The notes under the pieces were generated by a model. That model did no database searches. It was not told where the DNA came from and saw nothing but the letters and a program-made list of their open reading frames with translations. A stretch of DNA of 64,000 nucleotides from assembly GCA_016218715.1 (NCBI GenBank), contig JACRDG010000049.1:1-64000 (forward strand), read 5' to 3'. A program made the position numbers and the translations under genes. Shown here in pieces: positions 1 through 64,000 of the stretch (the stretch's first letter is position 1; each line of letters begins with the position of its first letter). Source of the DNA: Desulfomonile tiedjei (GTDB lineage Bacteria; Desulfobacterota; Desulfomonilia; Desulfomonilales; Desulfomonilaceae).

Positions 1-533
1 TGCGGGATGAAGAAGGAAGCCATTACGGTGTCAGAGGTGATTTTGAAGCTGACCGGAACATTGACGGGAAAAGTGATTTCATTGACGGTCGCGATATTTT
101 GATCCGGGTAGATGAAGAGCCATTTCCAATCCAAAGATACGGCTTCTATGTTGATGGGCTCGTCGGCCGAAGGGATGGACTTATAGGGATCCAGAGAATG
201 TGTGCTGGTCCAGGCCAGAATCGCAAGAACCGTGACAATGGCAACGGGAACCGCCCACATGAAAAACTCGATTTTAGCGGAATGACTCCATTTCGGCATA
301 TAAGTCGATTCACTATTGGAAGCTCTGTACTTTCGGGAAAACCAGAAAGCCATTATAAAGACGGGAATGAGGACCATCAGCATGAGCAAGATCGCCGCAA
401 TGATGACGAACCGCTCCGCCTCGCCAATCGGTCCTTTGGGGTCGAACAAAAGTATCGTGCTGCAACCTCCGAGGAAAGTTGTGGCACATAGGGATGACAA
501 GCCGACACAAACGAAATATTTGTTTCTCTTCAT
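1..533 (-). CDS. cyoA: Cytochrome o ubiquinol oxidase subunit II, partial
   Basis: The gene runs off the left edge; only the N-terminal ~177 residues are present. The protein starts MKRNKYFVCV and has a lipoprotein signal whose lipobox LGGC puts the lipidated Cys at residue 24. This is followed by FDPKGPIG, which is typical of CyoA/QoxA N-termini, then two transmembrane segments (about 40-62 and 88-108) and the beginning of the periplasmic cupredoxin domain (LDWKWLFIYPD). CyoA is the quinol-binding subunit II of a proton-pumping heme-copper terminal oxidase; it lacks the CuA centre. The rest of the cyo operon should lie to the left. Its presence beside genes of a sulfur-metabolising anaerobe suggests oxygen defence or microaerobic respiration (inference). 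Confidence 0.88.
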   Translation of the reverse strand, partial: MKRNKYFVCVGLSSLCATTFLGGCSTILLFDPKGPIGEAERFVIIAAILLMLMVLIPVFIMAFWFSRKYRASNSESTYMPKWSHSAKIEFFMWAVPVAIVTVLAILAWTSTHSLDPYKSIPSADEPINIEAVSLDWKWLFIYPDQNIATVNEITFPVNVPVSFKITSDTVMASFFIP

Positions 534-1140
534 TTATCCCCCAACTTTTCAAGCGGGATTATGCCGCGGTCTTGCCAATTCTGAGTTGTTTGCCCCCTAA
601 TTCGGTCTCGTCAGAGTGCCCCTGCCACCTGCAAAGACCCCGGATGGCGTCTCAAGTGGTTAGAGGGCGGCGATACGGTCGTCCTGTTGATGAAAAAGCC
701 GCCTTTTTCCTTCTTCCAAGCGTACCTCCCCTCCGTCACTCTGTCAACCATTTTCCCACCTCGCTCGGCACCCGAACGTAGCGCGGTAATGTGGAGCCAC
801 AGCAAAGCCCGACGCGACATGAACATGCGACCTCCCGGCGTGATACGCGACTCTCGCTCCTACCTTGATTGGGCGCTTGATGAGCCGTTCTCTTGACGGT
901 TTTACCTCTCTTCGCCATGGTGGTAGAATTGCCTGAGCATGTGCAGGAGGTTATACGCCAAGACTCCCCTGAGCAACCGGGCTTAGTTCGCCGCGAAGCG
1001 CCGTCAACCGGCCTTCAGACCGAAACACCTCATTTCCAAGCCTCGATAGCCTCCACTGGCCCGCCCCTGCTTCGTTGCCCCTTCCAATAACGAGCCGAAA
1101 AGCAGGACCTATGCGCAGAACATTTGCGTCATTGCAGTCC
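534..1140. other. Gene-poor stretch with transposase remnant
   Basis: No intact gene is visible between the cyoA start and the small ORF ending at 1141. Short open frames here lack ribosome binding sites and recognisable products. The minus strand of roughly 740-1060 reads as a decayed transposase tail, listed separately. Confidence 0.6.
740..1060 (-). pseudogene. Degenerate transposase C-terminus (IS1380/IS4-like)
   Basis: Read on the minus strand, broken frames give LTALRGELSPVAQGSLGV, then YNLLHMLRQFYHHGEE, then ERLIKRPIKVGARVAYHAGR followed by a short tail ending in a stop near 750. The order 'Y-x-LL-x-x-x-R' then 'L-x-K-x-GARV' matches the C-terminal end of DDE transposases of the IS1380 type. 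At least two frameshifts or stops separate the pieces and no N-terminal part is visible, so it is a dead remnant. The family assignment is by eye and tentative. Confidence 0.5.
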
Positions 1141-1488
1141 TCAGTCTTTATATTGATGCATCTGAATGAACCATTGTGTGTCTATCTGCTTGTACCCATA
1201 GTCGAAGGTTGCGAGATCCGGGGGAAATGTGTTCAAGGTCTCAACTAGAGCACCACCTGTTATGTCAGCGGGCCCTGATAGTTTCCCGTCCTCGACCCTC
1301 GGGGTAAAGGGGCAGTAGCGGTATCGCTTGTCGACCACCTGCCCGTACTTGGCCCTTAGAATGGTGCCGTGGGCATAACGGAGAATCATGCCCGAAAACC
1401 TGCGTCTTTCTGGGCTGCCCCATTTGACCTCGAGTGGCAGCCTGGCTTTCAAGAAATCAGGATCTCGGGAGTATGGATCTCGCGGCAT
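1141..1488 (-). CDS. Hypothetical protein, 115 aa
   Basis: Unrecognised. The ATG at 1488 directly follows an in-frame stop, so the start is fixed if the gene is real. The product is basic at the N-terminus, has no signal peptide or membrane segment, and ends with aromatic-rich residues (DYGYKQIDTQWFIQMHQYKD). It lies just downstream of a 44-codon ORF with a membrane segment on the same strand. The region is flanked by a transposase remnant, so it could be a fragment. Confidence 0.35.
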   Translation of the reverse strand: MPRDPYSRDPDFLKARLPLEVKWGSPERRRFSGMILRYAHGTILRAKYGQVVDKRYRYCPFTPRVEDGKLSGPADITGGALVETLNTFPPDLATFDYGYKQIDTQWFIQMHQYKD

Positions 1489-1535
1489 TCATAACACGCC
1501 ATCGCCGTCGACAGAGGTGACATTAATTCGATCCA

Positions 1536-1670
1536 TCATCGCCTTGATTTCCAGTGCGGGCTGCCGCTCTCCCAGTTTGCCAGAAAGATCGCGAGCATGG
1601 ACAGTCCGGCACCGATCGCGATCTTCAGCCAGAGAGGTTTGAGCCGTGTTGTCGTCGTCTCATTCTTCAT
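1536..1670 (-). CDS. Small membrane peptide, 44 aa
   Basis: ATG at 1670 gives MKNETTTTRLKPLWLKIAIG followed by a hydrophobic stretch (residues ~13-32) and a short basic tail. The upstream sequence AGGAGAACAGACC supplies a plausible ribosome binding site. This looks like a single-span small membrane protein; no family is recognised. A short 15-codon ORF overlaps its stop and leads toward the 115-aa ORF. Confidence 0.35.
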   Translation of the reverse strand: MKNETTTTRLKPLWLKIAIGAGLSMLAIFLANWESGSPHWKSRR

Positions 1671-1964
1671 GGTCTGTTCTCCTCTCCCCGATTCAAGGTG
1701 TCCTGTAGTCCAAGAGGCCGGCGGGCATGTCCCGCTGGGGCTGGCTCCGGAACATGCCTCCGCTCTCGATAGGTCGAGCAGGAGATCCGATTGTGCAACG
1801 GTGAGGGCGCGATTCAGGAAAAATCGCGGAGATTTCGTGCAAATTTAATGCAAGACGGGGTACAAAGGAATTCTAAACCGTCTGTCCGACGAGCATATCT
1901 CGCGGTGGTAACGAAATCGCGAACGGCCCTGGCCTTCGACCGGGGCCTGCGTTGAGGCGCACGA

Positions 1965-3602
1965 ATGACGCGGTGGCATCCTCGCCTTGCAACCGTTCTC
2001 TTTGCAGTCAACCTGCTGATATTCCTTCTGCCTCTGGGCGGGATCGCGGTTCTCAGGCTCTATGAGAGCGAGCTGATACGGCGAACGGAAACGGAACTGA
2101 TCGGGCAGGGGGCTTTCGTGGCATCGATCTATCGATCCGAGCTGCTGCGGCGCCTTACTGAGGGTGGTTCCCAAAGCCGAGGGCTTGCCGGCCTCTCTGC
2201 GTACGGGGTCGCGATCCCGTCGGAGCGACGACGCCCGGACAATCCCGACGAGCCATGGACGCCGGTAGAAGCATCGCTGGACCTCGCCAAGGATCAGATT
2301 CACCCGCCGGCCCCCGATGCCTCCGAGCCCAACCTCCCACCCGACCCGGTGGCTGAATTGGCTGCGGAACGCGTCACTCCCGTGCTGTTGAGCGCTAGCA
2401 GGGTCACCCTCTCCGGGATCAGGGTCACGGATTATCGCGGGGTGGTCGTGGCATCCACCCGCCGGGACCTCGGCAAGTCGCTCGCGGGGCAGGAGGAGGT
2501 GAGTCGAGCGCTCCTCGGCGAGCACGTGAGTCTGCTGAGGCGGCGACTGGGAGAGGGGCCTACGCCTCCCATAGACTCCATCAGTCGCGGAAGCCAAGTC
2601 AGGGTTTTTGTGGCGGTACCCGTTCTCGAGGGCAATCGAGTGCTCGGTGCGGTGCTGTTGTCGAGAACGCCCCTGGACTTGTCCAAGGCCCTCTATCGCA
2701 ACCGGTTTTATCTGTTGGGCGGCGGAGCGGTCGTGGTATTCGTGGTGTGCATCGTGACACTCTTGACCACCCGCCTGGTCACTCGACCTGTCAGTGCCTT
2801 GATCGAACAGGCGAACCTGGTGAGTCAGGGAGCAAAGGCCGCGGCTTCTGTTCCTTTGCAGAATCCTGGCACGTACGAGGTGGATCGGTTGTCGCGGGCG
2901 CTGTCCCAGATGTCTACCACGCTGGAACGCCGCGCGGACTACATACGTACCTTCGCGTCCAACGTGTCCCACGAGTTCAAGACTCCGCTCACATCGATGC
3001 GCGGCGCAGTGGAACTGCTTAGGGATCACTTTGCGGAAATGCCAGCGGACGCTCGGGAAGGCTTCCTGAACATGCTGGAACAGGACACGGACCGGCTGAC
3101 AAGGCTTGTTCGGCGGCTCCTGGACCTGGCCAGGGCCGACGTCTTGCAGCCGAGTGCTGAACGGATGGTCGTGGCCCAGGTCGCGAAGCAGGTCGCAGAG
3201 CGGTTCTCCGGCGAAGGCCTCGCCGTCACCTGCGACGTTTCACCCGAAGTGGGGGCGATCGCGATGGCGCCTGAAGTCTTCGAATCGATTCTGTCGAGCC
3301 TCGTGGACAACGCGAGGCAGCACGGCGGTCACGGGGTGCAGGTCCACATCTCTGCGCGGGCTGAGAGGCATGAGGAAAGAGACTGCATCGAGATTGACGT
3401 GAGAGACAGTGGACGGGGGATCTCGGAATCAGACGCTGCCAGGGTCTTCACACCGTTTTTCACCACTGCTCGGCAGTCTGGCGGCACCGGGCTCGGTCTC
3501 TCAATAGCCCAAGCGCTTACCACGGCACACCATGGCTCCGTCACGCTGGAACCGTCTCCTGCGGGGGCGCTATTCCGCATCGTACTGCCCGTTGCGCACT
3601 GA
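1965..3602 (+). CDS. Sensor histidine kinase with ChvG-like sensor region
   Basis: A 545-aa membrane-bound kinase. One transmembrane helix lies at ~10-30 and a second at ~247-270; between them is a ~215-residue extracytoplasmic sensor region containing a proline-rich insert. A HAMP linker (~270-325) leads to the HisKA motif SHEFKTPLTS with the phospho-acceptor His336. The HATPase domain carries the N box (LVDNARQHG), DSGRGIS and GTGLGLSIAQ motifs. The N-terminal pattern resembles the stimulus-sensing region of ChvG/ExoS-type kinases. No response regulator lies next to it, so the partner is encoded elsewhere and the signal is unknown. The gene stands alone, with spacers on both sides. Confidence 0.88.
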   Translation: MTRWHPRLATVLFAVNLLIFLLPLGGIAVLRLYESELIRRTETELIGQGAFVASIYRSELLRRLTEGGSQSRGLAGLSAYGVAIPSERRRPDNPDEPWTPVEASLDLAKDQIHPPAPDASEPNLPPDPVAELAAERVTPVLLSASRVTLSGIRVTDYRGVVVASTRRDLGKSLAGQEEVSRALLGEHVSLLRRRLGEGPTPPIDSISRGSQVRVFVAVPVLEGNRVLGAVLLSRTPLDLSKALYRNRFYLLGGGAVVVFVVCIVTLLTTRLVTRPVSALIEQANLVSQGAKAAASVPLQNPGTYEVDRLSRALSQMSTTLERRADYIRTFASNVSHEFKTPLTSMRGAVELLRDHFAEMPADAREGFLNMLEQDTDRLTRLVRRLLDLARADVLQPSAERMVVAQVAKQVAERFSGEGLAVTCDVSPEVGAIAMAPEVFESILSSLVDNARQHGGHGVQVHISARAERHEERDCIEIDVRDSGRGISESDAARVFTPFFTTARQSGGTGLGLSIAQALTTAHHGSVTLEPSPAGALFRIVLPVAH

Positions 3603-3793
3603 TAGCGCGCCAAAGACAAACGCCCCTGTTTCGGCCGAAGCGAGGTCCACTTGACAACAACTTGACTCCTACCCATTCTAGGGAAAACCGGTCTGCATCT
3701 CGTTGAGACAGGAACGAGGAGAGCCTTCTTTAGACCGGGTACTGTGGACGACAACTCGAGAGCCGTCCGCAGCGCACTCTACAGGAGTTTACC

Positions 3794-4363
3794 ATGAGAA
3801 ATACACCGTATATAGCTGCCGTTTCACTGTGGTCGGTGCTCTTGTTGATCTTCCTGGCGTTTCCGGCCGTAGCCGCGGGGCCGTCAGACGAGCGGCCGAC
3901 CTATGCACAAGCCCAACCCATGGCAGGTCAGCCAGGTGGCTCCGGTCCGCCGACACAGGCGACTGCGGCTCCTGGGGTCGCTGACGCAACAGTGGTTGGG
4001 GTGGATCCACCTGAGAACTGCCTCAGAATACGGCGGGGTCCGTCTTCGGCCTATGAAGTGGTCGGATGCGCCAAGCTCGGAGACAAGGTGCGCCTCACCG
4101 GCGTTTTCAGCGGTGACAATAGATGGGCCCAACTCACGGACAACGGTTGGGTCTTCTCGTGCCAAATCAAGACCGATTTCAAACCGGCTGGACCAAGGGT
4201 TGCTTGCGGGAGATCCGAGCCGACCATTGAGATCCAAGAGCGTCCGTGGAGGAGGCCGGCGACTTCCAGCGAGGTGGTCGTACCCGGCCCCTATTTCGGC
4301 GGCCCAATTCGGGGCCATTTCAGATACTGGGAGCACAAGTTCCATAAACACCACAAGAAGTGA
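3794..4363 (+). CDS. Exported SH3-domain protein
   Basis: The 189-aa product begins with a signal peptide (about residues 1-28, ending FPAVAAG). A single bacterial SH3 (SH3b) domain at ~75-130 shows LRIRRGPSSAYEVVG and WAQLTDNGWVFSCQI, the usual 'RxGPS...VVG...G.W..V..G.W' pattern. The C-terminal tail is basic and rich in His and Lys. Such proteins usually sit in the periplasm or bind the cell wall. The ribosome binding site ACAGGAG precedes the ATG. The gene is followed by a strong hairpin, so it is probably transcribed on its own. Confidence 0.8.
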   Translation: MRNTPYIAAVSLWSVLLLIFLAFPAVAAGPSDERPTYAQAQPMAGQPGGSGPPTQATAAPGVADATVVGVDPPENCLRIRRGPSSAYEVVGCAKLGDKVRLTGVFSGDNRWAQLTDNGWVFSCQIKTDFKPAGPRVACGRSEPTIEIQERPWRRPATSSEVVVPGPYFGGPIRGHFRYWEHKFHKHHKK

Positions 4364-4410
4364 CCGTCCCAATTAGAACTTGCCATTAAGAAGCACGGCT
4401 TTTACACTCA

Positions 4411-4445
4411 CTCCAACCCTCTCCCTTCAGACGAGAGGGTTGGAG
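4411..4445 (+). terminator. Hairpin terminator after SH3 gene
   Basis: A perfect 13-bp inverted repeat (CTCCAACCCTCTC / GAGAGGGTTGGAG) encloses a 9-nt loop and is followed by CAACTTTT. It lies 47 bases after the stop of the SH3-domain gene and 171 bases before the merB start. A terminator is likely, although the U-tract is short. Confidence 0.6.
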
Positions 4446-4616
4446 CAACTTTTCCCAGGGGGTCTAGCAAGGGAGTAGCTCGTACCAGTGGCCGATCAAA
4501 CAAATGCCTTTGACGAGGGCCGTCCGCAACCCGTTCAACCAAGTCCCCAAGCGAAGTCGGGCAGGGGCGCCGGAGCCTGCCGATCGTTTGGAACACCACC
4601 AAAGGAGGCAACCGCA

Positions 4617-5324
4617 ATGAGCGATCCGACCGTACTGGACAAGGCGTTTCACCTCATCATGAACCGCATGATCGACACCGGCCAGGCGCCGCATTACACG
4701 GAGCTCGCCCAGGAGATGGGGCTATCCACGGAAGAAGGGCGCGAACTCCTTCACAAGCTCTTTGCCGCAAGGATTCCGGGATGGCTCTTTCCCAACACAA
4801 GCTTGATCGCATCTTTTGCACCGTTCAACAACCTCCCGACCCAGTACCGGATAACAATCGACGGCCGGCAGAAGTGGTTCGCCCAGTGAGGGATTGAATC
4901 GCTGGCGGTCTGCTGGCTTTTCCCCGGAAAGACGGTCCGTATCGATTGCCCGTGTCTCGATTGCGGGCTCCCTATCAGCCTCGAAATCCGTGATGGAACG
5001 ATCCTCCAGGTGGACCCCGAAGAGACCACCATTTATGTGGCGGTTCCCTTCTGGAAGTGGTTCGAAGACCTCCCCCATGCCTGAAGCAAGATGAACCTCT
5101 TCCGGTCGGAAGAGCACGTTCGAGCCTGTGCGCAGTTCGCCGCGGGGACTGAAGAAGGGATCATCTCGCTCGATGATGCGATGAAGCTTGTCTCCGGCAG
5201 CTATTTTCGTAAGCGGCTCGACCCGGATTGGGTCTCTCGCAGCCGGGAGTATGCCATGGAAATGCTCGGCACTTTCAAGGAGCTGGGCAAGACCGGCCCA
5301 TTCTGGATGCGGCCGAAACAGTAG
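4617..5324 (+). CDS. merB: MerB-like organomercurial lyase, predicted double selenoprotein
   Basis: Read as one frame of 235 residues with UGA at codons 91 and 156 as selenocysteine. MerB cleaves the carbon-mercury bond of organomercurials using two cysteines and an acid. An N-terminal winged-helix-like region (1-75) has FNNLPTQYRITIDGRQKWFA, typical of MerB. The first UGA follows (WFAQ-U-GIESLAVCWLFPG), where R831b MerB has YAWC96ALD. A CPCLDCG motif follows. The second UGA lies in LPHA-U-SKMNLFRSEEH, where R831b has Cys159. Spacing is 65 residues against 63. Glu94 occupies the Asp99 position. The frame is intact throughout and ends at TAG. The ATG at 4617 has AGGAGG eight bases upstream. 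Each UGA has a SECIS-like hairpin. An alternative is a pseudogene with two nonsense changes, but both changes hitting catalytic Cys codons, each with a hairpin, makes that unlikely. No merR, merT or merA lies nearby. Confidence 0.85.
4887..4924 (+). promoter_or_regulatory. SECIS-like hairpin at UGA codon 91
   Basis: The UGA is at 4887-4889. The apical stem 4901-4906/4912-4917 (GCTGGC with GCTGGC, six pairs including two G-U) closes a GGUCU loop at 4907-4911, 17 nt after the UGA. Below it, 4896-4898 pair with 4918-4920 and GGGA 4890-4893 pairs with TCCC 4921-4924, leaving two 2-nt left-hand bulges. From memory, the E. coli fdhF SECIS has an AGGUCU loop closed by UGC/GCA about 18 nt after its UGA, so loop and spacing agree. 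Such elements recruit SelB with Sec-tRNA. Confidence 0.78.
5082..5114 (+). promoter_or_regulatory. SECIS-like hairpin at UGA codon 156
   Basis: The UGA is at 5082-5084. A perfect 7-bp stem (CTCTTCC 5097-5103 with GGAAGAG 5108-5114) closes a GGUC tetraloop at 5104-5107, beginning 19 nt after the UGA. Loop identity and distance match the first element in the same gene. The stem lies within codons for the conserved NLFRSEEH block, so RNA structure and protein sequence are both satisfied. Confidence 0.78.
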
Positions 5325-5396
5325 CATTACCGCGAAAGCGCGGGGGCTAGCCCGAGACTCAACCTCAAAGCGATCCAATCCGAGGAGAGAATCTCC

Positions 5397-6410
5397 ATGT
5401 GGAAGCCAATTGCAGCGGTCCTGGTGTTGACAGCGGGCGTTCTCTATATCGTCTTCGCTGCCTTGCAGGACGTTACCAAGGACATCGTGGGTAATGGCAA
5501 CCGGCGTGTCCAGGAAGGACGGCGGTTGCAGTACGGTCAACCCAAGTCCGATGATGCTCTCAATAGAGCAGAACAGAAGTACCAGGAGGCCCTGGCCTTA
5601 TTCCGCAAAGTCGGCCACGGGGTAGGGGAAGCGGAAACTCTGAACGACTTGGGCGCTGTTTACGCTGATCTGCATCAGTATTCCCAGGCTGAGAAGGCTT
5701 ACGAAAGATCTGTGGAACTCAAGATAAAACTCCACATGGTCGGGGGTCAGGGCCACTCGTTGGCCAACCTGGGAAGCCTCTATAGCGGCCGGAAGCAGTA
5801 CGCCAAGGCTGCCGAGTGTTTCGAGCAAGCCCTGAAGGCATATGAAAACGCTGGCAGCACGACACATGTAGCGCGAACACTCAACGACCTGGGAGGTGTG
5901 CATAGGAAGTCGGGAGACTACCCCAAGGCCGTCGAATGCTATGAGAAGTCGCTTGAAATAGCCAGAAAGACAGGAAACGTTGAGGCCGAAGCACGCGCCT
6001 TGAGCTACTTGGGGAGGCTTCAGGCCGAACAGGGTCAGTATGCTTCGGCAGCGAAGTATCTTGAAGAGGCCGCTGCGCTGGGAAAGAAGCTCCGTAACCT
6101 GGAACTTGAACAATGGGCTCTGCACAGTGGTGGGATAGCTTACGAGCGCCTGAGCCAAGATTCCAGAGCGATCGAGTCGTACGGAAAGGCCCTGGAGATT
6201 GCCAAGAAACGGGGAGACGCAGAGGCCCAAACGATCCTATCCGGTTTGTTGGGACACCTCTACTTCACGGCGGGGAACTATGCCAAGGCCGCCGAGAGCT
6301 GTCTGAACGCGCTGGAACCGGCTGGAAGGCTTCCTGCTCTGGAGGTCCAAGGGAGAATCAGAGAGAGCCTTGGCCTGATTTATCGAGAGTGGGCGAAAAG
6401 CGATCCGTAA
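5397..6410 (+). CDS. TPR-repeat protein with N-terminal membrane anchor
   Basis: The 337-aa product opens with a hydrophobic segment (residues ~4-24) that serves as a signal anchor. The remainder is about seven tetratricopeptide-type repeats of ~40 residues with the pattern 'A..L..LG.vy...g.y.kA...y..aL', as in Rapsyn/Pins-like TPR proteins. These are protein-binding scaffolds; the partner is unknown. GAGGAGAG precedes the ATG. It starts 72 bases after the Sec-MerB gene and is followed 18 bases later by an ankyrin gene, so the block may be co-transcribed. Confidence 0.8.
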   Translation: MWKPIAAVLVLTAGVLYIVFAALQDVTKDIVGNGNRRVQEGRRLQYGQPKSDDALNRAEQKYQEALALFRKVGHGVGEAETLNDLGAVYADLHQYSQAEKAYERSVELKIKLHMVGGQGHSLANLGSLYSGRKQYAKAAECFEQALKAYENAGSTTHVARTLNDLGGVHRKSGDYPKAVECYEKSLEIARKTGNVEAEARALSYLGRLQAEQGQYASAAKYLEEAAALGKKLRNLELEQWALHSGGIAYERLSQDSRAIESYGKALEIAKKRGDAEAQTILSGLLGHLYFTAGNYAKAAESCLNALEPAGRLPALEVQGRIRESLGLIYREWAKSDP

Positions 6411-6428
6411 AACAGCGGCCTGAAACGC

Positions 6429-8438
6429 GTGAAAGCTGTTCTGGATAAGACGACGGAAAAAGATGCCTCCACCGAGCGGCTCTTTGAAGCCATAAAGGCC
6501 GGGGATGTTGAGACTGTAAAGGACCAGCTCGCGAAAGGAGCAAGAGTCGATGCGCTCGATAAGGACTACGCGACCCCTCTCGAATCGGCAGCCCAGAATG
6601 GCTCGCTCGAACTGGTGAAACTGATCCTGGCTAGCGGAGCCGATCTCAAGAGGAAGAATCGTGCCGACCGGCCCGTCCTGGAAGCTGCTTTCGCTACCGC
6701 CCTGCTCCAAGGCCACGGAGACGTTGCCGCATACTTGCTGCCGCTGATCGAGGACATCGATGCGATCGATTTGCAGGGAAGAACCGCGATCGAGTGCGCG
6801 GCCGTATTCTCGCCGGAACTCGTGAAACAACTCCTCGATCGAGGCGCTCAGGTCGACGCAAGAAGCAGAGAAGGGGTGACTCCGCTCATGGCCGCTGCCC
6901 GAGCGGGCAATGTGGAAACGACGCGATTGCTCCTCGACAGCGGCGCCGACGTGCACGCGAAGAGCAAATCGGGACAAACTGCCCTTGTGGCGGCAGCTCA
7001 TGGCGCTCGTTTCCACGACCAAAGGTCTGGAACGGACGATCTCCAGGTAGTGGAGTTGCTCCTGGATAGAGGAGCTGATGCCAAAGAAGAAATTCGCAAT
7101 GGCCCAACGCTTCTCATGTTGGCGGTCAGAAAAGGACACCTGCCGCTTCTCAAGAGGCTTACTGAAGCAGGAGCTGACGTAAACGCAGTGAGGGACTATG
7201 GCTGGACCGCGCTCATGTACGCCGCGGAGACAGGCCGTTCGGATGCTGCCAAGCTCCTAGTCGATCACGGGGCTGATGTCAATTTCCGAAACCAGCATGG
7301 CCTGACAGCGCTGGGACGCGCTGTGGACAGGGGGCAGAATCATATGGTGGGGCAGCTCCTGGAAGCGGGTGCGGATGCCAATGCCAAGCTTAAGGATGGC
7401 TCCACAGTTCTCATGCGTGCCGTCATTGCGGGTCAAACTGATGTTGTGGAACTGCTTCTGGACAAAGGCGCGGATGTCAATGCCAAGACTGCAGACGGCT
7501 CCACCGCACTCACCTGGGCTGCGGTCATGGAACGCCCTGAACTCGTGACGCTTCTCAGAGCGCGGGGCGCCGAAGTCACGCTCCCCGTAGCCGCGATCCT
7601 CGGCGACAAATTCGAAGTGCAAAGGCTCCTCGATGCCGGCGCGGTTGTCAATACGAGTCATGGGGACGGCTGGACAGCCCCTATGAATGCCGTCGAGAAA
7701 GGCCACACTGATATCGTGAGGCTGCTTCTGGACAAAGGAGCCGACACCAATGCACAGCGCAAGGACGGCTCGACCGCGCTCATGGATGCTGTCCGCGGCA
7801 GCCACGCGGATTTGGTGAAATTGCTCCTGGAAAAAGGAGCAAAAGTGAATCTGAAGGATGAGAATGAAGATACCGCTCTCATGGCCTCGGCCACAGGCGG
7901 GAGCCTGGATGTGGCAGAACAGCTCTTGAAGAACGGCGCGGACCTGAACGGGAGGAACAAGCAGCGGATAACCCCACTCATGAGAGCCGCTGCATCGGGT
8001 CGAACCGAAGTGGTGAAGCTGCTCTTGGATAGAGGTGCGGATTTCTCGAAGGACGCAGGTCGAGGGATCATCTTCGCGGTTGCCATCCGGAGTGGAAGTC
8101 TCGAACTGGTGAAACTGCTTCTGGACAGGGGCGCGGATGTCAACGAAGGGAACGAGCATGACATTTCGCCTCTCATTTCATCGCTATCCCAATTGGTGAT
8201 AATGAAACTGCTCCTGGAGAGAGGCGCGGATGTCAATGCGAGAACCCGGCATCATGGAGACACCGCTCTGAATTACTGTATCTGGGACGGCAATGTGGAT
8301 GCCATGAGGCTGCTTCTGGCCAATGGCGCCAAGGTCAATATGAAGAATCGCATAGGCTACACGCCCTTGAAATATGCGGTGAAGGACGGCCGCAAGGAAA
8401 TCGCGGGACTCCTCAAGGCCCATGGAGCAGAGGAATAA
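6429..8438 (+). CDS. Ankyrin-repeat protein, cytoplasmic
   Basis: The 669-aa product is almost entirely ankyrin repeats, roughly 18-20 units of ~33 residues with the consensus 'G.TaLm.Aa..G...vv.lLLd.GAdvN'. No signal peptide or catalytic domain is visible. The chosen start is GTG at 6429, which follows the TPR gene by 18 bases; no strong ribosome binding site is seen, so the start is uncertain. Ankyrin arrays bind other proteins. The neighbouring gene encodes an exported ankyrin protein, so the pair may act on the two sides of the membrane (inference). Confidence 0.85.
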   Translation: MKAVLDKTTEKDASTERLFEAIKAGDVETVKDQLAKGARVDALDKDYATPLESAAQNGSLELVKLILASGADLKRKNRADRPVLEAAFATALLQGHGDVAAYLLPLIEDIDAIDLQGRTAIECAAVFSPELVKQLLDRGAQVDARSREGVTPLMAAARAGNVETTRLLLDSGADVHAKSKSGQTALVAAAHGARFHDQRSGTDDLQVVELLLDRGADAKEEIRNGPTLLMLAVRKGHLPLLKRLTEAGADVNAVRDYGWTALMYAAETGRSDAAKLLVDHGADVNFRNQHGLTALGRAVDRGQNHMVGQLLEAGADANAKLKDGSTVLMRAVIAGQTDVVELLLDKGADVNAKTADGSTALTWAAVMERPELVTLLRARGAEVTLPVAAILGDKFEVQRLLDAGAVVNTSHGDGWTAPMNAVEKGHTDIVRLLLDKGADTNAQRKDGSTALMDAVRGSHADLVKLLLEKGAKVNLKDENEDTALMASATGGSLDVAEQLLKNGADLNGRNKQRITPLMRAAASGRTEVVKLLLDRGADFSKDAGRGIIFAVAIRSGSLELVKLLLDRGADVNEGNEHDISPLISSLSQLVIMKLLLERGADVNARTRHHGDTALNYCIWDGNVDAMRLLLANGAKVNMKNRIGYTPLKYAVKDGRKEIAGLLKAHGAEE

Positions 8439-8453
8439 GGCAGGAGAGAAGCC

Positions 8454-10121
8454 ATGAGATCTGCATACCGGTTAGTCTTGTGCTTGATCGTCTCTGGCCT
8501 TGTTCTTGTTTCGGGGCAGGGCACGGCGGACATTACGCCGATGGATTACAGCCCGCCCCCAAGTGGCGGAGGGGTTTCACCGAAATCGCCGCATCCGACC
8601 ATTCGTCTGGACGATCAGGAGGTGATTATCCGATTGAAACCTTTCACGTACACGGTGGACGCGGTCTTTCACCTGTCCAACACCGGCGAGACGGCCACGC
8701 AATGGATCGGCTTCCCCAAGAATGCCACGGGGCGTGGTCCCGGCCCGCACGGCAAGGTCAGGGACTTCATTCGATTTGAGGTGACGGTAAACCAAAACAA
8801 GGTGCCGTTCACAGAGGAGCGTGAACTCGTCAAGCCGGTGTCTGACCATCGAAACAGGTCAGTCTCGCGCGTCGAGAAGCATTCTGCCTGGCTGGTGGGG
8901 CAAGCTGCTTTCCCAGGTAATGCGACAACCACCATTCGTGTCAGGTACGAGGCACCGTACGATCATTGCGGAATGGGTTGCACGAAGGCAGTCTACATCT
9001 ACGGGACCGGCGGATATTGGAAAGACAGCATCGGAAAGGCTGCTTTTATCGTAGACAGCACGGAAAAAAGGGACACAGATCGGGCAAGGGTACAGTTTTC
9101 CGTCTCTGAGGCTGAAAAGCACGCCATCCGCAAGAGGGTGATCTCTGAGAATATCGCGAAGTACGTAATCCAGGACTTCGAGCCGAACCCGGACAGCGCA
9201 TTGACTGTTGCGTTCACGAAGCGTCAGCTCGGAATGAGCGGCGACGTAAACGAACTCATTCACGCCGCCATGAACGGTCGTCTGGAACAGGTGCAGGCGC
9301 TCCTGAAGAAGGGGGTTGACGTCAACGCATCGAGCGGGTTTGGCGGGCAGTCACCACTCATGAGCGCCGCATACGGAGGCCATTTAAAGGTTGCCAAGCT
9401 GCTCGTGGAAAAGGGCGCGGACGTGAATGCCGAGACCAAAGACGGCAAGACCGCACTGAAGGAGGCGCTGGGACAAGCATGGCTCGGCAGAGGGCAGCTC
9501 GAAGTAGCGAAATTCCTAAGAGATCGTGGCGCGAAGCCAAAGACCTTATCGGTTGCTGCATTTGTCGGGGATATGGACACCGTTCAAGCTCTTGCCGCAG
9601 ATGGAGTCGATAGCAACGCAAAGGACACCCTGGATGAACCTGCCCCACTGAAAGCCGCTGCAATGGGCGACCGGACAGACGTGGTGAAGTTTCTTCTCGA
9701 TAAAGGCTTCCCTGTCGATGCGAAAAGCAAGCAAGGACAGACTGCCCTTATGGTGGCTGCTGCTGCAGGTCACGCGGAGGTGGTGCAATTACTGCTGGAC
9801 CGGGGAGCGGATGTCAACGCGCAGGATGTGCATCTCAGGACAGCACTGAACGGTGCTGTCTGGCTTCGCGGTCATCTGGAAGCTGCAAAAGTTCTTCTGG
9901 ATAGTGGAGCCAATATTCATGCAAGGGATGACCCGGCCGGCCGGACGGTCCTGATACACGCAGCGCAAGGCGGTCATTTGAAACTCGTAAGACTGCTTCT
10001 GGAAAGAGGTGCTGATGTCAACGCAAGGGATAATGCAGGCCGGACAGCTCTGAGTCTCGTTCAAGGAGAGGATATCGAAGAAATCGAGAAGGTCCTGAAA
10101 GCTCACGGTGCAAAGAAGTAA
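8454..10121 (+). CDS. Exported protein: beta-rich domain plus ankyrin repeats
   Basis: The 555-aa product has a signal peptide (about 1-25, ending SGQGTA). A ~230-residue N-terminal domain follows, with HLSNTGETATQWIGFP and paired cysteines in DHCGMGCTKAVY; it resembles DUF4424-type beta-sandwich domains by eye. From about residue 262 to the end there are seven to eight ankyrin repeats. GGCAGGAGAG lies just before the ATG. It sits 15 bases after the cytoplasmic ankyrin gene, suggesting one transcript. The protein is probably periplasmic. Confidence 0.75.
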   Translation: MRSAYRLVLCLIVSGLVLVSGQGTADITPMDYSPPPSGGGVSPKSPHPTIRLDDQEVIIRLKPFTYTVDAVFHLSNTGETATQWIGFPKNATGRGPGPHGKVRDFIRFEVTVNQNKVPFTEERELVKPVSDHRNRSVSRVEKHSAWLVGQAAFPGNATTTIRVRYEAPYDHCGMGCTKAVYIYGTGGYWKDSIGKAAFIVDSTEKRDTDRARVQFSVSEAEKHAIRKRVISENIAKYVIQDFEPNPDSALTVAFTKRQLGMSGDVNELIHAAMNGRLEQVQALLKKGVDVNASSGFGGQSPLMSAAYGGHLKVAKLLVEKGADVNAETKDGKTALKEALGQAWLGRGQLEVAKFLRDRGAKPKTLSVAAFVGDMDTVQALAADGVDSNAKDTLDEPAPLKAAAMGDRTDVVKFLLDKGFPVDAKSKQGQTALMVAAAAGHAEVVQLLLDRGADVNAQDVHLRTALNGAVWLRGHLEAAKVLLDSGANIHARDDPAGRTVLIHAAQGGHLKLVRLLLERGADVNARDNAGRTALSLVQGEDIEEIEKVLKAHGAKK

Positions 10122-10243
10122 GAGGAGTTTGGGCGACGCATCACATACGCAAGTCGTGGACTGACAGCCCCCCCTGAAGTGAGCAAATCTGACTGACAAC
10201 GAGGCCGCAGCTACCCAGACCGTCTGGAACAAGAGGTCAGCGC

Positions 10244-11005
10244 ATGACCGATGAGAACGCGAAGACCACGACCGTGAGCGGTCAGAGTGATGCCGAGCGC
10301 GAATCACAAGCCGGGAGACAAAAGGGTAGCCATCCTCCGGTCAAAGGGGTATCGATATTCGGCTTCGGTGCGGAATCTCGCGCCCAACAGGCAGGCCTGA
10401 AAAAAGGCGATGTGATCTCCCCGTACGACGGGGAGGGAGATCTCTCGACCGAGACCTTGGCAAATATAGCGGCCGCGACAAGCCTTCCGGGGATCTCTGT
10501 TCGTGTGGGCTTCATAAGGGACGGCGTCGAGCATTCCGTCGAGTTGCAGCCGGGATCGCTCGGTATCCGGGCAATGGACGTCATCCTTCCGGGTTCTGTT
10601 GAATCAGAGATGGTCCAGAGCCGGGATGAGCGAGCTGTCCGGGTGATCCAAAACGTATACTTGACCTTTGCACTGTTAGGGATTTTTGTCCTTCTGGCAA
10701 AACTGGCAGGCGCAAAAGATGAGGGCAACATTCCCCTAATTCTCCTTTCCACCATCTTGCATGCCGCTGTTTATTTACTCTTGCGGACCCGATCGGAAGG
10801 AGCGATACCTCTTGTCCTTATTCTATGTGCTTTCCAATGCCTCCGCTGCATCACTTTGTTTCCCTATCCGCCGGGGGACTTGAAGGAGTTGCTCCTGAAG
10901 ACCATCGTGTTCTCGGCCTTTTTGTTTTACGCTTACCAGATCCTGTTCTTTTGCAGGCCGTCCGTTCGTGCGCTCTTCAAAGAAAAGGGGACCCTGGTTT
11001 ACTGA
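10244..11005 (+). CDS. PDZ-domain membrane protein
   Basis: The 253-aa product has a PDZ-like domain at ~30-105 (SIFGFGAESRAQQAGLKKGD, then VRVGFIRDGVEHSVEL), which resembles the second half of HtrA-type PDZ folds. Three to four transmembrane segments occupy ~140-240. There is no protease domain and no N-terminal signal, so the PDZ domain is probably cytoplasmic. AAGAGGT precedes the ATG. It is the last gene of the plus-strand repeat-protein block and may serve as its membrane anchor (inference). Confidence 0.65.
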   Translation: MTDENAKTTTVSGQSDAERESQAGRQKGSHPPVKGVSIFGFGAESRAQQAGLKKGDVISPYDGEGDLSTETLANIAAATSLPGISVRVGFIRDGVEHSVELQPGSLGIRAMDVILPGSVESEMVQSRDERAVRVIQNVYLTFALLGIFVLLAKLAGAKDEGNIPLILLSTILHAAVYLLLRTRSEGAIPLVLILCAFQCLRCITLFPYPPGDLKELLLKTIVFSAFLFYAYQILFFCRPSVRALFKEKGTLVY

Positions 11006-11130
11006 GGAATGGCCGGGCGCGAGAGCTCAGCGTACGTATAAGATCCTTTCTTCCACTTGGTACAGCGTTTCTCCAATGCACTCGCGTATTCGTCCTCCGA
11101 ATGGTGGCGATGGAGGCGACCGGCTCCAGA

Positions 11131-11158
11131 AGATTGACCGGCAAGATGCCGGCCCCAC
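11131..11158. repeat. Dispersed palindromic repeat, family A
   Basis: A REP-like unit with core GACCGGCAAGATGCCGGCC. The 28 bases at 11131-11158 are an exact reverse complement of 61051-61078, and close copies occur at 52911-52930 and 43453-43475. It lies between two convergent genes (ends at 11005 and 11226), where it may also act in termination. Confidence 0.75.
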
Positions 11159-11225
11159 TAAACAGCCTAAAGCCGGAGACCCAAGAGAGACCATGTATGT
11201 AGGAAATGGAGTAATTGGAGCCTGA

Positions 11226-12782
11226 TCAGTGAGGTGTCATAGCCGGTTTCTTGCCTCTCGGAGGCTTGCGGATGATCCATACAGTCCCTACCAGAGCCAG
11301 AAATACTAACGCCTGCAGAAAGAACACGTCGTTGAAAGCTAGGGAGGTGGCTTGCTGCTGCACCTGCAAGTAGATGGCCTGCATGGCCAACTTGGTGTGG
11401 CCCGCGAAGGCTCCCATTTTGAGATCCAGATACGACTTCATTTGCTCGACGGGCAAGGAAAACTGAGGATTAAATTGTGTCAAACTGTCCACCAGTCGGG
11501 ACTGGTGGAATTGGGATCGGCGCTCGAGCATGGTGCTCACAAAGGCAATTCCACAGGACGATCCCAGGTTTCTCAGGAGGCTGAAGATTGCTGAGGCATT
11601 GTTCATGCGTTCTTTGGGTACATAGGCCATGGTGAGGTAGGTTATCCCGACGAAAACGAGGGGCATTCCGATACCTTGGATCACCCGGCCCATTACCGCC
11701 GTGTGGAAGTCTATCTGTCCGTTGAATCCGGCCATGTAGTACACCGAATATGCATTGATTATCAATCCGGTGCCAAGGAGGAAACGGGCGTCTATTCGTT
11801 CCGGCAGTTTTCCCACCAGCGGGAATGTTACCACCAATAGGGCGCCTCCCGGACCCAAGACCAGGCCGGCAAGGAAGGCCGTGTACCCCATGAGCGTCTG
11901 GACGTAGAGTGGCAGCAACACCAACGCACCGTAGAACGCAAAGAAGGTGAAGAACATGACCACGTTTCCAGTGGCGAAACTCCGGTCTTTGAAGATTCGC
12001 AGGTCCAGGATGGGGTGCTCGCAGATCAACTCCCAAACCACGAGCCCGATGAGGCACACCGCGGCAACGACCGTCAGGGTCAAGATAAAATGCGAGCTAA
12101 ACCAATCATCTCGCTCTCCCTTATCCAATACTATTTGCAGACTGCCCAATCCCAAGGTCAGGAGCGCTATGCCGACGTAGTCCGTCTTTTCCCCTTGGAC
12201 CCTTCGTTCCAAATAGGAAGGATCGAACACAAAGAGTGAGATAAGGATCAGCGCGAGAATGCCCAACGGCACATTGATGTAGAAGATCCACCGCCACGAA
12301 TAGTTGTCCGTAAGGTATCCGCCCACAAGTGGTCCCAGGACCGGTCCCAGGACCGCTCCCATCCCGAAGATTCCTACTGCCATTCCACGCTGCTCCGGAG
12401 GGAACGTTTCGAAGAGAATAGCCTGCGACAGGGGCTGAAGACCGCCTCCGCCAACACCCTGAATGACCCGAAACACGATCATTTCGAGTAGGCTGGTTGC
12501 AGAGCCGCAGAGCATTGAACTTAACGTGAACATGACGAGAGAGCCGAGCAGGTATTTCTTCCGCCCGACAAGCCTGGCCAACCAGCCGCTCATGGGGATC
12601 ACTACTGCATTGGACACCAGGTATGAAGTCAAGACCCAAGTCACCTCGTCTTGGCTTGCAGAAAGGCCACCCTGTATGTGGGGCAGCGCGACGTTCGCGA
12701 CACTGGTATCCAGAATCTCAATGAGCGTGGGCAACATCACCGCTATTGTGATGAGCCATTTGTTTGTCTCCAGTCTTTCCAT
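11226..12782 (-). CDS. emrB: EmrB/QacA-type multidrug efflux transporter (DHA2)
   Basis: A 518-aa, 14-helix major facilitator of the DHA2 family. The N-terminus TLIEILDTSVANVALPHI contains the family motif D1 (LDxTxVNVALP-like); GRKKYLLGSLVMF is motif A, and VIQGVGGGGLQPLSQAI and GPVLGPLVGGYL are motifs B and C. It would export hydrophobic drugs using the proton gradient, together with the upstream adaptor EmrA and an outer membrane TolC. Its start overlaps the end of emrA by 65 bases, so the two are translationally linked. The operon order marR-emrA-emrB is usual. Confidence 0.92.
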   Translation of the reverse strand: MERLETNKWLITIAVMLPTLIEILDTSVANVALPHIQGGLSASQDEVTWVLTSYLVSNAVVIPMSGWLARLVGRKKYLLGSLVMFTLSSMLCGSATSLLEMIVFRVIQGVGGGGLQPLSQAILFETFPPEQRGMAVGIFGMGAVLGPVLGPLVGGYLTDNYSWRWIFYINVPLGILALILISLFVFDPSYLERRVQGEKTDYVGIALLTLGLGSLQIVLDKGERDDWFSSHFILTLTVVAAVCLIGLVVWELICEHPILDLRIFKDRSFATGNVVMFFTFFAFYGALVLLPLYVQTLMGYTAFLAGLVLGPGGALLVVTFPLVGKLPERIDARFLLGTGLIINAYSVYYMAGFNGQIDFHTAVMGRVIQGIGMPLVFVGITYLTMAYVPKERMNNASAIFSLLRNLGSSCGIAFVSTMLERRSQFHQSRLVDSLTQFNPQFSLPVEQMKSYLDLKMGAFAGHTKLAMQAIYLQVQQQATSLAFNDVFFLQALVFLALVGTVWIIRKPPRGKKPAMTPH

Positions 12783-13974
12783 GGTGGCGGTCCGTTGTTA
12801 TTATAGTAGGGACTACGCTCATGCCCATGCGCAAGGTCGGGAGGGATTTCCAATCTTGCTTGTCAATGGTGATCTTGACTGGAATGCGCTGAACCACCTT
12901 GACAAAATTACCGGTGGCGTTTTCCGGTGGGAAGAGAGAGAATACCGCGCCTGTTCCGGCCATCATCGAATCGACCCTTCCCTTTATGGTAAGCCCGGGG
13001 TAGGTGTCTACGTCGATTGTCACTGGCTGGCCGGGACGTACATTCGTAAGTTCTGTTTCCTTGTAATTTGCCGTAATCCAGGTGTTGTCAGCATCTAAGG
13101 GAACGACAGCGAAGAGTTGCTGTCCGGGGGAGACGAATTGACCGACTTCGAGTTTTCTGTTGGTAATGTACCCGTCAACAGGTGCCTTGATCGTCGCGTA
13201 CGTGAGGTTCAATTCGGACTGCCTGAGCTGGGCTTTTGCCAGTTCCATTTTGGCCTTCTGTGCGTCGGTCTCACGTTGCTTGATCTCTGCCTGCTGTTTC
13301 CCCGTGGCAGCAAGCGCAATGTTGGCTTGCCGCAGTTCTATGTCGGACTCCTGCGCGGCCCTCTGCTTCTTCGCTGCTTCCAGACTCGCACGTGCGTTCC
13401 TGAGCTGAGCCAGGACCGATTGCTCGTTCGTTACCGCATTGTCCAAAGCCTGCTGAGGCACGGCGCCGCTCTGCCTCAGAGCCTTCTGCCGAGCAAGGTC
13501 GAGGTCGGCGAGGTGAACTTGTGCTTCGAGACGCTGCACATTCTGAGCGGCGGCATCCTCTTCGTGCTGTAACTGATCCAAGGTTTCGTGGAGACTGTTA
13601 AGCTCAGCCTTTGCCCCACGCACTTGCTCGTTGGTTTGGGTGAGCTGGAGCGGTACTCCCAATTCCAGGGAAGTCAAGGTAGCCCGGCTGTCGGCCAGGT
13701 TCGCCTTGGCTTGGGCCACGGCTACCTCGTAATCTGTCGGGTCGAGGATGACGAGGGGCTGTCCCTTCTTCACCAGCTCGTTGTCATTGATAAGGAGCTT
13801 GGTCACATAGCCCGAGATGCGGGGGGTAATGACGAATGCGTTCCCATCCACATAGGCGTCGTCAGTTGAGACGTGCCCCGAAGCCCACCAGAAGTAAGCG
13901 ACACCGCCTGCGATGAGTAAAAAAACGGCAACACCCGCGGCGGCCAGTTTGTACGATTTCATATTGAAGTTCAT
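12718..13974 (-). CDS. emrA: EmrA-type membrane fusion protein
   Basis: A 418-aa periplasmic adaptor of the HlyD family. One N-terminal transmembrane helix (about 9-28) precedes TDDAYVDGNAFVITPRISG, the EmrA signature, then a lipoyl half-motif, a long coiled-coil hairpin (~95-235), and a second lipoyl/beta-barrel part (ATIKAPVDGYITNRKLEVGQ). It links EmrB to the outer membrane channel. The ATG at 13974 was chosen because AAGGAGG lies upstream and the longer frame adds only non-conserved sequence that runs into the marR gene. A TolC homologue is encoded at 41319 in this window, but nothing shows that they pair. Confidence 0.88.
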   Translation of the reverse strand: MNFNMKSYKLAAAGVAVFLLIAGGVAYFWWASGHVSTDDAYVDGNAFVITPRISGYVTKLLINDNELVKKGQPLVILDPTDYEVAVAQAKANLADSRATLTSLELGVPLQLTQTNEQVRGAKAELNSLHETLDQLQHEEDAAAQNVQRLEAQVHLADLDLARQKALRQSGAVPQQALDNAVTNEQSVLAQLRNARASLEAAKKQRAAQESDIELRQANIALAATGKQQAEIKQRETDAQKAKMELAKAQLRQSELNLTYATIKAPVDGYITNRKLEVGQFVSPGQQLFAVVPLDADNTWITANYKETELTNVRPGQPVTIDVDTYPGLTIKGRVDSMMAGTGAVFSLFPPENATGNFVKVVQRIPVKITIDKQDWKSLPTLRMGMSVVPTIITTDRHHGKTGDKQMAHHNSGDVAHAH

Positions 13975-14047
13975 GAGGCACGTACGCCTCCTTTTCGACA
14001 GCACCAGGGATCGGTAAAACGGTTGGGCGCAGGGAACCCATGATGTC

Positions 14048-14584
14048 TCACCCACCGTGCCTTCCGGTTTCGAGAGCCGGCTCATCGAACGTATCTTCTT
14101 CCAGTCCGGCAGCCTCGAGTTCACTCGTGAGTTCGTTCCGGCCAAGATTTCTCATTATCTGCGCCAGGATGCGCCTCAAGGTGTCTATCTCCTCCTGTGT
14201 CAACCCAGCGAACGCGCTCTGCAACAAATCCGCCGCAACAGGAACCAACTTTTCTTTGAGACCTTTGCCTTCTTCCGTGAGAAAGACTCTGCGACACCGC
14301 TTGTCCTTGAGGTGAGCCTCACGCCTCACCAGACCCGCCTTTTCCAACAAATGCAGTATCCTGGTAAGCGTATGCTTGTCTTTCGCCGCCTTGCAGGCCA
14401 ACACGCTTTGATGCATGCCATCCGCTTCCCACAGACTGCTGAGAACCGTCCACTGTTCGGGAGTGACGTTGATGCCCTTGGCACGGAAGGCTCGATGAAG
14501 CCCTCCCTTCATCTGAGTCGCGGTGCGGTAGATCATGAATCCAGGCGATTCCTTTCTTGGAAAGATTTGCAGATTCGGCGCCAT
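14048..14584 (-). CDS. MarR-family repressor
   Basis: A 178-aa winged-helix regulator. The MarR core is clear: TPEQWTVLSSLWEADGMHQS, LTRILHLLEKAGLVRREAHL (recognition helix) and KDKRCRRVFLTEEGKGL (wing). MarR proteins act as dimers that leave DNA when a drug-like ligand binds. It is the first gene of the efflux operon and is very likely its autorepressor. The palindrome at 14613-14642, 29-58 bases upstream of its start, is the obvious operator candidate. Confidence 0.9.
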   Translation of the reverse strand: MAPNLQIFPRKESPGFMIYRTATQMKGGLHRAFRAKGINVTPEQWTVLSSLWEADGMHQSVLACKAAKDKHTLTRILHLLEKAGLVRREAHLKDKRCRRVFLTEEGKGLKEKLVPVAADLLQSAFAGLTQEEIDTLRRILAQIMRNLGRNELTSELEAAGLEEDTFDEPALETGRHGG

Positions 14585-14612
14585 GTTCAGCTCCCGAAGG
14601 CTATCTCGTTGC

Positions 14613-14642
14613 GTAACATGGTTGTCATGACAACGGTGTTAC
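14613..14642. promoter_or_regulatory. Palindromic candidate MarR operator
   Basis: A perfect 14-bp inner palindrome GTTGTCATGACAAC (14621-14634) is flanked by matched outer arms GTAACA (14613-14618) and TGTTAC (14637-14642). The dyad covers three helical turns, which suits a MarR dimer. It lies in the divergent region between the marR-emrAB operon and glcD. Confidence 0.6.
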
Positions 14643-14842
14643 AACAACGATAATCATCGGTCTCTCCGTGTCAAGTCGCTCCCCTTTTTTGATGCCCCCA
14701 GGCTATCTTCCCGCCACTTTACGAAGCGGGGGCAACAGAGTATTTTGGAACGAACGTACGTGCAACACCGTGAAGAAGATCGTCTTCTTTTCCCCCGAAA
14801 TGAAGAGAGGGACTGGGAAAAAGGAAAGGAAGGGATGGTGCC

Positions 14843-16231
14843 ATGCTGAGGCAGGAAGTCCTGGAGCAATTCATCTCGGTTGTCGGCCCGGACCGCTGTA
14901 AGACGTCCCCGGAGGATCTCCTGACCTACGGATACGACGCGTGCATCTACGAGTACGTCCCGGACGCGGTGCTGTTCCCGAAATCGACGCAGGAAGCCGC
15001 GGACATCATGAGAATCGCCTCGGCCGAGCACGTGTTCGTTACCCCGCGAGGGGCCGGCTCGGGATTGGTTGCGGAGGCGCTGGCCAAACACGGCGGGGCG
15101 GTCGTCTGCTTCACCATGATGAACCGCATCCTGGAAATCAACACGGCAAATCGCTACGCGGTGGTGGAGCCGGGGGTGGTCATTTCCGAGCTGCAGAAGG
15201 CCGTTGACAAGGTGGGTCTCTTCTATCCACCCGACCCGGGGAGCGCCGCGGTGGCCACGATGGGCGGAGCGGTGGCGATGAACGCAGGCGGGATGAGGGG
15301 AGTGAAGTACGGGGTTACCCGTGACTATCTCCTGGGGCTCGAGATTGTCTTGCCCTCGGGAGAGGTGATGGTCACGGGAACCGTCACTGCCAAAGATGTC
15401 ACGGGGTATGACCTGACCCGTCTGATTTGCGGGTCCGAGGGAACCCTGGCTCTGGTTACGCGCATAAACGTCCGGCTCCTGCCCAAACCGAAGACCAAGC
15501 GCACGCTGCAGGCTGTGTACAACAGCATCGACGATGCCGGGACCACGGTTTCCAGGATCGTTGAAGCCGGGATCATTCCCGCGACCCTGGAACTCATGGA
15601 CAAAACGGTCATCAAGGCCGTGGAGGAATTCTCGCAACTAGGCCTGCCTCTGGATGCCGAGGCGATCCTGCTGGTGGACGTGGATGGCGGTCCGGAGTCC
15701 GTGGAGACCGAAGCGGCTCTGATCGCGGATTTCTGCAGGACTCAGGGGGCCAGGGAGGTGCGCGTCTCGCTCTCCGAGAAGGAAAACGAGCTGCTCTGGA
15801 GCGCCCGTCGGTCCGCGTTCGGCGCGGTGGCTCGGCTGAGGCCGACCTGCATGATCGAAGATGCCACGGTCCCCGTGAGCTACCTGACCTCCGCGATCAA
15901 GAAGGTGATCGAAATCTGCGGGCGCAACCGCGTCCAGGTTGGGGTCCTGGCCCATGCGGGGGATGGGAACCTTCATCCTCTGATCCTGTGCGATCAGCGC
16001 GATAAGGCCGAAATGGAGCGGGTGGAAAGAGCCATGGACGAAATCGTGGACTATGCCCTTTCTGTGGGCGGCACGCTTTCCGGTGAACACGGAATCGGCA
16101 TCCCCAAGTCCAAGTACCTGCCCAAACAACTGAGTGAGACGAGCCTGAGCATGATGCGGGCCATCAAAAGAGCGTTCGATCCCTCAGGGATTCTGAACCC
16201 CGGCAGTTTTCTGGAGCAACGCGGATCATGA
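14843..16231 (+). CDS. glcD: FAD-linked 2-hydroxyacid oxidase (glycolate/D-lactate)
   Basis: A 462-aa flavoprotein of the GlcD/D-lactate dehydrogenase family. The N-terminal FAD-binding (PCMH-type) domain includes VTPRGAGSGLVAEAL and DPGSAAVATMGGAVAMNAGG; the C-terminal FAD-oxidase domain ends with the conserved HAGDGNLHPLI and GGTLSGEHGIGIPKSKYL. It oxidises glycolate, D-lactate or a similar 2-hydroxyacid. Its stop overlaps the start of the Fe-S partner gene (ATGA), so the two form one enzyme. AAGGAAGGG lies ahead of the ATG. The exact substrate cannot be told from sequence alone. Confidence 0.9.
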   Translation: MLRQEVLEQFISVVGPDRCKTSPEDLLTYGYDACIYEYVPDAVLFPKSTQEAADIMRIASAEHVFVTPRGAGSGLVAEALAKHGGAVVCFTMMNRILEINTANRYAVVEPGVVISELQKAVDKVGLFYPPDPGSAAVATMGGAVAMNAGGMRGVKYGVTRDYLLGLEIVLPSGEVMVTGTVTAKDVTGYDLTRLICGSEGTLALVTRINVRLLPKPKTKRTLQAVYNSIDDAGTTVSRIVEAGIIPATLELMDKTVIKAVEEFSQLGLPLDAEAILLVDVDGGPESVETEAALIADFCRTQGAREVRVSLSEKENELLWSARRSAFGAVARLRPTCMIEDATVPVSYLTSAIKKVIEICGRNRVQVGVLAHAGDGNLHPLILCDQRDKAEMERVERAMDEIVDYALSVGGTLSGEHGIGIPKSKYLPKQLSETSLSMMRAIKRAFDPSGILNPGSFLEQRGS

Positions 16232-17469
16232 TCGCGGAGAAGCTGAGAGAAGAGGTCTACAACTGCATCAGGTGCGGCCTCTGCATGAACAAATGCCCGG
16301 TGTACAACCAGCTTTATTTCGAAGGCGCGGCACCCAGAGGGAAGGTGCAGCTCATAAAGAAGGTCCTTGAAGGAAAGCTGGAACCGTCGGAGAACTTCTG
16401 CCGCATGCTGTCCCTGTGCCTGCTCTGCGAGACCTGCACGGTGAATTGCCCGAGCGGTGTGGCGCTCGACCGTCTCATGAAGGCCATGCGGGCCGAAGTG
16501 TCGGAGAAGTTCGGCCTGCCCTGGCAGAAACGGGCGATGTTCCATCTTCTCTCGAGCGATCGCCTGCTGCCGTTCTGCCTGTTCTGGGGCCGAACCGTGG
16601 GGAATCCGCTCCGCTCTCTCCTGCCCGCGGATGGCAAGGTGGGGACCATTCCCTATCATCGGCTTCCGCTGTTGAATCGCAGACCGCTGCTGAACCAGTT
16701 TCCGGAGGTCGTTCCGGCACTCGGACGCCGGGTGGGCAGCGTGCTCTACTTCACCGGTTGCGCGACCAATTACCTCTTTGAGAACGTCGGCCGGTCGGTG
16801 ATCGCCACACTGACTCGGCTCGGGGTGGAGGTGATTATCCCGAAAGCCCAGATGTGTTGCGGTCTGCCGATCGCTCTGTCCGGGGCCAGAAAGATGGCGC
16901 TGAAGAACATCCGACGGAATCTGGAGATCTTCAGTCGCGACGACGTGGATGCGGTCATAGTGGACTGCGCCAGTTGCGGCTCAGCTTTGAAGAAAGAATA
17001 CACCCATATCCTGGAAGAGTTGGGCGAGAACGCCGAAGCTGCCAGGACGTTAGGCAAAAGAGTCCTGGATGTCGCCGAGTACCTTTCCCGTTTCGAGCTG
17101 GAGAAGTTCCTGCGGCCGCTTCCAGGTCGGGTGACCTACCACGATCCGTGTCATCTCGTGCGGAGTCAAGGGGTCAGGGAAGAGCCTCGCAGCCTGCTCA
17201 AACGTATCCCCGAACTGGAATTCGTGGAAATGGAGGGTCCGGACGTCTGCTGCGGCGGGGGAGGGACCTTCCAGTGGGAACATCCGGAGGTGGCTGCGGG
17301 GATCACGAGAAACAAGATAAAAGCCATAGCGGACACAGGGGCTCAGTTCGTCGCCTCGGGCTGTCCGGGATGTCGCCTGCAGATCTACGGCAGCCTGGAT
17401 ACCGACGCGATTCAGGTCTTGCACCCGGTGGAACTGGTGGCCATGGCTCTGGAACGGCGCTTATCCTAA
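16228..17469 (+). CDS. glcF: Fe-S subunit of 2-hydroxyacid oxidase (GlcF/HdrD-like)
   Basis: A 413-aa protein. Two [4Fe-4S] ferredoxin motifs, CIRCGLCMNKCP (~13-24) and CLLCETCTVNCP (~67-78), precede two CCG domains marked by CCGLPIALSG and CCGGGGTFQWEHP, with companion motifs CASCGSALKKEY and CPGCRLQI. The CCG domains resemble those of HdrB/D and may bind a noncubane cluster. It would take electrons from GlcD and pass them to quinone or another carrier. It overlaps glcD by 4 bases. Confidence 0.9.
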   Translation: MIAEKLREEVYNCIRCGLCMNKCPVYNQLYFEGAAPRGKVQLIKKVLEGKLEPSENFCRMLSLCLLCETCTVNCPSGVALDRLMKAMRAEVSEKFGLPWQKRAMFHLLSSDRLLPFCLFWGRTVGNPLRSLLPADGKVGTIPYHRLPLLNRRPLLNQFPEVVPALGRRVGSVLYFTGCATNYLFENVGRSVIATLTRLGVEVIIPKAQMCCGLPIALSGARKMALKNIRRNLEIFSRDDVDAVIVDCASCGSALKKEYTHILEELGENAEAARTLGKRVLDVAEYLSRFELEKFLRPLPGRVTYHDPCHLVRSQGVREEPRSLLKRIPELEFVEMEGPDVCCGGGGTFQWEHPEVAAGITRNKIKAIADTGAQFVASGCPGCRLQIYGSLDTDAIQVLHPVELVAMALERRLS

Positions 17470-17813
17470 TCACTCCTGTTCGAAAATACGGTGTCACACT
17501 GTGCCGACCCTATCCTGGCGAGCGGTAGGGCCCGGCGTCCCTGCCGGGCCATTTTGAACGACCGGCACGGAGGCCGGTCGCTACCATCGAAGAGCAGGTG
17601 TAGGATGCGGTGACCAACGGGAACCGCATCGTTCGAGGCTTTCTCTCGACAGGTGCGGTTCGCTTCGCTCACCACAGTCGCTACGAAGGCCTACTGGAAT
17701 AGTCCGCGAGCTTTCGAAATAGTTGTCAAGTGACCAGTTTCAAGCATATCTTGATATGCTAATCGGGCACAGTTACTGGACTGAGGAGAGTTTTGACGAT
17801 TCGGAGAGATTCG
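17470..17813. other. Intergenic region with dispersed repeats
   Basis: No gene is seen. 17525-17555 holds a GC-rich palindrome (GGCCCGGCGTCCCTGCCGGGCC), 17560-17580 a second small palindrome (ACCGGCACGGAGGCCGGT), and 17600-17685 a copy of the ~85-bp repeat listed next. The sequence AAATACGGTGTCACACTG at ~17483 resembles another recurring intergenic motif (see 52870). Confidence 0.6.
17600..17685 (+). repeat. ~85-bp dispersed repeat, family B
   Basis: The unit begins GTAGGATGCGGTGACCAAC, contains GGAACCGCATCGTTCGAGG and ends GCTTCGCTCACCACAGTCG. It matches the reverse complement of 61176-61260 over almost its full length with only scattered differences. Decayed partial copies appear near 34095-34135 and 43925-43950. 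No reading frame is conserved, so it is probably a non-coding dispersed element. Confidence 0.7.
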
Positions 17814-18557
17814 ATGAAAAGGAAACCCTATCAGACTTCGTTCAAGTCAGTGTCCTTGAGAACCTCGATGGCCATCAGACGGCTCAGAGGGATATTGTTG
17901 GGGCCTGTCTTGGCCCTGTTGCGCCTCGTTCATTGCCCTGCTGGTAATCTTGAGTATGGCATCGGCACTTGGGAAGTTCCGTCGTCACAACCGGTTCAGA
18001 TGCGGTCGCAGGTTGATTACGATCCCAAGTTGAGAGATCCGTTCTTCGTGGCAAATGAGTGGAGCTATCCCTGGTGGATTGTCGAGCATCCGGACGGCCA
18101 TTTTGAAAGCACGAGAGGTATTGACGAAAGTCCTGTGAAAGACCCGCCTCGGCTAAAGCATACAGCCAAGTGTTTTTCCAGCTCTTTCGGGGGGCGAGAG
18201 CATCGGGTCAGATTCTGTGAAGCCAGGTTACTTGACATGAATGTAGTCAATCTCTTGATCCACGAGAAGAATCCAGCATATCGTGATGCACTAAAAGTTC
18301 AGATTAGAAATGGTAATTTCACGTGTCAGTACTGGACTCGTTATGTAGCTGGCCCGCCTCCAGATGGCTATGTATGGACGACGAAACGGCAAAAGCTGAC
18401 TCTGGACAAGAAGTCGTACCGGAAGGGTGACGTGATCAAAGGCAGGATTGACTTTGAGTGTGTAGAGGAGGTAACTGACCCGGAAGAGGTTGAGAAATAC
18501 GGCAGACTTCCGACAACCATCAAAGTGCACGGGGTCTTCAAAACGATTGTTGAGTAG
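17814..18557 (+). CDS. Hypothetical protein, 247 aa
   Basis: Unrecognised. The ATG at 17814 has GGAGAG seven bases upstream; a TTG at 17793 is an alternative start. The N-terminus is strongly basic with a hydrophobic stretch (RGILLGPVLALLRLVHC), possibly a signal or a lipoprotein-like sequence. The rest is soluble and rich in Trp and Tyr (EWSYPWWIVEHPDGHFES), with a C-terminal beta-rich piece (LTLDKKSYRKGDVIKGRIDF). Base composition is lower in GC than its neighbours, which may reflect recent acquisition. Confidence 0.5.
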   Translation: MKRKPYQTSFKSVSLRTSMAIRRLRGILLGPVLALLRLVHCPAGNLEYGIGTWEVPSSQPVQMRSQVDYDPKLRDPFFVANEWSYPWWIVEHPDGHFESTRGIDESPVKDPPRLKHTAKCFSSSFGGREHRVRFCEARLLDMNVVNLLIHEKNPAYRDALKVQIRNGNFTCQYWTRYVAGPPPDGYVWTTKRQKLTLDKKSYRKGDVIKGRIDFECVEEVTDPEEVEKYGRLPTTIKVHGVFKTIVE

Positions 18558-18657
18558 ACGGCTGCGACTAAACCATGATTGTTGGACGAAGCAGCAATTT
18601 CAACGGGCAGGGTTTTCGATTCACCCAAGAGGGGTGTTGCTGCTACTGTGAGATCCC

Positions 18658-19473
18658 TCAGAATCCCATGAACCGCAATCGCTTGCTCGTGCACGCGTCA
18701 ACGCACCGGCCGCAATTGGTGCAAAGGAGATTTTGGCCTTCCCGGAACGGCGCCAAGCCCATGGGGCATGCGGTGGAGCAGTGGTTTTCGCTGCAACAGG
18801 GAGACTTCGGGTTTCTCGCTCCGGTCCCCACACGGAGGGTGAATGGGCCGCGAAAGACCGCGAGGAACGCACCTGTAGGACAGAACAGCCTGCACCAGAA
18901 CCGCGGGAGGACCGTTATCTCCAGGACGATCAAGAGCAGTATGAAACCGATCTCTATCGACACGGTTCGCTCTTTGACCAGGATCATGGCCTCGGTGCTG
19001 ACGATCCCCGGAGCACTCACGTAGTTCAGCACCGGGATTCCGATGGCTCCGGCGGCAATAACACCGGCCGCGAGGAAACCGTACCGGGTCATATTCGCGG
19101 TGAATGGCCGCGGAATCGACAGAGGTTCCGGCTCGGTCGTTCCGAAGAGCCTGGAACGCAGTGTTCTCCTGGCCCACGACAGACCATCCGCAATGACATG
19201 GTACGGACACATCCAGCCGCACCAGACGCGGCCGAAGAGGAGCGCGAGGAATATCGGGAAGATCGCGGCGGTGAGGAGCGGGCCGCCGACGGTTCCCGCG
19301 GCAAAGACAGCCTGAAGGATCACCACCGGGTCCGCGATGCCGAGTCCGCCGATATTGATGGCGTAAAAGGTACCCGTGACCGCGTAGATCTCGAACAGAT
19401 TCAGGATGGGCACAGCGAACATGAGCGCGAAAACGCCCGCCTGCACCGCTCGTCTGTACGGCCTGTACGTCAT
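18658..19473 (-). CDS. napH: NapH-type membrane ferredoxin (quinol dehydrogenase)
   Basis: A 271-aa polyferredoxin with about four transmembrane helices and conserved cytoplasmic motifs WCGWMCPYHV and WCRLFCPTGAF (the CxxxCP pair of NapH/NosR/RdxA proteins). A C-terminal ferredoxin domain (CSTACPMG, CTNCGRCVDACTSKRL) follows. NapH with NapG passes electrons from menaquinol to the periplasmic nitrate reductase. Its ATG overlaps the napG stop (ATGA). It is the last gene of the cluster. Confidence 0.88.
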   Translation of the reverse strand: MTYRPYRRAVQAGVFALMFAVPILNLFEIYAVTGTFYAINIGGLGIADPVVILQAVFAAGTVGGPLLTAAIFPIFLALLFGRVWCGWMCPYHVIADGLSWARRTLRSRLFGTTEPEPLSIPRPFTANMTRYGFLAAGVIAAGAIGIPVLNYVSAPGIVSTEAMILVKERTVSIEIGFILLLIVLEITVLPRFWCRLFCPTGAFLAVFRGPFTLRVGTGARNPKSPCCSENHCSTACPMGLAPFREGQNLLCTNCGRCVDACTSKRLRFMGF

Positions 19474-20252
19474 TCCCAGCCCTCGATTTCGTTCTGGGGC
19501 TCGTACGGATACTGGAATTGAGGTTTGTCGGTGGTGCCCTGGATGTTGTATTTCCGCTCGATAAGCTTCTCCCCTTTCAACGATCCGGAGGGCGTTTCCA
19601 TAGGGCCTGACACGGTGCTTTCGTGATGTTTGCGAGCCTTCCGAAAGTAGAAGCCTGCTTCGTCGACGCGCCCCATTCCCGATGGAGTGACGTTGATGGC
19701 CCGTCGGGGCCGGGTAGGGCACCGTTCCACGCAGATGCCGCAGCCGACGCAGCCGTCCAGCACCACGGGAAAAAGATTGTCCTTCAAGGTGATGGCCTTC
19801 TCGGGGAAGGGGCAGACGTTGTAGCAGGTGTTGCAGAGCGCTCCAATCCGATTGCCCGTGTTGTCCGGAAGCACGTCGTGTTCCAGGAACAGGTGGCTGT
19901 AGCAGAGCGTCACGTCTATCTTCGCTTTGCCCATGGCCGTCTGTTCGGGATTTTGCAGGTGTGTGTCGAGCGCACCGGTAGGGCAGAGGCGGCTGCAGGC
20001 CATGCACAGGTAACATGCCTTGGTTTCCGGGAAGACGTAAGGGGTGCCGATAGTCAGGCCCAAAGCGGCCCGCTTTATGGAATGGTACGGACAGACCTCG
20101 AGGCAGCGATTGCAGCGGATGCACAGGGCCATGAACCGCTTTTCATCCACAGCTCCCGGAGGGCGGAGTTGATTTTCACGGAAGTTCGTTGCCAGTGGAT
20201 TCTCGCCGTGAAGGAACACCCGTGCCAGGAAGCTCTTGATGCCGTCGCTCAA
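19470..20252 (-). CDS. napG: NapG-type periplasmic ferredoxin
   Basis: A 260-aa protein with four [4Fe-4S] motifs: CIRCNRCLEVCPYHSIK, CYLCMACSRLCPTGALD, CNTCYNVCPFPEKAI and CVGCGICVERCPT. This fits NapG, which works with NapH. The frame begins at a TTG (20252) overlapping the napD stop, with GGAGG ten bases upstream. The usual NapG twin-arginine leader is not obvious: the N-terminus is MSDGIKSFLARVFLHGENPL, so export may depend on a partner or the protein may be cytoplasmic. Confidence 0.85.
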   Translation of the reverse strand: MSDGIKSFLARVFLHGENPLATNFRENQLRPPGAVDEKRFMALCIRCNRCLEVCPYHSIKRAALGLTIGTPYVFPETKACYLCMACSRLCPTGALDTHLQNPEQTAMGKAKIDVTLCYSHLFLEHDVLPDNTGNRIGALCNTCYNVCPFPEKAITLKDNLFPVVLDGCVGCGICVERCPTRPRRAINVTPSGMGRVDEAGFYFRKARKHHESTVSGPMETPSGSLKGEKLIERKYNIQGTTDKPQFQYPYEPQNEIEGWE

Positions 20253-20614
20253 CTCGATTCGGCCTCCGTTTCATCGGGGCGCTGTGCCACCGGCAACGAC
20301 GAGGCGTCCGAGAGGTTACCGGTGCTCGCTTCCTCCAGCGCGGACATGGGAATTGCTCCGGCCGCGATCTTCTCGATCTCCTCTTCGAAGTTGATGTACA
20401 TGTGGGCTATTTCAATTATCTCGGGAATCGCGTGCTTCACGCGGTCGCAGAGGGCTTCCAACGCGGCATGGTCGTCAGCCTCGAAGTTCACGATCAACTC
20501 CGCGCCGGAATCCGACCGAGCCTGGTATGTGACCTCAGGAAACTCCTTCAGCCGAGCCAACACGGTTTCCCACATGCCCGCTTGTATGAAGAGCGCACTT
20601 CCTGTGACAATCAT
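20249..20614 (-). CDS. napD: NapD-type nitrate reductase maturation chaperone
   Basis: A 121-aa protein. Its first ~85 residues have the NapD ferredoxin-like fold pattern (MIVTGSALFIQAGMWETVLA, then PEVTYQARSDSGAELIVNFE). NapD binds the Tat signal of NapA and holds back its export until cofactor insertion. The C-terminal ~35 residues are an acidic, Ser-rich tail not usual for the family. It lies 37 bases after napA and overlaps napG. Confidence 0.85.
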   Translation of the reverse strand: MIVTGSALFIQAGMWETVLARLKEFPEVTYQARSDSGAELIVNFEADDHAALEALCDRVKHAIPEIIEIAHMYINFEEEIEKIAAGAIPMSALEEASTGNLSDASSLPVAQRPDETEAESS

Positions 20615-20651
20615 CCGGAATCACTCCAACAAGAGACGAAACCGCATGGGG

Positions 20652-23045
20652 TCATGTTTTCTCCGGGAAGGGCGCATTCACATCGGAGACGATCCTCATA
20701 TCTGCGACGTCTTTTGGGTCGCCGGCCCTCTGGATCTTTACCGCGCAGATCTTGAATTCGGGCTGTTTCGAGCCGTCATCGAACGCGTCGATAGTCACGC
20801 GGTTGATCATGCGGTCCCAATCCTGATCGAACCAGGGCACGAAAAGTATACCCGGGAGCGAGGACTTGACCACGCGCGCGGGGAGGATGTTGAACCCGCG
20901 GCGGCTGGTGATCTTGACCAGGTCCCCGTTCTTGATGCGATACTGCGCGGCGTCTTCAGGGTTGATCTCCAGGTACGCGTTGGGCTGCGATCGTGCTATT
21001 TCCGGCACTCGCATCGTCATGGTGCTGCTGTGCCAATGTTCGATGACCCTGCCGGTGGTGAGGAAGAAAGGGTAGTCCTTGTCCGGCGGCTCTTCCGCTC
21101 CTTTGTACGGTCTCAAGAAGACGTTGGCCTTTCCTTCGTGCTCGTGGTCCGCGTAGAAATAGATCCGTGCCTGGGGCGGGACCTTGACGATTTCAGGCAT
21201 GTCCATAATCGGGTCGTACCCCCTCACGTAACGCCGTGCAGTACCTGGGTGTTTTTCGGTGGGGCAGGGCCACTGGACTCCCTCTTCGGTCTTCAGGAGC
21301 CGGTCGTACGTGATCCCGTACAACGTGTGCTCGGTGAGCTTGACGCACTCACGATAATCGTCCCAGGCCATCCGGCAGCTCTTGGGGATATCGTCCCCGT
21401 TCCAGGGGATGAGCTTCTCCAACCCCATACGTTTCGCGATCTGAGCCGCGATCCAGAGGTCCGGTTTCGCTTCTCCGGGCGGTTCGACGCACTTGCTCGT
21501 GAGCTGGCTGCGGCGCTCGGAGCAGCCGTACACGCCCCCCTTCTCGTAGATGAACGCGGCGGGGAGCACCACGTCGGCCAGTTGGGTCGTGCGTGTCGGG
21601 AATATGTCGGCCACGACGAGAAAGGCATCCTTCATCCCTTTCACGTACTTGTGCGCGTTGGGGAGCGATTGTGCGGGGTTGGTCGTGCTGACGAGCATCG
21701 CCTTGATCGGCTTGGCAGTGTCCGCTTCAGCGCCGAGGCTCGCGAACATCTGCATAGTGTGGAAACCGGGTTTGGCATCGATGGTCCCCGCTGGAACGTT
21801 CCACGCTTTCTCGACCTGCGCCCTGACCGCGGGATTGGCTACCGGCCTCGTGCCGGGGAGCAGGTGGCACAGCGATCCGGTCTCACGGACCCCTCCGCAC
21901 GCGTTGGGCTGCCCGGTGAGTGAGAACGAGTCTGCGCCTTCCTTGCAGATTTGCCCGGTAATGAGGTGCAGGTTGTGGATCAGGTTGTTCGCCCACACGC
22001 CTCTCGTCCTCTGGTTGAGTCCCATGGTCCAGAGGCTCAAGGTCGGGCCATCCGTCGCGAAGAGCCGAGCCGCTTCCTGGATGTTGGCAGCGGGGCAGCG
22101 GGTGAGTTTTTCCACCGCGTCTGGGGTGAACTGTTCCAGAAACTCCACGTATCCTTTCAAGCCGACGACCTGCTTCCCCGTGGTGAACCGGCAGAGATTG
22201 TCCACGAACCAGGTGTCGGTCCAGTTGTTCTTTACGATTTCCCGGGCCATACAGTGAAATACGGCCAGGTCGGTTCCGGGGTCCGCGGGGAGCCACACGT
22301 CCGCGATGCGGGCCGTGGCGGTAAGTCTCGGTTCGCAGACGATGACGTTGATGTTCTCGGGGTCCTTGGTCTTCTGTCGTGCGATCCGGCGAAAGATGAT
22401 CGGATGGCACTCGGCCATATTGGACCCGACGATGAAGAACGTCTTGGCCTTTTCGATGTCGGCGTACGACCCCGCGGGCTCGTCGGTCCCGAAGGTAGTG
22501 ACGTACCCGCCCACCGCGGACGCCATGCATAGTCGCGGATTCCCCTCGACCATGTTTGACCGGAATCCGCCTTTCCAGAGCTTGTTGAACGTGTAGCTCT
22601 CTTCGGTCATGCACTGGCCCGAGCCGTAATACGCGACCGAGTCTTTTCCATGCTTGGCGTGGAATTCCTTGAACTTCTGCACCACCAGGTCGAGCGCCTT
22701 ATCCCAGGAAACCCGCTTGAACTGGTCGTCCTCGCCGCGAACCAGCGGGTACGTGAGCCGGTCGGGATGGTACATGCTCATGTATCCTTTGAACCCTTTC
22801 ACGCAGAGGAATCCGAAATTGGTCGCTGCTTTGGGATTGCCTCTAAGCCCCACGACCTTCCCGCCCCTCACGCCAATGTACACGCCGCAGCCGGTTCCGC
22901 AGAACCGGCAGGTGCCCTTGATCCACTGGTCCACCTCGATCTGGTCGCCGGACGCGCCGGCCGAGGGCGCAAACGGTATATTGAGAGCGCTGGCAGCAAA
23001 CGCAGCGGCCGACAATTTGATCATCTCTCTTCGGGTAATATTCAT
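20652..23045 (-). CDS. napA: Periplasmic nitrate reductase catalytic subunit
   Basis: A 797-aa molybdopterin oxidoreductase. The Tat leader has TRREMIKLSAAAFAASAL at its start. One [4Fe-4S] cluster is bound by Cys46, Cys49, Cys53 and Cys81 (CRFCGTGC...FLCVKG). Cys173 in NPRLCMASAVGGYVTTFG is the molybdenum ligand expected in NapA; it is a Cys codon, not UGA. The C-terminal MopB domain has TGRVIEHWHSSTMTMRVPE. It reduces nitrate to nitrite in the periplasm. The length is near the single-subunit Desulfovibrio enzyme (~750). ATG 23045 is preceded by GGAGG; a TTG four codons upstream is less likely. No napB is present, as in Desulfovibrio. Confidence 0.92.
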   Translation of the reverse strand: MNITRREMIKLSAAAFAASALNIPFAPSAGASGDQIEVDQWIKGTCRFCGTGCGVYIGVRGGKVVGLRGNPKAATNFGFLCVKGFKGYMSMYHPDRLTYPLVRGEDDQFKRVSWDKALDLVVQKFKEFHAKHGKDSVAYYGSGQCMTEESYTFNKLWKGGFRSNMVEGNPRLCMASAVGGYVTTFGTDEPAGSYADIEKAKTFFIVGSNMAECHPIIFRRIARQKTKDPENINVIVCEPRLTATARIADVWLPADPGTDLAVFHCMAREIVKNNWTDTWFVDNLCRFTTGKQVVGLKGYVEFLEQFTPDAVEKLTRCPAANIQEAARLFATDGPTLSLWTMGLNQRTRGVWANNLIHNLHLITGQICKEGADSFSLTGQPNACGGVRETGSLCHLLPGTRPVANPAVRAQVEKAWNVPAGTIDAKPGFHTMQMFASLGAEADTAKPIKAMLVSTTNPAQSLPNAHKYVKGMKDAFLVVADIFPTRTTQLADVVLPAAFIYEKGGVYGCSERRSQLTSKCVEPPGEAKPDLWIAAQIAKRMGLEKLIPWNGDDIPKSCRMAWDDYRECVKLTEHTLYGITYDRLLKTEEGVQWPCPTEKHPGTARRYVRGYDPIMDMPEIVKVPPQARIYFYADHEHEGKANVFLRPYKGAEEPPDKDYPFFLTTGRVIEHWHSSTMTMRVPEIARSQPNAYLEINPEDAAQYRIKNGDLVKITSRRGFNILPARVVKSSLPGILFVPWFDQDWDRMINRVTIDAFDDGSKQPEFKICAVKIQRAGDPKDVADMRIVSDVNAPFPEKT

Positions 23046-23082
23046 GTCATCCTCCAAGAAAGTGGATGGAACTCTTCAGGGA

Positions 23083-23595
23083 TCAGAAGCCGGGAACGTG
23101 GAAACGCTTCTCTCTGCCTGGCGTGAACTGCTCGTACAAATTGATCTTGTGAACGGTAAACCAGTGGCCTTTATGGCAGAACGAGCAATTGGTGACTCGT
23201 GCATCCGTTGGCATTGTCTGGATCTGGGTGGAATGGCACCCGATACAGACCAGTTTGTCGGGCCGCGCGCGATAGTTGTTCACATCGCCGTGGCATACGC
23301 CGCATTTCACGCTGTTAAGCCCGTGCTTGGAACCGACCCACTGTTTGTACATTTGAGGGGTTTCTTTTATGTGGCAGTCCACGCAATTCTGCTTGCCGAA
23401 CTGGACGCGGTGGCAGTCGGGAAGTTCCCCCGGAGCGAGTGGAGGTGCCTGGAACTGCTTCCAATTCGGGTCCAGCACGCCGGTCGCGGTCGGTCCCTTG
23501 GGACAATCCGGACAGTCCTTCCGGTCCGCGGCAAAAAGTATTGCCGACGTGACAGAGAAACATAGGATGATACAGAAATAGAGTGCCTTTCTCAT
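23083..23595 (-). CDS. napM: NapM-type tetraheme cytochrome c
   Basis: A 170-aa protein with a signal peptide (about 1-22) and four CxxCH heme motifs: CVDCH, CGVCH, CIGCH and CSFCH. An extra CPDCP pair precedes them. It lies 37 bases upstream of napA, the arrangement seen for NapM in sulfate-reducing bacteria, where it is thought to bring electrons to NapA in place of NapB/NapC. GAGGAGAGG stands before the ATG. Confidence 0.85.
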   Translation of the reverse strand: MRKALYFCIILCFSVTSAILFAADRKDCPDCPKGPTATGVLDPNWKQFQAPPLAPGELPDCHRVQFGKQNCVDCHIKETPQMYKQWVGSKHGLNSVKCGVCHGDVNNYRARPDKLVCIGCHSTQIQTMPTDARVTNCSFCHKGHWFTVHKINLYEQFTPGREKRFHVPGF

Positions 23596-23674
23596 GGTCC
23601 TCTCCTCTTGCGGCGGGCCTGCGGGACACGTTTCATTCGATATGCGATTTCGTATTTGTCATGCTTACGGTGGC

Positions 23675-24547
23675 TCATCGCTTGTTCTTCAAGGCCTTCA
23701 GCAGCCCCGGCACCGCGGGGGCTCCAATGCGAGTGAGCGCTTCTGCCGCACGTTGTTCGGATTCGCCCTTGCTCTTCATGAGAAGCTCAAGCAACGGATC
23801 GACCGCAGGCTCACCAATTGCCGCGAGCGCTTTTCCCGCGGCCTTGGCCGTGTCTGGCGAGCCTTTCTCAAGCTCTGCGACGAGTGGGGGGACGACCGGT
23901 TTACCAATCCTACCGAGCGCCTCCGCTGCCGATTCCCGTACCCGCGGGTTCGCGTCGGAAAGCGCGCTGACCAGCCCCGGCACCGACGCCTCTTTCAACC
24001 TGACCAGGGTAACGATCACTGCATCGCGTACGCGAGAGTTGTCGTCTCCAAGCCGTTTTGCCAATTTCGAAACTTGGGTCGCCGCGGAGTCTCCCACCAC
24101 GTACAGCGCCATTGCCGCTGCTTCCCGCACCATCGGATCGTTGTCGCCGAGGGCGTCACCGAGGACGGAGGCTGCCGGAGCCGCGTCAGGGCCGAGTTCC
24201 GAGAGCACTTCTATTACCTTGAGCCTGACCATCTCGTTGGAGTGCTTCATGGCGCCGGTGATGGCCGGAACCATCTCCTTGGCGAGGGAATGCTTTTTTT
24301 GCAAGGTTTGCGCGGCTTTCAACGCGGTGGCCGCATCGGGGCTCTGGAGGTCTCTGATCACTGCCTGGGTGTCTTCGGATCCCGGAGACTTCTCCGCAGC
24401 CCGCGTTACAAAAGGGATGGCCAGTAACGCCGAGGCCAGTAAAAGAACGAGTATCACCCGGGTCAGAGCGGTCAAACATTCGCCTGGACAACTTCTCGGT
24501 TTCGCCGTCATCATCCGGCTCCTATCGTGCGAAAAGGCACTTTTCAT
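23675..24547 (-). CDS. Exported HEAT-repeat protein
   Basis: A 290-aa protein. A hydrophobic signal segment (LVLLLASALLAIPFVTRA, ~23-40) precedes six to seven HEAT/PBS-lyase-like helical repeats, such as DNDPMVREAAAMALYVVG, DANPRVRESAAEALGRIG and PDTAKAAGKALAAIG. HEAT arrays are protein-binding solenoids. Its ATG overlaps the stop of the NrfD-type gene (ATGA), showing translational coupling inside a respiratory operon. A role in assembling the complex in the periplasm is inference. Confidence 0.75.
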   Translation of the reverse strand: MKSAFSHDRSRMMTAKPRSCPGECLTALTRVILVLLLASALLAIPFVTRAAEKSPGSEDTQAVIRDLQSPDAATALKAAQTLQKKHSLAKEMVPAITGAMKHSNEMVRLKVIEVLSELGPDAAPAASVLGDALGDNDPMVREAAAMALYVVGDSAATQVSKLAKRLGDDNSRVRDAVIVTLVRLKEASVPGLVSALSDANPRVRESAAEALGRIGKPVVPPLVAELEKGSPDTAKAAGKALAAIGEPAVDPLLELLMKSKGESEQRAAEALTRIGAPAVPGLLKALKNKR

Positions 24548-25773
24548 GATGCCGTCGCGGTGCTTTTGGTGAACTCCCCGGTCTCGATGGGAACGAGGAT
24601 CTTGAGGATCACCGTGAGTATCAGCAAACCGATGCCCCATATTCCCGCAGCCACCATGATTTCGGTGCCGGTGGGTGCGTATTCCCACACCTCACCCAGA
24701 GGTGCGGGGATAAACCCGGGGATGATAAGACCGATCCCTTTCTCGATCCAGATACCGACGATAATCAGGACGCATCCCAGGTTGAGCGTGGCGAAAGACT
24801 TTCGCGTCACCGGCACCAGGAAGATGATGAACGCGATGATATTGAACGTGAATGCCGTCCAGATCCACGGCACGAGCCGACCTTTTCCGTGCACCCCCGC
24901 GTACAGATATTGCAGCGGGCTAAGGTGGTGTGTGTCGGAGTACAGCTCCTTGAAGAACTCCGCACCGAGAAGGAACAGGTTGATCGCCATGGCAATGGCT
25001 ATCATCTCGGCAATCTTCTGCAGGGCCTCGTCTTTGACGTGAAAACGAGAGTAGCGTCTCACCACCTGATAGAGCAGGATGCTGAGAGCCGGCCCGGAGC
25101 AAAACGCTGATGCGAGAAACCTCGGCGCGAGAATCGACGCGTTCCAAAACGGCCGGGCTGCAAGACCGTTGTAGATGAATGCGGTCACGGTATGGATGCT
25201 GACTGCCCACGGAATGGAAAGCAGTATGAAGGGAAGGATGAACCGCATGTTCACCTGTTGCTCATGATAGGCCTTCCAGAGGATGTATCCCGGTATGAAC
25301 AGGTTCAGAAAAAGGTAGCCGTTCAACACCACGATGTCCCACGCGAGCATCGACCGGGGGAGATTGAGAATTCCCAGCCCTGGGAAGAGATGCCAGACCC
25401 GATCGGGCCGGCCGAGGTCAGCGGTCACGAACAGCATGCACATGATCAGAGCGCTGACTGCCAGGGCTTCCCCAACGATAACGATGTCCTTGATCGGGCC
25501 GAAGTCGTAGACGTACGCGGGTATGATGAGGAGCACCGCGGCAGCGGCCACCCCGACGAGAAACGTGAAATTGCCGATGTAGAACCCCCAGGAGACATAG
25601 TTGGTCATCCCGGTCACAATGAGCCCTAATTGAAGCTGTTTCACGTAGGCCGTGATTCCCGCACCGGCCAAAGCGAGGAGGAAGAACACCCAGACGTAAT
25701 ACACGGGCGGCCCGGTCACAAGCCTTCTTACAGCCCCTACGATGAATCCGGATCTCTGCATGACGTTCCTCAC
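24544..25773 (-). CDS. NrfD/HmcC/DsrP-type integral membrane quinol protein
   Basis: A 409-aa protein with about ten transmembrane helices. Marks of the NrfD/PsrC family include WGFYIGNFTFLVGVAAAAVL, FVTADLGRPDRVWHL and PWAVSIHTVTAFIYNG. Such proteins oxidise or reduce menaquinone and pair with a periplasmic ferredoxin subunit, here the gene immediately upstream. Electrons would go to the HAO-like cytochrome and perhaps NapM. The longer 10-helix form resembles DsrP/HmcC rather than 8-helix NrfD. Confidence 0.85.
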   Translation of the reverse strand: MRNVMQRSGFIVGAVRRLVTGPPVYYVWVFFLLALAGAGITAYVKQLQLGLIVTGMTNYVSWGFYIGNFTFLVGVAAAAVLLIIPAYVYDFGPIKDIVIVGEALAVSALIMCMLFVTADLGRPDRVWHLFPGLGILNLPRSMLAWDIVVLNGYLFLNLFIPGYILWKAYHEQQVNMRFILPFILLSIPWAVSIHTVTAFIYNGLAARPFWNASILAPRFLASAFCSGPALSILLYQVVRRYSRFHVKDEALQKIAEMIAIAMAINLFLLGAEFFKELYSDTHHLSPLQYLYAGVHGKGRLVPWIWTAFTFNIIAFIIFLVPVTRKSFATLNLGCVLIIVGIWIEKGIGLIIPGFIPAPLGEVWEYAPTGTEIMVAAGIWGIGLLILTVILKILVPIETGEFTKSTATAS

Positions 25774-25776
25774 CCG

Positions 25777-26739
25777 TCACTCGAAGAAGTAATAGAACTT
25801 CGGCTGCGTGTTCAGGTCTTCCTTCAGCCGGAAGACTCGCTTGGTCCTGATGATCCGGCTCACCTCGCTGTCCGGGTCCAGGAGATTTCCAAACTTCCTC
25901 ACCCCCACCGGACAGACCTCCACGCACTTGGGGTATTTTCCTTTCCGCACTCGCTGAATGCAGAACGTGCATTTCTCCACCACGTTGCGCATGCGGGGAC
26001 GATTCCCGAGGTAATGTGTTTCGGTATTGACCTCGTCTTTCGGAATCACCGGGTCAGCGAAGTTGAACCAGCGCCCCATGTACGGACACGCAGCCATACA
26101 GTAGCGGCACCCGATGCACCAGTTGTAATCGACCACCACAATCCCGTCCGGCTCGGTCCACGTGGCCTGCACCGGGCACACTTTCGTGCAAGGAGCGTTC
26201 GCACAGTGCTGGCACTGAACCGGCATGTAGTAATAGCCCTTCTGGGGAACCTCATCCGGATTGTAGTAGATGTCCGAGTGCTCCAGATCCATGTCTCCGT
26301 CTTTGAATCGGAGGACGCGGATGTATTGGATTTCAGGGTCTCGGCTTTGGTTGTTTTCTTCCACACAGCCGTGCACGCACCGCCTGCATCCGATACAGCG
26401 CTGGATGTCGAGTGCGTACGCGAAGAGCGTTCCGTCGATGGGGGACTCGGTCCCCACTACAAAGTCTTTTCCGTACTTCTCCCGATATTCGGCTTTCAGA
26501 CGTTCTGTCGTCTCATCGATCTCTTTCTTCGTCATCCTCCGGAAATTGTTTTGAATGAACTCTTGCCACGTGCAGGAATTGACCGCGAACATGCCCATCA
26601 CGGCAGCTGCGCCGGCCAAGAATGTGCGCCGACTGAGGTCTGTGCCTTGCTGTTGAGGAGACCCAGGCGATGGGTCCGACTTGCGTTCCCGATCGCCTTT
26701 ATCCGGGACAGCCTCGTTCATGAATCGCCGATCGCTCAT
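25777..26739 (-). CDS. Tat-exported ferredoxin subunit (DsrO/HmcB-like)
   Basis: A 320-aa protein. A twin-arginine leader (DLSRRTFLAGAAAVMGMFA) starts after ~33 residues. Cys clusters CIGCRRCVHGCVE, CQHCANAPCTKVCPV, CIGCRYCMAACPY and CTFCIQRVRKGKYPKCVEVC are those of the four-cluster DMSO-reductase/DsrO ferredoxin family. It would sit in the periplasm and connect the NrfD-type protein with multiheme cytochromes. ATG 26739 overlaps the preceding cytochrome's stop (ATGA), which decides the start against a longer frame. Confidence 0.88.
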   Translation of the reverse strand: MSDRRFMNEAVPDKGDRERKSDPSPGSPQQQGTDLSRRTFLAGAAAVMGMFAVNSCTWQEFIQNNFRRMTKKEIDETTERLKAEYREKYGKDFVVGTESPIDGTLFAYALDIQRCIGCRRCVHGCVEENNQSRDPEIQYIRVLRFKDGDMDLEHSDIYYNPDEVPQKGYYYMPVQCQHCANAPCTKVCPVQATWTEPDGIVVVDYNWCIGCRYCMAACPYMGRWFNFADPVIPKDEVNTETHYLGNRPRMRNVVEKCTFCIQRVRKGKYPKCVEVCPVGVRKFGNLLDPDSEVSRIIRTKRVFRLKEDLNTQPKFYYFFE

Positions 26740-27374
26740 GGCTTCCAACCCCCCTCTGAGGCCGCGGTCTCTTTGGGCGTCCACGGTTTATGCGGAGGGG
26801 GCATAGGTTCCAGCGGCTTGAACCGCGGAGAGTGCGGATTATGGCAGTTCACGCACAGGTAGTAGGTTTTTGTCCCGTTCCAGAAGCCCGTCCTCTTTCC
26901 ATGGATACCGTACCGCCAGTCCCTGAACTTGGTCCCGTGACATTTACCGCAGAGAAGATAGGAACGGTCGAAAGGGATCAATTTCCCGTCGCTGAGCGGA
27001 ATCAGATAATCCCTCTGTTCCGGGTGATGGCAGTCCAGGCACCACACCCGCACCCCGCCGTGATTCAGTTTGATGGTAGTGTGAATCAGCAGCGGTTCTC
27101 TCCGGTTGTGACTGATGGGAAAGTCTTTCTCCGGGCCGTGGCACGCTCGACAGGGGGTGATGGTTCTTGGGAGCGGGGCGAAGGGGACCGGGAATTCTTC
27201 TCCCGGCTTACCCTCCGGCTCCAGAGGTTCAGTGAGGATTTCCGTCAACTCCGGCTGGCGCTGAAAGAGCTGTTGTGCCTGTGCCGGGGTCGCGACGAGT
27301 ACCCCGTTCCAGGCGGCTAGCCCGACAGCCAGACCCAAGAGAGAGACGATGAGGATTGGCCCGATTCCTTTCAT
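26736..27374 (-). CDS. Tetraheme cytochrome c
   Basis: A 212-aa protein with an N-terminal hydrophobic signal or anchor (about 5-30) and four CxxCH motifs: CRACH, CLDCH, CGKCH and CVNCH. The C-terminal ~50 residues are proline-rich (PLEPMPPPHKPWTPK). It lies 38 bases after the HAO-like gene and overlaps the ferredoxin gene, so it probably carries electrons between that module and the octaheme enzyme. Confidence 0.83.
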   Translation of the reverse strand: MKGIGPILIVSLLGLAVGLAAWNGVLVATPAQAQQLFQRQPELTEILTEPLEPEGKPGEEFPVPFAPLPRTITPCRACHGPEKDFPISHNRREPLLIHTTIKLNHGGVRVWCLDCHHPEQRDYLIPLSDGKLIPFDRSYLLCGKCHGTKFRDWRYGIHGKRTGFWNGTKTYYLCVNCHNPHSPRFKPLEPMPPPHKPWTPKETAASEGGWKP

Positions 27375-27412
27375 GGATTCGCCCTCGTAAAGAGGCGGTA
27401 CGTGAACGAGAA

Positions 27413-28774
27413 CTACTTGGCCTCTTTGCCGCCGTACCGTTTCTGGTAAAAGTCGTCCAGCCTCTTCAGTTCCTCTTTGCTCATCCCTTCTTTGTACCAG
27501 CGGTGCATCGGATCTTTGTACACGAACTCATTGAGGATCGGCTCGGCAGCGGCCTTGCCTCCCATGACGGTCTCGACTTCCGGGAGGAATCTTTCGTAAA
27601 AGTGCTTGGCTACCTCGTACATGCCGTGCCACCACGTATAATCGGGTCCCATCATAGAGGCCCCATGGCGTGCACGCCGCCCTTCATGATGCCACAGCTC
27701 ATAGTATATCCAATCCAGCTTGTCGTCGAAGTCGGCCTTGGTAATCTTGCCCGTATCCATGAGTTTCTGCCGGATCTTGGTCGCAGGGATCGCGAACTTG
27801 TTGTTGTACAATTCCACCAGGTTGTCGAACTGCGTATAGTGGCCGTCCACCATCGGATCCCCGTGGCATTGGCGGCACACATCCTTCATGTTGTCGCGGC
27901 GCTGCTTCCAGTTTTCAAGCTTCTTGGAAACCGGCGGCCGCAAAGTCCATGAAATGCGGCTTCCCACGTCGTGCGTCGATTTCTGATTGGGAGTGGCGCT
28001 GATGTGGCAGGTGGCGCACGTTGCGGTGTCTTGATAATCCACCCCGACGACCCACTGGTTCTGATCCATGTTCAGCTTATCCCGAAACGCCTGGTACAGA
28101 ATGCCGTGCTTGGATTCGGTATACACCTCGATCTGTGGGTGGTCCGGTCCGAGGTGGCACTTGCCGCACGCATCGGGTCGTCTGGCCTGTTCCTTGGAAA
28201 AGCGGTGCCGGGTGTGGCAGGCCGAGCAGCTCCCCTTGCTCCCGTCCGGGTTGATGCGGCCGATTCCCGTATTGGGCCACGTAGCAGGATCGAGTTTCCC
28301 GTCCTTGAGGACCTGAACGTTGGACCCGTGGCACTGGCGGCAACCTGTTACCTCGCATGCTTTTCCACCCACGACCGTCCCGAGGTAGTTGTCCAGGGAG
28401 TTCAGGATGTCCGCCCCCTTGGCGTGGTGCGAGCCCTGCTGCTGCTCGAACTGCTCCTTGTGGCAGCGGGAACAATCCTTGGGGCTCACGATGGTGGTGA
28501 TCCAGAATCCCCTGTGATCGAACCCGCCAGGATTTCCGGGTGTGGAGCCGTTCTTCTTTTCAGCCTTGTGGCAGTCGTAACAGTTCACTCCTGCCTGGCC
28601 CATTCTCCCCGATTTCCACATTCTGAACAGCCCGGGCGATTTCAGCTCGTGGCACTTGATACAGACTTGCCCTTCAGGCGACCCGTACAGCTTCGGATCG
28701 ACCTTGACCTGGGCAGAGGCTGCAAAAGGACAGGCCAAGATTGCCAGTGCGACCAGGACAAGAATTCTTCTCAT
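27413..28774 (-). CDS. Octaheme hydroxylamine oxidoreductase-like cytochrome
   Basis: A 453-aa protein. A signal peptide (about 1-22, ending ASA-Q) precedes eight CxxCH motifs (CIKCH, CYDCH, CSRCH, CRQCH, CSACH, CGKCH, CATCH, CRQCH), the number in the HAO family. The downstream region HHEGRRARHGASMMGPDYTWWHGMYE is the characteristic HAO block. Members outside ammonia oxidisers (eHao type) work in reverse, reducing nitrite or hydroxylamine to ammonia; the setting next to a nitrate reductase suggests that here. The ATG at 28774 begins the signal peptide; a longer frame upstream is not supported. First gene of the cluster. Confidence 0.85.
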   Translation of the reverse strand: MRRILVLVALAILACPFAASAQVKVDPKLYGSPEGQVCIKCHELKSPGLFRMWKSGRMGQAGVNCYDCHKAEKKNGSTPGNPGGFDHRGFWITTIVSPKDCSRCHKEQFEQQQGSHHAKGADILNSLDNYLGTVVGGKACEVTGCRQCHGSNVQVLKDGKLDPATWPNTGIGRINPDGSKGSCSACHTRHRFSKEQARRPDACGKCHLGPDHPQIEVYTESKHGILYQAFRDKLNMDQNQWVVGVDYQDTATCATCHISATPNQKSTHDVGSRISWTLRPPVSKKLENWKQRRDNMKDVCRQCHGDPMVDGHYTQFDNLVELYNNKFAIPATKIRQKLMDTGKITKADFDDKLDWIYYELWHHEGRRARHGASMMGPDYTWWHGMYEVAKHFYERFLPEVETVMGGKAAAEPILNEFVYKDPMHRWYKEGMSKEELKRLDDFYQKRYGGKEAK

Positions 28775-29041
28775 GGTTCCACTCCCTGTGTCCGTGATAA
28801 GGCCCCCGAAAACATGGACTTCCCCTGGATTTGGCCGGAAAAGTAAGAAAGACCCCCCGTAGGAGACGGTTTCCAAATCGACCCCTTTTCATCAGTTTCC
28901 ATTGTGCCACCTTGTCAAGTAAAGGTGCAGTAAAAATGTGTAAAGCCCGCGTAAATGTTTCCCCCTTTGGCAGGGTTCAGCTCTGCTAACTCCTTGATTC
29001 TATTGTCGGAGGCGCCATTGACAAGCGAGGGGAAAGCGGGT
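28775..29041. promoter_or_regulatory. Divergent promoter region, hao-nap cluster / sensor kinase
   Basis: This region separates the minus-strand respiratory cluster from the plus-strand two-component genes. It holds four phased GTAAA repeats (28919-28955) and, on the minus strand, a TTGACA at 28912-28917. No gene is visible. Confidence 0.6.
28919..28955. promoter_or_regulatory. Four phased GTAAA direct repeats
   Basis: GTAAA occurs at 28919, 28930, 28940 and 28951, with spacings 11, 10 and 11 bases. Direct repeats on one helical face are the usual binding pattern for tandem dimers of PhoB/OmpR-type regulators, and such a regulator is encoded at 30753. Candidate operator for the divergent promoters. 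Confidence 0.55.
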
Positions 29042-30763
29042 ATGAATGGAAATAAGCCCCTCGAATTGGGAAAAATCCCCCCATCCGGCCGCGCATGGAT
29101 GAGTTCCACGATGTTTGACCGCCTGAAGTCATCATTCGGCCATCGAATCTCCTTCAAGTTCATCATCACCAGCGCGTTGGCGACGCTCGTGATCTTTCTC
29201 CTTGCCTTTGCCTGGTTCTCCGGCAAACAGGAACAGCACATCATGGACCAGGTGAGGAAACAGGCCGTAATCCTGCATCAGCAGTTGGTCTTGACGCGTA
29301 GATGGGTCGCGGACAACAAATGGGTCCTGGTCGCCAAGACCCCGGAGATGCGCTCCAGCCCGTTTCTGGAGGAACCAGAGGTCAAGGACGCTGACGGCAG
29401 GGTGTACACCAAAGTCCTTCCGTCAATCATGACGAAAGTGCTTTCAGACCGCGCGCTCAGGGACGGGCTCTACTCATTCAAGCTCGTTGACGCAAACCCG
29501 CTCAATCCTGAGAACAGCCCCGACGCTGTTGAAGCCGAAGCGCTAGCCTCGTTCCGATCCGGTGATAACCAAGGCCTCTTCAAGACCGAAGGCAAGAACG
29601 GCAAGGCGGTCCTCAGGTATGTCGCGCCGCTGTTCATCGACGAAAGCTGTCTGCAATGCCACATGGCGCAAGGCTTCAAACCCGGCGACGTCGGAGGAGC
29701 GCTGAGCATCTTCATACCCATGGACGAGGCCCGATCCGCTATCAACCGCAACAGGATCATCCTGGTGATAGGGGGGGTCAGCCTCGCGTGTTCGCTGGTG
29801 CTGTCGCTGTTCGTGGCCACGCGTTCCATCGTGTTCAAGCGGATCGGCGAGATCCGCACTGCCATGAATCGCTTGACATCCAAGGAGCCCGCAGCCGCGG
29901 AAGCCGCCACCGGCGATGAATTGAAAGAGATTGCCGATATCTGCTACCTGCTGGACGAGCGGATGAAGAGCCAACACCTCGAACTGGAACGGAAGATCGC
30001 CGAAGCCACACGGGACCTGTCTGCAACCAACCGGAACCTGGAAGCGGCCAACGAGGAATTACGGAGACTCAACAAGGCCCGTGCCGATTTCTTTTCCGAC
30101 ATTTCCCACGAACTGCGCACGCCTCTGACCAACATCAAGGGCGCGGTGGATCTTCTGGACCGGAAACTGTCGTGCCAGGACCCGACCTACCTCGATATTG
30201 TCCGGCGAAATACCGATCACCTCATAAAGGTGGTCGTCGATTTCCTCGATTTCTCCAGAATTGAATCTGGTCAGCTCGATCTGAACCTCACAAGTGAGTC
30301 TCTCAAAACGATTGCCGAGGACGCGATCTTCTCCCTGCGTCCCGAGGCGGAGAGGAAATCCGTAGCGCTGGCCCTGGAAGCAGACGCTGATCCCCCGCTA
30401 CTCCTCGATCGGCAAAGAACGTACCAGGTATTGACCAACCTCTTCTCCAATGCAGTCCGATACGCCCCGGAGTACTCGACGGTGCGCATCGACGTTCGCG
30501 CGACGCCTGATTCCGTGGAGGTCTCGGTCAAGGACGAGGGCCCGGGAATTGACCGACAGTATCACACTTCCATATTCGAGAAATTCTATCAGGTCCCGGG
30601 TGGTAGCGATGCGACCCTGCATCGAGGGTCTTCGGGCATCGGTCTTGCCATATGCAAGGGCCTTGTGGAAGCCCACGGCGGGCGGATATGGGTTACGAGC
30701 GAACCCGGGAAAGGCGCGCGGTTCACATTTTCCCTACCGAGGCGGTTAGACGATGCCTGCTGA
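29042..30763 (+). CDS. Sensor kinase with heme-binding DUF3365-type domain
   Basis: 573 aa from the chosen ATG (29042, after CGAGGGGAAAG); an ATG at 29099 is an alternative. One transmembrane helix at ~37-58 and another at ~238-260 bound a periplasmic sensor that contains CLQCH (203-207), a c-type heme motif, in the setting typical of DUF3365/Tll0287-like domains. A HAMP-like linker and coiled coil (~315-345) lead to ISHELRTPLTNIKGA with His356, then HATPase motifs NLFSNAVRYAP, DEGPGI and GSSGIGLAICKGL. It probably senses redox state or a gaseous ligand through heme. It overlaps the response regulator gene by 11 bases and sits divergent to the hao-nap cluster. Confidence 0.85.
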   Translation: MNGNKPLELGKIPPSGRAWMSSTMFDRLKSSFGHRISFKFIITSALATLVIFLLAFAWFSGKQEQHIMDQVRKQAVILHQQLVLTRRWVADNKWVLVAKTPEMRSSPFLEEPEVKDADGRVYTKVLPSIMTKVLSDRALRDGLYSFKLVDANPLNPENSPDAVEAEALASFRSGDNQGLFKTEGKNGKAVLRYVAPLFIDESCLQCHMAQGFKPGDVGGALSIFIPMDEARSAINRNRIILVIGGVSLACSLVLSLFVATRSIVFKRIGEIRTAMNRLTSKEPAAAEAATGDELKEIADICYLLDERMKSQHLELERKIAEATRDLSATNRNLEAANEELRRLNKARADFFSDISHELRTPLTNIKGAVDLLDRKLSCQDPTYLDIVRRNTDHLIKVVVDFLDFSRIESGQLDLNLTSESLKTIAEDAIFSLRPEAERKSVALALEADADPPLLLDRQRTYQVLTNLFSNAVRYAPEYSTVRIDVRATPDSVEVSVKDEGPGIDRQYHTSIFEKFYQVPGGSDATLHRGSSGIGLAICKGLVEAHGGRIWVTSEPGKGARFTFSLPRRLDDAC

Positions 30764-31469
30764 CCGGATACTGGTCGTGGACGACGACCCGGATATCTTG
30801 AAGATCCTCAAGGATAACCTGGAACTGGACGGTTACGAGGTGGCGACCGCTTCTGCCGGAAAGGAGGCGTTGCATTCTTTCGAGACCTTCGAGCCGGCGT
30901 TGCTGGTCCTCGACCTCGGGCTCCCCGACATTGACGGAATTCAGGTGTGCCGAGCAGTCAGGCACAAGTCCGACGTGCCGATCATCATGTTGACCGCGCG
31001 GGATCGCGTCGCGGACAAGGTGGTCGGCCTGGAGTGCGGGGCCGACGACTACCTTGTCAAGCCGTTCGACTATCTCGAGCTTGCCGCGAGGATCAAGGTC
31101 TGTTTGCGCCGCAGAGGAGCGTGCTCCGACTTGCCTGCCACGATCGAAGCCGGAAACCTTCGAATCGACATGAACAAGAATGCGGTCTCGAAGGGAGGCG
31201 AACGAATCGACCTCACCCTCCGCGAGTTCAACATCCTCGTGTTACTGGTGAGGAATCCCGGAAAGGCGCTCAGCAGAATGGATATTCGCCAGGCCATTTG
31301 GCAGGGCGGGGATCTGTACAAAGATAGCAGGGCCATCGACGTCCACATCCAACACCTTCGCGCCAAGCTCGAGACCAACCCTCATGACCCGACCTACATC
31401 ATAACGGTTCCCGGCGTAGGATACCTGTTCTCACCCTCCGCCGATCGAGACGAAACGCAGCAGCAGTGA
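30753..31469 (+). CDS. PhoB/OmpR-family response regulator
   Basis: A 238-aa regulator. The receiver domain has the acidic pair in VVDDDPD, phospho-acceptor Asp54 (LVLDLGLPD), Thr in MLTARD and Lys103 (LVKPFDY). The C-terminal winged helix (~130-232) includes LREFNILVLLVRNPGKALSR and SRAIDVHIQHLRAKLE, the OmpR recognition helix. Partner of the overlapping kinase gene. It probably binds the phased GTAAA repeats and controls the respiratory cluster (inference). Confidence 0.92.
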   Translation: MPADRILVVDDDPDILKILKDNLELDGYEVATASAGKEALHSFETFEPALLVLDLGLPDIDGIQVCRAVRHKSDVPIIMLTARDRVADKVVGLECGADDYLVKPFDYLELAARIKVCLRRRGACSDLPATIEAGNLRIDMNKNAVSKGGERIDLTLREFNILVLLVRNPGKALSRMDIRQAIWQGGDLYKDSRAIDVHIQHLRAKLETNPHDPTYIITVPGVGYLFSPSADRDETQQQ

Positions 31470-32076
31470 TGCGAGCCTGGACCGGATACGGATCCAAAGG
31501 CTCGCTCTGCAACAATCGATGAGAGGTCTGCACACCTGTCTCAAAGAGGTCCGGTCGGTCCGGGACACTGCCGGCCCTCGCCCGCAGTGTTCCTGCGCGT
31601 TTTGTCTTAACGGAATCGCTCCGTTCTCGCCGAGCCAACGGACCTGGTCCGGGAGAGGTTCTCGCCGCCCGATCCACGTAGGTACAAACGATTGCGCAAG
31701 CAGTCACACACATGGGCCGTTTCCTTCTCTGCACGCCTATGACGTACTCTTCCGGATTCACTTTGTCACGCCAGGTCTTCTTGACTATTGTGGTAGAAAC
31801 GGGTAGCAATACTCTACGGTAGAGTCTCTACACTTGGCCTAATAGCCACGTTTTTCACGGCTGGCGGCCCAATGTCCGGATGGTCGGGGTCACTGGTACG
31901 GAGAGGTAAAACGTTCGGGCGACTCAGTTTTCTTGTTCACTCCTGTTTTCGGACATTCTCCAGAGGGGGCCTCCCGTAATGCGGGCAAGAGAAAGAATTG
32001 ACACGGAAACGCTGTATAATCCCCTTAAACAGCGTCAAGTGGGACAAAGTCAAGCCAGGAAGGGAGGAATCGTGCC
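31470..32076. other. Intergenic region without a recognised gene
   Basis: No supported coding sequence. A 15-bp palindrome ACTCTACGGTAGAGT lies at 31811-31825. A TATAAT at 32015-32020 could be the -10 of the following small gene, but no properly spaced -35 is seen. Confidence 0.5.
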
Positions 32077-32343
32077 ATGTCTCTTGAGGATCACGAGGCC
32101 GGCATCATCACGGGCCTTGCGTCGCAAGAGCCTGCCGTTTCGTGGCTACGGGAAATGAAAACCCGCGAGCAACAGGCAATGGTATTTCGGGGCGTCCTTG
32201 CCATGGCGTTGAGACGAACGACCACCGCTGTGGTCCGCCATACTCTCTGGACGCACTATAACGTCAATACCACGGACAAGGAATTAGAAGTGCTGAAGGA
32301 TCGTCTGGTTGCGCTAGGCACGTTTGGGCCTTCCAGGAGCTAG
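32077..32343 (+). CDS. Small hypothetical protein, 88 aa
   Basis: Unrecognised. The ribosome binding site AGGAAGGGAGG, nine bases ahead of the ATG, argues that it is translated. The product is mostly helical and soluble, with charged N- and C-terminal parts and a central MALRRTTTAVVRHTLWTHYN. No signal peptide or cysteines. Confidence 0.5.
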   Translation: MSLEDHEAGIITGLASQEPAVSWLREMKTREQQAMVFRGVLAMALRRTTTAVVRHTLWTHYNVNTTDKELEVLKDRLVALGTFGPSRS

Positions 32344-32649
32344 CAGCATCGGGTGTGGTATGATCCAATACAACGGGATCGTGTCACACCCAACCTTCCT
32401 GCCGCCCATGACGCAAGAATGGGCACAGGGTTTTGCCCAAGATCTCGGATTGGTTTGACGGTACCCTCATTCATGCACCTGACTGTGCTGGCTCCCCACC
32501 AAATTCAACGAGAAAATCTGCAGTATTCCTGCAAAATATAAGAAAATACCATCGTTGTATTGAGAGTCCGGGCGGCCGATCTGTTTCGGACACAACTTCT
32601 TGGCAACCTCTATAAGTTTCGTTGTTGCCGTCTGCCTATGGAGTTGGCC
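32344..32649. other. Intergenic region, nothing recognised
   Basis: The gap between two convergent genes holds no supported gene, RNA or strong hairpin. Confidence 0.5.
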
Positions 32650-33858
32650 CTATCCGAACATCAACCATTCCGGGCGCAGGATAATCAGGGCTCCGAGGAT
32701 CAGGAGGGCCACTGCACCCACGAGATTCGCCCAGTGCACGTACCTGCCGGTCAGACCGGTGACCTCGAGGGTTGCCATGGCCGTGAAGAACACCAACAAG
32801 TCGTCGAGCATGAACACCAGGATGTACAGCAACAGGTAAGCATGGTAGTCCCAAACCGGCAGGTCGCTGAGTGCCAACACCTGGGTGTACACCGCGGGTA
32901 TCCCCGCGGAACAGAGGAGTTCAACCACGTTGACCGCGAACGCGAGCAGCACAATCCCCGTGGCTGCTATAGCAAGGCTTGGCTCCGACACCAGGGCACG
33001 CAGCTTCGCAAACACGCGCTGGTGACGTTCGGACGCGGCGAGGTCACAGACCTGCGCGGGATTGAGGAAGAACTCCCGAAGCGTGAACGCACCCGCCGAC
33101 AGGGCAACCACACCGATCCCCACGCGGATCCAGATCACCATGCCAACGAAAAGCAACACGTTGAGCCATGCTGCCATGATGAGGTAGTACACGAATGCGG
33201 ACGCAGCCAGGAAGGTGACTCCCAGCGCCCAACGCCGACGCTTGTTCCTCATCCCCACAAGCAGTCCCATGAGAAATACGAGCGTCCACATGGCGCACGG
33301 ATTGAACCCGTCGGCAGCGCCGAGCACCACGGTCAACGCGGGGAGCGAGAGATGGCGCGTGGCAATCGAGCCAATGATTGGCAACCGTATCGTCTCTGGT
33401 AAACGCCGGCCGGGACTCGGTGCGGGTCTCTCGTCTCCGACCAGGGGCGGTTCTCCTGACAGCACCGGCCGCACACGATCGGCACACCTGCTCGTGAGGC
33501 AAACAAATGCTGCTGCCCTCAACTCGGTGCCGGTCGAAGTGTCGTCGTAGTACCCCGCGAAAACCCGATCACCGATGACGATGAACGGCACGACCGGGTC
33601 TGCGATGCGATGCAATTCCGCGATCTTGCCAAAGACGTCCCGATGGAATGGGTTTCGCGTTATTTCGAGCCGATGCACGCGAATTGATGGTTCTTCGCTT
33701 TCGAGCCGGCCCAGAAACGCCAGCGCTCGTTCACAATGCGGGCAGCCGTTGGCCCAGAATACGTATACGTCCGTGCCCGCGGACGGCTCGCCGGTTTGAC
33801 CGGATCCAGCCGCCAATGCTGTCAGGATGACGACAGCGAGAAGAAGTAACCGTGGCAC
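32650..33858 (-). CDS. Thioredoxin-like/DsbD-like membrane fusion protein
   Basis: 402 aa from the GTG at 33858 (GGAAGGA upstream; the signal peptide starts at once, so the longer 445-aa frame is rejected). The signal segment (~1-20) precedes a periplasmic thioredoxin/glutaredoxin-like domain with active-site FWANGCPHCERA (~36-47). A linker leads to six to seven transmembrane helices with DGFNPCAMWTLVFLMGLLVG and VNVVELLCSAGIPAVYTQVL; the two intramembrane cysteines (NPCAMW and ELLCSAG) match the CcdA/DsbD core. It would carry reductant across the membrane to a periplasmic disulfide substrate. Domain order is reversed compared with DsbD, where the thioredoxin domain is C-terminal. Possible role in cytochrome c assembly (inference). 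Confidence 0.8.
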   Translation of the reverse strand: MPRLLLLAVVILTALAAGSGQTGEPSAGTDVYVFWANGCPHCERALAFLGRLESEEPSIRVHRLEITRNPFHRDVFGKIAELHRIADPVVPFIVIGDRVFAGYYDDTSTGTELRAAAFVCLTSRCADRVRPVLSGEPPLVGDERPAPSPGRRLPETIRLPIIGSIATRHLSLPALTVVLGAADGFNPCAMWTLVFLMGLLVGMRNKRRRWALGVTFLAASAFVYYLIMAAWLNVLLFVGMVIWIRVGIGVVALSAGAFTLREFFLNPAQVCDLAASERHQRVFAKLRALVSEPSLAIAATGIVLLAFAVNVVELLCSAGIPAVYTQVLALSDLPVWDYHAYLLLYILVFMLDDLLVFFTAMATLEVTGLTGRYVHWANLVGAVALLILGALIILRPEWLMFG

Positions 33859-34255
33859 AGCAAACAGTCCTTCCGTTTGACCGCCACACGAATCAACATC
33901 CGTTTCGGCAGTCCGTGGTGGTCTCAACAAACATCGTAACAAATCATCCGTTTCGAAGCGAGTTTCAGGTTCTGTCCGGAACGTCAATCAATAAGGTCAA
34001 TATCGCCGTGTCCCTTGCCCACTGGCGTGAGCCCCAGAGGCCAAGGCCTCGGGGAAACACAGGATGGAGCGCCACTGCGGCAGAGGCAGGATTGCACCTC
34101 GAAGGGGGCTTCGCTTCGCTTACCATAGTCGGTACGAAGGTGTCCGCAAAAACGTCACCGTATGTGTGCAATGGTGCACCAAGCCTCAAGGGGCCGCGCC
34201 ACCCATGCGAGGCCGACCTCCGAAGCTGAACGAGAATTGGCCAATCCGGCCCGGG
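33859..34255. other. Intergenic region with a decayed repeat
   Basis: No gene is supported. Around 34095-34135 a partial copy of repeat family B can be recognised (TTCGCTTCGCTTACCATAGT followed by CGGTACGAAGG). Confidence 0.45.
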
Positions 34256-34639
34256 TCAATCTTTGGTCAGATCACGCCTGGTGATCGGCAGCCTCCGAAT
34301 CCGTTTGCCCGTTGCAGCGAACACCGCATTGGCAACGGCCGGCGCGACCGGCAGTACTCCCACTTCTCCGATACCCGTTGGTGGGGCTGTGCTCGGAACG
34401 ATGTCAACCTCCGCTTTGGGCATCTCCTCCATCCGCAGGAGCGGAAACTCATCGAAGTTGATCTGCTCTGCCCGTCCTTTCCCAATGGTGATCGAGCCCT
34501 TCAATGTAGCGGTCAAACCGAAAGCGATGGCGCCGGACATCTGTGCTTCCACGATCTTCGGATTGATTACTGTTCCGCAATCAACGGCACAGACCACGCG
34601 ATGAACGTTCAGCTGCCCGCCCTTCAAGCGGTTTTCGGC
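34256..34639 (-). pseudogene. C-terminal remnant of xanthine dehydrogenase-family Mo subunit
   Basis: Only the last ~128 residues of an IorB/CoxL-like molybdopterin-binding subunit are present: VHRVVCAVDCGTVINPKIVE, FGLTATLKGSITIGKGR, STAPPTGIGEVGVLPVAPAV and NAVFAATGKRIRRLP, ending in an intact stop. The upstream frame stays open to 34753 but its sequence is unlike the family. The ~600 or more N-terminal residues that carry the cofactor-binding domains are missing, so the gene is truncated and dead. It points to an old deletion or insertion in this gene-poor stretch. Confidence 0.75.
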
Positions 34640-34915
34640 TAGGACGCTCCCGGAAGTTGCCTCTTCCCGGGCGTCTGCTCGCTTTGCTCCTGAGTGATTC
34701 AGCCTGATGCAAGGTGTGTGGGGAGCGTAGCAGATTCGGAAAGAATCAGTCAAGAAAACCTGCTGGTTACTTCATAAATGAAGTCTAATCGCGCGAAATT
34801 GTTCGAACCTTGGTGAATCAATTGAGAAGTTCGAAGTCCATCAGGAGGTTAACCCAAGTGGTTAATGGTGGCACGGAGATTGCCCAAGACCAGGGGGAAG
34901 TGAACGAGTGGGTGC

Positions 34916-35392
34916 TCAAGAGTCAGTCGGCAAGGAAATCTTCTTCTCTTGGGCTTCTTGCTTCTCCCATTTCTGCCTAAGCGCCCTCGATCCCGCGTCA
35001 ATCATTCTATCCCGTTGCTGCCTGGTTCTTGTCTTGGCTTCTTCTATCTTGGCGAAAAGTTCCTTGGGATCGTAAGGTTTGAGCAGATAGTCAAACACTC
35101 CCCACTCCATGCCTTTGATGGCAGGTTCGAGCGTATCCCGGCATGCTAAAAGGACGATTTTGATCGCAGGGAACGACATCTGGATCTGCCGCAACCGGCT
35201 GAAGCTTTCCGAGTCCAAGAAGTGCGCGTCATAAAGGACCACGTCGAAGTCAGGAGTGAGTTCGAGCAACGTCAAAGCTTGTTCGGAACTCGTGGCTACC
35301 GACACCGAGATTTGCTTGTGGGAAAGCATGATCTTGGTGGTATCCGCGAAAGCAGCATCCTTGTCGGCCAGCAAGACTTTTGTTGCGGTCAT
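34916..35392 (-). CDS. Single-domain response regulator
   Basis: 158 aa from the ATG at 35392, with GAGGGGAGG upstream; the longer frame adds unconserved residues. The receiver domain has VLLADKDAAF at the start (ADKD in place of the usual DD pair), Asp in VVLYDAHFLD as phospho-acceptor, and Lys in LLKPYDPKEL. A ~40-residue charged helical tail follows, without an output domain. It stands alone, so the kinase partner is unknown. Confidence 0.8.
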   Translation of the reverse strand: MTATKVLLADKDAAFADTTKIMLSHKQISVSVATSSEQALTLLELTPDFDVVLYDAHFLDSESFSRLRQIQMSFPAIKIVLLACRDTLEPAIKGMEWGVFDYLLKPYDPKELFAKIEEAKTRTRQQRDRMIDAGSRALRQKWEKQEAQEKKISLPTDS

Positions 35393-35889
35393 CTCAAGGC
35401 CTCCCCTCGGCACTGAAACACGTCGTTTTTCATTATAACAGAAGATATTATCCGGTATTATGCAGTGGTCTTTCCATTTTGACCGTTTTGGCTGCCTTGA
35501 GGGGCACAGAAGTCGCCCTGCTGACCTCAAATGGTTTCAGCGGCGTGTCCCCCGCGAGCGAACGCAGGTCGAACCGTTCTCCGGTTCCCGAAAAAGTACT
35601 CTTTCCCCGTTTCTGAGCGTACATCGCCGCACGATGCGCGGTCAAGGATAATCGCGCACATGCCCCCGGTCGGGAAGGGGGGGAACGGACGCGCTCGCTG
35701 AGAAGGTGACGGGGTCCCGCGGGGAGGTATACTCGGATAATGGTTAGGCCATAAGCGTGCCAAACTCAATCACGATCGGTCTTTGGTGGGTCCGCGGCCT
35801 TGATCTGCCAAAAATTACCGCAAATCTACATCATGCCAATAGGTTAGCCCGTAGAGTGGATAATTACTTGAAAGGACGACCGATTCAGA

Positions 35890-35922
35890 ATTTACTGACG
35901 ATTTACTGACGATTTACTGACG
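35890..35922. repeat. 11-bp tandem repeat, three copies
   Basis: ATTTACTGACG is repeated perfectly three times (35890-35900, 35901-35911, 35912-35922), 40 bases from the ssrA 3' end. Confidence 0.85.
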
Positions 35923-35923
35923 C

Positions 35924-35950
35924 CATCATAGGGGTCTGGTCCCAATGATG
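35924..35950. terminator. Hairpin downstream of ssrA
   Basis: CATCAT-A-GGG and CCC-A-ATGATG form a 9-bp stem with one internal mismatch, just beyond the tmRNA 3' end. It may terminate ssrA transcription (minus strand), although no U-tract follows. Confidence 0.4.
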
Positions 35951-35962
35951 TCAGCAGGTTAT

Positions 35963-36316
35963 TGGTGGAGGCGGCGGGAATCGAACCCGCGTCCGAGAAT
36001 CTTCAGCCGAAGGCGTCTACATGCTTATCCCGACTTTTGTGTCTCGTCCGAGGGGACCCGATCAGGCGCGGTTCCCGGCAGACCAGCCCGCTAAGCTTTT
36101 CGCGTCAGCCCCAACAGGCACGGGGCATCAGCTATCCCGCTGTGCTCGCTTCTTCCATCCCCACGGGAAAAGAACGGAGAAGCGCTAGCCTACGCGGCTA
36201 GAGCGTACTCGTAGTTATTGGCGAGTATTTTTATGCACCGGCGGATTAACGAGTCACCGGAGTGCTCGACATGCAGCCTTGACCTCAACTATCCCCGTCG
36301 AAACCGGATCGCCCCC
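35963..36316 (-). ncRNA. ssrA: Transfer-messenger RNA (tmRNA)
   Basis: On the minus strand the 5' end GGGGGCGATCCGGTTTCGAC and the 3' end GGTTCGATTCCCGCCGCCTCC-ACCA form the tRNA-like domain; a 7-bp acceptor stem pairs GGGGGCG with CGCCTCC, and CCA is encoded (36316 and 35963 are the termini). The tag reading frame at 36222-36190 encodes ANNYEYALAA followed by TAG, a typical degradation tag. The RNA rescues stalled ribosomes together with SmpB, whose gene lies 71 bases upstream on the same strand. Confidence 0.96.
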
Positions 36317-36387
36317 GGGGAAACCGATGGTCAGCCAACTCATTGATATGGACACTCGACCCATGCTTTGGTTTCACGATCAGTGCT

Positions 36388-36861
36388 TCAAGCGGACCGT
36401 TGACGATATTTCGTCAGCCGCTCCAGCTCGCGACGCAAGTCTTTCTTCTTGATCGCCTCGCGCTTGTCATAGGTCTTCTTGCCACGGGCCAGCGCCAATT
36501 CGACTTTGACCTTACCATCCTTGAAGTACAGTTTCAAGGGAATCAGCGAAAAGCCTCTTTCCGTGACCTTTCCCGTGAGCTTCTTGATCTGTTGCCGGTG
36601 GAGCAGGAGCTTGCGCTCTCGGAGCGGATCGTGGTTGTCGCGATTCGCAGCAGCGTAAGCTGAGATGTGCGCATCCACCAGGAAGACCTCTCCTCGACGG
36701 AACTTCGCATACGAGTCGGAGAGGTTCGCCCGTCCCTCCCGTAGCGACTTCACCTCGGATCCGAGAAGCACGATCCCCGCCTCGAAGGTCTCCTCGATCT
36801 CGAAATTGAAAAAGGCCTTCTTATTCTTACAGATGATCTTTACGTTTTCGTGCTTCGACAT
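36388..36861 (-). CDS. smpB: SsrA-binding protein SmpB
   Basis: 157 aa. Conserved blocks include ICKNKKAFFNFEIEETFEAG, LLGSEVKSLREGRANLSDSY and the C-terminal KGKKTYDKREAIKKKD-like segment (ARGKKTYDKREAIKKKDLRR). It binds tmRNA and brings it to stalled ribosomes. The ATG at 36861 begins the conserved N-terminus. It sits beside ssrA and eight bases downstream of ptsI, so it may share the PTS transcript. Confidence 0.96.
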   Translation of the reverse strand: MSKHENVKIICKNKKAFFNFEIEETFEAGIVLLGSEVKSLREGRANLSDSYAKFRRGEVFLVDAHISAYAAANRDNHDPLRERKLLLHRQQIKKLTGKVTERGFSLIPLKLYFKDGKVKVELALARGKKTYDKREAIKKKDLRRELERLTKYRQRSA

Positions 36862-36869
36862 CCTATGGC

Positions 36870-38675
36870 CTACGTCTCGTCCACGAAATAGTCCGTGGGG
36901 AAACGCTTCTTGATCCAATCGCTCAGGTACCCCCGAATCTCACCGGCCGAGTGCATTTCAAAGGCTCGTCGGGTCAATTCCATGCATTCGTCCAGGCTGA
37001 TGGATCTGATCAGCTTCTTGACCATAGGTATGGACAGCGCGTTCATCGAAAGCTCGTTGATCCCGAGGCCTAAGAGAATCGGCACGCTCACCGGGTCCCC
37101 CGCCATTTCTCCGCACATCGCGATGGGGACCCCTGTGGCCTGGCACACACTCGTGGTCTGGCGTATCAGTCGGAGAACCGCGGGATGAAGCGTGTCGTAC
37201 AGGTAGTTGACGTTCTCGTTGACGCGGTCGATTGCTAACGCATACTGGATGAGGTCGTTCGTCCCGATGCTGAAGAAGTCTGCTTCCTTTGCCAGGAGAT
37301 CCGCAATGGCCACCGCGGACGGGACTTCCACCAAGATTCCCACCTTGATCCGTTCGTCGAAGGGGATACCCTCGGAGCGGAGGTCGTCCTTGACCTCCTC
37401 GATAATCGTCTTGGCGAGCTGAGCCTCCGTGAGGCACGAGATCATCGGCAGCAAGAGCTGGCAGTTTCCGAGAACCGCGGCCCGCAGTATCGCCCGCAAC
37501 TGAGTCCTGAAGAGGTCTCTGTGGTTCAGGCACAACCTGATGGCACGCATTCCCAGCGCGGGGTTGGCTTCCGGAGAAACCTTCAGACTCGCCGCGAGCT
37601 TATCCCCACCAATGTCGAGGGTTCTGATGGTCACCGGATTCGGCGCGTTCCGGATCAGCACCTGTCGATAGGCTTCGTACTGCTCTTCTTCTGTGGGGAG
37701 ATCGTTCCTCCCCATGAAAAGATATTCGGTGCGAAAGAGTCCGATCCCTTCCGATCCGTGTGCAAGGGCAATCTCCACTTCGTCGAGCAGCTCGATGTTC
37801 GCGGAAATCCTCACTGAGCGGGTGCCATCCCGCGTCACTGCGGGAAGGCGGCCATATGCCATCACCGCTTCGTGATACTTGCGGTACACGTCCTGGCGTT
37901 CCCGGTAGCGGTATATCATTTCCGGATCGGGGTTGAGAATCACGACTCCGGTGCTGCCATCTATGATGATGGTGTCACCGCTCTGCGCTACCCGGGTGAT
38001 ATTCTGGAGACCGGTCACCGCTGGCAGTTTCATGGATCGCGCCATGATGGCAGTGTGGGAAGTACGGCCGCCCATGTCGATGGCAAACCCTAAGACCCGC
38101 TCGCTCTTGATCTGGGCAGTGTCCGCGGGAGAGAGGTCGTGAGCCACCAGGACCGAATGCGGCGGTAACTGGTGAATCTTGCTCTCGGAAGGGACCCCCA
38201 TCAGGATCCTAAGAACCCGCTCACCGACAAAATGAATGTCGCGTGCCCGCTCTCGGAAGTATTCGTCTTCGGTCGTCTCAAAGGCCGCGGCAATCTTGTG
38301 CATGACCTCCGAGAGGGCCCATTCTGCATTCTGTCTTTCCGACTCGATGGCCTTCTTCGTTCCCTCGAAGAACATCCGGTCTTCCAAGAGCAGGATTGAG
38401 GTCTCGAAGAGGTACGCATGATCCGCGAGGGGGTGATCCGGGCCGATGGTGCTCTTGATGCTCTTCAATCGCTCGGCTGCCGATTTCACCGCGGCCTCGA
38501 AGCGGCCGATCTCGGAAACGACTTCTTCCGGGTTCAGGATTCTCTTGGGACACATCTCCGTGGCGAAGCGTTCGATCGCGACCACTTGACCGATGCCCAC
38601 GCCACCTGACGCAGCAATCCCCTTGAGAAATTTGTTCGTATCGTTTTCTACCGGACCGACGCCTGGCTCTGACAT
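36870..38675 (-). CDS. ptsI: PTS phosphoenolpyruvate-protein phosphotransferase (enzyme I)
   Basis: 601 aa. The N-terminal phosphohistidine domain has GGRTSHTAIMARSMKLPAVT (active His); the C-terminal PEP-binding TIM barrel has GSEGIGLFRTEYLFM, FFSIGTNDLIQYALAIDR and CGEMAGDP. It takes phosphate from PEP and passes it to HPr. ATG 38675 is chosen because AGGCGGA lies before it; an upstream ATG at 38708 would overlap the HPr gene and has no ribosome binding site. Confidence 0.94.
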   Translation of the reverse strand: MSEPGVGPVENDTNKFLKGIAASGGVGIGQVVAIERFATEMCPKRILNPEEVVSEIGRFEAAVKSAAERLKSIKSTIGPDHPLADHAYLFETSILLLEDRMFFEGTKKAIESERQNAEWALSEVMHKIAAAFETTEDEYFRERARDIHFVGERVLRILMGVPSESKIHQLPPHSVLVAHDLSPADTAQIKSERVLGFAIDMGGRTSHTAIMARSMKLPAVTGLQNITRVAQSGDTIIIDGSTGVVILNPDPEMIYRYRERQDVYRKYHEAVMAYGRLPAVTRDGTRSVRISANIELLDEVEIALAHGSEGIGLFRTEYLFMGRNDLPTEEEQYEAYRQVLIRNAPNPVTIRTLDIGGDKLAASLKVSPEANPALGMRAIRLCLNHRDLFRTQLRAILRAAVLGNCQLLLPMISCLTEAQLAKTIIEEVKDDLRSEGIPFDERIKVGILVEVPSAVAIADLLAKEADFFSIGTNDLIQYALAIDRVNENVNYLYDTLHPAVLRLIRQTTSVCQATGVPIAMCGEMAGDPVSVPILLGLGINELSMNALSIPMVKKLIRSISLDECMELTRRAFEMHSAGEIRGYLSDWIKKRFPTDYFVDET

Positions 38676-38691
38676 ATCTCTGTATTCCGCC

Positions 38692-38973
38692 TCACTGCGA
38701 TTCTTCATCCGTGATCAGTCTGCCTATCTCTTCGATGGCCTGCCGGCAATCGGGTCCCTCGGCTCGAACAACTATTTCGCTGCCCGGGGTCGCAGCCAGG
38801 AGAAGCAACCCGAGCACACTTCTGGCATCGACCTCCACACCGTCCTTCGAAACAGTCACCTTCGATGCGAAGTTTCTCATCGTTTGAACCACGGTGGTAG
38901 CCACCCGGGCATGGATGCCTAGTTGATTGCCTACGGTGAGCGTCTTTTGAAAGCGGTCGGCTTTGGGTTCCAT
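38692..38973 (-). CDS. ptsH: PTS phosphocarrier protein HPr
   Basis: 93 aa. The active-site histidine lies in NQLGIHARVATTVVQ, and the regulatory-serine region is VDARSVLGLLLLAATPGSEI. HPr transfers phosphate from enzyme I to sugar-specific EII proteins. ATG 38973 was chosen over one ten codons upstream because family members start at this point. It lies 16 bases upstream of ptsI. Confidence 0.92.
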   Translation of the reverse strand: MEPKADRFQKTLTVGNQLGIHARVATTVVQTMRNFASKVTVSKDGVEVDARSVLGLLLLAATPGSEIVVRAEGPDCRQAIEEIGRLITDEESQ

Positions 38974-39018
38974 AAAAATCCGTCCCGAGCGTCTATATTC
39001 CAAATGTAATGAGCACGA

Positions 39019-39771
39019 TCACGGTTCCTGCAATGGCCGGATACACCAGGAACCTGAGCGAAATTTGTTCCTTATCAGAACATATGCCACTCCCGCAAGA
39101 GCCGCAAGCAGCCGCGACCAGAGGTCGAACCGAGAGCGTCTCTGCTCCTCCATTGACCGTAAGGAAGCGGTCACGAGAATTCCGGCGGCAAGTCCTGCGC
39201 CCAGAGCAATGCCTGGCAGTATCACGCGAATCGTCAGTTTCAGGTCCGGCGCGGTCAATCCCTGGAGCGCCGCCACCCCTTCTCTCGAACCTCTGCCGAA
39301 CCCTCCTGCGCAAAAGAACAGCTGCGGCGTGTTGTAGACCCTTGGGAGAGCCAGACTCCCCACAACGGAACCGAAACAGGAGAGGCCAAACAAGACTCCC
39401 AACACCGCAGCGAGAGACCTCACGTTGCTCCAGAAAAGGCGATCGCCGTAAGCCACCAATGCGGCGATAACCCGCTTGCGATACGAGACCACCGCTGCCG
39501 CGTCAGGGTCTCTCTCGAATCGTCCGGTAAGTCCGACGAGGAGGGGTCCCATTGCCGGATGTGCGTTTCCCAGTTCCAGATGTCGCTCTACAACTTGGTT
39601 GCGTTGCGGATCGTCAGGATAGAGCCTCTCCAGCGCAGGGTAGATGCAAAACAAGGAGCCTACGTTCTGCATTCCTTCGTAATTCCACAGGGTTTCGAGA
39701 AAAGAGGATCGCCGCAATACGCGATAGGCAACCCTCTCCATTCCCGGTGGTTCATCACCTTCCTGGAACAT
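39019..39771 (-). CDS. PTS mannose-family IID-type membrane component, possibly frameshifted
   Basis: 250 aa. The N-terminal RRSSFLETLWNYEGMQNVGS and FCIYPALERLY are the hallmark of mannose/fructose/sorbose-family IID subunits. Membrane segments follow at ~130-155, ~185-205 and ~222-232. The last ~14 residues (RSGSWCIRPLQEP) are hydrophilic, whereas a -1 frame from about 39060 gives a proper terminal membrane helix (SLRFLVYPAIAGTVIVLITF, stop at 38993). A frameshift or sequencing error near the end is therefore likely. IIA, IIB and IIC genes are not adjacent, since the upstream neighbour is on the other strand. Confidence 0.8.
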   Translation of the reverse strand: MFQEGDEPPGMERVAYRVLRRSSFLETLWNYEGMQNVGSLFCIYPALERLYPDDPQRNQVVERHLELGNAHPAMGPLLVGLTGRFERDPDAAAVVSYRKRVIAALVAYGDRLFWSNVRSLAAVLGVLFGLSCFGSVVGSLALPRVYNTPQLFFCAGGFGRGSREGVAALQGLTAPDLKLTIRVILPGIALGAGLAAGILVTASLRSMEEQRRSRFDLWSRLLAALAGVAYVLIRNKFRSGSWCIRPLQEP

Positions 39772-39978
39772 GAGTCAAGATTAAACCAACGCTTAACAGG
39801 TGTCAATGACCCCCGTCCATGCAGCGGGACAAGAAATCGAAGTGCCACTAGCCTCGTTTCCACCGTGCGAGAACCGAGGGCGTTTTCTACCTTGACAAGC
39901 GTCCAATGATTCCGCTACGCTACCAAGGCCCCCGTCTGTCCGTGCAGGCGCACACGTCACGTTTTTTGAGGAGGGTAG

Positions 39979-41202
39979 GTGGCATTCCAGCAGGTCGCTC
40001 GCCGAATCGACGAGCTGGCAGACGAATGTGTGAATTTTCTCGTCAGGATCTGCTCGATTCCGGCAATTGGCCCGGAAAGCCAGGGAACCGGCGAAATGGA
40101 AAAATACCGCGTCATTCGGGACGCGGTGCTCACCATGGCGCCAGACCTGGTTCAAGAGATCCATGCTCCCGACGATCGGGTGCCCGATGGGACGAGGCCC
40201 AACCTTCTGGCGATCTTCAACGGAAAGGAGACCTCCAGAACCTTCTGGATTCTCAGCCACATAGATGTCGTGCCTCCCGGTGAACGCTCGCTGTGGGACC
40301 ACGATCCGTTCGAGCCCAAGATTCATGAGGGCTTCGTGAGCGGTCGCGGGGTCGAAGACAACGGTCAGGCTGTCGTCGCGAGCATCTTCGCTGCCCGAGC
40401 GGTGCGGGAAACCGTCGGATTCGGCCTGAACGTGGGGTTGGCTCTGGTTTCGGACGAGGAATCGGGGAGCAAATTCGGACTGGATCACATACTGAAGACT
40501 CGGCCGGACATCTTTAGACCCGAGGATCTGATCGTAGTCCCCGACGCGGGGAACAAGGATGGGGATCACATCGAGGTGGCAGAAAAGCACCTGTTACACA
40601 TTCGGTTCCGGGTGAAAGGGATACAGGGGCACGCCAGCCGGCCCGATCTGACGCGCAATACGCTCAGGGCGGCATCTTATCTTATCGTGGAGCTGGATCG
40701 GGCTCTACCGGCCGCATTCGCGGAGGCGAACCCGTTTTTCAACCCCCCGGTAAGCACGTTCGAGCCGACCCGGAAAGACGCCAACGTGCCCAACGTAAAT
40801 ACGATTCCCGGGGAGGATGTCTTTTTCTTCGATTGTCGAATTCTACCCGAGGTGCAGGTCTCGCGAGTGATCGGAGAAATGCAGAGCGTTTCCAGGGCAA
40901 TCGAAGAGAAGTTCGGCGTTCAGGTGAGCGCGGAGGAATATCTCAGGAGCGAATCATCCGCGGCCACACCTTCCGATTCCCCGGTGGTGGTGGCATTGGC
41001 ACAGGCGGTTCAAGAGGTGTACGGCGTGCAGGCGCGGCCCACGGGGATAGGTGGACAGACCGTCGCTACGTTCTTCCGAAAGAACGGTCTCCCGGCCGCG
41101 GTCTGGGAAAAGATCCTGAACACCGCTCACGCGCCCAATGAACGGATTTCCGTGGAGAACCTCGTGGGGAACGCGAAGGTGTTCGCGAAAATGATGATTT
41201 GA
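39979..41202 (+). CDS. M20-family metallopeptidase (ArgE/DapE-like)
   Basis: 407 aa beginning at GTG, with GAGGAGGGTAG just upstream. Dinuclear zinc-site motifs are present: LSHIDVVPPGERSLWDHDPF (His and Asp), GRGVEDNGQAV (bridging Asp), VSDEESGSKFG (catalytic Glu) and the C-terminal NTAHAPNERIS (His). The dimerisation lid domain follows IQGHASRPDLTRNTL. It hydrolyses an amide bond of a peptide or N-acylated amino acid; this archaeal-like branch is often called succinyl-diaminopimelate desuccinylase, but the substrate is not fixed by sequence. It is divergent from the IID gene. Confidence 0.87.
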   Translation: MAFQQVARRIDELADECVNFLVRICSIPAIGPESQGTGEMEKYRVIRDAVLTMAPDLVQEIHAPDDRVPDGTRPNLLAIFNGKETSRTFWILSHIDVVPPGERSLWDHDPFEPKIHEGFVSGRGVEDNGQAVVASIFAARAVRETVGFGLNVGLALVSDEESGSKFGLDHILKTRPDIFRPEDLIVVPDAGNKDGDHIEVAEKHLLHIRFRVKGIQGHASRPDLTRNTLRAASYLIVELDRALPAAFAEANPFFNPPVSTFEPTRKDANVPNVNTIPGEDVFFFDCRILPEVQVSRVIGEMQSVSRAIEEKFGVQVSAEEYLRSESSAATPSDSPVVVALAQAVQEVYGVQARPTGIGGQTVATFFRKNGLPAAVWEKILNTAHAPNERISVENLVGNAKVFAKMMI

Positions 41203-41318
41203 TCGCGGCCTCAGCGCTCTCCATGCAACGGTGGAGCTGTCCCGCGAATTCTTTTTGGGTTTTTTGGTGGCCCGGCGACAGCGGGGCTTAGGTTGACTCT
41301 TCAGGAGGATGAAGGGGT

Positions 41319-42752
41319 ATGGATCGCTCAAGGCCTGCCACAGGCTGGCTCTATGTCGTCTTAGTGGGGACGATCTTCCTCATGGCTGCCCCGCAAGGAG
41401 CTAGTGCCCAGCCAAGCTCACATCATCGCGGTTCCGGAAAAGACCAGCGCATGGTGTCTCTACGTGAGGCCATAGCGACAGCCATCACGAGAAACCTGCG
41501 TATGGCAGATGCTCGGCTGTCCCTTGAGGAGAAAGAACGCAGGCGAAGAGAGGCGTTCTCACAGTTCTTTCCCACCATCGACCTCGGCTACACGGCCCAG
41601 TGGAGCCGGTACAGGCAGGGACAAAACATTTCGGCATTGTCAGGAGTGCACGACAGCCGCTGGGCTTTCCGAGGGAGCCCGCCTCCCGCGTTCGGCATTT
41701 TCCCCGACTACCCGTACCGGATCGACCCGTACCGGGCCTTCACCATGTCCGCCACCATCACCCAGCCTCTGTACACGGGTGGTAAGTACTTGAATGAATA
41801 CAAGTTCGCCCAACTCGGCGTGGATTTCTCGTCACTCCAACTCGACGTGGAACGCCAGGACCTGACCCTCGAAGTCGTCGAGGCATACTATCAACTCGTG
41901 CAGTCCTACAAACTGCTCCAAGTGGCGGACGAATCAATTCGAGCCCTCGAGGCCTTCAGGAACCAGACCGTCGAGTTCTACAAGGCAGGGGTCTCCGCCA
42001 AGGTGGATGTCCTCTCGGCAGAAGGTCAGCTGGCTCAGGCACGAGTTCAACGAACACAGTCTCTGACCGACATCGAGAACAACAGGGCACTTCTGAACCA
42101 GCTCCTCAGGAACCCCCAGGACACCCAGTACCCGGTCGACTTGGACCTCAGCTACGTCCCCAACACGTACCGACTTCCGGACGTTTATTCCGTCGCCGCC
42201 GCGAACAGGATAGAAATCCGGCAGGCGAATATATCGATCGATCAGGCCATGGCGCTCGTCAAGTCCGCGAAGGCCGACCTCCTTCCGAGAGTGGATGTCC
42301 AGGCCCGGGGGGTCCGGTTCAACGACGACTGGAACACCTTCGACCCGGAAGCGGTCCAGGACCCCAGCGGTTGGAGCCTACAGGGAATCCTCTCGTGGTC
42401 GTTCAACATGTTTGGTTTCCGCGAGACGGTCCAGGAAAGACGGGCGAGCCAAGCCAGGGCCTTTGTCGCGAGACAGCAGGTGGTCGAACAGATCATGAAG
42501 GATGTCAAGCAGGCCTATCAGAACATGAAGAGGTCCGAGCGAGATATCACAGACAACCGCAAGGCCGTTGAGTTCCGCACCGAGAACTTTCGCATCAACA
42601 AAGAGCGATACAAGGAACAGGTTGCTACCTACATCGAAGTGCTCGACGCGCAGAGGCAGCTCTCACTGTCCGAAGGAGATCTGTACATCTCCCAGGCTGG
42701 GTACCGGATCAATCAGGCCACCCTGGAAAGACAAATGGGCATATTAAGATGA
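41319..42752 (+). CDS. TolC-family outer membrane efflux protein
   Basis: 477 aa. The signal peptide (about 1-31, ending GASAQ) precedes two repeats of the outer membrane efflux protein fold, e.g. SLREAIATAITRNLRMADAR and YSVAAANRIEIRQANISIDQ, with long helices and DLTLEVVEAYYQLVQSYKLL. It would form the outer membrane exit duct for RND, MFS or ABC pumps. No pump genes are adjacent. A conserved small ORF begins at its stop codon. GGAGG lies 11 bases before the ATG. Confidence 0.88.
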   Translation: MDRSRPATGWLYVVLVGTIFLMAAPQGASAQPSSHHRGSGKDQRMVSLREAIATAITRNLRMADARLSLEEKERRRREAFSQFFPTIDLGYTAQWSRYRQGQNISALSGVHDSRWAFRGSPPPAFGIFPDYPYRIDPYRAFTMSATITQPLYTGGKYLNEYKFAQLGVDFSSLQLDVERQDLTLEVVEAYYQLVQSYKLLQVADESIRALEAFRNQTVEFYKAGVSAKVDVLSAEGQLAQARVQRTQSLTDIENNRALLNQLLRNPQDTQYPVDLDLSYVPNTYRLPDVYSVAAANRIEIRQANISIDQAMALVKSAKADLLPRVDVQARGVRFNDDWNTFDPEAVQDPSGWSLQGILSWSFNMFGFRETVQERRASQARAFVARQQVVEQIMKDVKQAYQNMKRSERDITDNRKAVEFRTENFRINKERYKEQVATYIEVLDAQRQLSLSEGDLYISQAGYRINQATLERQMGILR

Positions 42753-42871
42753 AGACAACCGGACCACGAACACAGAGTTTCGATCTGATTCGGTGGTGGT
42801 TCGGTCCGGACGGCCTGCGGCCGGTGGTGGCCCCGCTGCAGGATCCCGCGATCGTCGGCAGGCCCGCCTGA
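42749..42871 (+). CDS. Possible 40-aa ORF coupled to tolC-like gene
   Basis: The ATG overlaps the stop of the TolC-family gene (ATGA). The product starts MKTTGPRTQSFDLIRWWFGP and is rich in Pro and Gly, with no known motif. It overlaps a GC-rich palindrome around 42815. It may be a chance frame; no homologue is recognised. Confidence 0.25.
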   Translation: MKTTGPRTQSFDLIRWWFGPDGLRPVVAPLQDPAIVGRPA

Positions 42872-42899
42872 CGCGCAGGTACGCAAGGAGAGATCGACC

Positions 42900-43343
42900 A
42901 TGCACACGCTGTTGAGGGTAACCTGTCTCGTGGCAATCCTGTCTCTCGTTTTCGGAGCGACCTCGTTCGCGCAGCAGTCGAGGAGTGCTACCGCCACCGC
43001 AGTGAGGCCTCCCAGCGGGGGTGGTGGCACTGCGGAGATCGCACAGAACGCGCTCACCTTCAAGCGCGCTGAACTGACGCGCCAGCTTCGCGAAATTCAG
43101 CGGTGCATTTCGGACGCCTCGAATCCGATCGTACTCCGCGACCCTCAGGGAAACATCAACAGAGTCCCACAGACCGATCTTATCAACTGCGCTCGAAAAC
43201 TGGGACAGCTGCAGAGGCAGCTTTCGAGCCTTCAGCGGCAGTCCAACGCCCTCGCACAGGACGCCACGTTCCAGTCTATTCTCCTGCAAGACGCCCTCCA
43301 GATTGCGCAACGAAAAGTCAGGGCGGGAGAGAGGGCCAGGTGA
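42900..43343 (+). CDS. Exported coiled-coil protein, 147 aa
   Basis: The signal peptide (about 1-25, ending SFAQ) is followed by a low-complexity stretch with PPSGGGG, then a helical, glutamine-rich coiled-coil region (KRAELTRQLREIQRCISDAS and LGQLQRQLSSLQRQSNALAQ) with two cysteines. AAGGAGAG precedes the ATG. It is probably a periplasmic or outer membrane associated small protein; no family recognised. It follows the TolC-like gene by 147 bases and may share its transcript. Confidence 0.6.
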   Translation: MHTLLRVTCLVAILSLVFGATSFAQQSRSATATAVRPPSGGGGTAEIAQNALTFKRAELTRQLREIQRCISDASNPIVLRDPQGNINRVPQTDLINCARKLGQLQRQLSSLQRQSNALAQDATFQSILLQDALQIAQRKVRAGERAR

Positions 43344-43452
43344 TTGATTGCCTCGCCTTTCTGAATTCCTGCCGTAAGGCCTGCGCGACATAGGCTGAGT
43401 GCCCGTCCCGCAAATACGTGTCGCCCCCGTGGTCCCTGTCCTGAAACCTTCA

Positions 43453-43475
43453 GTGGGGCCGGAACCTTGCCGGCC
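43453..43475. repeat. Dispersed palindromic repeat, family A (diverged)
   Basis: GTGGGGCCGGAACCTTGCCG followed by GCC: the same core as 61051-61078 with changes in the loop. Confidence 0.55.
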
Positions 43476-43636
43476 GCTGCCAAGAAAGACCCCCCGAGCG
43501 AGGTCGGAACCATACGAGTACGCCACCGCACTTGCCCATGGGAGCGCTCAGTACAGCGTTTCATGAATAAGGTCGCCCGTTGCCGTTGCCGTGGACGCGG
43601 ACTCCGTTCATCACCGCTGCCGCACCGGCTGTATCG

Positions 43637-43662
43637 GTGGGACAGGCATCGTGCCTCTGTCC
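43637..43662. repeat. Palindromic repeat, family A2
   Basis: GTGGGACAGGCATCGTGCCT begins the unit; its counterpart in reverse is at 52944-52966. Confidence 0.55.
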
Positions 43663-44089
43663 ATCAGGAAATGACAGACTGGACGCCGGTCCCATCAACC
43701 CATGGTCGTGTCGATGCGTCTCATGGACACAAGAATTCTGGCAACTGTTGTAACTTGCAGATATTGGCGGCGGGGGGCGCGTCTCGACAGCGCAACACCG
43801 CGGCAGGCAGGTGTCGCTCAGGGGGTCCAATGAAGCAAGGCGGCAGCACGTAGCGGCCGCGTTCAGGGCATGGGGCGACCTCGTCCCGGCGAATGGACAA
43901 ACCCCTCCCTCCGGACGAAAGCATCCGCTCCGCTTACCTTGTACGAAGCCAAGTACGCCGCTGAATCGGTGGGAAACGCCGAAGTGCTAACCGTTTCAGG
44001 GAGACGCTAGTTCCCTGGAGCGAAGAGACCGGCTTCCCGAATCGCAGCGAAACCGGTCCAGCCACTCCTGAGGTGGTAGCATCAGCGCA

Positions 44090-44407
44090 TCAGACGCAGC
44101 CAGTCGGCTTCGGGAGTCCTGCCACTTTACAGGCGCCCTTTGCCGGACCGGACGGAAACAGCTCGTAAATCTTCTTGAGCTTGAAGCCCGTGTCTTTGCA
44201 GACCTTTCGGATCATCGGAGCGATGTTGAATTCGAGGTAATAATTTCTCAGGTAATGAACCACTTTCCAGTGTTCATCAGTCATGTCCTGAATACCTTCG
44301 GTCTTGGCAAAAAGGCGGGCAACTTCCTCGTTCCACAGATCGGGGTCTTGAAGGAACCCGTCCTCATCAACGTCAAAGGTCTTACCTTCGATTTCCAGCG
44401 TAGGCAT
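44090..44407 (-). CDS. dsrC: DsrC, sulfite reductase-associated sulfur carrier
   Basis: 105 aa. The family pattern is clear (TDEHWKVVHYLRNYYLEFNI and CKDTGFKLKKIYELFPSGPA), and the C-terminal arm ends GACKVAGLPKPTGCV with both Cys93 and Cys104, ten residues apart. These two cysteines mark true DsrC, as opposed to TusE, which keeps only the last. DsrC carries the trisulfide product of dissimilatory sulfite reductase DsrAB and hands electrons through a DsrMKJOP-type complex. GGAGG precedes the ATG. This gene is the best marker that the organism respires sulfate, sulfite or thiosulfate. It stands apart from other dsr genes. Confidence 0.95.
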   Translation of the reverse strand: MPTLEIEGKTFDVDEDGFLQDPDLWNEEVARLFAKTEGIQDMTDEHWKVVHYLRNYYLEFNIAPMIRKVCKDTGFKLKKIYELFPSGPAKGACKVAGLPKPTGCV

Positions 44408-44691
44408 GCGGAAAAACCTCCTTTATCTCACATTTGCCGGGCGACGACCGGACAAACCGCGTTATCTTGCTGACGTTATCACCAAACTATCCCAAAGACA
44501 AGCCACAAAAAACGAACACCGCGTTCATCGTGCTATTATCTTTTCATGGCAGTACGAGTCCCTCGCGTCAAAACGTCACGGTCGAGAACCCGGAGATCCG
44601 GTCCCCGTGGCTGGATGCCATGGTCTCCGGCACAAACCGCCCTCCAAGACCGAGTCGCAGAAGACGCGGCATGCCGGTACCCGTTGCCGTC

Positions 44692-45147
44692 TTATTTTAG
44701 CTTGGCCTCCACGTCCTGGATGTATTGTTCGATGGTCTTTTTCACCCCCGCGCGCTTTTCGCGAGCCAAGGCCTCGCGGTACACCTTGAGAGCGGAAGCA
44801 TAGTCTTTCTTTATCTCGTACACCAGTCCCATGAGTCCGTACGCATCCGGGTAGTCGGGGTTGAGTTCGACCGCTTTCCTGAGGTCCTGGATACTCCTGT
44901 CATATTCGCCTTTTTTCGAGTAGGCTATCGCGCGGTTGTGGTACGCTACAAAAAAATTCGGGTTGTCCTGGAGCGACTTGGTAAAGAGGGCGATGGCAGA
45001 GTCCCACTTCTGGACGCGCAGGGCGAATTCCCCTTGCTCGTAATAGTCCAGGTAATCTTCGCCGAAAGCCGGTCCCCACACGGCCAGAGACGCCACAAAA
45101 AAAACAAATAAAACCAAAAGATTGAAGGTCAGTACCCTGCTTCTCAT
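44692..45147 (-). CDS. Exported TPR-repeat protein
   Basis: 151 aa from ATG 45147. A signal peptide (about 1-28, ending PAFGED) precedes three TPR units: AIALFTKSLQDNPNFFVAYH, SIQDLRKAVELNPDYPDAYG and ALKVYREALAREKRAGVKK. A small periplasmic scaffold protein. It lies 284 bases upstream of dsrC on the same strand and is divergent from plsB. The longer frame to 45369 overlaps the plsB promoter and is not supported. Confidence 0.75.
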   Translation of the reverse strand: MRSRVLTFNLLVLFVFFVASLAVWGPAFGEDYLDYYEQGEFALRVQKWDSAIALFTKSLQDNPNFFVAYHNRAIAYSKKGEYDRSIQDLRKAVELNPDYPDAYGLMGLVYEIKKDYASALKVYREALAREKRAGVKKTIEQYIQDVEAKLK

Positions 45148-45374
45148 CCTGCTACCCGTCACCGAAGGTTCGTATATTAGCACAAGCGCGTCTTTGCCAA
45201 GCCTTTCTTTTCGGTCCCGCCCGTTTTTTTGGTTTGCCACAATAGGCTGTTGCCGGTTGGCCCGTAGATTTGATAGCCTTACCGGCAAGCGCGGTCGAGA
45301 AGGTGCACTTCCGAGGGCCGGCGCTATGCTATCCTTACCCGAGCACGGACAAGAGGAGGTTGACAGCATTCAAC

Positions 45375-48020
45375 ATGCACACCATGCGGAAACGACCGGT
45401 GGTTCCCGAATTCCTCCTGAAAGGTGATTTGCCGCACCTCGAGGGCGTTCTCGATGAGAGCCCCCCCTGGCTTCTCGCGCAGCTAATTCGAATTCTCTCG
45501 GCTAAGGTACGCATCGACCAAGAGGTGGTGCGGTTTATCCAGGACGCGGCCCGGAGCGGCCCGGTGGTCTACGCGATCAAGTATCGGAGCCTGTACGACC
45601 TGCATTTCTTGCGAATGCGCTTTGCTGAACTCGATCTTCCGCTCCCGGCCTTTGTGTTCGAGACTTCTGCTTCGCAGCTCGGTTCCGTGGCAAAGTTCTT
45701 CAAAGTGTGGCGGGCGCGCCTTTCGCGGATGCTGCAGTATCGGACGCTCGCCGATCCGGTCTATGCGGAAGCGCTCAAGACGATTCTCCAGGAAGGTGGA
45801 GCCGCGGTGCTCTTCCTCGTGGATGAAAAGACTTCCCGGTCTCGATACGTGTATCCGGAGAGCGATCCGATCAGGATTCTCCTTGATCTTCAGGGACGCA
45901 TAGCCGGCCCTATCACGCTCCTCCCCATGATGATCCTCTACGACCGGAGGCCGAGACGTACGATCAGACCGTTCTGGGAGAGTTTTCTCGGAGATCCCGA
46001 CCGGCCCGGCGTGCTCAGGCGGACCCTGACGCGTATCCGGCAATGGACTGTTCCAGAGCTGCTCGTGGGCGAGCCGGTCTATCTGATAGATCAGTTCGAG
46101 GAGTTCGGTTCAGACAAGACCTGGGAAGAGCTTCCTTTCGAGGTCCGCAGTCAGCTCATTGACTCGGTCAACGCGAGAATCAGGGTGAATCGAGGGCCGG
46201 AAAAACTGTCCCTGACCGAGATCAGGGAGCGTGTTCTCCAGGATCCGCGCGTCCGGAAGGCTGTCGGGGACGCAATGGACAGGGAGAAAAGTTCCGAGCA
46301 GAAAGCGCGCAAGCAAGCAGAGGCTTACGTGGATGAGATCGCTGCAGATCAGAGTATTCAGGCAGCTCATTTCCTCTATTATCTCCTCCGCTGGACCTTT
46401 TCCAAGATCTTCGCGGGAATCGACGCGAGGGAATCGGACTTTTCGACTCTGAAGCGAGCCAACGCGGAAGGGTCCTTGATCTACGTGGCTTGCCATAAGA
46501 GTCACTTCGACTACTTGCTCAGCGGATACCTGAGTTTCATCAATCAAATGGCAATCCCTCATATGGCGGCTGGCAAGAACCTGGCTTTCTGGCCGGTAGG
46601 TCCGATCTTGCGCAAGGGGGGGGCCTTCTTCCTCAGGCGTTCGTTCAAAGGGTTAAACCTGTACACCCACGTGTTTGCTGCGTACGTCAAAGTCCTGGTC
46701 CGGGAGAAGGTGACCATAAACTTCTACATAGAGGGTGGCAGGAGCCGCACCGGGAAACTTCTCCCGCCCAAGGTCGGGCTGTTGGCCTTCCTGCTTCAGG
46801 CCGTCGAGGAGGGGGCTGTCACCGACCTGACCTTTGTTCCTACATTCATCGGGTACGACCAGATCCCCGAAGAGGATTCTTACTTGCGGGAATTGGCCGG
46901 GCGAGAGAAGCGTAAGGAGAGCTTCTCCTCCATCATTCGGGCTCGGAAGATCCTCGAAAAGAGCTTTGGTAGAGTGTACGTCCGGTTCCACGAGCCAGTC
47001 TCTTTTCGGGAATTCTGCAGACAGTGGTCTCCCGAGGCGAATGTCTGCGACCTTTCCTCAAGAGAAAACCGGAAGCTCACCAGTGATTTTGCCTATCATC
47101 TGATGCATGGAATTGTGCGGTCGGGCGTGGTGACTCCCCCTGAGTTGGTGGCTGCCGGCCTCGTCTGTTCGGGAAAGACGCGGGTTCCGTTGCACTCCCT
47201 TTTCGAGGCCGTTGACTGCTTCTCAGGCTTACTCCAGAGCGAGGAGGTCGAATTCGCCGACAGCCTGGCCAACCCCTCGAGCGCTTACGAGACGGCCCTG
47301 GGACTCTTCAGCGCTCGCGGCCTTGTCTCAATGGACTCTGACTCGACCGGATCGAACGGCGGAGGGATCTGCGTTATCGAAGAACAGAGGAGGGTCAATC
47401 TCGAATTCTACAAGAATTCGCTCGTGAATTATCTGTGGCCAGCGTCTCTCTTGGCCACCGTCTTTCTGAAGCACAACACGCGGTCGGCGGAAATGACCGC
47501 TGAAATGAAAGACGACTTCCGCAGTCTGGTCGATCTGTTCGGCAAGGAATTCATCACGGATCCTCTGGTGCCCGAGGAACAGCTTGTGGAGAGAGCCCTG
47601 GATGCCTTCGGCCGAAACGGCTGGATCGGTTTTTCCGAAGGTATGGAGCAGGCACGTGGCTACGAGCCGCTGGAATCGCTCAGGGGCATTCTCGCCGATC
47701 TGTTTGAGGTCTATTATCTGGTCCTGGTCGCTGCTGCGACGGCTCCGGATGCGGGGCTGAGCCTGAAGGATCTGGCACGGCGCATGGCCAGCTTCGCGAA
47801 AGAGTTGCGGCGGGAGCACGCGGATCTCGGCGCGCCTTCATTACCTATGGTCACAGTCGGGAATGCTCTGGCCAGGATGGCAGAAACGGGTGTGCTCCAC
47901 TACAGCGCGGCCAGGAAGTTGCTGAGGGGCGTCCGAAACAGGGAGAAAGTGCGCCTAATGACCCGTCTTCTGGGGGAGTGCCTCGTGGGGAGAATCACCG
48001 CCCGCGATGCGATCTCCTGA
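45375..48020 (+). CDS. plsB: Glycerol-3-phosphate acyltransferase (PlsB-like)
   Basis: About 881 aa. The acyltransferase block has VACHKSHFDYLLSGYLSFIN (HxxxxD with His and Asp), AFFLRRSFKGLNLY, FYIEGGRSRTGKLLPPK and TFVPTFIGYDQI, the four motifs of PlsB/GPAT. The long N- and C-terminal regions are usual for PlsB. It acylates sn-1 of glycerol-3-phosphate at the membrane, the first step of phospholipid synthesis. AGGAGG lies 15 bases before ATG 45375, so the exact start (another ATG is at 45384) is uncertain. The 3' end overlaps the convergent gene by 26 bases. Confidence 0.9.
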   Translation: MHTMRKRPVVPEFLLKGDLPHLEGVLDESPPWLLAQLIRILSAKVRIDQEVVRFIQDAARSGPVVYAIKYRSLYDLHFLRMRFAELDLPLPAFVFETSASQLGSVAKFFKVWRARLSRMLQYRTLADPVYAEALKTILQEGGAAVLFLVDEKTSRSRYVYPESDPIRILLDLQGRIAGPITLLPMMILYDRRPRRTIRPFWESFLGDPDRPGVLRRTLTRIRQWTVPELLVGEPVYLIDQFEEFGSDKTWEELPFEVRSQLIDSVNARIRVNRGPEKLSLTEIRERVLQDPRVRKAVGDAMDREKSSEQKARKQAEAYVDEIAADQSIQAAHFLYYLLRWTFSKIFAGIDARESDFSTLKRANAEGSLIYVACHKSHFDYLLSGYLSFINQMAIPHMAAGKNLAFWPVGPILRKGGAFFLRRSFKGLNLYTHVFAAYVKVLVREKVTINFYIEGGRSRTGKLLPPKVGLLAFLLQAVEEGAVTDLTFVPTFIGYDQIPEEDSYLRELAGREKRKESFSSIIRARKILEKSFGRVYVRFHEPVSFREFCRQWSPEANVCDLSSRENRKLTSDFAYHLMHGIVRSGVVTPPELVAAGLVCSGKTRVPLHSLFEAVDCFSGLLQSEEVEFADSLANPSSAYETALGLFSARGLVSMDSDSTGSNGGGICVIEEQRRVNLEFYKNSLVNYLWPASLLATVFLKHNTRSAEMTAEMKDDFRSLVDLFGKEFITDPLVPEEQLVERALDAFGRNGWIGFSEGMEQARGYEPLESLRGILADLFEVYYLVLVAAATAPDAGLSLKDLARRMASFAKELRREHADLGAPSLPMVTVGNALARMAETGVLHYSAARKLLRGVRNREKVRLMTRLLGECLVGRITARDAIS

Positions 48021-48345
48021 ACTCCGCGCCCTTTCTGGTAAAGACGTCTTCTCCGTGGCCGGTGACCCCATAGCCGCCATATCGATCGAACCATTCCTTC
48101 GTTGCCGTCATCGTGTGTTCGAAAGCCACGTCGTGAGTCACCATAAGGGGATTGAGCCACCGATGGACACAGAAGTGCGCTTCGTAGGGATCCTGTCTCT
48201 GAGACGGATACAGTCCCTGCCGTATGAGCGGATAGTCCACTGATTCGGGCATGACCTTCATGCTCGCCACCGGATCTGCCGAGCAGGGGAGGCTCAGGGC
48301 GAGAAGCACCAGACAGCAGAGTGCGAATTTGGAAATGTTATTCAT
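47995..48345 (-). CDS. Exported hypothetical protein, 116 aa
   Basis: A signal peptide (MNNISKFALCCLVLLALSLP, cleavage about CSA-D) is followed by a small domain rich in aromatic and His residues (HFCVHRWLNPLMVTHDVAFE; EWFDRYGGYGVTGHGEDVF). No family recognised. ATG 48345 starts the signal peptide; a longer frame is unsupported. Convergent with plsB, overlapping its 3' end. Confidence 0.6.
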   Translation of the reverse strand: MNNISKFALCCLVLLALSLPCSADPVASMKVMPESVDYPLIRQGLYPSQRQDPYEAHFCVHRWLNPLMVTHDVAFEHTMTATKEWFDRYGGYGVTGHGEDVFTRKGAEFRRSHRGR

Positions 48346-48500
48346 TGGATACTCCGTTATGGACACGGGATAAATCTCTGGTTCCATCAAGCTTTGTCTA
48401 AGAATAGCACATATGCTGTTGATTTGGCAAGACTAATATGTAGACGCCGCCTTAGCTATTGACAAAGAGTGTGCCATCCGCTAGTTCTGACGGAGATTGT

Positions 48501-48577
48501 CGGGGCGTAGCGCAGTCTGGTAGCGTACCTGAATGGGGTTCAGGTGGTCGCTGGTTCAAATCCAGTCGCCCCGACCA
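48501..48577 (+). tRNA. tRNA-Pro (GGG)
   Basis: A 77-nt cloverleaf with acceptor stem CGGGGCG/CGCCCCG, the anticodon arm CCTGA-ATGGGGT-TCAGG giving anticodon GGG, a T arm containing GGTTCAAATCC and an encoded CCA. The C1-G72 type acceptor start is typical of bacterial tRNA-Pro. A rho-independent terminator follows. Confidence 0.95.
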
Positions 48578-48592
48578 CGAACTCTACCGAGG

Positions 48593-48631
48593 AACCGCCG
48601 AGTCGCAGTGACGAGCGACGGCGGTTTTTTT
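48593..48631 (+). terminator. Rho-independent terminator of tRNA-Pro
   Basis: AACCGCCG (48593-48600) pairs with CGGCGGTT (48619-48626), with GTCGC/GCGAC continuing the stem inside, followed by seven T residues (48625-48631). Confidence 0.85.
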
Positions 48632-48899
48632 GCGCTTCAGGACAACCCGAACACCTATATTGTGCGCACCGGGGTGGAACTCACCTTGGGAGCAATGCTG
48701 TTGATTTGGGGAAGACCTTGTCAACCGCAAACCGGCAAGCAAACCATCCCTGAAGAACTCTACTGACGCAGATGATGAGGTTGTGGTAACGGGTTTCGGG
48801 GACAGACCCGCCACGGTGCAGTTCAGTCGGACATCGAGAACGAAGCCTGAGGCGATACGGCGAGCTTCCGGAACCAGGCTGCCCTGAAGGCGTTTCAAA
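48632..48899. other. Intergenic region, nothing recognised
   Basis: Between the tRNA terminator and the flippase gene no supported gene or strong structure is seen; the promoter of the flippase gene should be here. Confidence 0.5.
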
Positions 48900-50282
48900 A
48901 TGGCTCGTGAGTTCTTGAAAGTGTGGGTGGCTCGCTGGCAAGGGTTGAGCGGTGGAACGGTCAACCAGCGAATCTTTCGTGCCACCCTGACTGTCTCCTT
49001 GATGACAGCCGTTGTCACCCTGGGCTTCTTGCTGAGAGATTTGATCATCGCAGGATGGTTCGGGACTGGTGACGAGCTGGACGCCTTTCTGATAGCTCTT
49101 CTCGTGCCGTGGACGACCCTGAACGTCCTGGCGGCAGCTTTTAGCGGGGCTGTGATCCCTCCGTTCATACGCATCAGACAGCAAGAGGGGGAAGAATCCG
49201 CACAGCGATTCTTTTCCCAGGTCATATCATTGAGTGCCGCAGCCTTGTTGGCTGCGACGGTGGTCCTTGCTGCGACGGGCCCGTGGTTGTTGGCGGCGTT
49301 CGGGTCGGGTTTCGCCCCGGAAAAGTTGGCGCTGACACGGTCGCTGTTTCATGTGCTCCTGCCCATTCTTTTCGTCGGCGGGATGAGCAAGATGCTGGCA
49401 GCGATTCTCAATGCAGGCGAACGATTTGCCTTGGCCGCGCTCGTCCCTGCGATAGGACCCGTTACCGCAGTCTTGGCGGTCCTGGTAGGGGCAGGCAGAT
49501 GGGGAATTCTCGCTCTGGCGGTCGGCACAACCTGCGGATACTTCCTGGAGTTCGTGCTCCTGGGAGTTGCCTTGAGACGGCGAGGCCTCTGGCCGGTTCC
49601 CCAATGGCCCACGATGGATCCGGCGACCCGGCAGGTAGCGGTTCAGTACGGGTACCTGTTGATGGCGGTCCTCTTCCAGAATTGTCTGGCGCCCACGGAC
49701 CAGATCCTTGCAGCCTCGCTCAGTTCGGGGAGCGTGTCGGCCTTGAATTATGCGACCAAGCTCACGGGATCTCTGATGGGTCTTGGTCCGGCAGCACTCG
49801 AGGCCGCTGCTTTGCCCTATTTGTCCGTTCTCGCGGGCAGAGGGGATGAGCGCTCGACGCAGCACACGTTCACGACGTACACGTTCCTTGCCATGGTGAC
49901 CACGATTCCTATGGCCGCGGCGATCATCGTGTTCTCCGAACCTGTGATCGGGATTGTGTTTCAAAGAGGGGCGTTTACCGCCGCGGACACTTCGCTGGTG
50001 GCGGGAGTACAGGCCTACTGGGCCATGCAATTGCCCTTTGGCACGATAATGGTTCTGGGATTCAGGGCCTTGAGCGCCTCAGGGAGGAATAGCGCGCTGG
50101 CCGGCATCGGGCTTTTCAACGCAGTCCTCAACGGCGTCCTCGGGTATGCCCTGATGTTCGCGATGTCCGTGCAAGGGATTGCGTTGGCCACTACGATCAC
50201 GTATGCGGCCGGAGCAATAGTCACCTACTCGATCGTGCGCATGATGAGCACCCAAGGGAGCCGGCACCACCACTCACCGTGA
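48900..50282 (+). CDS. murJ: MurJ/MviN-family lipid flippase
   Basis: 460 aa with 12-14 transmembrane helices of the MOP superfamily. MviN/MurJ marks include LRDLIIAGWFGTGDELDAFL, FSGAVIPPFIRIRQQEGEES and VFQRGAFTAADTSLVAGVQA. MurJ flips lipid II for cell wall synthesis; relatives flip other polyprenyl-linked sugars. The neighbour is a large membrane glycosyltransferase-like protein, so a role in an envelope polysaccharide is also possible. It has no strong ribosome binding site (GAAGG nine bases upstream). Confidence 0.85.
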   Translation: MAREFLKVWVARWQGLSGGTVNQRIFRATLTVSLMTAVVTLGFLLRDLIIAGWFGTGDELDAFLIALLVPWTTLNVLAAAFSGAVIPPFIRIRQQEGEESAQRFFSQVISLSAAALLAATVVLAATGPWLLAAFGSGFAPEKLALTRSLFHVLLPILFVGGMSKMLAAILNAGERFALAALVPAIGPVTAVLAVLVGAGRWGILALAVGTTCGYFLEFVLLGVALRRRGLWPVPQWPTMDPATRQVAVQYGYLLMAVLFQNCLAPTDQILAASLSSGSVSALNYATKLTGSLMGLGPAALEAAALPYLSVLAGRGDERSTQHTFTTYTFLAMVTTIPMAAAIIVFSEPVIGIVFQRGAFTAADTSLVAGVQAYWAMQLPFGTIMVLGFRALSASGRNSALAGIGLFNAVLNGVLGYALMFAMSVQGIALATTITYAAGAIVTYSIVRMMSTQGSRHHHSP

Positions 50283-50673
50283 TGACGGCATCGCCATGGA
50301 CGAATCGCCTCCAAAACTGACCGTGCGGCCGACAGGTATTCAGTCCCGCTCGGTACGGTCCTTTGGCGGCGGGCACCGGCGAAAATACGGTGTGCAAAAG
50401 ACCTTCCCCGTGCACACTTACCTTTTCCCTTGACCTCCCCATCGTGTTGCGGTATCTGCTCTTCTGCGGGCGTGTCCTCAAATTTGTGCTTCCCGGGCGT
50501 CTGAAGGGATGACGTACTGCTGTCACTCAGGCTTGACAGCAACCGTCGGTGCTGCGCCCCCGGCAATCACGGTCCTTTCTGGCCTGGCGATCGACGAGAC
50601 GAAATTCCTGGGGAGAGCGAACCTGTCACAAGCTCAAGGATGATGTTCCCAGGAAGAGGATATTGGGGCTGGA
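50283..50673. other. Intergenic region, nothing recognised
   Basis: About 390 bases between two plus-strand genes. AAAATACGGTGTGCAAAAGA near 50384 resembles the recurring AAATACGGTGT motif; otherwise no gene or RNA is seen. Confidence 0.45.
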
Positions 50674-52857
50674 ATGGCTTTGTGGGACAGATTTAACGCG
50701 ACACGATATAACGTTCTCGTCTCCTTGAGCGAAAACCCCCGTACTCAACGAGCGGTTTCCCGAATTGTGCTGCTAGTTGGAATCCTCGTCTGGATGGTCG
50801 TCCAGGGGTACTTCGTGTCGACGACCGTCCATGAAAAGGCCCTCCCTCCTGAACCGAAAGATGCGCTGACCTACATAGTGAAGTCGAGGCAGCTTGAGGA
50901 GTGTCCACGCCAGGATTGCCTTGCCATTCAAGACCTGCGCAAACAGTTCTATGTTGCTTCCTCGACCCCTGAAGAAGCTGCCGAGCGATGGCAGGCAGGA
51001 TCGAAAATATTTCCTGTGTACCATCCGTTCTTGTCTGCGATCTTCATCGGCCTGACGAAGTTCGGAATGGGGCTTGTCGAAGCGCACAACTGGGTGTGGA
51101 CCGCCGCGCCCGTCTTGTTCGGCCTGGCTTTCGCATACCTTCTCTCCGCGCTCTGGGGACCGGCTGCGGCCGGAATCGCCCTGATATTGCTGAGCTTCAC
51201 GGTATTCCCTGACACGGGTCTCCATCATGTTGTTCCCTCAAATCTGGCCATGGCAATTGGCTGCATCGTATGGGCTCGAATCATAACCAAGCGCGGCGAT
51301 GCCCCTTGGGCTACGGTGGCCGGCGCGTTCATTCTGGTCACCATGCACCCCATGGGCCGGCTGTATACGGTAATCGCGGTGTTGACCGCCGCAGTGGTCT
51401 CGGATTTTCGTCTCAGGAGCCGAACCTGGCTCGCACTGGGTCTGGCCTTCTCAATGCTCTGGTTACCTCGCCTCTTGCGATGGCTGACCGATATTCAGGG
51501 ATTGGTAGTAAGCACCCCGCTCTTTGTTCACGGGAAATCCTGGCTGGACTTGCTCCAGGAGGAATTAGCCGGCACCGCGGCAACAATCCTCCAGGTATGT
51601 GTTGAAGTGGTCAGACTCCAGGACAGCCTGTTCGGTCATTTTGCGCTGTTCTTCGGTGCGGTGGCGATCGGTTTCATCGCGGCGCCTCCGGAACGGAGAA
51701 GCATCGCTCTTAGAGTAACGGTCCTCTATTTCTGCTTCTTCCTTCTCGCTCTGTTCGTGGTGTCCACCCATCCTGCGGACATAGTACTGCGCATGTGGAC
51801 GCCTCTGGTGGTCATTCTGCAAGGAGCGGTCGGGTACGGCGTTTGCGAAATGTGGTCCAGGAGCGCCAAGAGTCTGGCTGCAGGCACCGGCCGGAGAGGC
51901 GGGGGAATTCATTTCACCGCTGAGTTGGCGTGGCCGCTCGTGCTGCTTGCGGTCCTGTCGGGCTATGTGTGTCAGAGAGGGGTGCTCGGATCGGAACAAA
52001 TCATCTCGATGCGGCAATACGTGATTAACCGGCAGCCCCTAAAACTGTGCCCATCCCAGCCGGCTCTCCTGATGTCCGAGGCAAAACCCGGGGATCGCGT
52101 GCTGTACACCAGTGTGATCGTGATGCCGTACTACTTCGTCCATGAAGCAATGAAACTGGGCGCAGTTTACTACCATCCCGCGCTGGAGTCCTTCCTGAGC
52201 GGGACGGGATGGCTTACGAGGCCCGATCTGCGCTTCGCGGTCACGTACAACCCCACCGTGTATCGTCCGGAATTCGCCGGAACGCGTGAAATCGACTGGT
52301 GGATCAGCATGCCGGATTTCCGATTCTCACCCCTGTCCACCCCGAAGACTGCGCAGCCGCTGAGCCGCGAGGGGGTGCTCAGATCAACGGATTTCAGTTA
52401 CCTGGACATAGAACCCGCAGATCCCTCATCTGCCCGCAAGTTCAGGCTTCATGTCAAGAATTCAGGGGGCGCGTCCACGCTGGAGGTCAATCCGCTCGGT
52501 CGTGACGGCGAGCCTGTTCCCGCATCTGCGGTCAAGATCGTCATCAAGGCGGATTGGACCGACTGGATCGATCTGGACTTCACGTCAGTCCCCGAGGCAA
52601 AACGGTTCAGGCTGGTATTCCCCACAGGAGCAAGCAGGGGTTATGGTATCGACGCCATAGTCTTCGGCCCTGAGACAAACCTTCACTGGCCGTGGAACGA
52701 GAGGGCCGCCGTCATATTCATGCCGCGTGATTGTTGTGCCGGCCCGATCCGAGTCAGCTTCGACCCGGTCAATCTGTTGCCGGAACCTCTGAGGCAGAGG
52801 AAAGTCACGGTTCTCGACGACTGCGGATCGTCGGTACTCCTGGAAATCGCTCGCTAA
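50674..52857 (+). CDS. Large membrane protein, glycosyltransferase-like
   Basis: 727 aa. One helix at ~28-48, then an extracytoplasmic stretch (TYIVKSRQLEECPRQDCLAI), about nine more helices to ~residue 445, and a ~270-residue C-terminal extracytoplasmic domain. The architecture is that of GT-C fold glycosyltransferases or polysaccharide-assembly proteins, but no catalytic motif can be named with certainty. It follows the flippase gene by 391 bases on the same strand, which fits a role in envelope sugar transfer (inference). Confidence 0.6.
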   Translation: MALWDRFNATRYNVLVSLSENPRTQRAVSRIVLLVGILVWMVVQGYFVSTTVHEKALPPEPKDALTYIVKSRQLEECPRQDCLAIQDLRKQFYVASSTPEEAAERWQAGSKIFPVYHPFLSAIFIGLTKFGMGLVEAHNWVWTAAPVLFGLAFAYLLSALWGPAAAGIALILLSFTVFPDTGLHHVVPSNLAMAIGCIVWARIITKRGDAPWATVAGAFILVTMHPMGRLYTVIAVLTAAVVSDFRLRSRTWLALGLAFSMLWLPRLLRWLTDIQGLVVSTPLFVHGKSWLDLLQEELAGTAATILQVCVEVVRLQDSLFGHFALFFGAVAIGFIAAPPERRSIALRVTVLYFCFFLLALFVVSTHPADIVLRMWTPLVVILQGAVGYGVCEMWSRSAKSLAAGTGRRGGGIHFTAELAWPLVLLAVLSGYVCQRGVLGSEQIISMRQYVINRQPLKLCPSQPALLMSEAKPGDRVLYTSVIVMPYYFVHEAMKLGAVYYHPALESFLSGTGWLTRPDLRFAVTYNPTVYRPEFAGTREIDWWISMPDFRFSPLSTPKTAQPLSREGVLRSTDFSYLDIEPADPSSARKFRLHVKNSGGASTLEVNPLGRDGEPVPASAVKIVIKADWTDWIDLDFTSVPEAKRFRLVFPTGASRGYGIDAIVFGPETNLHWPWNERAAVIFMPRDCCAGPIRVSFDPVNLLPEPLRQRKVTVLDDCGSSVLLEIAR

Positions 52858-52910
52858 CTTCAGGATTTCGTAAATACGGTGTCGCTCATGGGCCAGCTCT
52901 TGGCCGTTCA

Positions 52911-52966
52911 GTGAGGCCGGCATCTTGCCGGTCCATAAGATATGACAGGCAGGATGCCTGTCCCAC
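52911..52966. repeat. Dispersed palindromic repeats, families A and A2 in tandem
   Basis: GCCGGCATCTTGCCGGTC (52916-52933) is the family A core; GACAGGCAGGATGCCTGTC (52944-52962) is the A2 core. They stand ten bases apart, as in many composite REP elements. Confidence 0.65.
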
Positions 52967-53104
52967 AAATACAACCTAAGAGGACGCGGTGGTTGACACA
53001 AACCGCGTCCTGCGAGAATCCGTGACCACATTTATGAAATGGAGCACTAAGTGCTCTGTGGCGTAAATACGGTCGCGTATTTTGCGACACCCACCAGTGC
53101 TGCA

Positions 53105-53325
53105 TGTTGCGTCCCGGAGGGACGCACCTTTAATAGCCACGGGTTTCAACCCGTGGAACGAATGCCCCGACGAAGACGGTCTGGACCCTGAAGGGGCCCA
53201 CCAACCCCGCAATCCAGGGCTCGTGCCTGGGCGACCCCTTCAGGGTCGTTTTCGGACAACCATTGGCCCCCTCATTCCACGGGTTGAAACCCGTGGCTAC
53301 CGTTGGTCAGCCCCTTCGGGGCTGC
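53105..53325. repeat. Cluster of palindromes with CCACGGGTT units
   Basis: CCACGGGTTTCAACCCGTGG at 53137-53156 and CCACGGGTTGAAACCCGTGG at 53277-53296 are nearly identical perfect palindromes 140 bases apart. Between and beside them are GCGTCCCGGAGGGACGC (53109-53125), the paired arms GACCCTGAAGGGG (near 53184) and CCCCTTCAGGGTC (near 53235), and AGCCCCTTCGGGGCT (near 53310). All are hairpin-forming, non-coding units. Confidence 0.75.
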
Positions 53326-53506
53326 GCAGTTGTTCTGAATTCGAGACCGTATTTGCGAAACGTAGCACTAAGCGTAAGCCCGGCCAGCGCTTCGGATCAA
53401 CGGGCACGGGTACTCTACAGTACGCTACACGTGTCCGTGGGGCCGAACCGGCAATGCTTCGTGACGGCCTCGGCCAGTCGGGGAGCATCCGTCAGGGCAG
53501 ACCCTT

Positions 53507-53779
53507 CTACCGGTCCTCGAATTGCCTGTCAAAGTCCTTCCAGTACGAGCGATCGCATCTCAGCACGCAGTTCGAGTAGCCCAGTGCGCCTGCACCGCCG
53601 ACAGCGGGCGGAAGAAGGTCCACCCCTCCGTAAGCCTCGTTACAATCGATCTTGCACTGCTCGTATCGGTCCCAAGTGGCGCCGGGCGGTTCTGCGGCCG
53701 ATGCTGAAACGACGTGCACCAGGCCGACCAGGAATACGACCCCCGTGGCCGCGACGATGATAGTGTTTACTGGCTTCAT
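53507..53779 (-). CDS. Small exported cysteine-containing protein, 90 aa
   Basis: The signal peptide MKPVNTIIVAATGVVFLVGL (cleavage about ASA-A) leads to a ~60-residue mature part with four cysteines in YEQCKIDCNEAY and SNCVLRCDRSYW, a repeated CxxxC pattern that could hold two disulfides. No family recognised. AAAGGAGG stands before the ATG at 53779. The longer frame to 54130 is not supported. Confidence 0.6.
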   Translation of the reverse strand: MKPVNTIIVAATGVVFLVGLVHVVSASAAEPPGATWDRYEQCKIDCNEAYGGVDLLPPAVGGAGALGYSNCVLRCDRSYWKDFDRQFEDR

Positions 53780-54307
53780 GCTTCCGGCCTCCTTTTGCGT
53801 TTCAGGATCATCCTCCCATACGTTAACGGTGATTCTCCGAAAGGCAAGGTACGGACAGAGGGCAACACCGTTGGGACCCGTGCGGAATACTCGCTGCCGA
53901 AAGTTGACCCAACATCCTTGTTCTGTTACTATCATAGTCCTGGAGCAACTCGTTCTTCCGTCATGACCGGGACCGGGTCGTTCCGAGGCGCACCGTAAAA
54001 CGCCGCTGCGATACGAACGCAGGCAAGGCCGCCGTTTGCAGGAACATTCGGATACGGCGATCCAGCTCCTTCGAAAAGACACACAGTATCCACGTGTTGC
54101 GCAAATAACCCAAAGACTAACGTACGCCAAGCATCATTGCTCTCTTGATACGGCACACAAGGCTTCCAACCGGAATACCCGTGCCATATGGGTTGGAGTT
54201 GACCGACTCAGAATTCGGAGATCTGCGTCACCGAACCTTTTGAGTCGCGGCCCTTCACATGCCCCGTCCACTCGGGGGAGGCATCCAGACGATCCCAGGA
54301 GGCTATC
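53780..54307. other. Intergenic region, nothing recognised
   Basis: About 530 bases between divergent genes; no supported gene. Promoters of the small exported protein and of fadD should lie here. Confidence 0.5.
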
Positions 54308-55993
54308 ATGGAGAGAATCTGGCACAAGTACTACACCAAAGGGGTTCCCAATGCGCTGAGCTTCCGCGAGGTCACGCTCCCCGAAGCCATTCAGCAGGCA
54401 GCTTCCAAGCATGCGGATCGGCCGGCTCTGATTTTTCAAGACACGATCGTGACGTTTCGCGAACTGGAACAGATGGTGGCCAGGTTCGCGTCCGCGTTGA
54501 AAGCCATGGGGGTTCGTCCCGGCGACCGGGTTTCGCTCATTCTCCCCAATCTGGTGCAGACCGCGGTCGGGATCTACGGCGCCATGCGTGCGGGCGCGGT
54601 CGTAGTCATGCACAATCCGAGGCTCGACGACCTGCAACTCGAGTTCCAACTCCGGGATGCTGGGTCCACCGTGCTGATTTGCCTTGACGTTCTCATACCC
54701 AGAATGCTCAACCTCCGCGCTCGGACCGGCGTGAGGAAGATCGTCTCCTGTCACATCCGCGACTATCTCCCCTTCCTGAAGAAGCAGCTCTTTCCTTTCG
54801 TGAAGAGCCAATTGCACATGAAGACCCCTGAGGATGAGAACATCGCCGAGTTCACGGAACTGCTGGACGCGCATCAACCGGTGTTGCGCGGTGGACTTCC
54901 AGGGCTCGACGACCTTGCCTTCATATTGTACACGAGTGCGACCACGGGGAGGGCCAAGGGGGTGGAGCTGACTCACAGGAATCTCTCATTTAACGTTCAG
55001 CAAGCCCGTTCCTGGTTTCCCACCTTCATTGACGGCATGGAGACGGTGGTGGGATGCCTCCCCTTCTTTCACAGCTTCGGTCTGACCTGTGCGTTGAACA
55101 TGGGGATTTTCTACGGATTCACGGACATCCTCGTGCCCCTCCCCGAACCCAAGAACATTATCGAGGCTGCAGCGAAGTACAAACCGACGTTCATGCCTGC
55201 CCTCCCCAATCTGTACATCGCAATCGTGAACGATCCAAAACTGCAGAAATGCGACCTGTCAGGGCTCAAGGGTTGTTTTTCCGGCGGCGCTCCGCTGCCG
55301 TTGCAGACGATTCGGTCGTTCGAGAAACTCTACGGGGTACCGATATGCGAGGGGTACGGCCTGACGGAATGCTCGCCGGTGAGCCACATCAATCCATTGG
55401 GAGGAAAGACCAAAGTTGGCACGATAGGGATGCCTCTGCCGGACACGGATGCCAAGATTGTGGACGTATCCGACTTCGACAAGGAGATCACCGAGCCCGG
55501 GACCCCCGGAGAGTTGTGTATCAGGGGACCCCAGATTATGCGGGGTTACCATAACCTGCCGGAACAAACTGCGGAAGCACTGAAAGAGGGATGGCTCCTC
55601 ACCGGTGACGTCGTCACGATGGACCCGGAAGGCTACTTCACCGTGGTCGACCGCAAGAAGGATATGATCGTTTCAGAAGGCCAGAAAGTCTACCCGAGAG
55701 ACGTCGAGGAGGTGCTGTTCTCCCATCCCAAGATTTCAGACGCGTGTGCTCTCGGAGTCCGGGATCCAGAGAAAGGGGAAGCCGTAAAGGCGTTCGTGGT
55801 CCTCAAGAAGGGTTCGCCTGCCACCGCGACCGAGATCATCGAGTACTGCAAGCAGAAGCTTCCGCCTCATCATGTGCCGCAGCACGTCGATTTCATCGAT
55901 GATCTTCCGAGAAGCCCGGTGGGAAAGGTGCTCCGGAAGGAGCTGAAGCGACGGCACCTGGTCAGAAGCTCTGCCGCAGCGGCCAAGCCATAG
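54308..55993 (+). CDS. fadD: Long-chain fatty acid-CoA ligase
   Basis: 561 aa. The AMP-forming adenylate family motifs are clear: ILYTSATTGRAKGVELTHRN (phosphate loop), EGYGLTECSPV (adenine site), GWLLTGDVVTMDPEGYFTVV (hinge approach) and a C-terminal lysine in RSPVGKVLRKEL. It joins fatty acids to CoA at the cost of ATP to AMP. CCCAGGAGG precedes the ATG. It stands alone on this strand; substrate chain length is by family resemblance. Confidence 0.9.
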   Translation: MERIWHKYYTKGVPNALSFREVTLPEAIQQAASKHADRPALIFQDTIVTFRELEQMVARFASALKAMGVRPGDRVSLILPNLVQTAVGIYGAMRAGAVVVMHNPRLDDLQLEFQLRDAGSTVLICLDVLIPRMLNLRARTGVRKIVSCHIRDYLPFLKKQLFPFVKSQLHMKTPEDENIAEFTELLDAHQPVLRGGLPGLDDLAFILYTSATTGRAKGVELTHRNLSFNVQQARSWFPTFIDGMETVVGCLPFFHSFGLTCALNMGIFYGFTDILVPLPEPKNIIEAAAKYKPTFMPALPNLYIAIVNDPKLQKCDLSGLKGCFSGGAPLPLQTIRSFEKLYGVPICEGYGLTECSPVSHINPLGGKTKVGTIGMPLPDTDAKIVDVSDFDKEITEPGTPGELCIRGPQIMRGYHNLPEQTAEALKEGWLLTGDVVTMDPEGYFTVVDRKKDMIVSEGQKVYPRDVEEVLFSHPKISDACALGVRDPEKGEAVKAFVVLKKGSPATATEIIEYCKQKLPPHHVPQHVDFIDDLPRSPVGKVLRKELKRRHLVRSSAAAAKP

Positions 55994-56165
55994 CATTGAG
56001 CCGGGGGAAACTCCTGCCGGGTGCTGTGCTGAAGGCGTGGCACCCGACCATCGATTGGAGGGAAAGGCATTTCGCCGGTCTTTCAATGGCGGGCAGGATA
56101 CCCGTCGCACCGGAGCCCCCTCGCGTATCGGACATCTGCCTTGGCTATGCCTGGACTGCCCCGGA

Positions 56166-56921
56166 TTACGCGACCAATTTGTCCGTCTTGAGAACCTGGC
56201 CGCGAGCGCCGATCACCACCCGTTCCAGGGGGACCGTCTTCCCGGCCAGTTCCATCCCCTTTTTCACGATCAGCGGCAGACCGGAACAACAGGGAACCTC
56301 CATGACCACGACCGTCACGCTCTTGATGGCCGCGGCGCTGAAGACTTCCGCGAATTTCTCCACATAGCTCTGCGCGTCGTCGAACTTGGGGCACCCCACC
56401 ATGAGCACTTTCCCTTGTAGGAAATCCCGGTGAAACGTGGGATAGGCGAAGGGAGTGCAGTCCGCGGCCACGAGGAGGTCCGCATTCTTGAGGAAGGGGG
56501 CTGTGGCGGGGACAAGACGAATCTGCACCGGCCAGTGACTGAGCGCAGAAGCTTCGGCGCCGTGGAAGACCGGTTCATTGGCCTGCCGGCAAGGATCCTC
56601 CGCTGCAAAGGTCCGGAGCTGCGTGGAGGGGCATCCGCAGGGTAACCCCTGCTCCGCGGGTTCTTCCGCTTCCTCGCGTGCTTTCAAGTGGTGCTCCACC
56701 GCGGCCTCGTCAAAGTCTTCGACTTCCCGCTGAGTGATCTTGAGGGCTCCGGTGGGACACTCGCCAAGGCAAGCGCCGAGGCCGTCACAGTATTTCTCTG
56801 CGACCAGTTTTGCTTTGCCGTCCACGATCTCCAGAGCGCCTTCGGCGCAGGAAACGATGCATTGGCCGCAACCGTTGCAGAGTTCTTCGTCTATTTCTAT
56901 TATGTTTCGTTTCACTTTCAT
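56166..56921 (-). CDS. Ferredoxin-domain protein of the hcp operon
   Basis: 251 aa from ATG 56921. Two [4Fe-4S] motifs at the N-terminus: CNGCGQCIVSCAEGAL and CDGLGACLGECPTGAL. A linker with CGCPS leads to a C-terminal domain with HWPVQIRLVPATAPFLKNAD, LLVAADCTPFAYP, MVGCPKFDD and VPCCSGLPLIV, whose cysteines may bind a further cluster. Proteins of this form are often encoded with hybrid cluster protein in anaerobes and probably reduce it. Last gene of the hcp-HD-ferredoxin set. Confidence 0.82.
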   Translation of the reverse strand: MKVKRNIIEIDEELCNGCGQCIVSCAEGALEIVDGKAKLVAEKYCDGLGACLGECPTGALKITQREVEDFDEAAVEHHLKAREEAEEPAEQGLPCGCPSTQLRTFAAEDPCRQANEPVFHGAEASALSHWPVQIRLVPATAPFLKNADLLVAADCTPFAYPTFHRDFLQGKVLMVGCPKFDDAQSYVEKFAEVFSAAAIKSVTVVVMEVPCCSGLPLIVKKGMELAGKTVPLERVVIGARGQVLKTDKLVA

Positions 56922-56978
56922 CGTGGGATCTCCTTGCCCGGCGAGCATTCCTTCGTCAATTCCGCCTCTAGCCTGCGG

Positions 56979-57728
56979 TCACACCTCGCCAGTTCCGTTG
57001 CCGCCTTCGAAGAGGACGCTGCGCGCCAGGTTGCGGCCGGCCGCGGTAAGAAACGCGCCGACCAGCTCTTCGAGCTCGCCCGCCGTGGGCGTTGTATTCT
57101 TGTGCTTGTCTTCGAGGTTCACGAGCATGTCGGAATCGTAGACCACCTTGAAATTGATGGTGTCCTGGGGAGTCGGGTGATGATGGTGTCCTATGATGTC
57201 GCACACTTCCTCGATCAGGTCCGGTGGCGCGTCGAGCCTATTCAGGATGTCGCGTGCGATGGCCGGTCCTTCTTCCTCGTGAATCGCGATGTTCGGGTTC
57301 CCGTCCTTTCGTTCCGCTTCCGGGATGCCGATGTCGTGGAGATAGGCCGCGGAGAGCGCCACAGCCGGGTCGGCCTTCTCCTCTTTGACGAGCATCTCTG
57401 CGTACCGGGCAACTTTCGCGGCGTGTCCGATCCGCTTGAAGTCCTGTTTGAAGTAGCGCTTCATCTCCAGCGCCACGCGGTCTTTGAACAGGTCCTGCTT
57501 CTTCTGGATGAGTTCGGGCGGAAGGTCGCCGAAACAGTGCTCCGCGAATTTGCAATGAAGGGCGCAACCGAAGTCCATCTTCGGATTGAGCACCTTGTGC
57601 CCACATTTGCGGCAGGTTCGTCGCGTTTCATCCTTGAAGAATTCGAGCGTGGAACCGCATTTGGGACATTCAGCGTCGAATATTGCATCGAATTTCCAGA
57701 ATCGTGGGTCTTGTCCGGGGCATTTCAT
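56979..57728 (-). CDS. HD-domain phosphohydrolase with zinc ribbon
   Basis: 249 aa. The N-terminus has a zinc ribbon (CPKCGSTLEFF and CRKCGHKV) and a further Cys cluster (CALHCKFAEHC). The HD domain follows: IGHAAKVARYAEMLV, LSAAYLHDIGIPEAE (HD pair), a GHHHHPTPQD loop and VVYDSDMLVNLED. HD proteins of this sort are metal-dependent phosphohydrolases; the substrate is not known. It lies between hcp and the ferredoxin gene, so it may be part of the nitrosative stress response. Confidence 0.8.
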   Translation of the reverse strand: MKCPGQDPRFWKFDAIFDAECPKCGSTLEFFKDETRRTCRKCGHKVLNPKMDFGCALHCKFAEHCFGDLPPELIQKKQDLFKDRVALEMKRYFKQDFKRIGHAAKVARYAEMLVKEEKADPAVALSAAYLHDIGIPEAERKDGNPNIAIHEEEGPAIARDILNRLDAPPDLIEEVCDIIGHHHHPTPQDTINFKVVYDSDMLVNLEDKHKNTTPTAGELEELVGAFLTAAGRNLARSVLFEGGNGTGEV

Positions 57729-57778
57729 GTTTCGTTCTCACTTTCCGCCCGTCTGTCCTTACGAAGGGCCGTGAGGGC

Positions 57779-57796
57779 CGCGGGCTCCAACCCGCG
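57779..57796. repeat. Palindrome between hcp and HD gene
   Basis: CGCGGGCTCCAACCCGCG is a 7-bp stem with a 4-nt loop, resembling the CCACGGGTT family at 53137. It may slow transcription between hcp and downstream genes. Confidence 0.5.
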
Positions 57797-57806
57797 ACCC
57801 GTCCGA

Positions 57807-59447
57807 TCATCCGAGAATGGCCTTGAGGTCCTGGTCAGGGGTGCTGATGGGCTTGATATCGAAGTTCTGTACCAGCACGTTGAGAACATTCGGGGTAATG
57901 AACGCGGGGAGGCTCGGCCCGAGTCGAATCCCCTTGATACCCAGATGCAGGAGGGTCAGCAGTATCGCACAAGCCTTCTGCTCGTACCAGGAGAGGACCA
58001 TGGACAGGGGCAGGTCGTTCACACCGACACCGAACGCGTTGGCGAGCGCTACGGCTATCTGGATTGCCGAATAGGAGTCGTTGCACTGTCCGACATCCAG
58101 GAGCCTCGGGATTCCGCCAATGTCGCCGAGATCCTTGTCGAAGAAGCGGAACTTCCCGCACGCGAGGGTCAACACCACGCAGTCGTTGGGCACTTTCTCC
58201 ACGAATTCGGTGTAGTAGTTGCGTCCCGGCTTCGCGCCGTCGCATCCCGCTACGAGGAAGAAGTGGCGAATCGCTCCACTCTTGACCGCGTCAATCACTT
58301 TGTCCGCAACCGACATGACGGCATTCCGGGCGAAGCCGCACATGACGGTGCCGCGGTCGGTGTCCTCGGGGAAGCCCGGCATCTCCAGAGCCCTCTGGAT
58401 TACCGGAGCGAAATTCTTGTCCGCGATGTGGACGGCGCCGGGCCAGCCAACCAGCCCCGTGGTGAAGATGTTGTCCATGTACGACTCTTTGGGCCGCTGG
58501 ATGCAGTTGGTGGTCATGAGGATCGCGCCGGGGAACTCGGCGAATTCTTTGCGCTGATTCTGCCACGCGGTGCCGTAGTGGCCGTAGAAGTGGGGATACT
58601 TCTTCAGTGCGGGATAACCGTGGCACGGCAGCATCTCGCCGTGAGTGTAGATGCTGATCCCTTTCCCTTCGGTCTGTTTGAGAAGCTCCTCCAGATCTTT
58701 GAGATCGTGTCCGGAGATCAGAATCGCTTTCCCTTTCTTCGCGCCGAGGGGTATCTTGGTCGGTACGGGGTGACCGTACGTGCCGGTGTTTGCCGCGTCG
58801 AGGAGTTCCATGGCTCTGAGGTTGGTAGCGCCGGTCTTGAGGGCAAGGCCGACCCAGTCATCGAGCGTCAGATTGGGATTCAGCGTTGCAGCCAGACCTT
58901 CGTGGGCGAAGGCGTACACCGCGTCATCTTCCTGGCCGAGTATCTGGGCGTGGTCCGCATACGCTGCGACGCCTCTGAGGCCGATTATCACCGTGTGCTG
59001 CAGGGACAGGATGTCCGGGTTCGCTCCTGCGGCAGCCTTGAATCCAACCCCTTCCGCCTGCTTGAGCAAGCCGGCCATGGTTGACTCCGGTTTGAAGCTC
59101 GCCGCAGCCTCAGGGAAATCGACCGTTCCCCCAGCCGCCCTCACCTTCGCCTTGAGCGCTTCTCGAAGTTCGACGCACTGGTTGATGAGCGGCACGAACC
59201 GGTCCGCGTCAAAATCGACGTTGGTAAGCGTTGAAAAGAGGGCTTGCACCGTAAAGACATTCGCTGCCCGATCGACCACACCGACCTTTCGACCTTCTGC
59301 AGCGTAAAGGGCCAGCCCCTTGAGCGCGTGGGTGAGCAGGTCCTGTAGCGCAGCGACTTCAGCGGATTTCCCGCAGACGCCAACCTTTGTGCATCCAGTC
59401 CCGAATGCCGTCTGTTCACACTGGTAGCAAAACATCTCTTCAGCCAT
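57807..59447 (-). CDS. hcp: Hybrid cluster protein (hydroxylamine/NO reductase)
   Basis: 546 aa. The N-terminal cysteines FCYQCEQTAFGTGCTKVGVC follow the spacing C-x2-C-x8-C-x5-C of class I Hcp from anaerobes. C-terminal cluster ligands are present in FLVAGCDGAKPGRNYY, LTLACGKFRF and LDVGQCNDSY, and the ligand Glu is expected near YAFAHEGLAATL. Hcp reduces NO or hydroxylamine and protects against nitrosative stress, fitting a cell that also makes nitrite by NapA. It is divergent from a CRP/FNR-type regulator. Confidence 0.95.
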   Translation of the reverse strand: MAEEMFCYQCEQTAFGTGCTKVGVCGKSAEVAALQDLLTHALKGLALYAAEGRKVGVVDRAANVFTVQALFSTLTNVDFDADRFVPLINQCVELREALKAKVRAAGGTVDFPEAAASFKPESTMAGLLKQAEGVGFKAAAGANPDILSLQHTVIIGLRGVAAYADHAQILGQEDDAVYAFAHEGLAATLNPNLTLDDWVGLALKTGATNLRAMELLDAANTGTYGHPVPTKIPLGAKKGKAILISGHDLKDLEELLKQTEGKGISIYTHGEMLPCHGYPALKKYPHFYGHYGTAWQNQRKEFAEFPGAILMTTNCIQRPKESYMDNIFTTGLVGWPGAVHIADKNFAPVIQRALEMPGFPEDTDRGTVMCGFARNAVMSVADKVIDAVKSGAIRHFFLVAGCDGAKPGRNYYTEFVEKVPNDCVVLTLACGKFRFFDKDLGDIGGIPRLLDVGQCNDSYSAIQIAVALANAFGVGVNDLPLSMVLSWYEQKACAILLTLLHLGIKGIRLGPSLPAFITPNVLNVLVQNFDIKPISTPDQDLKAILG

Positions 59448-59545
59448 TGTCCCCTCCTAATCTCCTATGATTCTTGATGTTCGGATTTCCGGCTCGCTTC
59501 CGTGCCATCCTCTGTAGATAAGATGAACCACCTCGGGAAATGATC

Positions 59546-59563
59546 CCTTGACCTAAGTCAAGG
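59546..59563. promoter_or_regulatory. HcpR-type palindromic operator
   Basis: CCTTGACCTAAGTCAAGG has perfect 7-bp arms around a 4-base centre. It contains TTGAC-N4-GTCAA, a CRP/FNR-like site of the kind described for HcpR. It lies ~100 bases upstream of hcp and ~140 upstream of the regulator gene. Confidence 0.7.
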
Positions 59564-59703
59564 TTCGAACTTTTTTGTTTTTTTTTGTTCGGGGGTTGTG
59601 ACGAGGGCCGAGAAAAGGGTCTCATCCCGGTTTTTTGTCATATAATGGGGCCGCGGCATTGGAGCCGCAAGGAGCGGCAGGAGAGCTGCAAGGAGGACCC
59701 GAA

Positions 59704-60387
59704 GTGGAAGACGCTACCCGAATCGCCGGGATACCCCTGTTCGACGGATTGCCGGAGGATCAGTTAAGAGATCTCGCCTCCATCGCGACCGCCAAGGCGT
59801 TCAATCGCGGTGAGACCATCTTCTCCGAAGGGGAACCGGGCAACGGATTCTACGTCACAGAGACCGGCCGAGTGAAGATCTTCAAACTCTCCCCCGAAGG
59901 GAAAGAGCAGATCTTGCACCTCTTCGGTCCGGGAGAGCCGTTCGGCGAGGTTCCGGTCTTCGAAGGCCGCAATTTTCCCGCGCACGCGGTGGCGCTGGAG
60001 AGTAGCCGCATGGTGTTCTTCCCCCGGTCGGCCTTTATCGCGCTGATCAAGAGAAATCCTTCGCTCGCTCTCAACATGCTGGCCGTCCTCTCGCGGCGGC
60101 TGCGCAGGTTTGCCGCTCTGGTGGACGACCTATCGCTCAAGGAAGTGCCGGGACGCCTGGCCGCCCATCTCCTCTTTTTGAGTCGCTCCAGAGAAGGATC
60201 CGACGTGCTGGAGCTGGAGATCTCCAAGTCGGTCCTCGCCGCGATGCTCGGCACGATTCCGGAAACCCTCTCCCGCATTCTGACAAAGATGGTGAAACAG
60301 GAATTGATCGAGTCGGATGGGCCGCGCATCAGAATTCTGGATCGGGGGGGCCTCAGCGAGTTGGCCGACGGCCTCCGGAGATTGTAG
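59704..60387 (+). CDS. hcpR: CRP/FNR-family regulator, HcpR-like
   Basis: 227 aa from GTG 59704, seven bases after AAGGAGG; the longer frame adds an unconserved leader. The cyclic-nucleotide-type sensor domain (~10-125) has FSEGEPGNGFYVTETGRVKI and HLFGPGEPFGEVPVFEG. The C-terminal winged helix has LEISKSVLAAMLGTIPETLS RILTKM (recognition helix PETLSR). The FNR N-terminal iron-sulfur cysteines are missing. Position opposite hcp and the palindrome between them support HcpR, which in relatives responds to NO. Confidence 0.85.
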   Translation: MEDATRIAGIPLFDGLPEDQLRDLASIATAKAFNRGETIFSEGEPGNGFYVTETGRVKIFKLSPEGKEQILHLFGPGEPFGEVPVFEGRNFPAHAVALESSRMVFFPRSAFIALIKRNPSLALNMLAVLSRRLRRFAALVDDLSLKEVPGRLAAHLLFLSRSREGSDVLELEISKSVLAAMLGTIPETLSRILTKMVKQELIESDGPRIRILDRGGLSELADGLRRL

Positions 60388-60447
60388 TAGAGTCAGTCGT
60401 CACGGGAGAGTCGAGCTGCGTTCGACGATTTTCCCCAAGAGGCGGTA

Positions 60448-60987
60448 ATGGAGCCAATTCTTGACGAGGTGATTTTTCGAGAGATTCAGCGATTTCGCCA
60501 GCCGTGGGTCTGGATCTTAACCGGTGCAACTGCGGCGGTAGTAATCGGAGTCATGACCTACGGATTGATCTATCAACTCGGATTCGGCAAGCCCTGGGGA
60601 AACAACCCTCTTCCTGACGCCGCGCTGATCGTGGTTGCGAGCGCGGGGATTCTGCTCATGCTCGGAGTGCTCTGGCTGACGTGGGCGGCGCGGTTGATCA
60701 CCGAAGTGCGTAACAGCGGCCTGTACGTGAAGTACTACCCGTTTCACCTCTCCTTCCACAAGATCGACCTCAGGAACCTGAAGCGATTCGAAGCCCGAAC
60801 GTACCGGCCGATCTGGGACTACGGCGGGTACGGTATCAAGTGCGGTTTAAAGGGCAAGGCGTACAACGTGTCGGGTAACCGCGGGGTGAATCTCACCTTC
60901 AAAAAGGGGAGAGACCTCATGATCGGCTCCCAAAGGGCCGAAGAATTGGCACGCGCGCTGGAGCTCGTCATCTGCGAACAACCCTGA
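60448..60987 (+). CDS. Membrane protein, DUF6141-like
   Basis: 179 aa. Two transmembrane helices (~20-42 and ~60-82) precede a ~95-residue cytoplasmic PH-like part with GLYVKYYPFHLSFHKIDLRN and YGGYGIKCGLKGKAYNVSGN, typical of DUF6141. Function unknown. It follows the regulator gene by 60 bases. Confidence 0.7.
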   Translation: MEPILDEVIFREIQRFRQPWVWILTGATAAVVIGVMTYGLIYQLGFGKPWGNNPLPDAALIVVASAGILLMLGVLWLTWAARLITEVRNSGLYVKYYPFHLSFHKIDLRNLKRFEARTYRPIWDYGGYGIKCGLKGKAYNVSGNRGVNLTFKKGRDLMIGSQRAEELARALELVICEQP

Positions 60988-61050
60988 TTTCAAAGCACTC
61001 AGTTTCATTCATGCGGTTTCTCCTTCTGAGTCCCCGCTCCCGGCTGTTCC

Positions 61051-61078
61051 GTGGGGCCGGCATCTTGCCGGTCAATCT
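61051..61078. repeat. Dispersed palindromic repeat, family A
   Basis: An exact 28-base reverse complement of 11131-11158. Core GGCCGGCATCTTGCCGGTC. Confidence 0.8.
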
Positions 61079-61175
61079 TACGGGGCCAGTCCCTTCCATT
61101 GGAGCTATCCTGGTCTCCGTACCATGGCTGCCGGCTGTGACACCCTGACCCACGAGCCTGTGAAAGGGAGGTCCC

Positions 61176-61260
61176 GTAGGATGTGGTGAGCAAAGCGAAC
61201 CGCATCTGTCGACAGAAAACCTCGAACGATGCGGTTCCTGTTGGTCACTGCATCCTACGA
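61176..61260 (-). repeat. ~85-bp dispersed repeat, family B
   Basis: Inverted relative to 17600-17685 and almost the same over its length, including GGAACCGCATCGTTCGAGG read on the minus strand. In this copy both outer ends carry GTAGGAT/ATCCTAC, forming terminal inverted repeats. Confidence 0.7.
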
Positions 61261-61313
61261 TTGCTCACCTTGGATAGCGCATCATTCGTGGGTGCTAATA
61301 ACCTAGCGACTCC

Positions 61314-62672
61314 TTAGCTTTGAGCTTTGAACAGCTTTGCCGCGTTCCGGCCCAGAATCAGCTCTTTTGCTCCCCCATCTGCCGAACCAAGCGCTGCAAA
61401 CCCGAACCGCTTCCGCATCTCCTCCGGAATCTCCAGACGCCGGAAGGCTTCTATCTGCCACTGCGGCGAGCCAAGGAAGACCGAGTCGGTTCCCCAGAGA
61501 ACATGATCGGCTCCCAAACCTTTGATGAGGGTGCCGAGAATCCCGGCACAGTATTTGGGCGCGCTGATTGCGGTCATTGCGAAGGTGCCGCCGAGTTCTG
61601 CGTAGACGTTTTTGACACCGGTCCTTTCGGCGATGCCGGCGAGCTCCGTTATCCAGGGAATATGACCCGATGCTTCAAATTCTCCTATGTCCGCGGCTGA
61701 TGGGGCGTCACCGGATCTCATGGCGGAATGATAGATGAGAAAGTTGAGTTGGGGCCAATCCTTGGCTGCCTTGTCGAGGTCGTTTATCTTTCCATATTCC
61801 CACGTCGTGGGCATCTTTTCCTGATACCCCACAGGCAACAACCCTTTGTGAATACAAACGTTGGTGATGCCCGCCTTCACCATCTTCTCGAAGGCGGGGT
61901 ACACCAATTTTTCGTCGTCCAATCGCCACGGATACCTGGATTCCTCGAACGGAGTGCCCACGGTATAGCCTTTCCACCCGTCTGGCTTGAATTCATGGAT
62001 GTCTCGATCCAGATGTTCCATCCATCCTGGGTGGCCGGGAGTGAAGACTGCATGTGAATACAGTGCCTTGCGTCCTGCTCGTTGATTCACGATCTCTCTG
62101 ATCTTTGCGATCTCATCATTGCGGATGAACCACTTCTTCGGATCATCGTTCGGCGCGCTGCTGAGCAGCGCAATCTTAGTGTCGCTCAGGTCATAGACTT
62201 CTCGATAGTAGTTGTCGAACCTCAGCTCATCGAGCGTCGTGCGTTCGCCTTTCAGCTCCGGATTCCACTGCTTGGCTCTCTCCCGCAGGCCCAGCAACCA
62301 GGTTTCCGCGTACGTCGAGCCTACGCAATGGGTCTGCACGTCGAAGATGAATTGCCCCGCGAGAGCCTTTTGACGCTCTGAGGCAATTGCCGGATCCGCA
62401 GCCTCCGCGCGATTGACTGAAAAGAACTCTCCGAATACGGAATTCATGGCCATAAAGACCACCGCCATACCGCAGGATGAGCCCAGGAATTCGCGCCTGC
62501 TCATCCCGAGCTTGCGGCTAAGTTCGTGTGTCAGATCGCCGGCAAGCAGCTCGACTCTTCGCTGGGAATCACTCTGGTAGGGACTCGCCGATTCGTCTGC
62601 GGGAATTGTTTTCGTGGGTACGGGAAACGGCAGGTCTTCGTGGGCATCTGGCCGAATCTGTTTGCGATTCAT
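61314..62672 (-). CDS. Tat-exported amidohydrolase-family protein
   Basis: 452 aa from ATG 62672. A twin-arginine motif MSRREFLGSSCGMAVVFMAM lies unusually far in (~residue 55), after a charged leader. The rest is a TIM-barrel amidohydrolase 2 (ACMSD-like) domain: FIFDVQTHCVGS (metal site), HAVFTPGHPGWMEH, FLIYHSAMRSGD (metal His) and VLWGTDSVFLGSPQWQIEAF (metal Asp). The reaction could be decarboxylation or hydrolysis; substrate unknown. It is probably periplasmic. Confidence 0.75.
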   Translation of the reverse strand: MNRKQIRPDAHEDLPFPVPTKTIPADESASPYQSDSQRRVELLAGDLTHELSRKLGMSRREFLGSSCGMAVVFMAMNSVFGEFFSVNRAEAADPAIASERQKALAGQFIFDVQTHCVGSTYAETWLLGLRERAKQWNPELKGERTTLDELRFDNYYREVYDLSDTKIALLSSAPNDDPKKWFIRNDEIAKIREIVNQRAGRKALYSHAVFTPGHPGWMEHLDRDIHEFKPDGWKGYTVGTPFEESRYPWRLDDEKLVYPAFEKMVKAGITNVCIHKGLLPVGYQEKMPTTWEYGKINDLDKAAKDWPQLNFLIYHSAMRSGDAPSAADIGEFEASGHIPWITELAGIAERTGVKNVYAELGGTFAMTAISAPKYCAGILGTLIKGLGADHVLWGTDSVFLGSPQWQIEAFRRLEIPEEMRKRFGFAALGSADGGAKELILGRNAAKLFKAQS

Positions 62673-62893
62673 GTGATTTCCCCCCATCCGGCCGAACCGG
62701 TCTTACCAATTCATGATCGGTCAGTTTGTTATAATGATTCTCAGAAGTTCCGTCGGAATGGGATCGCACTGCTGGACAAGCCAGCCGTGGCACCCGGAAG
62801 CCACGCCGCGATTACGTTCGAGAACCGCTCTAATTGCTTAAGGCGCAGTTCACCACCTCGATTGTTTTATTGTAGAGTTCCCCGTCAGGCAGC

Positions 62894-64000
62894 TCAAGAG
62901 GAAAGAGGGTTGGTTTCTGCAGGAGTCGCTGTGGAAGCATTATATTTAGTGGCGAATCGCAGGAATTCCTCGTACGCGCGGTCCAGGTCGTAGCCGAGAC
63001 GATCCGAGTGGGTTGCCATGCCCTGGTGGAACCATCGATACCAGCGGTCGATCTCCATCGGGTCTTCGCTGACCAGCTTGGCGAAGAGATCCGTCCCGGG
63101 GTAGGGGGTGACCATATTGATTTCCACGTGGCCGGGGCGCGCCTCCAGGATGAGCTGCTTGGACAGCTCGATATCGTCGAGAGTCTCCTCCGGCAGGCCG
63201 ATCATGAAGAACGCGTGGGAATGAATGCCGGCCGCGGTGAGGAGCTTCACGGCATGCTTCACGTCTTCGTTGGTCTCACCCTTGCGGATCATCCGGAGGA
63301 TTCGGGGGCTTCCGCTCTCCACGCCGAGGGTCACGCGTTTGACATTCGCGGCCGCCATGCTGCCGACCACCGCTTCGTCAAGGGTATCGGCCCTGACCCC
63401 AGCGGTGTACTCGAAGCAATTCAGGCCGCGGGAGACTATCTCGTCCAGGATGCGCAGGGTGCGCGTACGGCTCACCGTGAACGTGTCGTCCAGGATCTTT
63501 ACGACCCAGCGTCCGGGCCGGTCGCCGGCGACGGGCCCGGAAACTCCTGCTTCCGGCGCCTCCGATTCGGCCTCTCTCCGCAGCAGTTCCAATTCCTCGA
63601 TCACCGAGTCAACGGAACGGAGCCTCACCTTGCGACCCCATATATTCCTCGACGCACAGTACGCGCAGTTGAAGGGGCACCCGCGACCGGTCATGACCAC
63701 TTCGCCGAAGTAGTCCGGCCGGTGGATAAAAGAGCGGTCCGGGATGGGGAGGTCATTGATGTCGGGGATCAGGTCGCCCCTCGGGTTCACCCGTATCCGG
63801 CCGTTTTCCCGCCACGCGAGGGATGGAATCGCGGAGCGATCTCCTTTTCCATCCAGCGCGTCCATCAGGTGCACCAGGGTGACTTCTCCCTCACCGATCG
63901 CGACCATGTCGGCCGAGGTGTACTGCATGCTCTGCTGGGGGAGCACCGTAGGATGGCTTCCTCCCAGCACAACTGGTAGGCCGAGGCGCTTGAGCCGCTT
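62894..64000 (-). CDS. B12-binding radical SAM protein, partial
   Basis: The gene runs off the right edge; its N-terminus lies outside. The present part starts within the cobalamin-binding domain (VVLGGSHPTVLPQQS), followed by a radical SAM domain with GRGCPFNCAYCASRNIWG (CxxxCxxC) and LGVESGSPRILRMIRKGETN. The C-terminus has HVEINMVTPYPGTDLFAKLV. Family members methylate or rearrange varied substrates; the substrate is not evident. Confidence 0.88.
   Translation of the reverse strand, partial: KRLKRLGLPVVLGGSHPTVLPQQSMQYTSADMVAIGEGEVTLVHLMDALDGKGDRSAIPSLAWRENGRIRVNPRGDLIPDINDLPIPDRSFIHRPDYFGEVVMTGRGCPFNCAYCASRNIWGRKVRLRSVDSVIEELELLRREAESEAPEAGVSGPVAGDRPGRWVVKILDDTFTVSRTRTLRILDEIVSRGLNCFEYTAGVRADTLDEAVVGSMAAANVKRVTLGVESGSPRILRMIRKGETNEDVKHAVKLLTAAGIHSHAFFMIGLPEETLDDIELSKQLILEARPGHVEINMVTPYPGTDLFAKLVSEDPMEIDRWYRWFHQGMATHSDRLGYDLDRAYEEFLRFATKYNASTATPAETNPLSS

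Follow-up and report, generated by a model that had tools for sequence, protein, structure and literature searches.

A MerB-fold protein family with UGA codons at both metal-binding positions, predicted to be a double-selenocysteine organometal lyase

A MerB-like gene of Desulfomonile tiedjei carries in-frame UGA codons at both positions where MerB has its metal-binding cysteines, a conserved double replacement that many anaerobic bacteria share. The double UGA, a conserved protein, SECIS-like hairpins, the selenocysteine (Sec) machinery and a MerB fold are shown here by computation, while the insertion of Sec, any catalysis, the substrate and the role in the cell are all inferred. An earlier note, made from the sequence alone, had read the gene as a double-Sec MerB homologue acting on organomercury; the first part of this reading is supported, and the substrate is an inference only. 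We infer by computation, without any experiment, that Sec is very probably incorporated at both sites, codons 91 and 156, and that the product is likely to be a double-Sec MerB-type organometal lyase.

Two in-frame TGA codons conserved in a translated gene

The gene lies at positions 4617-5324 (+ strand) of the window, the whole 64,000-nt stretch of DNA analyzed here, taken from contig C3 of a 5.55 Mb assembly (completeness 99.99%, contamination 3.71%). It is a single open frame of 235 codons, interrupted only by TGA at codon 91 (4887-4889, +) and codon 156 (5082-5084, +) and ended by a TAG stop after codon 235, with an AGGAGG ribosome-binding site (4603-4608, +) 8 nt upstream of the ATG. On inspection of the sequence, the coordinates, the frame, both TGA positions and the AGGAGG motif given in the earlier note all held.

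A search of 148 related genomes, the window's own included, found matches to the gene in 22. At 16 places in 13 genomes, with at least 44% identity over most of the query, there are exactly two in-frame TGAs, which fall at the same two columns in 16/16; at one more close place (L014) the similarity ends after codon 81. A scan of named GTDB genomes gave 148 relatives among 158 stretches, and of the best 80 relatives, 77 are TGA/TGA and 3 TGC/TGA. We pooled all loci with tblastn E ≤1e-30, removing exact duplicates and leaving out four fragmentary loci (L014, L146, L147 and L148). The resulting 89 distinct genes comprise 86 TGA/TGA and 3 TGC/TGA (L115, L119, L120), column 91 thus being TGA in 86 and TGC in 3, and column 156 TGA in 89/89. 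Because 86 of 89 distinct relatives carry both TGAs, a chance double TGA is excluded. In an even draw of 395 genomes from within the phylum, 43 have a match and 23 a full double-TGA gene (table count), and plasmids gave no match at E 1e-10. The titles of the GTDB records, in which taxon names are labels of metagenome bins, are mainly deltaproteobacterial (Syntrophaceae, Desulfobacteraceae, Desulfarculus and others), with a few Chloroflexota and other Proteobacteria, and single Spirochaetes, Poribacteria, Abyssobacteria and Nitrospinae. Two of the omitted loci, L146 and L148, are disrupted copies that match in two pieces with both TGAs kept, reflecting either assembly error or decay.

To measure selection on either side of the TGAs, we used 55 gene pairs with 78-99% DNA identity, which are not independent of one another. 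The dN/dS ratio is 0.106 before UGA91 (the last 50 codons), 0.116 between the two UGAs and 0.143 after UGA156, and the similarity of the three values shows that the protein downstream of the TGAs is translated. These data bear on the possibility that the gene is a pseudogene with two nonsense mutations, or the product of sequencing error. Some relatives do look broken (L014, L146 and L148), as this possibility would predict; against it, 86 distinct genes share the identical pair of TGAs and each of the three segments is under purifying selection, and sequencing error is untenable since the same two TGAs occur in many separate assemblies. Recurrence, dN/dS and the codon bias described below refute this reading for the family, and we consider it all but excluded.

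Selenocysteine machinery and SECIS-like hairpins

A genome lacking selB or selC would have refuted the Sec reading, as the earlier note pointed out. The genome that holds the window passes the cut-off for all four genes: selC (71.3 bits, cut-off 47), selB (384, cut-off 242), selA (590, cut-off 268) and selD (370, cut-off 125). Across 14 control genomes, the selC, selB, selA and selD models exceed their cut-offs in 5, 2, 1 and 2, respectively. Among the relatives, a selA match (E ≤0.001) is present in 12/13 double-TGA genomes vs 120/135 others; among the named carriers, selA is above cut-off in 43/49, weak in 2 and without a match in 4. In G030, a carrier that lacks selA, the contig bearing the merB-like gene is 4.1 kb long. 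With selA found in almost every genome of the sample, its presence discriminates little and amounts to a consistency check; as a test of the Sec reading, selA co-occurrence failed. Separately, in the selD of the window's genome (L124, contig C85, 75991-76908), codon 11 of the match is an in-frame TGA with a strong predicted hairpin after it, and SelD itself is probably a selenoprotein.

Each TGA is followed by a predicted hairpin of the kind expected of a SECIS element, on which no experiment has been done. Hairpin 1 (4901-4917, +) has six pairs, two of them G-U, and a GGTCT loop (4907-4911) that begins 20 nt after the U of UGA91; hairpin 2 (5097-5114, +; CTCTTCC-GGTC-GGAAGAG) has its loop at 5104-5107, beginning 22 nt after the U of UGA156. 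The placement of the hairpins and their loops agree with the bSECIS model as set out in a review of prokaryotic selenoproteins (PMC13188914). At gathering thresholds, no Rfam SECIS family matched in the window, and SECIS_1 (RF00031) had no match in the genome, a result that is uninformative, the model being silent in all 14 control genomes too.

We compared the folding energy of the 48 nt from each UGA with that of shuffles keeping the protein and the codons of the gene. The mean z is −1.91 at UGA156 (88 genes), and at the seven control positions (59-60 genes each) it ranges from −0.40 to +0.31; at UGA91 it is −0.53 (86 genes), barely past the lowest control. Codon choice in the 86 double-TGA genes, with expected values drawn from the same genes, is strongly skewed after both sites. 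After UGA91, Ser95 is TCG in 76/77 (expected 21.9), Leu96 CTG in 80/86 (28.1), Ala97 GCG in 70/86 (25.0) and Val98 GTC in 77/85 (29.2); after UGA156, Phe162 is TTC in 86/86 (46.1), Arg163 CGG in 85/85 (25.9), Ser164 TCG in 85/85 (24.1) and Glu165 GAA in 82/86 (49.3). The biased codons spell out the stem and loop of both hairpins.

The loop motif GGTC stands 22 nt from the U of UGA156 in 83/85 genes (one region runs off its contig) and 20 nt from the U of UGA91 in 69/86, the 17 others having AGTC or AGTT (13), CGTG (3) or GGCC (1). The outer pair of hairpin 2, formed by the first base of codon 161 (Leu/Phe) and the last base of codon 166 (GAG/GAA), covaries, being C-G in 46, T-A in 28, T-G in 5, C-A in 4 and otherwise in three. 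For hairpin 1, no covariation was found among the 86 double-TGA genes because its pairs, which form in 85 or 86 of 86, hardly vary. Given the weak folding energy, the absence of covariation and GGTC in only 69/86, the case for a SECIS element at the first site rests on codon bias. The three Cys91 genes all keep GGTC at the second site, and at the first it is kept by L119 and missing from L115 and L120.

A further alternative is that UGA is read as Cys or another residue, for example as Cys via the Sec machinery under selenium scarcity; loading of Cys through this machinery at low selenium occurs elsewhere. In its favor, Cys is found at column 91 in L115, L119, L120 and distant homologues, and Cys would probably work there. 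Against it stand the SECIS-type hairpins with a complete Sec machinery, and TGC or TGT is far too rare (3/89 at column 91, 0/89 at column 156). We therefore judge this alternative very unlikely and retain Sec as the reading of both codons.

MerB fold, active-site columns and relation to known selenoproteins

With the TGAs set to Cys, the protein scores 64.7 bits with the Pfam MerB model PF03243, above the gathering cut-off of 27. It does not pass the NCBIfam MerB models NF009710 (36 bits, cut-off 193) and NF033555 (30.4 bits, cut-off 200). A phmmer search against the PDB pairs residues 91, 94, 113 and 156 with Cys96, Asp99, Cys117 and Cys159 of MerB, and a profile built from 56 relatives reproduces this pairing. 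The columns are named by the MerB residue numbering, which matches the residues named in a merB survey (PMC12874090). The placement of the TGAs at the Cys96 and Cys159 columns in the earlier note held accordingly.

An AlphaFold2 model from the 56-row alignment (pLDDT 95.3, pTM 0.90) was used for structure comparison. The top 11 chains found by Foldseek are all MerB or MerB2, and VIA-align gave Z 17.2 for MerB2 (PDB 5c17; 193 residues, 3.9 Å) and Z 16.0 for MerB (PDB 3f0o, 3f2f), with unrelated folds at or below 5.6, showing that the protein, as modeled, has the MerB fold. Identity to MerB and MerB2 is 18-23%. The metal-binding positions are 65 residues apart, vs 63 in MerB, and the Cys117 column is retained as Cys113, part of a Cys113-x-x-Cys116 motif (4953-4964, +); in contrast to MerB and MerB2, both metal-binding Cys columns are UGA. 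Asp99 of MerB is the proton-transfer residue. Its column, on which the earlier note was silent, holds Glu94 in the window protein (4896-4898, +) and Glu in 89/89 distinct genes, and Ser in MerB2 (PDB 5c17, phmmer alignment). The survey, which relies on Prodigal gene calls, discarded merB genes without Cys96, Asp99, Cys117 and Cys159. By this filter, the window protein fails at Asp99, and it also fails at Cys96 and Cys159 as written, where UGA counts as equivalent only when translated as Sec or Cys.

Had no homologue shown Cys in the two columns, the Sec reading would have been refuted; Cys was found at both. Distant places, 25-33% identical to the query, mostly have no internal stop, and in the seven distant homologues aligned by tblastn, Cys stands at column 91 in 7/7 and at column 156 in five. 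Six of them (L015, L016, L018, L019, L020 and L025) have Cys at column 91, five at both columns, the alignment of L019 ending before column 156; L021 has TGA at 156. This pattern indicates that the wider family mostly uses Cys at these positions. In a tree, the three Cys91 rows share a supported clade with a single double-Sec row, L118; as the branches to the distant Cys/Cys rows are long and the root was placed only for drawing, we make no claim on the ancestral state. Two distant MerB homologues were observed with TGA, L021 (1501-1941, +) at the second position only and L022 (1501-2013, −; 28% identical) at both, where the second TGA is followed by TTCTTCCGGTCGGAAGAA, the same hairpin as in the family of the window gene. 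Sec use therefore reaches beyond the close double-TGA subfamily.

MerB-related selenoproteins have been predicted before. The May 2026 review (PMC13188914) names MerB only in the row for SaoL (NF040728), the MerB-like organometallic lyase in the SAO system, for which it gives a single Sec and the motif CU. PMC9312934 includes an "alkylmercury lyase MerB-like protein" among predicted selenoproteins, without detail in the passage, and PMC7435645 does so for a bacterial "organic mercuric lyase MerB2". With single-Sec SaoL and this "MerB2" already listed, a MerB selenoprotein as such is therefore not new, and the earlier note's remark that no characterized Sec-containing MerB was known held only in part. 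SaoL is also the best NCBIfam match of the window protein (47.8 bits, cut-off 140 not reached), spanning residues 13-139 and leaving column 156 outside, but it has one Sec where the window protein has two. The "MerB2" entry, likewise a prediction of a MerB selenoprotein, comes without sequence, organism or number of Sec residues, and it may or may not be the double-TGA family. Two Sec at a probable metal site are also predicted, in the review table, for the metal-binding protein NF041115 (putative mercuric reductase, UxxU), which belongs to a different protein family and has its Sec residues three apart. A double-Sec MerB was not described in the literature searched, from which primary SaoL papers and supplementary files were outside scope, and the term "merb" is absent from PMC2398784, PMC5029168 and PMC12013277. 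Within that literature, we found no account of a MerB in which both metal ligands are replaced, of its two SECIS elements, of how broadly the family is distributed or of its link to hgcA.

Genomic context and proposed function

The window gene is flanked on one side by a gene whose SH3 match is below threshold and on the other by genes for TPR and ankyrin proteins. No mer gene was recognized among ten neighbor proteins scanned with Pfam (six window genes and four recurrent neighbors only), which sets the gene apart from MerB and MerB2. Across 81 loci (the window and L043-L122), we found no conserved operon, the commonest neighbor cluster, exemplified by a CCG cysteine-rich protein, occurring in 11/81, and no conserved neighborhood linking the family to mercury.

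Other features were noted in the vicinity. An inverted repeat seen by eye upstream of the merB-like gene (4413-4443, CCAACCCTCTC...GAGAGGGTTGG), absent from the program's scan list, is possibly the terminator of the preceding gene. Two long ankyrin-repeat proteins are encoded in tandem (6429-8438 and 8454-10121) 3′ of the TPR protein, and the window also holds a tmRNA gene (35963-36316, −; Rfam RF00023, 182 bits). In L063, a C_GCAxxG_C_C gene (PF09719; 5718-6341) lies downstream of the merB-like gene on the same strand; its cluster is present in 6/81 loci, for four of which the listed distance ranges from 16 to about 1,150 nt, and PMC13188914 lists it as a selenoprotein family.

With the ten best candidates scored per genome, no MerA above cut-off was found in the window's genome, and 7/148 relatives have one, including two of the 13 carriers (G087 and G122). 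HgcA was called at E ≤1e-60, which includes three matches below the curated cut-off in each set; no control genome passed that cut-off. In the phylum draw, hgcA is present in 19/23 double-TGA genomes vs 98/372 others (Fisher p 9e-8, uncorrected for ancestry, genomes with only broken copies counted as others), the carriers without it being G050, G227, G229 and G270. The overlapping set of relatives gave 11/13 carriers vs 36/135 others. Stratified by family (five carrier-holding families, 51 genomes), the association has z 2.9, or 2.4 with continuity correction, and the enrichment is due in part to shared ancestry.

We propose the following model, in which every step is inferred and the chemistry, for which the MerB mechanism is the basis, is by analogy. 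SelB, guided by the SECIS hairpin directly after each UGA, would insert Sec91 and Sec156, giving a complete 235-residue MerB-fold protein with Sec at both mercury-binding positions. One selenolate would attack the mercury of the substrate, an organomercurial and most probably methylmercury; both would hold the metal, and Glu94, in place of Asp99, would handle the proton leaving with the carbon, yielding a hydrocarbon and selenium-bound Hg(II). In these anaerobes, which would act without a mer operon, the role would probably be breakdown or buffering of methylmercury, part of which HgcAB in the same cell would produce. Organometal lyase activity is likely on this inference, without experiment on catalysis; cleavage of a carbon-mercury bond is inferred by analogy, without enzymology, and we lean only slightly toward methylmercury as the physiological substrate. 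Against the model count the absence of any experiment, of a recognized mer neighbor and of a MerA above cut-off, and the Glu at the Asp99 column.

It remains possible that this is a double-Sec MerB-fold protein with another natural substrate, either a different organometal or organometalloid, or Hg(II) that is only trapped. This would be consistent with the lack of a recognized mer gene around the window gene, with 11/13 checked carriers having no MerA above cut-off, with Glu at the Asp99 column in 89/89, and with the top-scoring NCBIfam model, SaoL, being named an organometallic lyase. Both metal-ligand columns are nevertheless retained, as are the Cys117 column and the whole fold, and the hgcA enrichment in carriers points to mercury. 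We hold this alternative to be the less likely reading, though a real possibility.

A bolder reading is that these proteins are widespread, unrecognized methylmercury demethylases with a diselenolate metal site, working inside mercury-methylating anaerobes and setting their net methylmercury output; we judge this slightly less probable than not. The class would have escaped notice as gene callers end the frame at the first UGA and surveys require Cys96, Asp99 and Cys159. Gene-finding programs probably truncate the enzyme at its apparent stops, and the double-TGA family is, by inference, invisible to surveys such as PMC12874090, yet it is present in hgcA-carrying lineages. Selenium binds mercury strongly. 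If Sec does occupy both ligand positions, the protein would offer a natural diselenolate mercury site in a detoxifying lyase, in which the affinity of selenium is used for catalysis, and the handling of methylmercury by anaerobes without a mer operon becomes directly testable.
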